32,424 nucleotides of DNA, from NCBI GenBank assembly GCA_016934595.1, contig JAFGSM010000170.1:1-32424 (forward strand), in the 5' to 3' direction. Below the pieces are notes generated by a model. It worked only from the letters and a program-made list of their open reading frames with translations, searched no databases and was not told the DNA's origin. The stretch is from a bacterium (GTDB taxonomy: Bacteria > SZUA-182 > DTGQ01 > JAFGSM01). A program made the translations under genes and the position numbers. Shown piece by piece: positions 1 through 32,424 of this stretch (its first letter is position 1; every line of letters begins with the position of its first letter).

Positions 1-165
1 CAAGATTATATCGTTAAAATAGACATCAAATTTATAATATTAAACTTATTTTTAGGGGCGTTTTAGACTTTTTACGAGGCCATCAATATTTATTTAGGTC
101 AAAGGTGATCTAATATCTTTTATTGCAAACTGCAAAAAAATCCTTGTCCGACCCATTCTTGTATA

Positions 166-242
166 TGGTCGGGGCGAGAGGATTTGAACCTCCGGCCACT
201 GACACCCCATGCCAGTGCGCTACCAGACTGCGCTACGCCCCG
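166..242 (-). tRNA. tRNA-Pro (anticodon GGG), CCA encoded
   Basis: Reverse complement CGGGGCGTAGCGCAGTCTGGTAGCGCACTGGCATGGGGTGTCAGTGGCCGGAGGTTCAAATCCTCTCGCCCCGACCA folds as a cloverleaf: acceptor CGGGGCG/CGCCCCG, anticodon loop ATGGGGT, T-loop GTTCAAATC. Confidence 0.95.
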
Positions 243-682
243 ACCTCTGTTTTCGACTTTATGTCCGTTTCGGATTTAAAAATTCTCAAAATTTCCTGTA
301 TCTGGTTTTTTTGCTCACGAAGAAGGCTAATATATTTATCCAAATCTGTAGCAATATGCTCTTTTCCTTTTCCGTTCGAGCCTTCCGCTGCAGGCTGACG
401 GATCAATCTCTCCGCAGAGAGTTGTTTTTTTGCCCCAGCTATAGTAAATTTCTCTTTATATAATAGCTCTTTTACCCTCAACAATACAACCAGATCTTTT
501 TGTCTGTAAACCCTTTGTCCAAACCTGTTCTTTGCCGGCCTGATCTGCTTGAATTCCGATTCCCAATATCGCAGAACATAGGGTTTTACGCCTAAAATCT
601 GACTTACATCCCCTATCTTATAGAACATCCTCTTCGGGATAGAATCGTCCAATTTAATCTCATCCATATAATCTCCAATCAT
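233..682 (-). CDS. MerR family transcriptional regulator
   Basis: 149 aa; N-terminal MerR helix-turn-helix pattern [46 protein letters not shown]. Confidence 0.9.
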
Positions 683-709
683 ACATTTTCTTTTTGAAAC
701 GCAAAGGCA

Positions 710-1657
710 TCATGAAGGATACGCCAATGTCATCTGCCTAAGGAACGGTGTATTGAAGCCTTTTTCTATCAGATCGTTACACATGGACTTTCCTGCTCTC
801 AAATCCTCAAAACCGCCTAACAATACAGAATATATCCTGGTCTGTGTTATCTCCTTGAGTCTCCTTGTATTATAACCTAAACGGCCTATTTCACGAACTA
901 TCTTTTTTGCGCTTTCGCTGTAATAACAAGAAGCTATCCGCACCGTAAATCTGCCGTCCGGCAAGGATATTAAAACCGGATCATAACCAATGCCTTTTAT
1001 CCTTGTTAAAAGCTGTGTTGCCTTGGTCTTCTCATCCAATATCTCGGAATAGACATTATGCATGCTTATTGGTGCGGTTTCTTCCTTTATATATGGGGAA
1101 TAACCTAAATCGCACAACCGGTTAAACGCCGTATCGGCATTTCTCTTTATCACGAAGGAATAAACCTGTATTAAATAACCGGATAAGTCTTCTTCTTTTA
1201 TATCACTTATATCACTTATATCACTTTCCGTATCCTTTATCCCTGCTGTCTTAGCCACTTCTGCACCCGGAACATTTCCGTCTCCCTCTTTAAGCGCATC
1301 CTTATGTAGTTCCGCATAGGATGCAACATCTGAAAATTCACTTTGGGTATTTTCATTCCCATTTGTGAATCCAAGACTAACATGGGGTTTGCTTATTTCA
1401 CTGCTTGCGAAAAACCTTTTTTCAATCTCTGCCTTTTCTTTCTCTTCAGGCGCTTTCATATTAACTTTCACATTAATATGTGAAAGTTCCCTGTCTCTAA
1501 GGGCTAAAAATCCTGATCCTCCCTTAAATATTATACGGGTAGCATAAACAACACAAAAGGCCATCAAAAACACAAGTGCAATGATAAAAAAATATAATTT
1601 CCCCCTCCTCCTGCTTCCATTTTTTATAGAGGATGGAGCAAAATTTATATTCTTCAT
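710..1657 (-). CDS. SPOR-domain membrane protein
   Basis: One N-terminal TM segment (KLYFFIIALVFLMAFCVVYATRII); C-terminal half has two SPOR-like repeats (SGYLIQVYSFVIKRNADTAFNRLCDLGY..., FTVRIASCYYSESAKKIVREIGRLGYNTR). Confidence 0.65.
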   Translation of the reverse strand: MKNINFAPSSIKNGSRRRGKLYFFIIALVFLMAFCVVYATRIIFKGGSGFLALRDRELSHINVKVNMKAPEEKEKAEIEKRFFASSEISKPHVSLGFTNGNENTQSEFSDVASYAELHKDALKEGDGNVPGAEVAKTAGIKDTESDISDISDIKEEDLSGYLIQVYSFVIKRNADTAFNRLCDLGYSPYIKEETAPISMHNVYSEILDEKTKATQLLTRIKGIGYDPVLISLPDGRFTVRIASCYYSESAKKIVREIGRLGYNTRRLKEITQTRIYSVLLGGFEDLRAGKSMCNDLIEKGFNTPFLRQMTLAYPS

Positions 1658-1804
1658 TAAGGTTCTTGCGCCCCCTCTTGCCTTTATTTAAGTAAAATTT
1701 CATCAGGCAACTATTGTCAGCCGGATAAAGATCAGGATGATCCTATTAGGACTGTCTTTGTTTCTATAGAAAAATGTCAAATATATAAAAATTCCCCAGA
1801 CATG

Positions 1805-2326
1805 TCAAACATTTTGCGTCTTTAGTCTTGTCTTTGCCGACCTTATAAAATCTATGAATTCCCTTGCCGCGCCCCTGCCTCCATCCAGTTCAGAAATAAA
1901 ATCAGCTATGTCTTTCACCTCCCGGACTGCGTTTGCCACCGCGGCAGACAAACCGACTTCCCTTAAAATGCCAAGGTCGTTGATATCGTCTCCCATAAAG
2001 GCGACCTCTTCGGGTTTTAGATCGAGATCCTTCAGTATGCATTTTAATAGACCCCCTTTGTCCTTTATATCCTGCCATACATGAAGGATTTCAAGATCAT
2101 TGGCCCTTTTCTCCACCGCAAGGGACCTCCTGCCGCTTATTAAACCGATCCGGATCCCATCCTTCTGCGCCAGATGGATGCCCATGCCGTCTTTTATATT
2201 AAAAGACTTATAGTCCTCCCCGTCCGGGCCGAATATGATCTGCCCATCGGTAAGTGTCCCGTCAACGTCAAAGAGTACAAACCTAATCCGTGATGCCTTT
2301 TCCCTCAGCAGATCCTTTGAAACCAC
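1805..2326 (-). CDS. kdsC: 3-deoxy-D-manno-octulosonate-8-phosphate phosphatase (KdsC, HAD superfamily)
   Basis: HAD motifs FDVDGTLTDG, LISGR, FMGDDINDLGILREVGLSAAVANA; located next to kdsD and kdsA; GTG start. Confidence 0.92.
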   Translation of the reverse strand: MVSKDLLREKASRIRFVLFDVDGTLTDGQIIFGPDGEDYKSFNIKDGMGIHLAQKDGIRIGLISGRRSLAVEKRANDLEILHVWQDIKDKGGLLKCILKDLDLKPEEVAFMGDDINDLGILREVGLSAAVANAVREVKDIADFISELDGGRGAAREFIDFIRSAKTRLKTQNV

Positions 2327-2328
2327 CT

Positions 2329-3291
2329 TTATACAACACCTGCCTTTAAAAGATCATGCAGATGAATAACCCCGGCCGGTTTTTCTTCCGAATCTATGCA
2401 TACAAGGGATGTGATGGCATATAGCTCCATAATCTCCACCGCTTTGGCAGCGATTTCATTCTGTGAAACAGTTTTAGGATTGTGTGTCATTACATCCTTC
2501 ACCTTTTTATCAAGGAGGTCAGGATATCTTTCCAGAAGCCTCCTCAGGTCTCCATCTGTCACTATCCCAACGAATTTTCCATCTTTGTCAATTACACATG
2601 TCATACCCAGGCGTTTTATAGTCATTTCATAAAGGGCATCCCGCATCAATTTGTCATCTCTAACCGAAGGAATCTCGTCATCCTTGTGCATAAGGTCAGC
2701 TACCTTTGTCAGCCTGCGTCCAAGGGAACCGCCAGGATGGAAAAGGGCAAAATCTTCCTCTTTGAAGCCCCTTCTGGCTAAAAGGGCCATAGCCAGGGCA
2801 TCGCCCAGGGCCAAAGAAACCGTTGTGCTTACAGTTGGCACAAGGTCGAAAGGGCATGCCTCTTTCCGTATGGATGCATCAAGAAAACAGTCGCTATTCC
2901 TGGCCAATGTTGATTTTATTCTGCCGCTTATACATATCAAGGGCAGACCAAATCTTTTTATATAAGGGATGAGCCGTTTTATCTCCTCTGTCTCGCCGCT
3001 GTTTGACAAGGCAAGAACCACATCGCCCCTTACCATCATGCCCAAATCTCCATGAATCGCATCAGCAGGATGAAGGAAAAAGGCAGGGGTCCCTGTGCTT
3101 GCGAGCGTGGCCGCTATCTTTTTGCATATAAGGCCGGATTTGCCCATGCCCGTCACCACGACCCTGCCGCTGGAATCAAATATTATATCCACGGCGTGTT
3201 CAAAACTCTCGTCGATCCTGTCCTTAACTTCCATGATCGATCTGGCTTCAAGTTCCAGAACATTTTTCGCCTGTGTCAAGATATCGTTCAC
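2329..3291 (-). CDS. kdsD: Arabinose-5-phosphate isomerase (KpsF/GutQ/KdsD), SIS + 2 CBS domains
   Basis: SIS domain VVVTGMGKSGLICKKIAATLASTGTPAFFLHPADAIHGDLGM plus two CBS repeats. The ORF track starts at 3327, but a GTG at 3291 with AAAGGAA upstream makes a 4-nt GTGA overlap with the upstream gene and is the more likely start. Confidence 0.92.
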   Translation of the reverse strand: MNDILTQAKNVLELEARSIMEVKDRIDESFEHAVDIIFDSSGRVVVTGMGKSGLICKKIAATLASTGTPAFFLHPADAIHGDLGMMVRGDVVLALSNSGETEEIKRLIPYIKRFGLPLICISGRIKSTLARNSDCFLDASIRKEACPFDLVPTVSTTVSLALGDALAMALLARRGFKEEDFALFHPGGSLGRRLTKVADLMHKDDEIPSVRDDKLMRDALYEMTIKRLGMTCVIDKDGKFVGIVTDGDLRRLLERYPDLLDKKVKDVMTHNPKTVSQNEIAAKAVEIMELYAITSLVCIDSEEKPAGVIHLHDLLKAGVV

Positions 3292-4784
3292 TGGATTTCC
3301 TTTCGATCTTTTACATCCTTCACACATCTAAACCCCGCGCAAACATACCCTCCATCAGGGCATCCACCACGACGGAATGTGCTCCTCACTTCATCAGGGA
3401 GGCTATCCCAGCCTCCTCCCCTTAAAACATGCCATGATCCATCCTGCGGCCCTTCTGGATTTCTGTATTCGGACTTGCCGTAATAATCGGTGCTGAACCA
3501 GTCAGAACACCACTCCCATACATTACCGGCCATATCATGGCACCCGTAAGGGCTTGCGCCTTCAGGACAGCTTCCAACCGGAAAAGGGCCCGCTGATGAA
3601 TCTTTGCCCCCGGCTCGGCATTTTCCCTCGGACCATTCATTCCCCCAGGGAAATTTCCGTCCATCCATGCCTCTTGCAGCCTTTTCCCATTCCGCTTCCG
3701 TAGGAAGTCTCTTGCCTGACCATACAGCATAGTCATTGGCTGCCTCCCAGCTTATGCCGGTTACAGGTTGATCAGGCAGGTCAAAACCCGGTCTGCCCCA
3801 GGTAGTCGGGGGACGATTGCCTGTAGCCTTTAAAAAGATCATGTATTGGGCATTTGTGACCTCGAATCTGTCAATATAAAATGCGTCCAGATAGACCTCA
3901 TGGACTGGCCCATCTTCCTCGTGACTATCTGAACCCATCTTAAACTTCCCCTCAGGTATAAGCACCATTCCGTTAAGATTTTTCATGCCTGTTTCTTCGG
4001 TCACCGTCTTTTGACTGATAGCCGTTTCCCCTCCATCTGATTCATTAAACGCTGTTTCCCCTTTCATCTTTTTTTGGATGACTTCCATGAATGCCTTCAT
4101 GTCTTTAATCTCGCCACAGTCGCTAATATCGATCCTTTGGCCTTTTTGCATACCTCCCATATTCGGCAAAACAGCATTTTCCCTGCCTTCTTCATCCTCA
4201 CCCATCTGACCAGGGATCCCCCTTGCAAGGCGCGCAGCCAGCTCATCAATACGTTGTTCCAGGGTATGGATTTCATGATGGCATGATATCTGATCTGTAG
4301 CCTCCACTTGACCTGTAGCTATATCGATAACCTTGACACTTATTGTATACCTGTCTTCGAGCTTATTGACCAGACCGATAAGCACCTTGTCAACCATCAG
4401 TATATTCCCTAACTCTATCGCCGCCTCAATATCCGGCATGCCGCATTTTTGCAGAAAATGCAGCGTGCCTCGAGAATCAAACGAGGCAGAATGACATTCG
4501 GAGCTTCTGCAGCCGCTAGGCCTCAAAAACCCCTGAATGTTAAGGATATCATCCATCTCCTTCTTTTCCATCACCTCAAATTTTGCGACATGCCCGAGGT
4601 GTCCTCTCATAAGTTCGGCAATGTTGCCTCCAATCCGTCCCGCGAGGTTTGAAGATGTCTCAAGGTCTATAACGGCTATTTTTATCTTGCCAGAAATCTG
4701 GGAGATTGCAACAATGGGTATAAAGGTGAGAAGGATAAACAACCATATCCATTTATTATTGAAGAAGCGTATCTTGTCGCTCAT
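3288..4784 (-). CDS. Protein with N-terminal CsgG/LpoB-like domain and C-terminal formylglycine-generating-enzyme fold (SUMF1/FGE-sulfatase family) domain
   Basis: Signal/TM WIWLFILLTFIPIVAISQISG; then IKIAVIDLETSSNLAGRIGGNIAELMRG...FEVMEKKEMDDIL (CsgG-like); then SUMF1 signature MVLIPEGKFKMGSDSHEEDGPVHEVYLDAFYIDRFEVTNAQY...GKRLPTEAEWEKAARG...GNVWEWCSDW...GFRCVKD. Confidence 0.85.
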   Translation of the reverse strand: MSDKIRFFNNKWIWLFILLTFIPIVAISQISGKIKIAVIDLETSSNLAGRIGGNIAELMRGHLGHVAKFEVMEKKEMDDILNIQGFLRPSGCRSSECHSASFDSRGTLHFLQKCGMPDIEAAIELGNILMVDKVLIGLVNKLEDRYTISVKVIDIATGQVEATDQISCHHEIHTLEQRIDELAARLARGIPGQMGEDEEGRENAVLPNMGGMQKGQRIDISDCGEIKDMKAFMEVIQKKMKGETAFNESDGGETAISQKTVTEETGMKNLNGMVLIPEGKFKMGSDSHEEDGPVHEVYLDAFYIDRFEVTNAQYMIFLKATGNRPPTTWGRPGFDLPDQPVTGISWEAANDYAVWSGKRLPTEAEWEKAARGMDGRKFPWGNEWSEGKCRAGGKDSSAGPFPVGSCPEGASPYGCHDMAGNVWEWCSDWFSTDYYGKSEYRNPEGPQDGSWHVLRGGGWDSLPDEVRSTFRRGGCPDGGYVCAGFRCVKDVKDRKEIQ

Positions 4785-4798
4785 CTAAAAAAATCCCT

Positions 4799-5629
4799 TC
4801 AGGCCCATTCACCTTTCTTTACAAGTCGATCTATCTCCATCGCCTGCACGAGGATCCCTTCAAGGTCATCCAATGGAATCATATTAGGACCATCACAAAG
4901 GGCATTCCCTGGCTGGTCATGCACCTCAAGGAAAAGGGCATCGCATCCGACAGCCACGGCAGCCCTTATCAAATAAGGACAAAACTCCCGTTCTCCCCCC
5001 GAGCATGACCCCCTGTCGCCTGGCAATTGTACGCTGTGCGTGGCGTCAAACACCACCGGATAACCTAATCCCCTTATAATTGGAAAGGCCCTGAAGTCCA
5101 CGACCAGATTATTGTATCCGAATGTGTAACCCCTCTCTGTGATCAAAATCCTATCGTTTCCAGCCTTCCTTGCCTTTGCCCCGATATATTCAACCTGATC
5201 AGGAGAGACAAACTGCCCCTTTTTTATATTGACGGCCTTTCCGGTTTTGGCCGCGGCGCTGATAATATCGGTTTGCCTGCAAAGAAAGGCCGGAATCTGT
5301 ATAATGTCAAGCACCTTGGATGCCCTTTGAGCCTGACTGGAGGCATGGATATCAGACAGGACATGGACGCATAACCGCTCTCTTACCTTAGACAGGATAT
5401 CCAGCCCTTTATCGAGCCCCGGGCCCCTATAAGAGTCGAATGAGGAGCGATTTGCCTTATCAAAAGATGCCTTGAAAATAAAGGATAAACCAAGGCGAAA
5501 GGTTATCTCCTTTAGGCGTTCTGCTAAACGGAGGCAATGGTCCTCTGATTCTATAACGCATGGGCCTGCGATAAGGACAACAGGGGCGCCGTCTCCTATC
5601 ACCAGATCATCGATCTGTACCCGATACAA
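4799..5629 (-). CDS. kdsA: 3-deoxy-8-phosphooctulonate synthase
   Basis: VVLIAGPCVIESEDHCLRLAERLKEI, FIFKASFDKANRSS, VVFDATHSVQLPG; TTG start immediately after the pyrG stop. Confidence 0.95.
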   Translation of the reverse strand: MYRVQIDDLVIGDGAPVVLIAGPCVIESEDHCLRLAERLKEITFRLGLSFIFKASFDKANRSSFDSYRGPGLDKGLDILSKVRERLCVHVLSDIHASSQAQRASKVLDIIQIPAFLCRQTDIISAAAKTGKAVNIKKGQFVSPDQVEYIGAKARKAGNDRILITERGYTFGYNNLVVDFRAFPIIRGLGYPVVFDATHSVQLPGDRGSCSGGEREFCPYLIRAAVAVGCDALFLEVHDQPGNALCDGPNMIPLDDLEGILVQAMEIDRLVKKGEWA

Positions 5630-5630
5630 G

Positions 5631-7346
<1,716 letters not shown>

Positions 7347-7983
7347 TTAATGGCATAAAAAAAATTCAAAAAGGCCGTCTAATAATCTTGGTAATATTCG
7401 AGTTTTTCCCTTTTTGTATTTCGGCCATTTTGATGTTAAAATGCATTCATTTTAAGACTTGTTGTGTTATATTGTTATATGAGTATATAATAGAGCCGAA
7501 TACAATTCAAGGGCTCTTTTAGAGATTTTTTTTGAAAGGGCGTTTGACGAAGTCTCGATTAAATTGTATAATTATAATATTGAATATAATGCGGAAGGCA
7601 TTCAACCCGATGATTTGTATTTATCCATGTGAGCCCTATGGATGAAAACACGTTTTGTGATCCCAAAATGAAGGGCATGTATGAAATTATTTTCATATAA
7701 ACGTTATAATATAAATACTTATAATGCAGACTTCGGGAAGAAATAAATGACAAACAAAATCCTCTATGTATTAACTTATTGATTATTATTATTATTTGGC
7801 ATTGCACATTAATATATGGGGATTGCCTTAACAGGCATAAAATTTGCAAAACAAATAAGTGTGTTTTTTAATATTTTATCTGGAAGGCATATAAATTGTA
7901 TATGTCTTCATTGAAGTATATATAATCAAAACTAATATATTATGTGTATTTATAACACAATGTTATTTCAGGAGGTGGTTGGC

Positions 7984-8022
7984 ATGAATCGCTCTTTCAG
8001 TCATAAAAGGGGGTGGTGCTAA
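7984..8022 (+). CDS. Putative 12-codon leader ORF (MNRSFSHKRGWC)
   Basis: ATG 7984 preceded by AGGAGGTGG (7970-7978) at good spacing; ends TAA. Lies upstream of the Gly/Tyr-rich protein gene. No expression or conservation evidence available here. Confidence 0.35.
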   Translation: MNRSFSHKRGWC

Positions 8023-8053
8023 GGGATCATAAAGGAGGTGGTGTAAAGGATAT
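8001..8053 (+). repeat. Two imperfect direct copies of a SD-like motif unit (TCATAAARGGRGGTGGTG(C)TAARGGA)
   Basis: TCATAAAAGGGGGTGGTGCTAAGGGA (8001-) and TCATAAAGGAGGTGGTGTAAAGGATA (8028-), period about 27 bp. Confidence 0.7.
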
Positions 8054-8129
8054 TTTTTATAAATCAACAACAGATATACTCTTTAAACCATTTATGTGAA
8101 TAGAGAGTAAGGTTAATGGAGGAAGGATA

Positions 8130-8618
8130 ATGAAAAGAACCATCCTTGTATTAAGTATATTAGTAATTGCATTATGCCTTTCATTCTCTGGATCTGAAGC
8201 ATATTACGGCGGTTATTACGGTAGCAGTTATTACGGCGGCCTGTACGGTAGCAGTTATTACGGCGGCCTGTACGGTAGCAGTTATTACGGCGGCCTGTAT
8301 GGCGGTTATGGCGGCCTGTTAGGCGGTTATGGCGGCCTGTTAGGCGGTTACGGCGGCCTGTTAGGCGGTTACGGCGGCCTTTACGGCGGATTGTATGGCG
8401 GGAGCTATGGCGGCTATGGTTACAGCCCGTTCAGCTACAGCAATCTATACTATCCCGTTTCTACAGCCGGCGGTCTGACTTACCAGGTGCCATTCCTGCA
8501 AATCGCCCCGCTCCTGGGTGTGGCCGGTCTTTATAACCAGCTATTCCCGAATCTGTTTAATCCGACTATTGGCACGACTCTTACAACTTCAACTCTACCA
8601 GCGACACCGGTTATTTAG
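8130..8618 (+). CDS. Secreted Gly/Tyr-rich repeat protein
   Basis: Signal peptide MKRTILVLSILVIALCLSFSGSEA, then tandem YGSSYYGGL and GGYGGLL repeats; SD GGAGGAAGG just upstream of ATG. Confidence 0.85.
   Translation: MKRTILVLSILVIALCLSFSGSEAYYGGYYGSSYYGGLYGSSYYGGLYGSSYYGGLYGGYGGLLGGYGGLLGGYGGLLGGYGGLYGGLYGGSYGGYGYSPFSYSNLYYPVSTAGGLTYQVPFLQIAPLLGVAGLYNQLFPNLFNPTIGTTLTTSTLPATPVI
8217..8297 (+). repeat. 27-bp tandem repeat x3 (TACGGTAGCAGTTATTACGGCGGCCTG)
   Basis: Three identical 27-bp units encoding YGSSYYGGL. Confidence 0.95.
8301..8384 (+). repeat. 21-bp tandem repeat x4 (GGCGGTTAYGGCGGCCTGTTA)
   Basis: Four near-identical units encoding GGYGGLL; the last one diverges to CTTTAC. Confidence 0.95.
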
Positions 8619-8645
8619 TGATAAGGCTATAATTAGGTTTTTTAA

Positions 8646-8686
8646 TAAAAAGGGCGCAGAAAAATGTTCTCTGCGCCTTTTTTATT
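8646..8686. terminator. Bidirectional rho-independent terminator
   Basis: AAAAAGGGCGCAGAaaaatgtTCTCTGCGCCTTTTTT between convergent genes; A-rich on one flank and T-rich on the other. Confidence 0.85.
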
Positions 8687-11555
8687 TTAAAAGAGCAGCC
8701 ACCTGGTCCAATAGTATATATGCCTCTGTATAATCGGGCTTTATCCGGACGGCTTCACGCAGATATCGCATGGCATCCTCATAAAATCCAACCATGAATG
8801 AGCAGTATCCAAGGCCGTAATATGCCTGAAAGTTTTGAGGGTCAAGCGAAATCACCTCATTATACTGCTGCATCGCCTCCTGATAGCGCTGCTGATTAAA
8901 ATATGCAACCCCCAGATTTATCCGCGCATCGATGTGACCGGGGTCGATCTTAAGCGCTGCGACATATGACTCTATGGCCTTGTCAACCGAACCTTTGCCA
9001 AAATAGGCTATCCCAAGATTAATCAACGCCTGCAGATTGTCCGGCTTTATGGCAAGGGCCATTGTATATTCCTGGATTGCCTCTTCAATAAGCCCTTTGC
9101 TGTAATAAGCGACCCCCAGATTGACCATCGATTCTACATTGTTTGCGTCCAATTGCTTGGCCAAGATATAATTGTCGATCGCATTATCAATCAATCCGTT
9201 ATGAAACAAGGCGATTCCAAGATTGACATATGCCCCTGGATTCTTATCGTCCAAATCAATAGCCTTATTGTATTCCCTTATAGCGTCATCCAGCCTGCCA
9301 AGGCTAAAATAGGCAATGCCCAGGTTATAATATGTCTCAAAGGAATCAGGATCTAGTTTTATGGATTCCTTAAACTGCTCCACTGCCTCGTCAAGCCTTC
9401 CTTCCTTGATCAATATTGTGCCCAGGCAATTGTAAACCTTTGCAATGTTCGGGTTTGTGCTTATGACCTGACCGATCTCGTTGCGGGCCATATCATACTG
9501 ACCAGCCTGTATATACATAGTTGCAAGGTTTATCCTTGCCTCCTCATGATTCGGATCAAGATAAAGCGTCCTTCTGAACAGGTCCTCTGCCTCTTTTAAT
9601 TTGCCCAATCCCAGATAAGCGCTGCCCAAATTGTTATGGGCGTCAATAAAATCGGGGTTTTGTTTTAATGCCTTCTGTATAGGATCTATGGCTTCGGAGA
9701 ATCGCCCCTGCGCCACGTATATGCTCCCGATATTATTGTAAGCCGCAGCGTAGTTAGGCTCCAATTCAATCGCCTTGTTGAAATAATACATGGCCTGGTC
9801 ATAATCCTTCATCATGTAATAAACGACACCGATATTGTCGTATGCCTCCAGATAGGAAGGATTCAGATCTACGGCCACCCTGAAATTTTTGATAGCCTCA
9901 TCCGTTTTGCCAATCTTGTTATAGATCGTTCCGAGGTTGTTGTATGCATTGATATATCCAGGATCCAGTCTGATAGCCTCCTCCAGTTCGTTTATCGCCA
10001 TATCCGTCCACCCTTTTTTGTCATAAATATACCCCAGTACAAAATGGGTAAAGACGTCGTTTGGATTCACCTTTAAAAGCGCCTTGAATTCCTCAATAGC
10101 CTCATCAAAATCGCCAGATGTATAATAGTATGTTCCGCGATTAAGGTAGTCCAGCAACCCAATCATGTCTTTAGGATCCGGATATGAGGCATGTTCCTTA
10201 TCCCCTGCCTCAACAGGAGCGGTCCAGATATAGCCAAGGCTTTCCAATTTACCCTTGGTGTCTGTATCCAGGTTCATGTGCGCATATTGAGATATCTGAA
10301 GGGATTCAAACTCCTTTATCTTCTCATCAAGGAGCTGTTCCAAAACCTTCACGATATCAGGCCGCTTTTTATAGAGATCGGTCAGTTCATTGGGATCATC
10401 CCTAAGACAATACAGTTCAGGTCTGGGTGCCCTTATGTACTTCCACTCCGGTGTCCTTATCCCCTCCAGAGGGCTCCACCTGTGATTATAAAGCGGATAA
10501 AACGTCTCGCAATACTGTTGTGTCACTCTATCATCCAGCCTCCCAGGGGTAAAGAGCGAAATGCCATGTTTATGGCCATCATACTTGATGCCTGCCAAAT
10601 CTATCAAGGTTGGAAAGATATCCGTCAGATTTACCTCTTTGTCTATCACCAGCCCCTGGGGCACCTTGCCCGGAATGCGAAAAATGAGCGGCACATGAAG
10701 CGTGGCATCATAGATAAAAATGGCGTGTGTCTTTTCTCCATGTTCCCCAAGACCTTCGCCGTGATCTGCTGTAAAACAGATTATCGTGGAATCAAAAAGA
10801 TTTAAATCCTTCAAGGCAGTAAATAGCTTTCCCATCGCTATATCCACATAAGAAATCTCCCCTTCATAGAGATTATCCGCGTAATCCTCTTTAAAAGGGG
10901 ACGGAGGGTCATAAGGCGCGTGAGGATCAAAGCAGTGTATGAATGCGAAAAAGGGGCGGTCATCCTTTTTCCCTATCCACTCAACAGCCGATTCTATAAC
11001 CTTTTCGGCAGGCCTCTCATTATAAAAAAATGCATCTTTATCATTATCATCAGACTTCAGCCTGTCATCATAAACCTCAAATCCCTGATTAAGTCCAAAC
11101 CTGGAGTCAAGCACAAATGCGCCTATAAAAGCCCCTGTCCTGTATCCCGCTTTCCCAAAAAGCTCTGCCAGTGTGACATTGGTCTCATCCAGCCTGAATG
11201 TCCCGTTATTCCTGACCCCATGCCCAACTGGAAAAAGCCCTGTCAACATTGTAGAATGTGAAGGCAATGTCACAGGCACAGGGGTATATGCCCTGGAAAA
11301 CATGGTCCCTTCCGATGCCAATGCATCGATATTCGGAGTTTTGGTTCCCTTATGGCCATAACAACCGAGATGATCGGCCCTCAGCGTATCGATAGATATG
11401 ATAATGCAGTTGACCCGTGGGCCAGATGGTTTAAATTTAGAAGACGGGATCCCCAACATATTATGGCAGCCTGTAAACAATAAAGACAGCGCGCAGATAA
11501 GACAGATAAGAGAAATTGTTTTGTTATTGATTTTTAATCTAAAAAGATGCATCAT
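8682..11555 (-). CDS. Lipoprotein: sulfatase/alkaline-phosphatase-superfamily domain fused to a long TPR array
   Basis: Lipobox LLFTGC; NCIIISIDTLRADHLGCYG...PVTLPSHSTMLTGLFP...FTADHGEGLGEHGEKTHA; then roughly a dozen 34-aa TPRs (e.g. AYNNLGTIYNKIGKTDEAIKNFRVAVDLNPSY). Start refined from 11621 to the ATG at 11555, preceded by AGGAGG. Confidence 0.9.
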   Translation of the reverse strand: MMHLFRLKINNKTISLICLICALSLLFTGCHNMLGIPSSKFKPSGPRVNCIIISIDTLRADHLGCYGHKGTKTPNIDALASEGTMFSRAYTPVPVTLPSHSTMLTGLFPVGHGVRNNGTFRLDETNVTLAELFGKAGYRTGAFIGAFVLDSRFGLNQGFEVYDDRLKSDDNDKDAFFYNERPAEKVIESAVEWIGKKDDRPFFAFIHCFDPHAPYDPPSPFKEDYADNLYEGEISYVDIAMGKLFTALKDLNLFDSTIICFTADHGEGLGEHGEKTHAIFIYDATLHVPLIFRIPGKVPQGLVIDKEVNLTDIFPTLIDLAGIKYDGHKHGISLFTPGRLDDRVTQQYCETFYPLYNHRWSPLEGIRTPEWKYIRAPRPELYCLRDDPNELTDLYKKRPDIVKVLEQLLDEKIKEFESLQISQYAHMNLDTDTKGKLESLGYIWTAPVEAGDKEHASYPDPKDMIGLLDYLNRGTYYYTSGDFDEAIEEFKALLKVNPNDVFTHFVLGYIYDKKGWTDMAINELEEAIRLDPGYINAYNNLGTIYNKIGKTDEAIKNFRVAVDLNPSYLEAYDNIGVVYYMMKDYDQAMYYFNKAIELEPNYAAAYNNIGSIYVAQGRFSEAIDPIQKALKQNPDFIDAHNNLGSAYLGLGKLKEAEDLFRRTLYLDPNHEEARINLATMYIQAGQYDMARNEIGQVISTNPNIAKVYNCLGTILIKEGRLDEAVEQFKESIKLDPDSFETYYNLGIAYFSLGRLDDAIREYNKAIDLDDKNPGAYVNLGIALFHNGLIDNAIDNYILAKQLDANNVESMVNLGVAYYSKGLIEEAIQEYTMALAIKPDNLQALINLGIAYFGKGSVDKAIESYVAALKIDPGHIDARINLGVAYFNQQRYQEAMQQYNEVISLDPQNFQAYYGLGYCSFMVGFYEDAMRYLREAVRIKPDYTEAYILLDQVAALLK

Positions 11556-11721
11556 TATCCTCCTGAAATAATATTCCGATAGTTTTAAAAGTTCTCTAAA
11601 AAAAATAATTAACCGAAACATATTGGGAAGTCACAAACAAAAAATATAACATATCGGATTATGGAAGGCAATTGAAGGCCATCCTTTTTTACCATGAAAT
11701 TTGGTACGAAAATAGATTCTA

Positions 11722-11774
11722 TTTTCATGATTCGTGGTGCCGCTAAAAAGCGGCATGGGTGTTTACCATGAAAA
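11722..11774. repeat. Intergenic hairpin element copy 1 (outer TTTTCATG/CATGAAAA, inner TGCCGCTaaaaAGCGGCA)
   Basis: TTTTCATGATTCGTGGTGCCGCTAAAAAGCGGCATGGGTGTTTACCATGAAAA; related copies near 21638 and 21702. Confidence 0.7.
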
Positions 11775-11845
11775 ATAAATTTCATTCATGAGGGGGGCCA
11801 ACTAAAATTTGGCCATGACCGTTTAATCCAAAAAGGAAGAATGCC

Positions 11846-12688
11846 ATGGGAAAATCCAAGAGAATTGCTGTTAAAAGCGTCAAAAATCAAACAGATATCG
11901 ATCAACAAGCAGATCAGCCAATATCGATATGGTATAACCTGATTCATGAACCTGTCCCTTTTATTTTCTTTGGCCTTATTATAGGATCAAAGATATATTC
12001 CCTCCTGAGTTTTATATCCAAAGTGGATTTTTCTTACATTTGGGGGCTTTTTCCTCAGATCAGAATGGGTGGAGGGGTTCCCCTCGTTCTATCCAATACG
12101 CTGGGCCGCCTTGCGTATAATATGGTCGCCATTCTCTTTGATGCACTCATCATAGCAAGCTATCTTATCAGGATTAAACCAGCCGGCAAGGCAGAAGGTT
12201 TCTGGGAGAGATATTACCCCCTTATAACCGTTCTTTTCCCCATGATCGGATTTACCTATCTCCTTTTTTCCCCTTTTCAGATCGGAAGCCTTTTGATGCA
12301 TTTTGACCTCCCGCTTCTTTTTCCTCTGATTATTGAGCTTTCGGGATTGGTTATCTCATTTGCAGGGGCGACACTGAGCATACTGGCGCTATGGCAGCTC
12401 AGAAGGTCTTTCAGTCTCATGGTTGAGGTAAGGCGTCTTATAACCACAGGGATGTATCGTTATATACGTCACCCCCTTTACATGTCTGAGATCATTCACG
12501 CCATTGGAACCACCATCCTTTTTGCACACCCCGTAGCCCTTGGCATATTTTTGATAACCCTTGTCCTCGAAATCATAAGGGCCAAACTAGAAGAACATAA
12601 ATTTCTTAGACTGGTTCCGGCCTATGCTGAGTACAAAAAGAGGACAGGTTTCCTCTGGCCAAAATGGCAGAGACGGGAGAACGTGTGA
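11846..12688 (+). CDS. ICMT/phospholipid-methyltransferase-like integral membrane protein
   Basis: Multiple TM segments; C-terminal signature VEVRRLITTGMYRYIRHPLYMSEI...RAKLEEHKFLRLVPAYAEYKKRTGFLWP. Confidence 0.8.
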   Translation: MGKSKRIAVKSVKNQTDIDQQADQPISIWYNLIHEPVPFIFFGLIIGSKIYSLLSFISKVDFSYIWGLFPQIRMGGGVPLVLSNTLGRLAYNMVAILFDALIIASYLIRIKPAGKAEGFWERYYPLITVLFPMIGFTYLLFSPFQIGSLLMHFDLPLLFPLIIELSGLVISFAGATLSILALWQLRRSFSLMVEVRRLITTGMYRYIRHPLYMSEIIHAIGTTILFAHPVALGIFLITLVLEIIRAKLEEHKFLRLVPAYAEYKKRTGFLWPKWQRRENV

Positions 12689-13473
12689 AACATGAACTGG
12701 CCAGATATCTCGATGCATCTCAATTGTCTGCCATTTTCTACCAGACAATCATCCTTACTATTGCCTTTGTATTTATTTACAGGATATTGAGTGATAGTCA
12801 AAGGGAATGGATCAAGGGCTATCTTATACCCATAATCTTCTTTCTGTTTCTTGCGGGCAAAACCCTCAGGAATGCCATAGCCTTACTGGGCAATAAGGCA
12901 TATAAGTCTCAGTCTCATATCCTGATACTTCTTTCCGTCAACAACCTTCTTATCCTCTCCTTTATGTCTCTCGCCATCATAAGCTACATTATTCGAAGCA
13001 GGCCTATTCATAAAGCCTGCGGAATAAAAGAAAGGGCATTCCCCATATTCGTGCTTTTTTCACAGTTCGCCGGATCCTATTTTATCGGCGCGCATACACG
13101 GTTCCGTTTCCAGATATTCCTTTATATCTCGGGAATTATAATATCTATCCTTGGCACAATCATGGGATGCTTTGCGCTGTGGGAACTAAAGAGGTCGTTC
13201 AGCATCATGGTCGAGGTTCGAAAGCTTATAACAAAAGGTATTTACAGCAAGGTGCGCCATCCGCTTTATGCAGGAGAGCTCCTCCACCTTTTTGGGATTG
13301 CTATGCTATTCAATAATACCGCCGCTTACGGCCTGTTTGTATTCCTGTTTTTCATGCAGTCTTTGAGGGCGGTGCTGGAGGAAAAGAAACTCTCGTCCCA
13401 TTTCCCTGAATATGAAACATATAAAGACAGGACGGGTTTTTTCTTCCCGAAACTCAAAAAAACCAACTCATAA
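12685..13473 (+). CDS. Second ICMT-like integral membrane protein (paralog of the upstream gene)
   Basis: VEVRKLITKGIYSKVRHPLYAGEL...RAVLEEKKLSSHFPEYETYKDRTGFFFP. The ORF track starts at 12664; GTG 12685 gives a 4-nt GTGA overlap. Confidence 0.8.
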   Translation: MKHELARYLDASQLSAIFYQTIILTIAFVFIYRILSDSQREWIKGYLIPIIFFLFLAGKTLRNAIALLGNKAYKSQSHILILLSVNNLLILSFMSLAIISYIIRSRPIHKACGIKERAFPIFVLFSQFAGSYFIGAHTRFRFQIFLYISGIIISILGTIMGCFALWELKRSFSIMVEVRKLITKGIYSKVRHPLYAGELLHLFGIAMLFNNTAAYGLFVFLFFMQSLRAVLEEKKLSSHFPEYETYKDRTGFFFPKLKKTNS

Positions 13474-13514
13474 AATCATATGAGTGTAACCAAAACAGAA
13501 CATTAAAGACAACA

Positions 13515-14918
13515 TTAGCCATGCATTTCCTTATAGGATTCTAACCAGGAGGCATGCCTTCTCATCAAAATATCAGATATTTCATCAATAGTGCATTCTT
13601 CCTGATAACCTGTGCCCATCTGCCTCAATATAACGGAGCCGCGGGAAATCTCCTCTTCCCCAAAGATGATTGTGTAAACACTGCCCAATCTGTCTGCCAT
13701 CCTAATCTGGCTTTTTAATGTGCGGCCCTGATAATCCATCTCCGCAGGAACTCCATGAAGCCTCAGCTTTGTCATTAATCTGAACGCCTTTGATCTGGCT
13801 TCGCTCCCAAGCGTGGCGAAAAAAGAAAAACAAACACGGCCTTTATCTTTCGGCTGGGATATACCCTTCAAGGCCAAAATCAGCCTCTCCATGCCCAGGG
13901 CAAAACCACACGCAGGCGTAGACGGCCCGCCAAAATCCTCTACGAGGTGATCATACCTTCCTCCGCCGGCAACGGCATTCTGTGCCCCAAGCAGATGACT
14001 TGTCACTTCAAAGGTCGTGCGGGTATAGTAATCAAGCCCCCTGACCAGATGCGGATTAAGGTAATATTGTATCCCCGCATCTTTTAGCAACCCTTTCACA
14101 CCTGAAAAATGCCCGTCACAGTCATGGCAAAGAAAATCTAATACCCTTGGGGAGTCTTTCATCATTGATTTACAGTCAGGATTCTTGCAGTCCAGGACAC
14201 GCAGGGTGTTAGAATTGAACCTGCTTTTACAGTCATCGCAAAGCTTATGTACAAAAGGGGCAAGATATTTTCGCAATTCATCCCGGTACCTGATATGGCA
14301 GGACCGGCAACCCAGGCTGTTCAGATGTATCTGAAAATATCCGCCAGCCTCTTTTGGGGGTGATGTAACTGTATGTGAAGACTGCCTAAAAAATGAATAT
14401 TGAAAGTGTCCGCATGCCTCTTTTGACAGTGATGCAGTCCCTTTTATAGCCAGCCTTTCCAACAGATGGAATAAAAGGATTATCTGCTCTGCGTCCACCT
14501 CAGGATCAGGAGGGCCAAAGCACTCAGCGCCGATCTGGTGAAACTGCCTTGTTCTTCCTGCCTGAGGGCGTTCATACCTGAACATGGGGCCAAGATAGTA
14601 AAGCTTATTGGCGCCAAAATCCATACGCAGGTTATGTTGCAGATATGCCCTTACCACAGGCGCTGTCCCCTCAGGCCTTAGTGTCAGAAGCTGCCCTTTA
14701 CGGTCGGAAAATGTATACATCTCCTTGGATACGATATCTGTCTCCTCCCCTATGCCCCTTGCAAAAAGTCCTGTATGCTCAAACACAGGGGTCCTTATCT
14801 CTGTGTATCCAAAGGCCTCAAGCATAGATCTTGCGTTATTCTCGATCCTGTGCCATAAATCTATCTCAGAGGGAAGGATATCCGCCACCCCTCTTGCGCT
14901 TTGAAACTTTATAGACAT
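13515..14918 (-). CDS. hisS: Histidyl-tRNA synthetase
   Basis: ARGVADILPSEIDLWHRIE, LRPEGTAPVVRAYLQHNL, GPMFRYERPQAGRTRQFHQIGAECFG, VRGLDYYTRTTFEV, GGRYDHLVEDFGG. Confidence 0.96.
   Translation of the reverse strand: MSIKFQSARGVADILPSEIDLWHRIENNARSMLEAFGYTEIRTPVFEHTGLFARGIGEETDIVSKEMYTFSDRKGQLLTLRPEGTAPVVRAYLQHNLRMDFGANKLYYLGPMFRYERPQAGRTRQFHQIGAECFGPPDPEVDAEQIILLFHLLERLAIKGTASLSKEACGHFQYSFFRQSSHTVTSPPKEAGGYFQIHLNSLGCRSCHIRYRDELRKYLAPFVHKLCDDCKSRFNSNTLRVLDCKNPDCKSMMKDSPRVLDFLCHDCDGHFSGVKGLLKDAGIQYYLNPHLVRGLDYYTRTTFEVTSHLLGAQNAVAGGGRYDHLVEDFGGPSTPACGFALGMERLILALKGISQPKDKGRVCFSFFATLGSEARSKAFRLMTKLRLHGVPAEMDYQGRTLKSQIRMADRLGSVYTIIFGEEEISRGSVILRQMGTGYQEECTIDEISDILMRRHASWLESYKEMHG
14331..14440. 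repeat. Imperfect in-frame direct repeat inside hisS (unit spacing 69 bp)
   Basis: CTGAAAATATCCGCCAGCCTCTTTTGGGGGTGATGTAACT and TTGAAAGTGTCCGCATGCCTCTTTTGACAGTGATGCAGTCC; encode KEAGGYFQI and KEACGHFQY. Confidence 0.8.
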
Positions 14919-14967
14919 TCCTTACAATCTCCCTACGATGGACAAAGGAACGGAATCCAAAATGCCC

Positions 14968-15591
14968 CTAAGTCATTTTCTTTAATCTTTCTACGATGAG
15001 CCTTAAAATCTCATAGCAATCGAATATATGCCCATGGCTCCAGGTCATAGCCTCTTCAAGCGCTTTGATACGAATTCCGTTTGGCAGGGAAAGGGTTATC
15101 TCAAAAAATGGAGGGGCGTCTTTGTCGATCGCCTTAATAATCAAAAAAGAATCTATCCCCTTGGGCTGCATAAAAAACATGAACCTTCCACCGATAATAT
15201 GCTCTATGATCTTTTTTATCTGAAAGGTAGCCTGTTCTAAAATCTTTTCCGCAGCCTCTTCCCCAATTCTAAAATAAACAAGCGTCTCTGCCTTAGACGG
15301 GGAATCTATGTGATCAATCAATGCAGGCATTGTTATCCGGCACGGTTGAGGGTCTTTAAGGGGGATCCTGTTTATGGAGGGATCCCCAGCCTGTGTCCCC
15401 AAAATATCTCTGGGCTTGGGGCGGGGTTCAAAAGGATTCAGTGAGTGTGCATATCTTTCATAATCCTCCTCCGCATCCCTTAATTCCCTTGCGGCATTCA
15501 GCCTGTCTGCATCCCTGTCTTTTTTCCATTTTTCTTTCCATTCATCAAACCTTTCCCAAAAATCGTTTCCCTTCTGGTCTTTATTATTCAT
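14968..15591 (-). CDS. Hypothetical protein, charged N-terminus
   Basis: 207 aa complete ORF with coding-like composition and compact fit between neighbours; no family recognised. Confidence 0.7.
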   Translation of the reverse strand: MNNKDQKGNDFWERFDEWKEKWKKDRDADRLNAARELRDAEEDYERYAHSLNPFEPRPKPRDILGTQAGDPSINRIPLKDPQPCRITMPALIDHIDSPSKAETLVYFRIGEEAAEKILEQATFQIKKIIEHIIGGRFMFFMQPKGIDSFLIIKAIDKDAPPFFEITLSLPNGIRIKALEEAMTWSHGHIFDCYEILRLIVERLKKMT

Positions 15592-15701
15592 GAAAAAACC
15601 TTCTATCTTTAATTGAAAGACAAGTCATTGATGAATAGAGAATTACGGATCGATTTTAGCTATAAAGGGCCAAACCATCCTTTTCTTAAATGGTCTCAGA
15701 T

Positions 15702-16097
15702 CTAATCCCTGACCTTCAAGTTGTCTTTGACCTTTACAACGCCCTGCACGCCCCTTGCCAGTTCGATCGCTATGTCGGCTTCTTCCTTGGAACCTACAAT
15801 CCCTGTCAATGTAACCTCCCCCTCAATCGTGTCCACATCTATCTTTAAACCCTTAACCTTTGAATGGGCAAGCAGCTTTGATTTCACATTCGAAGTAATC
15901 ACGCTGTCATCTATCCATTGCCCCACGCTTCTCTCATCCGATGCGATCATATACCCTCCTGCCACGCCTGCCCCTACCCAAAGCGGGGTACATCCTGTTG
16001 TAGAAAAGAAAGAGACCATCAAAAACAGGGCTGCCCCCAAAAAGGCCCTCTTCAGCCAAACGTTTTTAAAAAAGGACATAATCTCCCCCCAATGCAC
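15702..16097 (-). CDS. BON-domain lipoprotein (OsmY-like)
   Basis: Lipobox STTGC; VITSNVKSKLLAHSKVKGLKIDVDTIEGEVTLTGIVGSKEEADIAIELARGVQGVVKVKDNLKVRD. Confidence 0.9.
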   Translation of the reverse strand: MHWGEIMSFFKNVWLKRAFLGAALFLMVSFFSTTGCTPLWVGAGVAGGYMIASDERSVGQWIDDSVITSNVKSKLLAHSKVKGLKIDVDTIEGEVTLTGIVGSKEEADIAIELARGVQGVVKVKDNLKVRD

Positions 16098-16167
16098 GCT
16101 TAGTTATTCATAAAAACTTAATGATCTTATCACAATCATAAAACACTTATAAAACTGAAAAGCCTTT

Positions 16168-16749
16168 CTATCCCTTTTGGGATGAGAGCCGTCTTATCCT
16201 CAATACAAAGGGAATCGATAGTATCTCGACCAGGATGATGATCGATAATACGATTTGGGCCTTTATACCTAACCACCAGGGCATCCATATCCCTGCTATA
16301 GATAGAAACATGACCAGAATTTGAAGGCCGACCCAGAAAACATAGCCCCTAAAAACCCATTGCCCTTGGCGGTAAAATCCATAAGAAATGGTTATTGTAA
16401 GCCCTCCAAAAAAGACCCCTGCAAGAAGTGGATAAAGATTGTCGGGGCGGCATATAAAACCCAGTCCGTGTAAAGGTTTAAACCATATAAAGATAGAAAC
16501 TATTGTGACAAAAAGCCCATAGGCAAAAATGCATAGTGACAGGGCGATGATCTTGGCGGAAGGGGCATCATGATCAGCCCTCCTGAGACCTATGGATGTC
16601 CATCTTATGCCTGTATGATGAGGCGTTGAAGCGGTCTTCTTGATTTCACGGCTTCTAATCTCATGCTCAATCAATGTATGACCGCACTCGCCACATATTT
16701 GAGCGCCATAAGGATTAAGAAAATTACATCTTGGACAATGCTCAGCCAT
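16168..16749 (-). CDS. Zinc-ribbon integral membrane protein
   Basis: N-terminal CPRCNFLNPYGAQICGECG, followed by about four hydrophobic segments. Confidence 0.75.
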   Translation of the reverse strand: MAEHCPRCNFLNPYGAQICGECGHTLIEHEIRSREIKKTASTPHHTGIRWTSIGLRRADHDAPSAKIIALSLCIFAYGLFVTIVSIFIWFKPLHGLGFICRPDNLYPLLAGVFFGGLTITISYGFYRQGQWVFRGYVFWVGLQILVMFLSIAGIWMPWWLGIKAQIVLSIIILVEILSIPFVLRIRRLSSQKG

Positions 16750-16784
16750 ATCAAAACCTCTTTTTTATGTTTTTGTTTTTATTT

Positions 16785-19355
16785 TTAAAAAAGAAACAGG
16801 ATGCCGGCCTGAAAAAAAGGCCCTCCCAGATCGAGCTGGCTGTCTCCATAATTATCAATCCAATTATAGACCGCCTCCAAGGTAAAATATGTGTCTAAGA
16901 CCCAGTAATTCTCAGACATAAGCCTGGCATGTTTGGGATCTAACTGATCAAGAAGCACTCTAAGGCCCAAAACCCCGTGATAGCCGTATTTACAGCCATC
17001 TATATCCTTTTTGTCAAGCTTGTCTTCCTGATACCACCATATGCTTGGACCGCCCCCGATATAAGGGCTCAATACCCGGCCTATATTACGAAAAGGTATA
17101 AACCGCAAGGTCATAGAACAGGGGACCATCCTGAAGACAACATGATCTATAGACTTTCCCATGCCATCAGGTAAAAGCGCCATACCGTCCATTTCCATAT
17201 ATCCCGCTGCAAGGCCAATCTCCATATACGGCCTGTGCACCCATCCTATCTCCAACTGGACCGGCCATCCCCTGTCTTCCCCATAAACCTGTCTCGTCGC
17301 ATCGGCTTGAGGCCCATAGAAGCCTGCCTTAACGCCGGAAAACCATCTCCTTTTAGCAGGCGTATCCTCATTCCTGCCTGAATCGAGGAAAGATATGAAA
17401 CAACCGCCTTTTTCGTTCACCAGATCGGTCAAGCCCAGGGTCGGGCTTGGCGTCCCTTCAACCTCATCAGACCATCCTGAAATATTGCCAGCCTTGTCCC
17501 TCGCCCTGACCCTGATCTTGTATGCAATATGATTCTGAAGGTTCTGAATCTCTGCCGAAGGCGTCCCTTCAGCAGAATAACCGGCGACGATATATTGTTT
17601 CTGTGCATTGAGAGATTGATTGGGGTCGTCTCCTCTCCAGTATTCCAGTTCATAAAAATCCAGACTCTCTCTAAAATTCGCATCCTCAAACGCGGTCCCT
17701 TTCTCAAAATTGTCTGTAGATGCCTGCCAGCTCACAATGATGCGGCCATCTCCCACGCCAATATCCAGTCCTCCTGGCGCAGAAGGCGCATTTGCATCAA
17801 ACGCCAGGGCAATCTGTTTTATCACCCTTTCGCTGTCTTCTCCATTTCCATAGATCAATTCCCATTCTACTGTATAAACCCCCTCCCTGTTCATTTTAAG
17901 GCCAAAATCCCAGAAACAGACCCCGTTTGGGTCCACCTGATTGGGATTGTCAAATCCGACATACCCGCCATCCATGGCCTGCAAGGAAACAATAGAGGCA
18001 GAAGGCACATTATTCGGATCAAGCCAGTGGCTTTCCCCTTCCCAGTTGGGTTTCAGGAAGAATTTTATCTGGGGTTTCTCCTCTTTTCTATCCGGGATGA
18101 ATCTATCCTTCATAGAAAGCCCTGAGATATCTATCCTCGGAACCAGCCTTGTCAATATCTGGGCGCCGCTATCGTTCACTGTGCCTGCAAAAATAAGATC
18201 CCCGTCAGCAGGATTTTTGAATACCGCCATGATCCTGTTATTTGGGTCAAAGGGTGAGGATGGAACGCTAATCCACTCATTTCCCCTGTAGTTCTTCCAG
18301 ACCTTTCCGCCTTCACCGGAAATGACCGTCAGATAGAGATATTCACCCATAACCTGAGGCGGGTATATCGACACAATATTCGAATCGGAGAATGGGCCAT
18401 TGGGATCATTCGAAGAAAACCGCTTACCCCATTCAAAAATATCAGAAGAAGTCTGCCTGGATTCCCAAATGCACCATCCCTTTTCAGAGCCGATTATGGA
18501 TTCGGTAAGAAGCCAGGTCTTTCCCATATAAGCTGTCATAGAGATATATGCGGATATATCATCCACTTCATTGGCGCTGGATCCACTTGAATCGAAAAAT
18601 GCCACTTTGTCTAATGCATCCCAAAACTTGGCTTTAAGGTTGTAATAATAAAGCGGCGCCCCGCGCCCTGTCTGCCTTGTCCCTAAATAAAGCAAATCCC
18701 CGAAAGGTTCCAAAAAACTGACGGATAAAAGATTCGGATCGCCAAGCAGCATGTCCTTATCCTCAATGACCTGTGTGATTTGCCCACTGGCCAAATCACC
18801 CCAAACAATCCGGCAGCCGTAATCCCTCTCGCCTATCCCTATATATAGATTGTTGCCAAAGGAATTGCCGCAATCCACGCGCCATTTTGCAAGCTGCCCC
18901 GTATTTGATCCGATATTGACCTGGACCTCCTGATTCGGGTCTAAGAGTTTATACACCCGGCATTGCCCCCCATCATAAATACCCGCATAGACAGAGCCGG
19001 ATCCTGTGAAAAGCCTGTCCATCCTTGCGCCTTTTCCCTTAAATGCGCCGGATTCAGCCCACATCTTTTGGCTTTCCGTGGCCCATCTATTCGGGTCATC
19101 CTCTATCCTGGATGCCCAGAGGCATGTGCCGCGGTTAGGATCAGCCCTGTCAATGGAATCGGAGGTGATCAAATACAGATAATCCCCGTCAAAGGAGGCA
19201 TCATTAAAGGCACGGGCAGCATCCCCCTTCTCCCTGAAGGAAGAAGGATCGATCCTCACCCATTCACAGAAGCATACGGACCCTCGGATCAAAATAACCA
19301 TACATAAAAAAGCAAGGGAAACGATCCAAGTTGAAATCAAACCTTTACTTCTCAA
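16785..19355 (-). CDS. Large exported protein: propeller-like N-terminal region, FN3 domain, C-terminal outer-membrane beta-barrel-like domain
   Basis: Signal peptide; FN3-like APSAPGGLDIGVGDGRIIVSWQASTDN...YKIRVRARDKAGNISGWSDEVEGTPSP; C-terminal amphipathic strands ending GGPFFQAGILFLF. TTG start abuts the cdd stop. Confidence 0.75.
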   Translation of the reverse strand: MRSKGLISTWIVSLAFLCMVILIRGSVCFCEWVRIDPSSFREKGDAARAFNDASFDGDYLYLITSDSIDRADPNRGTCLWASRIEDDPNRWATESQKMWAESGAFKGKGARMDRLFTGSGSVYAGIYDGGQCRVYKLLDPNQEVQVNIGSNTGQLAKWRVDCGNSFGNNLYIGIGERDYGCRIVWGDLASGQITQVIEDKDMLLGDPNLLSVSFLEPFGDLLYLGTRQTGRGAPLYYYNLKAKFWDALDKVAFFDSSGSSANEVDDISAYISMTAYMGKTWLLTESIIGSEKGWCIWESRQTSSDIFEWGKRFSSNDPNGPFSDSNIVSIYPPQVMGEYLYLTVISGEGGKVWKNYRGNEWISVPSSPFDPNNRIMAVFKNPADGDLIFAGTVNDSGAQILTRLVPRIDISGLSMKDRFIPDRKEEKPQIKFFLKPNWEGESHWLDPNNVPSASIVSLQAMDGGYVGFDNPNQVDPNGVCFWDFGLKMNREGVYTVEWELIYGNGEDSERVIKQIALAFDANAPSAPGGLDIGVGDGRIIVSWQASTDNFEKGTAFEDANFRESLDFYELEYWRGDDPNQSLNAQKQYIVAGYSAEGTPSAEIQNLQNHIAYKIRVRARDKAGNISGWSDEVEGTPSPTLGLTDLVNEKGGCFISFLDSGRNEDTPAKRRWFSGVKAGFYGPQADATRQVYGEDRGWPVQLEIGWVHRPYMEIGLAAGYMEMDGMALLPDGMGKSIDHVVFRMVPCSMTLRFIPFRNIGRVLSPYIGGGPSIWWYQEDKLDKKDIDGCKYGYHGVLGLRVLLDQLDPKHARLMSENYWVLDTYFTLEAVYNWIDNYGDSQLDLGGPFFQAGILFLF

Positions 19356-19805
19356 TTAATCCTGCCCCTTTTTATTTGGAATGCCACCCAAGGCAAACCC
19401 ATCCATGCAATGATTAAAATCAAATGCGTCAGGCAGAAGATCGTCAATAGCCATACGTTTTAATGCGCCCTTTAAATTGGCAAGGACGATTTGTAGACCC
19501 GGCCCGAACTCCCATATCATCTGCCTGCATGATCCGCAAGGATACGTCAGCCCTTGGGTATCGGCTACAATAGCCAGAGTCTTGAACACCTTTTCTCCCT
19601 CCGAAATCGCCTTGACAAGGGCTACCCTCTCCGCGCATATCCCAAGGCCTAAAGACGGGTTTTCGATATTGCAGCCCGTATATATCCTTCCGCCTTCGCA
19701 AAGCAAGGCTGCCCCGACCTTGAAGCCGGAAAAAGGTGAAATCGCCTTTTCTCTTGCGTTTCTTGCCTTATCAATCAAAACCCTGTCCATCTCGGTATAC
19801 ATCAT
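19356..19805 (-). CDS. cdd: Cytidine deaminase
   Basis: SPFSGFKVGAALLCEGGRIYTGCNIENPSLGLGICAERVAL...YPCGSCRQMIWEFG. Confidence 0.93.
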   Translation of the reverse strand: MMYTEMDRVLIDKARNAREKAISPFSGFKVGAALLCEGGRIYTGCNIENPSLGLGICAERVALVKAISEGEKVFKTLAIVADTQGLTYPCGSCRQMIWEFGPGLQIVLANLKGALKRMAIDDLLPDAFDFNHCMDGFALGGIPNKKGQD

Positions 19806-19833
19806 TCTTGTCCTTTATCTGAAAACCCTATAT

Positions 19834-19915
19834 TCCGTCTTCAGACGGAATGACAAAAAAGGCGATTTTCATCCCCCTTTGTGAATCGAAGATTCATGGG
19901 TGTTTCGATTCTTGT
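19834..19915. repeat. Composite intergenic repeat (TTCCGTCttcaGACGGAA + GTGAATCgaaGATTCAT element)
   Basis: Shares CGGAATGACAAAAAA..GATTTTCAT.CCCCTTTGTGAATCGAAGAYTCATGGG with 28266-28336. Confidence 0.75.
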
Positions 19916-20043
19916 AATGCGGATTCTATCATATCCTGTTTCACAATCACAGACAAATTGCCGATCCTCATTTCGATTTAACATACATTCAAAAAAGTTT
20001 GATATCCTTTGGCAATGTTTTGATTATAAGGGATCCATCCTTT

Positions 20044-20868
20044 TCACAACAGGCTTTTGTATTTTTCCTTTTCAAGCAGGCATTTCAATGCATATTCCTC
20101 ATCAGACAACCCGCTTTCATCAAGGCATACCCCGAGGGCATTTGAAAAACCGCTGACCAAGGCATTCTTTATTGATGGCATATCTTTATCCCTTGCCGAT
20201 GTCTCACGGATTGAGATCATCTCAGACTCAAGCCTGCACATAATCCCTTCCTGTCTTGATCCATCCGTGTAGTTCAGCAGGTCAGCCCAAAGCCTCCTGT
20301 CTAAATCAACCATAAGGGTGCCCTGTTGAAGCGCCCAGTCATCCATCCGTCTTTGGGCGAAACCGGCCAGCTTGCGGCCTGACAGCACAACCTCGGACCT
20401 GATCCTTGTCAGGAAACAGGCGGGTGACTCCCTCCTTGCCTTGATCGAAATATCATTTGACGGCCTGCCGTTGTCCAGACAGGTATCCAACCCCAGTGAT
20501 TTGAGGCCCAGAATAAACCCCCGGGCGATCTTGAGATAACTCGGCCAAAGCCCGGAAGGTATCACCTTCCCTTTTGCGGGGAATACTATCGAAAAGCCCA
20601 GATCTTTATTATGGACAACAGCCCTCCCCCCTGTCATCCTTCTCACGATCTCCAATCCTCGGCCAGTGCATTCTTCCATACGGACTGTTTTTTCAAGGCG
20701 TTGGAGATAACCGATGGTTATAGCAGGCCTTTCCCATGTATAAAGATGAATCGCAGGGGGGGAGAGACCTCTTTTGCAGCTCTCCAAAAGGGCCTCATCT
20801 ACAGCCATATTATTAGCCGCTCCCCCTGCGCCGGTATCGATAAATCTCCAATTTTCAATAGGAATCAT
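20044..20868 (-). CDS. Lipoate-protein ligase A family protein (LplA/LipM-like)
   Basis: WRFIDTGAGGAANNMAVDEALLESC...IHLYTWERPAITIGYLQ...IVRRMTGGRAVVHNKDLGFSIVFP. Confidence 0.88.
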   Translation of the reverse strand: MIPIENWRFIDTGAGGAANNMAVDEALLESCKRGLSPPAIHLYTWERPAITIGYLQRLEKTVRMEECTGRGLEIVRRMTGGRAVVHNKDLGFSIVFPAKGKVIPSGLWPSYLKIARGFILGLKSLGLDTCLDNGRPSNDISIKARRESPACFLTRIRSEVVLSGRKLAGFAQRRMDDWALQQGTLMVDLDRRLWADLLNYTDGSRQEGIMCRLESEMISIRETSARDKDMPSIKNALVSGFSNALGVCLDESGLSDEEYALKCLLEKEKYKSLL

Positions 20869-20902
20869 GGCAAATTAACTCAATACAATAATACCTTGAA
20901 TA

Positions 20903-21046
20903 CTATAGATTCTTAATTTTATACATATATTCTCCAGTTCGGTCATATTTCTCTATCTTTTCAAAATATTTTGCCGACATGCGGGTATCACCCACTATTC
21001 GATAGTATTTTCCCAATTCAAAAAGGCTGAAGAGATCTGCAGGATT
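20903..21046 (-). pseudogene. Short TPR-like remnant (NPADLFSLFELGKYYRIVGDTRMSAKYFEKIEKYDRTGEYMYKIKNL*)
   Basis: Open frame on minus strand with a plausible TPR-like helical pattern but no intact gene around it. Confidence 0.3.
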
Positions 21047-21057
21047 TCATGAAGGGC

Positions 21058-21207
21058 ATGCCACATGAATGTATCTATATTGATGACATATAAGATTTTG
21101 AAGAAAGCGTCAGCCAATTAGGCATTAAAGGCATTATCTTCAAAGACCAGCCCGCCCTTAGAAAATCTCTAAATGCCCTTGGTGTCCATCTTAAAAATTT
21201 ATGCTAA
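21058..21207 (+). pseudogene. Remnant of a HAD-superfamily hydrolase C-terminus with internal stop
   Basis: Translation MPHECIYIDDI*DFEESVSQLGIKGIIFKDQPALRKSLNALGVHLKNLC*; internal TAA at 21091. IYIDD plus 'LGIKGIIF' plus 'L...L..LGV' matches HAD C-terminal patterns. Confidence 0.55.
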
Positions 21208-21249
21208 AAATTTTGCAGGCTTGACCAGCCCAGCTCACCGTCTGGGAGT

Positions 21250-21456
21250 TCATCCGAAACTGGATGATGGCGAACAAGTATTATCGATAGAGGATAGATT
21301 TTTTCCAGCGTTCCGGGAAGTAAAAACGTCTAGTTGTTTAGTAGTATTATACGAATTGCATTTTGGACAAGGTTCAGAAAATTTATCAACTATCTTAATA
21401 AAGAATTTTTCGAACTGATGTCCACAATCTTCACATATAAAAGAATAAATAGGCAT
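21250..21456 (-). CDS. FmdB-family zinc-ribbon protein
   Basis: MPIYSFICEDCGHQFEKFF...EPCPKCNSYNTTKQ. Confidence 0.85.
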   Translation of the reverse strand: MPIYSFICEDCGHQFEKFFIKIVDKFSEPCPKCNSYNTTKQLDVFTSRNAGKNLSSIDNTCSPSSSFG

Positions 21457-21610
21457 CTTTAAATCATCTCCCTTTTAAGATTAGGAAGAAGGCGCACATG
21501 CCCCTTCTCAAAGCTGAATAAAGTAAATAATCACTAATTGAATTGTAAACGTTCTAAACCCCAGCCGTTATGAAAATAATAAAATAATCCAAACAGTTTT
21601 GTCAAATTTT

Positions 21611-21722
21611 TGTCTCGATAATAGACCTCGTTGTTTATTTTCATGATTCGTGGCGCCACTAAGTGGCATGAGCGCTTGTCTCGAAAATAAGCCTCGTTGT
21701 TTATTTTCATGATTCGTGGCGA
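21611..21722. repeat. Direct repeat of about 45 bp, spaced 66 bp, carrying the intergenic hairpin element (copies 2 and 3)
   Basis: TGTCTCGATAATAGACCTCGTTGTTTATTTTCATGATTCGTGGCG and TGTCTCGAAAATAAGCCTCGTTGTTTATTTTCATGATTCGTGGCG (3 differences). Confidence 0.9.
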
Positions 21723-21749
21723 ACTGGAGGGCCATGTGTGTTTATTATT

Positions 21750-23138
21750 CTAGAAATAATGGATTATGGATGAATAGAGGGAATGTTGTTCAACCTCTGC
21801 GTTGATCCTCTGACCAAGCATAGATTCGGCGCCCATTTTTTCTCCGAAACGGTATTGATAGGCGATATCAAGGGCGAAATCCTTCCAGACAATGCCGCTT
21901 CCTATGCTTGCCCCGTAGAAGTCATCCACCCTCCCTTCGGCAGGCTCTGGATCATAAAAGATGCCAAATCTCAAGGGCACGAGAAGCCCCTTTTTATAGA
22001 GCAGGTATTCGGCCCCAAGCCGAATTTGTGTGGCAGGCTTAATGTTCGCCTCATGTTCGGGCTTATAATTGATAGGGCTATAACGTCCTGAGGATGTGAT
22101 CATTAGATACTCATCCCAGTGTGTCCGGTAGATATCCATGGAGAGTATGAGATAGTTGTCCATCAGACCCAGGGCAGCGCCTGCGCCGTATGAAACAGGC
22201 ATGTTTAATCTGGATCGGCTGGTATAATAAGATGGAGGGATGTAATCGTAGTCTGTAGGATCTGCAAGGTTCCTTGACATATAGACGTACTTTTGTGTAT
22301 GATCAATGCGGGCGCGGAATGGGGTCTTGATCACCCCTCCGATCTTTAGTCCCCCGTTTGTATGCCAGAGAAACCCGAAGTGGATGTTGAATCCGGAGAA
22401 TTCGTATCTCTCGTAAAGCTGGCCTGATGACCTCCACGGATATCCGAGCGCCATTCCCTCTCCCTTTATTGTGGATATGTTTTCCCAGTGGTTGGCAAAA
22501 AGCCTGTCAGCCCAGATATTTGCTGTAATGCCGATGGAAAGGGAAGGGACAATCTGGACTGCAAGGGCAGGGGAAAGCGGCGCAAGTGATCCTCGCTGTT
22601 TTTCATGGAGGGAATAATCCATGTCAAGGACGCCCTCGTCGTATACCTTCCAACGGGATTGCTCTTCGAAGGAGAAGGCATAGAGGTGTTGATGATTCAA
22701 TGAAAAGACCATAAGCCTCGAGAAGAGGCTGAAAGGTATTGCAAGGCTCAGATAGTTCAAGCGGAGACGGTCTTCTGAGAAGTCATCGATGTCTCCGGAC
22801 ACCGTGGATGTGTCATACGTCCTTCTGCCGTAATCATGAGAGATAACACAGGATATCTCTGGCCGCTTCAGGGTGATCAACCCTGAGGGATTCCATGAGG
22901 CTGCTGTGGCGTCATCGGCAATGGCGATAAAGGCGCCGCCCATGCCCAGGGCCCTTGCCCCTGATCCCACAGGATTCGGGCTTGAGCTTATCCTCATCTG
23001 TAAAAGGATCTCGGGGCCGCCATCGGATCCGAAGAGGGATGCAGGGAGCATAAATAAAAAAAGCAATACAATGGATAGACAACCCGCAGGATAAAAATTG
23101 GGGCTGATATGTCGAATTTTTTGAGAATGAACAGGCAT
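21750..23138 (-). CDS. OmpP1/FadL/PorV-like outer-membrane beta-barrel protein
   Basis: Signal peptide; GARALGMGGAFIAIADDATAASWNPSGLITLKRPE; C-terminal aromatic ...IIHYF. Confidence 0.85.
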   Translation of the reverse strand: MPVHSQKIRHISPNFYPAGCLSIVLLFLFMLPASLFGSDGGPEILLQMRISSSPNPVGSGARALGMGGAFIAIADDATAASWNPSGLITLKRPEISCVISHDYGRRTYDTSTVSGDIDDFSEDRLRLNYLSLAIPFSLFSRLMVFSLNHQHLYAFSFEEQSRWKVYDEGVLDMDYSLHEKQRGSLAPLSPALAVQIVPSLSIGITANIWADRLFANHWENISTIKGEGMALGYPWRSSGQLYERYEFSGFNIHFGFLWHTNGGLKIGGVIKTPFRARIDHTQKYVYMSRNLADPTDYDYIPPSYYTSRSRLNMPVSYGAGAALGLMDNYLILSMDIYRTHWDEYLMITSSGRYSPINYKPEHEANIKPATQIRLGAEYLLYKKGLLVPLRFGIFYDPEPAEGRVDDFYGASIGSGIVWKDFALDIAYQYRFGEKMGAESMLGQRINAEVEQHSLYSSIIHYF

Positions 23139-23286
23139 ATAATATCCTTATTTTTCCCATGAAGGAATATTCAAATTAGCGCCCTTCGGGCGGACTAAAA
23201 AACCTGCCCGAAAACCCGCATAAAAAAAATGAAAATTCCTATGCGATTAAATTAATAACCTTTGATAACATTGACACAGGGGATAT

Positions 23287-24462
23287 TCAATCCTCCAGGA
23301 TTTTTATAAAGCACAGGCCGGCATTCTCAAGATCGATACCAAGTCCCTCCGGATAGGCAAGGCCGCCTGTGATGATTAATTCCCCTGCATATTCGCCCTC
23401 TTTATTTATCATATCCCCATTGAGCCCTATCGAAAGACGGATTGCCTGCTTAGAGATAATCTCCAAAGGCAAGGCGCTCCAGGCATATTCCTCATAGATA
23501 TAAATATAGAACTGAGCGACATCGTAAATCTCCTGATCCCCTGAGACATATAAGGAGAACGTCAGGGTGGCCATGTCGATCGGGACATAGATATGTGCCC
23601 TGAACACGCCATAGGGGAAAAAAAAACCTCCGGGTGTGCCTGTGATGATCTCAGGGGAGTTTGCATCCAAGGGCGCAAGCCATGTGAAATAAGGCCATTC
23701 CCCGTCTTTTTCAAGTATATCGAGCGTGATCTGTTTGTCCTTTGTTGAATCCCTGCCCTGAATAAGAAGGGTGGCGGTGTCCGGATCCGATGCATTTTCT
23801 ATCCCGTCCCCGTCGATATCCCCTTCGATTTCTTCGTAATCAAGGGAACCGTCGCCATCCTGATCCTGATCGTCAAGCTCCAGGTAATCAAAGAGGATTG
23901 AATCGTTGTCCGTTAGGGATTTGTTCTTGAGTATGAGCGTGTCTTCCTCATGCGCCCCTTTTCGGATATAACCTAAAGGTATTTCAGTCGTTGCATCAGG
24001 GGCAGGGAAAAAAGCGGGCAGCATCAAATCTTCGGAAAGGGCAACCCCTCCCTTGATCAGGATAAGTTCCTGTGTAAAGTTTGTCACCGAGGACTTCGCC
24101 TTGACCCGAAGGACAGGAGATCGAAGGTCTCCTGGATAGTCAAAACTGATGCGTATCTCCTTGGGGTTATATGATACCTCCTGTGGCCAGATCCTGCATG
24201 GGAAGGATTGCCAGTCAAAGGCGTTTGGGTCTTGTGGGGGGGTAAAGCACACCACTTCCTGATTGATATTGGGATCATGCCCTGTGCCTCCTGGAAGCCC
24301 GAATTCGCTTGAACTTCCGTCGTTTTCTCCGATCCTCCAGACCGTTTTTGCGGATAAACGGGATGAAGGAATGCCTATCAACAGGGATATCAAGAAAAAA
24401 GTGCTTATGACCCCATACCCCTTGCCCAGACCACGTTTATGCCTGTTCGTGCACCCTGTCAT
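23287..24462 (-). CDS. Exported protein with Asp-rich Ca-binding-like (thrombospondin type 3-like) segment
   Basis: N-terminal hydrophobic signal; DDQDQDGDGSLDYEEIEGDIDGDGIENASDPD. ATG overlaps the upstream stop (ATGA). Confidence 0.7.
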   Translation of the reverse strand: MTGCTNRHKRGLGKGYGVISTFFLISLLIGIPSSRLSAKTVWRIGENDGSSSEFGLPGGTGHDPNINQEVVCFTPPQDPNAFDWQSFPCRIWPQEVSYNPKEIRISFDYPGDLRSPVLRVKAKSSVTNFTQELILIKGGVALSEDLMLPAFFPAPDATTEIPLGYIRKGAHEEDTLILKNKSLTDNDSILFDYLELDDQDQDGDGSLDYEEIEGDIDGDGIENASDPDTATLLIQGRDSTKDKQITLDILEKDGEWPYFTWLAPLDANSPEIITGTPGGFFFPYGVFRAHIYVPIDMATLTFSLYVSGDQEIYDVAQFYIYIYEEYAWSALPLEIISKQAIRLSIGLNGDMINKEGEYAGELIITGGLAYPEGLGIDLENAGLCFIKILED

Positions 24463-26069
24463 TCTTTTACCCCTATGACGTAAGCGCCATCAGGCGAGAG
24501 GGGGAAATTCCCCCCTGCTGGCCTTCCGAAGAACATGTACGCCGACTCCCAGGCCCCTTTACCCCCTTGCGCATTATTGGAACGGCTGATGCTTGTTACC
24601 CCGTTCGGGTCTTCGCTGTGTATGTATTCATATGAGGAATAGGGGCCTGTCTGTGGATCGTATGGAACGGGGCAGATATTGATCCCGGGAACAATTTCCG
24701 GTATGCCGGAAGGGAGCCACGACTGCAATTCCTGATATATGGTCTCAGGGATCTGCTTATAGATCATGTATCCTGTGCCGTATTGCAATGTAAAATTTTC
24801 ACCTCGCGCATTGGCGTCCCAAAAAAGCCAGCGTTTGTTTTCACGGTCATATCCCCTTATGGATTGCCAGTCATCCAGGAATTGTACGCAAAAATCATTG
24901 GCTGTATATGGATCATCAAGGTAGAAGGGGAGAAGGACCAACTGAGGAGATACTGAACATCCTATGGTATATAGGCAGGGGTGCGTACCGTTCAAAAATT
25001 CATCTATATTTACAAATCCGTCCAAATCATTTGTGTCTAGCCATTTTGGAAATATCCCGTTCGGATCGACCGCACCCTGCCATATATCATAGAGGATCTC
25101 CAGATAAAAAAGGGTATCGTTGGGATCAAAGGGCGGCGCAACGGCCTGGTCTATCCGGATGTCCCCAATCCTCGCTATATTTCTTTCCATTAGATCGATA
25201 GAAAAAGGGGGGATCAGATGGCTATTGGGATCGCCTTCTTCAGAGACTGTCAACTCGTATGAGCTGTTGCCATTGAGACCGTCTATAAAAAACCACCCGT
25301 CGATCCTTGAGGGATCAAGGGGGTATTCCAGGAATTCTCCTAAACTGTCCGTCATATCCTCCCTGGCGTCCGCCCCGTTTTTTACGGATATACGAATCCT
25401 GTTTATACCGTTTCCCTCCTGGTTTATAACACGCCCGTAAACCCCTCCCGACAGGGTCATACACGCAGGAGGCATAGCATGCATCCAGAACCTGTATATG
25501 AGCGCATTCGCATCCGCAGGGGACACACTGCCTGAAACGAACACAGGCTCAAGCTGCAGGGTATAGTATCCGTTCTGTGAACATTGCCAGGCATAGGAAC
25601 CGTTTTTGAGGTCCTGACCGCCCCATATATTGTTTACCCCCTTTGAATCGAAAAGTGACATGCGCACCTTGTTGTCCAGTTCCGTAACAGTATATACCTC
25701 TATGAAGAATTGATACTGAAACAGTTTCAGCCCATAGAAGTATATCCAGTCCCTGTCTGTGGCTGTATGGAACGTGCGGACCTGAGGCAGAACCTTTCCA
25801 TCGTCTATCTGAACGGCAACCGGTCTTGCCTGATCCGTGAGGTCGTCCGGCTCAAAACGGTCTGCGACCTTCGCTTCAATCTCTGAGGGGTCAACCTCTT
25901 CCATTTCCGGGGGTTGAATAACGTAAGGCTGGCTTATCCCGTCTTGTGCCGCAGCCCTCGAGTGAAAAAGGGAAATATCTGTTGTCAATAAGGCCACTGC
26001 AAGAAATAAAAATATATGAAGGTCATGTTTACAACACATTCTAAAGACATGTTTTTTTAAGGATTTCAT
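24459..26069 (-). CDS. Exported protein with PPC-like and carboxypeptidase-regulatory-like domains
   Basis: Signal peptide ending RAAAQ; ADRFEPDDLTDQARPVAVQ...TFHTATDRDWIYFYG (PPC-like); GGVYGRVINQEGNGINRIRISVKNGADAREDMTDSLGEF; EF/dockerin-like NDLDGFVNIDEFLNGTHP. Confidence 0.7.
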   Translation of the reverse strand: MKSLKKHVFRMCCKHDLHIFLFLAVALLTTDISLFHSRAAAQDGISQPYVIQPPEMEEVDPSEIEAKVADRFEPDDLTDQARPVAVQIDDGKVLPQVRTFHTATDRDWIYFYGLKLFQYQFFIEVYTVTELDNKVRMSLFDSKGVNNIWGGQDLKNGSYAWQCSQNGYYTLQLEPVFVSGSVSPADANALIYRFWMHAMPPACMTLSGGVYGRVINQEGNGINRIRISVKNGADAREDMTDSLGEFLEYPLDPSRIDGWFFIDGLNGNSSYELTVSEEGDPNSHLIPPFSIDLMERNIARIGDIRIDQAVAPPFDPNDTLFYLEILYDIWQGAVDPNGIFPKWLDTNDLDGFVNIDEFLNGTHPCLYTIGCSVSPQLVLLPFYLDDPYTANDFCVQFLDDWQSIRGYDRENKRWLFWDANARGENFTLQYGTGYMIYKQIPETIYQELQSWLPSGIPEIVPGINICPVPYDPQTGPYSSYEYIHSEDPNGVTSISRSNNAQGGKGAWESAYMFFGRPAGGNFPLSPDGAYVIGVKE

Positions 26070-26081
26070 ACGTTCACTTCC

Positions 26082-28250
26082 TCACTTCATTATCACACGG
26101 TCCCCGGCCCTGAGCCCGCGAAGGGCTTTTTTATGGGCAGGAAGCACAAGAGAATGCCCCCTGGTTGCCTCCTCAATCCTACCTTCGCCAATGATCTCCA
26201 AATCCCCTGCGAAGGCAGGCTTGGTTATCGTGGATTCATCCTCCCTGACCCTGTACACCCAGAGCTTCATACCCCTTTTTAGACGATCCTCTGTTCCGAG
26301 GTTTATCACAAAAGTCTCATCGTGTATCTGCACGATCTCCCCCTGTATCAGCGGGAACTCCTCAACAAGCCTCTGCGAAAGGCCCTTTGATACAAAATCT
26401 ATATCACCTGGTTCCTTCCAGTGGTTGTATATGTTTTGTATGCACAAAATCTCCTGTGTCTCCACATCGATTAACCTGGCATATATCTCAAGGCAGCGGT
26501 TCTGTCCATCCCAGTGTTCATAGAATGACCCTGCAAGCAGGACCTCCGCGCCTATGCACATCCCTATCCTGACGGCAGTATTAGGATCGATAGAACTCCC
26601 GCAGGCAAGGTTCAATTCGCGCATCACAGCATCGATCCTCTCCCTCTCCATGATCCTGAAACGTCCAGTGTCAAAAAGGGCTGCCCTTAATTTTTCTGTT
26701 ATATAAGCCACCGAGCCCTGAGCAGGCGGCGTGAATATGGGCATATCACCCTCCCGAACAATATTAAAGGGGAGGATTGCCATTGACCACCTTCTCCCGA
26801 TCCTTTCTGTTTCGGATACCCTGTATTCAACCCATACACTCCTGGGGGGTGAGATTCCCTTGCTGTCCTGAGCATATATGGTGATTGGATTTTTACCTTC
26901 CTCCAGTGGTATTGTCCGTGTAAAGGAGAAACGTATCACGTCCCCGGATATGTAAGAACGATATCTATGCAGAAGCCTTCGAAAACGTGGTATCAGGGCC
27001 TCTGATTCATCCCGCGAAAGGATCGATTCCTCATTGATCCAAACGTTCAGGATCTCCCTGCGTGATTCGACCCATCCGGTTATGACCACACGCGGTTCAA
27101 AAACCATAGACGGACAGGGTTCAACATGGATTACTGGGCCGTCCGCATCATTCATCGCAAAAAGGGGTATGACACGGTTCGCACATACCATAATCCCGCC
27201 TGACCTGGAAGGCGAGGCATCCTGCCGGAGATCCCACAGGGGGCGAATTACGCCCTGTGTGGCATTTCCTGCCCTGTCCAACGCATAAAAGGTTACAGGT
27301 GAATAACAGGGTACGCTTTTTTCAAATTCATATACATCCCCTTCTATATCCCCTTCATGCACTAAAGGCAACTCCTCATCAGCTATGATGAATCTTTCCA
27401 TCCCTGATGCATCGTATACAATCCCCCTGAGTGTGGTCATCGCGCCTTCAGGCGAAAGGTCCTCGTCTTCGCTGGATACCGGCGCAAACATGACTACCGG
27501 GCCTTGCTGGTCAAGGATCACACAGAGGCGACTTGCCGTGCGGTTGCCTGCAAGGTCTGTCGCCTCGAAATGCAATATATTCTCTCCGGTGTTCAGGGCT
27601 GCCTTTCTCTTAAAAGAAATGACAGGCTGGGCAAGGTCAACGAATAGCCGTTCACCCTGTATAACGATATCTGATACAAAGTAATCGTCCCTGGCCTCCC
27701 CCTCTATCGTATATACCGGTTGGGAGGTATAGATAACGGTATCCTCGCCATCCGTTGCCCCCGAAAAAGAGATGCAGGGTGGCGAATTATCAAGCCCTGT
27801 CCCCTCCAGCCATCGCCTCCTGGCCTCGTTGAGGTAATAGGTTGCCCTGGCTGAGTCTGCCGATGCCAGGGATTGCGAGAGTTCATCGATCGCCTCCTGT
27901 ATCAGTCCCTGGTTGAGGTATACGATACCAAGTTCCCTGTGCGGGAAGTAATCAATAAAGTGCATCCCGTATGTCCTTGCCATCCATTTGTCTTTCGAGT
28001 TCTGTCTTATGGCGGCACGGAACTCCGTCACCGCCTTATCCTGGCATCCGCCCCTGGCGTAAGCCAGGCCGCTTCGGTAGCCGCATTCCCAGTCGTAACG
28101 GCGCCTGCATTCTGAAGGAGGCTCATCGTGTAAGCAGGGTGCACGTTCTGCCACTGCGCAGCCTGATATAAAGGAAATCCCAAGGGCAAGAATAAGATAA
28201 ATGATACACATCTTGATGTATTCACTGCGCCTTTCCATCCTATTTTCCAT
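26082..28250 (-). CDS. Lipoprotein with TPR-like region, Ig-like repeats, CsgG-like domain and FlgT C-terminal-like domain
   Basis: Lipobox FISGC; YIDP-type TPRs; ARDDYFVSDIVIQGE... Ig-like; RWSMAILPFNIVREGD...ALFDTGRFRIMERERIDAVMREL...GAEVLLAGSFYEHW CsgG-like; EIVQIHDETFVINLGTEDRLKRGMKLWVYRV. Start moved from 28328 to 28250 (or 28238) because the ORF extension translates an intergenic repeat (FFVIPAKARTHD). Confidence 0.78.
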   Translation of the reverse strand: MENRMERRSEYIKMCIIYLILALGISFISGCAVAERAPCLHDEPPSECRRRYDWECGYRSGLAYARGGCQDKAVTEFRAAIRQNSKDKWMARTYGMHFIDYFPHRELGIVYLNQGLIQEAIDELSQSLASADSARATYYLNEARRRWLEGTGLDNSPPCISFSGATDGEDTVIYTSQPVYTIEGEARDDYFVSDIVIQGERLFVDLAQPVISFKRKAALNTGENILHFEATDLAGNRTASRLCVILDQQGPVVMFAPVSSEDEDLSPEGAMTTLRGIVYDASGMERFIIADEELPLVHEGDIEGDVYEFEKSVPCYSPVTFYALDRAGNATQGVIRPLWDLRQDASPSRSGGIMVCANRVIPLFAMNDADGPVIHVEPCPSMVFEPRVVITGWVESRREILNVWINEESILSRDESEALIPRFRRLLHRYRSYISGDVIRFSFTRTIPLEEGKNPITIYAQDSKGISPPRSVWVEYRVSETERIGRRWSMAILPFNIVREGDMPIFTPPAQGSVAYITEKLRAALFDTGRFRIMERERIDAVMRELNLACGSSIDPNTAVRIGMCIGAEVLLAGSFYEHWDGQNRCLEIYARLIDVETQEILCIQNIYNHWKEPGDIDFVSKGLSQRLVEEFPLIQGEIVQIHDETFVINLGTEDRLKRGMKLWVYRVREDESTITKPAFAGDLEIIGEGRIEEATRGHSLVLPAHKKALRGLRAGDRVIMK

Positions 28251-28265
28251 CAGTAAATCGTGGGT

Positions 28266-28336
28266 TCTGGCTTTCGCCGGAATGACAAAAAATTGATTTT
28301 CATGCCCCTTTGTGAATCGAAGACTCATGGGCTTTT
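28266..28336. repeat. Composite intergenic repeat, second copy
   Basis: CTGGCTTTCGCCGGAATGACAAAAAATTGATTTTCATGCCCCTTTGTGAATCGAAGACTCATGGGC, near-match of 19834-19915. Confidence 0.75.
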
Positions 28337-28372
28337 CACTATATTATCTTAACGGCACAATGTCTTTTGCCG

Positions 28373-30409
28373 TTACCTTTTATCTTCCATCCTTTTTTCA
28401 AAGGATGAGATGATTTGTTCGCCAAGCGCCCTGCCCGCATCCTTTATGTTATGCGGGTCAAAATATTGCGAAGCCCGCCCTGTTATGGCCGTCGTCTTTG
28501 TATCCACAAGGCGGAGGAACGCCTCTTTCCTCCGTGTTAATTGAGGAACGCGGCCAGGACGCTCGAATGTCTTTACGAACAGGATTCCGCGGGCATCAAA
28601 TATCTCGCCGAAAGAAAAACGGAGCTTATCTTCCGTGAGATTCAAGGCATTCAATTCCAGTTCCCTGATCACAAAATCGAGGCGCTGCCTTTCAACGACT
28701 GTATAGTCCGGCTGGCCATCAAAAAAAGTAATCAATTCCTCTATAAGCAGTTCCGTGTCTTTATCGCTTGCCACTGGATCGGAAGGTATAATACACAGTG
28801 TGTATTTCCCATGGAAAACCTTAGTGGATAAGGGAGGAAGGGCACCCTTGTCCAAAACTGAATTTGAAAGGTTGTGTCCCTTTCTCATTTTATCCATGAT
28901 CCGTTCGACGATCTCCCACTTCTTTTCCTCCCACTCAAGGTCTGTGTATTTATTATAGCCTCCTTTATCGTTGGTTGCCGGCCGGCCTTTATACCTAATG
29001 AAAAAAAGGAACATGAGCATGATCGCTATAACGCCGATGGCGATACCTTTGCCCAATCCCCTTGACAAATGCAATCCTTTCGATGATCTTGTGGTTATAC
29101 GACCGGAGGATTCCATGCTGTTGTAGCCGCTTCCATCTGAGGCAGGGACGGACGATGATTTTGCACGTGTATCCGCTGCGGCGCCGCAGGAAATCACTGC
29201 GGGTTGACCATCCGCCTGACCATCCTCCTGTATGTCCCGAACCTGGCGAAATTCTCCAGACTCCTTATATGTTTGCGCCTGCCTGAAATAGCAGGTTGTC
29301 GGGTCTCCATAAAGCATGTAATGCGCCCATTCAAGACCGTTTTTGCCATCTTCTTCGCCGCCCTGTATGAGCTGTATTCGTGCCTTCCGAAGCGCCTCGC
29401 CTATACTCGATGACTGGGTCATCAATTCGTAAAAATGGAGTCCAAGTGAGAGGCCGGAGATGTCACGCACATCCTGAAACGTGCCTATATAGTGCTGCAC
29501 GCCGGAGCGCAGAAAGGCGTTTACCAGATCATAGGCGTAGTAGCGGCCCCAGTCAACCTGATCCTTTTTTGACCATTCCGATGTCTGGCCGCTCTGACAG
29601 GCATTCGAGAATATCAAAGCAGGGAGCGGTCTTTTGCATCCCGCCAGCTCCATTATCCTTTGAGCGGTCAGAATGCCGTCTTCGAGCACCCAGCCGCTCA
29701 AATCCGGATTGTCCTGATTGTATTCTGCATGACCTGCATAATGGAGGATGTCGTATTCAAATAACTGCCTTGAGACCATCTTTGAATCTATGGATGTCGT
29801 TATTATATCGACATCCATAAGGTCCCCCCTGTTTTCCAGCTTTTTTAGAAGAAGGTCGCCTTCCTGATAGGATTTCGGCAGATCGTTTCTGGGGTCGGCA
29901 AGGATCAGCATCCTGAGCCTCCGGACCTCCGGTGACCTGACGCTCACCATGGGATGTGAGGTGTAAACCCTTCTTCCCATATTGAACCGCAGGCAGAAAA
30001 ACTGCTCGCCATCATAGGCAAGCTCCCAGGGTATATTGAGAAGGGATTCGCTGATTGTGAGGTAAAGGTTTTCAGAGCAGGCATCGGCAAGCCTTTTCTT
30101 GATCTGCACGGGAAAAACGCAGTTATACAAATCCATGCCCGCCTGCTGTAATCTTTTTGTTATACCTGCCTTGTCATATTCAGGGGAATAGGTGGAGGCA
30201 TACATGAGGGAATATATCTCAGCAGAGACGGCCTTGAGCCTTGAGGGAGAAACGCCGGTGTTTATATATGATTGGAGCGGGCCATCCTCCCCTTTCATCT
30301 TTTCCTCAAAAAAGATACTCAGTTTTTGGCCTGAGGCATCATACAGGATCTTGAGGTCTATAAACGTAATGCCGTATTGGCCCTTTGTATAAGGATTGGA
30401 AAGGCTCAT
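28373..30409 (-). CDS. CHAT-domain (caspase-like) protease with TM segment and C-terminal CsgG/LpoB-like domain
   Basis: CHAT core ILHYAGHAEYN (His) and ALIFSNACQSGQTSEW (Cys), GVQHYIGTFQDVRD, ARIQLIQGG...WAHYMLYGDPTT; TM KGIAIGVIAIMLMFLFFIRY; then YTLCIIPSDPVASDKDTELLIEELITFFDGQPDYTVVERQRLDFVIRELEL. Confidence 0.88.
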   Translation of the reverse strand: MSLSNPYTKGQYGITFIDLKILYDASGQKLSIFFEEKMKGEDGPLQSYINTGVSPSRLKAVSAEIYSLMYASTYSPEYDKAGITKRLQQAGMDLYNCVFPVQIKKRLADACSENLYLTISESLLNIPWELAYDGEQFFCLRFNMGRRVYTSHPMVSVRSPEVRRLRMLILADPRNDLPKSYQEGDLLLKKLENRGDLMDVDIITTSIDSKMVSRQLFEYDILHYAGHAEYNQDNPDLSGWVLEDGILTAQRIMELAGCKRPLPALIFSNACQSGQTSEWSKKDQVDWGRYYAYDLVNAFLRSGVQHYIGTFQDVRDISGLSLGLHFYELMTQSSSIGEALRKARIQLIQGGEEDGKNGLEWAHYMLYGDPTTCYFRQAQTYKESGEFRQVRDIQEDGQADGQPAVISCGAAADTRAKSSSVPASDGSGYNSMESSGRITTRSSKGLHLSRGLGKGIAIGVIAIMLMFLFFIRYKGRPATNDKGGYNKYTDLEWEEKKWEIVERIMDKMRKGHNLSNSVLDKGALPPLSTKVFHGKYTLCIIPSDPVASDKDTELLIEELITFFDGQPDYTVVERQRLDFVIRELELNALNLTEDKLRFSFGEIFDARGILFVKTFERPGRVPQLTRRKEAFLRLVDTKTTAITGRASQYFDPHNIKDAGRALGEQIISSFEKRMEDKR

Positions 30410-30422
30410 TGCGCTTCCCTTT

Positions 30423-31166
30423 CTATGCTATTTTAATGGATACATCCCCGATGATCTGCCCGCCATCACGGATGCCGATCGTATAGTCGCCGGAAGGGAT
30501 GCCCTGGAATTGAAGTGGATTGTTTTCAAAGGTGGAGGAGCGAAGCAAGCGGCCTGACCTCATAAGCTCCACCCTGATCCTTTTGCCTTCTTTTTTTTCA
30601 GACAATGGAAAGACCTCGCATTGAATCGCGCACCTTCCCTCTTCCTCCTCCATGACCCGAACCCTGATCCTGCAGTCTTTGTAGGTTTTTAAAAATGGGG
30701 GCAGTGAGAGCGCCTTTTTATCGGAGCCGCCCCGCACAAGGGCAGGTATCAACCCATTCCAAAATGGGATATACTCTGCATCCGTTTTTATTAATGTGAG
30801 ATGTCCTCCGGCCCAGGCCAGGGAAATCCGCAGGGGTTCTATAACGGCGTCCAGGAAATTGCCTAACCCCTTTTTCTCTGTAACTACAGGTTCCATCCCT
30901 TCACGCACCCTGGATATCTCCGCCTTTTCCATCGCCTCTGATTCAACTACATCTATGACCAGCCTCAGACAGGAGGAACATTTCAAAAGATGCTCCTGAA
31001 CCCTTTCGTTTTCAGCATCAGGAAGACGGGATTCAAGATAAAGGGAGACCGTCTCATCGGAAAGGCAACTATTGCTGCTATCCTTGTCATGCCCTGTGTC
31101 TCCCCTCTTTTTCTCTTCCCTTGCAAAGGCATGATACATCAAATCTTCAAAAATTTTATCTTTCAT
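30423..31166 (-). CDS. zf-HC2-type anti-sigma factor
   Basis: CLSDETVSLYLESRLPDAENERVQEHLLKCSSCLRLV (HxxxCxxC); directly downstream of an ECF sigma gene; no clear TM segment. Confidence 0.8.
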   Translation of the reverse strand: MKDKIFEDLMYHAFAREEKKRGDTGHDKDSSNSCLSDETVSLYLESRLPDAENERVQEHLLKCSSCLRLVIDVVESEAMEKAEISRVREGMEPVVTEKKGLGNFLDAVIEPLRISLAWAGGHLTLIKTDAEYIPFWNGLIPALVRGGSDKKALSLPPFLKTYKDCRIRVRVMEEEEGRCAIQCEVFPLSEKKEGKRIRVELMRSGRLLRSSTFENNPLQFQGIPSGDYTIGIRDGGQIIGDVSIKIA

Positions 31167-31307
31167 TATGAATCCCCTATAAAAAAAGATATATAATTGA
31201 TCTATGACGTTTTTTCTTTATCTTTATAATATATAGAGACAAAAAATGGGGTTTTCCTTTCAGTTTACCAAAACCTGCCCCTGTGTTTTTAATGGTGCCA
31301 CGTTAAT

Positions 31308-31919
31308 CTATGAGTCATGGACGTTCATATACCTCTTTATCTTCTCTTCAGCCCTGTGTCTCAGAAGATGCGTATTCTCCAGGGAAGTGTTCATTACTCT
31401 GGATATCTCGTCTGGAGGCAGCTTCTCGAACCAATACAGCCTTGCAAAAAGCCTCTCCTGCCTGGATAATTTGTTTTCAACAATCGACATGATTCTTTCG
31501 AGTATCTCGTTCCTGCTTATCTCGTCAAACGTATCCCCTGATGAATGCATGCTGGTATCTTCAGACATAATGGGCGCCTCGTCAATAGATGTTTCCTGGG
31601 GGTGTCTTGTCAACGACCTGAGATATCCGGCTGCGGCATGACTTCCGCAAACCCTGAGCCAGGTCGCAAGCGAACATTTCCCCTCCCATTTTCTTAATAT
31701 ATAAAAGTCCTTTTCTATAAATGATGTCCAGACAACCTGCCTGCAATCGTCAACCTCCTCTGCAGCCAATATGGATGAATAACGAAAAACGGCCCTTTTC
31801 ACCACAGAGGAAACAAGCAGCGCGAACCGTTCATAGAAGATCTCCCATGCCCATTCCTTGCCGTTCATGCACTCACAGAGAAGATCCTTATCGGAAATAT
31901 CCTTATTGTGAAGGTTCAT
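31308..31919 (-). CDS. ECF-type RNA polymerase sigma factor
   Basis: Sigma region 2-like WEIFYERFALLVSSVVKRAVF...VDDCRQVVWTSFIEKDFYILRKWEGKCSLATWLRVCGSHAAAGYLRS and region 4-like LSRQERLFARLYWFEKLPPDEISRVMNTSLENTHLLRHRAEEKIKRY. Confidence 0.88.
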   Translation of the reverse strand: MNLHNKDISDKDLLCECMNGKEWAWEIFYERFALLVSSVVKRAVFRYSSILAAEEVDDCRQVVWTSFIEKDFYILRKWEGKCSLATWLRVCGSHAAAGYLRSLTRHPQETSIDEAPIMSEDTSMHSSGDTFDEISRNEILERIMSIVENKLSRQERLFARLYWFEKLPPDEISRVMNTSLENTHLLRHRAEEKIKRYMNVHDS

Positions 31920-32233
31920 ACAAAAATGCCCCGCTGTTGTTTATCGCGGCAGTTTCCCTTACAGGTTTTTTTCTGTAAATACTCAATATGTTATGGGAAA
32001 ATAGGCTTCTAAACGATAATGAGTTATTATTTCCACAGGATATTGGGCAGTTACGTTTTGCTAAAGAATCGCCGATAGACATTGTTTAAAAAATATTCAA
32101 AATTTCAATTGGATAACCTAATAAATAATATAATATTTTGTTAAAAAATTCCAGTTTATTTTTAACAAATAACGCTGTTGCGTTGGAATTAACTAATTGA
32201 AAACAGAACTCCCTCATACATATTTTGTTCCAA

Positions 32234-32269
32234 TTGAGGGGCTATGGCTTTCCTGACATGGCCCCTCAA
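32234..32269. repeat. Inverted repeat/hairpin TTGAGGGGCTATG...CATGGCCCCTCAA
   Basis: 13-bp arms with one mismatch around a 10-nt loop. Confidence 0.75.
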
Positions 32270-32424
32270 ATATCTACAGTGTCAGTGATAAGTAGCCAAA
32301 GGGATATTTTTGAGAAGCTTTGTGATTTGAAGTATCTCCAGGGTAATTTTATTCTATCCAAATTTCATAAAAAATTCAGGAGGTTATTTAAAAAAGTGGA
32401 CAATCTCTCGTCTATTTGATACAA

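Follow-up and report, generated by a model that had tools for sequence, protein, structure and literature searches.

Whether a CHAT protease can gate the release of a sigma factor outside CRISPR systems is the question raised by a locus in the window, a 32,424-nucleotide stretch of bacterial DNA, where genes for an ECF sigma factor, an anti-sigma factor and a CHAT protease precede genes for exported proteins. An earlier note had proposed that the protease cleaves the anti-sigma in response to an envelope signal and thereby switches on the downstream genes.

Organization of the locus

Seven co-directional genes, all on the - strand, encode the ECF sigma factor, the anti-sigma, the CHAT protease, a lipoprotein, two exported proteins (exp1 and exp2) and an outer-membrane barrel, and each was found at the coordinates and in the order that the earlier note had given, as were its small spacings. 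The sigma and anti-sigma genes are 141 bp apart, anti-sigma and CHAT 13 bp, lipoprotein and exp1 12 bp, and exp2 and barrel 148 bp, with an ATGA overlap between exp1 and exp2. The gap between CHAT and lipoprotein is 44 bp using the longest ORF, and about 125 bp if the first 27 residues of the lipoprotein ORF are not real; these residues resemble a translated dispersed repeat, and the true start probably lies downstream of 28328.

In line with what had been noted before, the locus shows no sign of a CRISPR component: no Cas gene was recognised when the ORFs of the window were read, and the cassette loci contain no CRISPR arrays, only tandem repeats. A Cas1 fragment is present only on a different contig. 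CRISPR-like repeats next to CHAT genes in Desulfonema magnum and HSG8 were rejected as arrays, being head-to-tail tandem repeats without variable spacers.

Distribution of the cassette

Among 67 CHAT-family loci picked by CHAT similarity alone, 49 carry sigma and anti-sigma genes on the same strand, and the cassettes come from at least five phyla, among them Desulfobacterota, Nitrospirota, Omnitrophota and Schekmanbacteria. The spacing between CHAT and anti-sigma is mostly -40 to +20 bp. Two further, paralogous cassettes of the same arrangement are present in the genome of the window, and three in the cultured Desulfonema magnum 4be13 are among the loci found. Since the arrangement recurs in the two paralogous cassettes and in many phyla it is far beyond chance, and the adjacency on which the earlier proposal was built is conserved beyond close relatives. 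Scanning the genome contigs with a single CHAT sequence gave no match; the loci were found with an alignment as query.

A reverse search of 386 genomes, started from the anti-sigma, gave 21 strong matches, 18 of which have a CHAT gene nearby, divergent TPR-CHATs among them, and of the three that have none, two are at the end of a contig. The distances of sigma, anti-sigma and CHAT co-vary (Mantel r 0.77–0.86, 0/1000 permutations), to which shared ancestry contributes. The sigma, anti-sigma and CHAT genes are a real and widely conserved module, with no CRISPR genes in the locus.

The CHAT protease

The 678-residue CHAT protein (28373..30409, - strand) consists of an N-terminal CHAT domain, a linker, one transmembrane helix (residues 453–471, 28997..29053, - strand, hydropathy 2.37) and a C-terminal CsgG/FlgT-like domain. 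The CHAT domain scores 99.5 bits to PF12770 (E=3e-28, cut-off 24) in Pfam, with a second match to Peptidase_C25 (PF01364, E=1.2e-5), and the family also cross-matches C25/C50. In Foldseek the model is nearest to Csx29 (E=3e-12), so that the comparison with this protease, made in the earlier note, is upheld at the fold level, followed by matches to separase (5e-11) and DdvA (1.5e-6). Pfam makes no call in the window for the CsgG-like tail that had also been noted, but FlgT, CsgG and PelC all match the fold predicted for it, and the tails of relatives score for CsgG or FlgT_C.

The His-Cys dyad is complete. His227 (HYAGH, codon at 29729..29731, - strand) is present in 83 of 83 family members, partly by construction since the loci were selected on an H-x3-H motif, and Cys271 (SNACQSG, codon at 29597..29599, - strand), which played no part in the selection, is likewise found in 83/83. 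The retention of Cys271 and its surrounding motif throughout the family suggests that catalysis is under selection.

None of the 83 CHAT proteins has an N-terminal hydrophobic segment, 74 of them have a transmembrane helix after the CHAT domain, and the bias in K/R (46 vs 13) favours a cytoplasmic CHAT domain by the positive-inside rule. In many relatives the CHAT side of the protein carries a fused nucleotide cyclase. These four features indicate that the CHAT domain is probably cytoplasmic, and the CsgG-like domain probably periplasmic.

The sigma factor and its anti-sigma

The sigma factor (31308..31919, - strand, 203 residues) is above the TIGR02937 cut-off of NCBIfam (54.6 vs 42.9 bits, E=9.7e-15), and the family profile aligns with the structures of SigH, RpoE and SigW as a short sigma. 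A dyad search upstream of the sigma genes found no shared ECF promoter.

The anti-sigma (30423..31166, - strand, 247 residues) is above the Pfam cut-off for zf-HC2 (ZAS; PF13490, E=1.7e-6) and contains the H-x3-C-x2-C zinc motif, C34...H59-x3-C63-x2-C66 (30969..31067, - strand), with 93–95% conservation in 61 homologues. In the AF2 model the ZAS domain is followed by a low-confidence linker of about 70 residues (pLDDT ~37–66) and a C-terminal beta-sandwich (mostly >90). The protein lacks the transmembrane helix of the canonical membrane (RIP) anti-sigmas; the maximum 19-residue hydropathy is below 1.7 in 60 of 61 anti-sigmas and 1.76 in the remaining one, against 1.77–2.99 in membrane anti-sigma controls. 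No match to the window anti-sigma was found in the PDB by phmmer, Foldseek gave nothing with E <0.001 for its model, and Csx30 is absent among the 50 fold matches listed, none of them strong.

A single arginine stands out in the linker. R145 (codon at 30732..30734, - strand), in the motif LV-R-GG, is conserved to 97% in its alignment column, which ranks second of 211 and equals the zinc ligands in conservation, and an Arg is found within two residues of it in 61/61 anti-sigmas, at a variable spacing of 54–100 residues from the zinc site. The Arg was also found in all nine anti-sigmas left out of its discovery, and one anti-sigma (L069) has lost the zinc motif and kept CCVRGGG. Three of seven membrane anti-sigma controls also show an Arg at this position, in a forced alignment, and one anti-sigma bearing the motif (G003:C597) has no adjoining CHAT gene. 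Judged by its conservation, R145 is a candidate cleavage site (P1): with a near-invariant single Arg in a floppy linker, the predicted CHAT cut would probably be there, although the residue could alternatively serve docking or a structural role. Separase cleaves after Arg, and of Csx29 no such cleavage is known, so that specificity varies among CHAT proteases. Conservation within the family points to no assignable S1-pocket acid for Arg specificity, since E183, D220 and D316 are presumably common to CHATs in general.

The lipoprotein, exported proteins and barrel

The lipoprotein (26082..28328, - strand) has the lipobox ISGC and Pfam matches to CsgG (6e-8), LpoB, TPR and an Ig-like domain (Glucodextran_B), and a homologue lies within 6 kb of CHAT in 42/67 loci. 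The product of exp1 (24459..26069, - strand, 536 residues) has a sub-threshold CarboxypepD_reg-like match and is related to exp3 of a paralogous cassette. Among the exported proteins encoded downstream in related genomes exp3 is the commonest, and since its gene has a separate sigma54-like promoter it may lie outside the ECF regulon. No homologue of exp2 (23287..24462, - strand, 391 residues) was seen in the other cassettes. The barrel (21750..23138, - strand, 462 residues), with homologues in 33 of the 67 CHAT loci, scores 54.7 bits (1.2e-14) to PorV_fam NF033709, below the curated cut-off of 90, and is therefore named PorV/FadL-like only; its match to Toluene_X (PF03349, 4e-7) is just under the cut-off. 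In the SprA search for type IX secretion no control gave a match.

A CsgG-type lipoprotein or a barrel is present in 9 of 15 CHAT loci that lack a same-strand sigma and anti-sigma pair. As they accompany CHAT even without sigma, they look like parts of a sensor and not just of a regulon, and the earlier idea that the downstream genes form the cluster switched on by sigma is revised to this extent.

Proposed mechanism and alternatives

Gene linkage, conserved catalytic residues, topology, the linker Arg and the fold matches were computed, and with them we consider a CRISPR-free, protease-gated ECF sigma pathway spanning the envelope to be somewhat probable. This much of the earlier proposal is retained, with the conserved module and a plausible cleavage site in its favour, and what is given up is the reading of the downstream genes as regulon only. 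The steps that we infer concern activation, cleavage, its site, the signal and the regulon. At rest, the ZAS domain of the soluble anti-sigma would hold the ECF sigma. Anchored in the inner membrane, the CHAT protease would face the cytoplasm with its caspase-like domain and the periplasm with its CsgG/FlgT-type tail, which might touch the like-folded domain of the outer-membrane lipoprotein, itself working together with the PorV/FadL-type barrel. When conditions at the outer membrane change, this contact would be altered and the CHAT domain activated, which would cleave the flexible linker of the anti-sigma, most likely after R145, and so part ZAS from the beta-sandwich; the ZAS fragment would then be lost or degraded, leaving free sigma. 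That such an outside-in relay, from barrel and lipoprotein through the periplasmic CsgG-like domain and CHAT to an Arg-site cut in the anti-sigma, operates in at least five phyla is proposed tentatively.

The nine loci in which CHAT occurs with a lipoprotein or barrel and without the same-strand pair would also fit a CHAT protease that has another substrate, exported or cytoplasmic, and is merely co-regulated, with the ZAS protein sensing redox like RsrA/ChrR, as is possible for ZAS anti-sigmas (PMC8999054). The anti-sigma is seldom found without CHAT (3/21, two at contig ends), the gene order is tight, and the linker Arg matches the zinc ligands in conservation and is kept where the zinc motif is lost, all of which make this explanation unlikely. 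The same Arg would fit a docking motif, by which it could occupy the groove of CHAT like a pseudo-substrate, so that the signal alters binding and not cutting, and DdvA (8rot) is an existing CHAT-bearing anti-sigma whose active site is reportedly incomplete; with Cys271 and its motif in 83/83 members, suggesting selected catalysis, we regard a non-proteolytic CHAT as quite improbable.

An anti-phage switch with a nucleotide or phage trigger instead of an envelope signal is suggested by CASP and CalpL/T/S, where dedicated proteases release sigma in CRISPR defence (PMC10028731, PMC11417357), and by the fused class III cyclase of many relatives, which scores with Pycsar cyclases in PADLOC. The window proteins have no PADLOC match, the cassette loci have tandem repeats and no arrays, and the lipoprotein, the barrel and the CsgG/LpoB domains in the periplasm all suggest the envelope, making a defence role very improbable.

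If the protease-gated pathway is right, sigma release by CHAT proteases is not peculiar to CRISPR systems but serves signalling in general, and envelope signals have a new path into the cytoplasm. If true, the relay would stand as a transmembrane signalling class of its own beside two-component, FecIR and RIP systems, and would include variants whose protease carries a fused nucleotide cyclase. Substrates are known for few bacterial CHAT proteases; the cassette described here, found in several phyla, comes with a predicted one, the anti-sigma, and with one residue to mutate.

Comparison with known systems

Protease- or CHAT-linked control of sigma factors is already known from Csx29/Csx30, CalpL/T/S and DdvA. 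In type III-E CASP (Cas7-11/Csx29/Csx30/CASP-sigma), the CHAT protease Csx29 cleaves the cytoplasmic inhibitor of an ECF-type sigma and so controls the sigma (PMC10028731), much as is predicted here. The window locus differs in having no Cas7-11 or CRISPR locus, in the membrane anchor of its CHAT protein, which has a periplasmic CsgG-like domain where Csx29 has its TPR region, and in its inhibitor, a ZAS anti-sigma with a beta-sandwich for which no Csx30 was seen among the fold matches listed.

CalpL/CalpT/CalpS likewise has a dedicated protease that cleaves a cytoplasmic anti-sigma and frees an ECF sigma (PMC11417357), as is predicted for the window; CalpL, however, belongs to the Lon-type SAVED proteases and has cyclic oligoadenylate as its trigger, and the protease families are unrelated. 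The context of the ECF54 group contains CHAT, subtilase and carboxypeptidase genes, and proteolysis has already been proposed (PMC8999054); the CHAT gene near an ECF sigma is common to both, but ECF54 is described without an anti-sigma, whereas in the window a ZAS anti-sigma lies between sigma and CHAT.

DdvA/DdvS of Myxococcus xanthus (PDB 8rot, 8rlz; Sci Adv 2024 adp1053, as cited in PMC12288465) also unites a ZAS anti-sigma, an ECF sigma and a CHAT fold within one pathway. The ZAS profile matches DdvA (E=7.5e-4), but DdvA is one transmembrane polypeptide with an N-terminal zf-HC2 domain, where the window has separate genes. Its TPR-CHAT is reportedly periplasmic with an incomplete active site, whereas in the window a soluble anti-sigma is accompanied by a separate, probably cytoplasmic CHAT enzyme whose dyad is complete.

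With RseA/DegS/RseP and other RIP-controlled ECF systems the proposed pathway would share an envelope signal, proteolysis of an anti-sigma and release of an ECF sigma. The anti-sigmas of RIP systems are transmembrane and are cut in the periplasm and the membrane, whereas for the soluble anti-sigma of the window a single protease that spans the membrane would do the cutting, on the cytoplasmic side.

Gene content of the cassette

The seven genes are located at 21750–31919, all on the minus strand, and domain searches match the identities proposed in the earlier note: an ECF sigma factor, a zf-HC2 anti-sigma factor (ZAS), a CHAT protease that scores with Peptidase_C25 as well, a CsgG-type lipoprotein that combines TPR, Ig-like and CsgG/LpoB domains, two exported proteins, and a barrel resembling PorV/FadL, whose scores fall below the curated cut-offs. 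A dispersed repeat is apparently translated at the N-termini of the lipoprotein ORFs (window 28247–28328, and near 4028 in L007, another cassette locus of this genome; FVIPAKA.., FRRKPESR..), and the real start codons are therefore probably downstream. Sulfatase-TPR fusions of 979 aa are found less than 25 kb from two of the three cassettes in the genome (window 8682–11621, identified by Pfam, and L007:9568–12507, identified by reading), and window 3288–4784 encodes a CsgG-like/FGE-sulfatase protein. Beside the third cassette (L007:8257–14383) several small exported proteins of low complexity (P/A/G/Y-rich) are encoded in a row, and the Gly/Tyr-rich product of window 8130–8618 resembles these.

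The cassette was described earlier as having no visible CRISPR component. None of the window genes was recognised as a CRISPR gene, PADLOC gave no match to the window proteins, and no CRISPR arrays were found in the cassette loci. Cas1 is matched in the genome only by a fragment, which lies elsewhere at the end of a contig (G000:C265:6–161, locus L178). In Desulfonema magnum and Desulfococcaceae HSG8, the signals next to CHAT that resemble arrays are not CRISPR but plain tandem repeats, arranged head to tail directly after the CHAT gene (L125:11842–13023, L109:12450–12730 and L114:4152–4900), with units of about 52–86 bp and hairpin-like inverted stretches.

Conservation of the cassette

Two additional cassettes are present in the same genome, L006 with the order sigma, anti-sigma, CHAT, lipoprotein, barrel, exported protein, and L007 with the order CHAT, lipoprotein, sigma, anti-sigma; a fourth CHAT, of the TPR-CHAT kind, has unrelated neighbours. 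The L006 order is repeated in four genomes of the same order, and variants are found both within the class and in another phylum. A search with the CHAT alignment as query gave 80 loci from named genomes, belonging to Deltaproteobacteria/Desulfobacterota, Nitrospirae, Nitrospinia, Omnitrophota, Schekmanbacteria and one Myxococcota. The loci were selected by CHAT similarity, neighbours not being a criterion, and at least 1.5 kb of upstream sequence was available for 67 of the 83 unique CHAT proteins. Both sigma and anti-sigma genes are on the strand of CHAT in 49 of these 67; the lipoprotein is present in 42/67 and the barrel in 33/67. The adjacency pointed out earlier extends across several phyla.

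In the reverse direction, the anti-sigma query gave 21 strong matches (E below 1e-14) in 386 genomes, of which 18 are clustered with CHAT, in L172 with a divergent TPR-CHAT; weaker matches supply one more such cluster (L174). The remaining three comprise two at contig ends and one true orphan (G003:C597). Across 51 triples, sigma, anti-sigma and CHAT agree in their pairwise distances with correlations of 0.77–0.86, part of which is accounted for by shared ancestry. The sigma/anti-sigma/CHAT cassette is real and conserved. In L087 (from 9989) and L100 (from 9983) three to four CHAT genes stand in tandem after the anti-sigma gene, which suggests that one switch is served by several proteases or that the proteases form a cascade.

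Topology of the protease and its probable outer partners

From N to C the window CHAT protein consists of the CHAT domain (residues about 90–369), a long linker of low confidence, a single TM helix (453–471) and a C-terminal domain. Its AlphaFold2 model matches Csx29 (3e-12), separase (5e-11), SAVED-CHAT and DdvA in Foldseek, and further matches to FlgT, CsgG and PelC fit the C-terminal tail. In the proteins from which they take their names, CsgG, LpoB and FlgT-like domains lie in the periplasm. The catalytic Cys271 is present in 83/83 CHAT proteins, as is the HxxxH motif, the latter partly by construction since it was used in the selection. An N-terminal hydrophobic segment is found in none of the 83, a TM helix follows the CHAT domain in 74, and the bias in K/R residues (46 vs 13) favours a cytoplasmic CHAT side. 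About half of the family, those above 830 aa, carry a class III nucleotide cyclase (PF00211) fused N-terminal to CHAT (e.g. L059, L062, L074, L090), and some of them have TPRs behind the TM helix as well. The cyclase fusion likewise agrees with a cytoplasmic CHAT; one tested cyclase scores weakly with Pycsar cyclases.

Of the loci, 15 lack sigma and anti-sigma genes on the CHAT strand; nine of these still have the lipoprotein or the barrel beside CHAT, which argues that these two belong to the protease and not only to its regulon; most simply, they would be the sensing end of the CHAT pathway. The exported protein of the paralogous cassette, exp3, is conserved within the order, and about 110–140 bp upstream of its gene four related genomes have a sigma54-like -24/-12 element, AGGCAYTRATKTTGCA (L039:13550–13565, L040:10722–10737, L041:3406–3421, L042:4126–4141). 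Other genes seldom have this pattern upstream (3/377), and it does not precede those for sigma, anti-sigma, CHAT and the barrel; exp3 is probably transcribed separately.

A candidate cleavage site in the anti-sigma factor

The anti-sigma factors have no segment of TM strength, in contrast to membrane anti-sigmas from the same search. Outside the folded domains one residue stands out among 61 aligned sequences, R145 of the window protein, which is identical in 97% (61/61 with two residues of slack) and second of 211 columns by conservation, level with the zinc ligands; the mean of the other 68 linker columns is 29%. It is usually preceded by V, I, A or L and followed by G or S. The AlphaFold2 model puts it in a linker of low confidence (pLDDT of about 37–66 by block) flanked by the ZAS helices and a beta-sandwich, the latter with pLDDT mostly above 90. 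The spacing from the zinc site to the Arg varies from 54 to 100 residues, and that from the Arg to the beta domain only from 12 to 18. The Arg is found in 9/9 anti-sigmas outside the discovery set, one with a one-column shift, and, by forced alignment, in 3/7 membrane anti-sigmas. One homologue (L069:3657–4337) has lost the zinc-finger ligands and kept the linker Arg (CCVRGGG).

Separase and gingipain R cleave after Arg, and cross-scores with C25 are seen for the window and Omnitrophota CHATs, with a weak C50 cross-score for the Omnitrophota ones. With a clan CD protease gene adjacent, the conservation of an Arg in the flexible linker suggests that R145 may be a P1 Arg and a candidate cleavage site for CHAT. 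The main alternative is that the same conserved Arg serves docking instead of cleavage.

Comparison with known systems

No description of the present cassette was found in the literature searched, which covers few subscription papers. CHAT is joined to sigma control in the CASP/Craspase work on type III-E CRISPR (PMC10028731) and in papers dealing with the effectors of type III CRISPR, SAVED-CHAT among them; a review places CHAT genes around ECF54, without an anti-sigma (PMC8999054). In DdvA of Myxococcus xanthus, present in PDB, zf-HC2 and CHAT are fused in a single anti-sigma. The cassette is suggestive of a new form of protease-gated sigma control, with a predicted cleavage, a predicted signal and a predicted regulon. 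It combines a membrane-anchored cytoplasmic CHAT, a soluble ZAS anti-sigma whose linker carries a conserved Arg, and a likely outer-membrane sensor.
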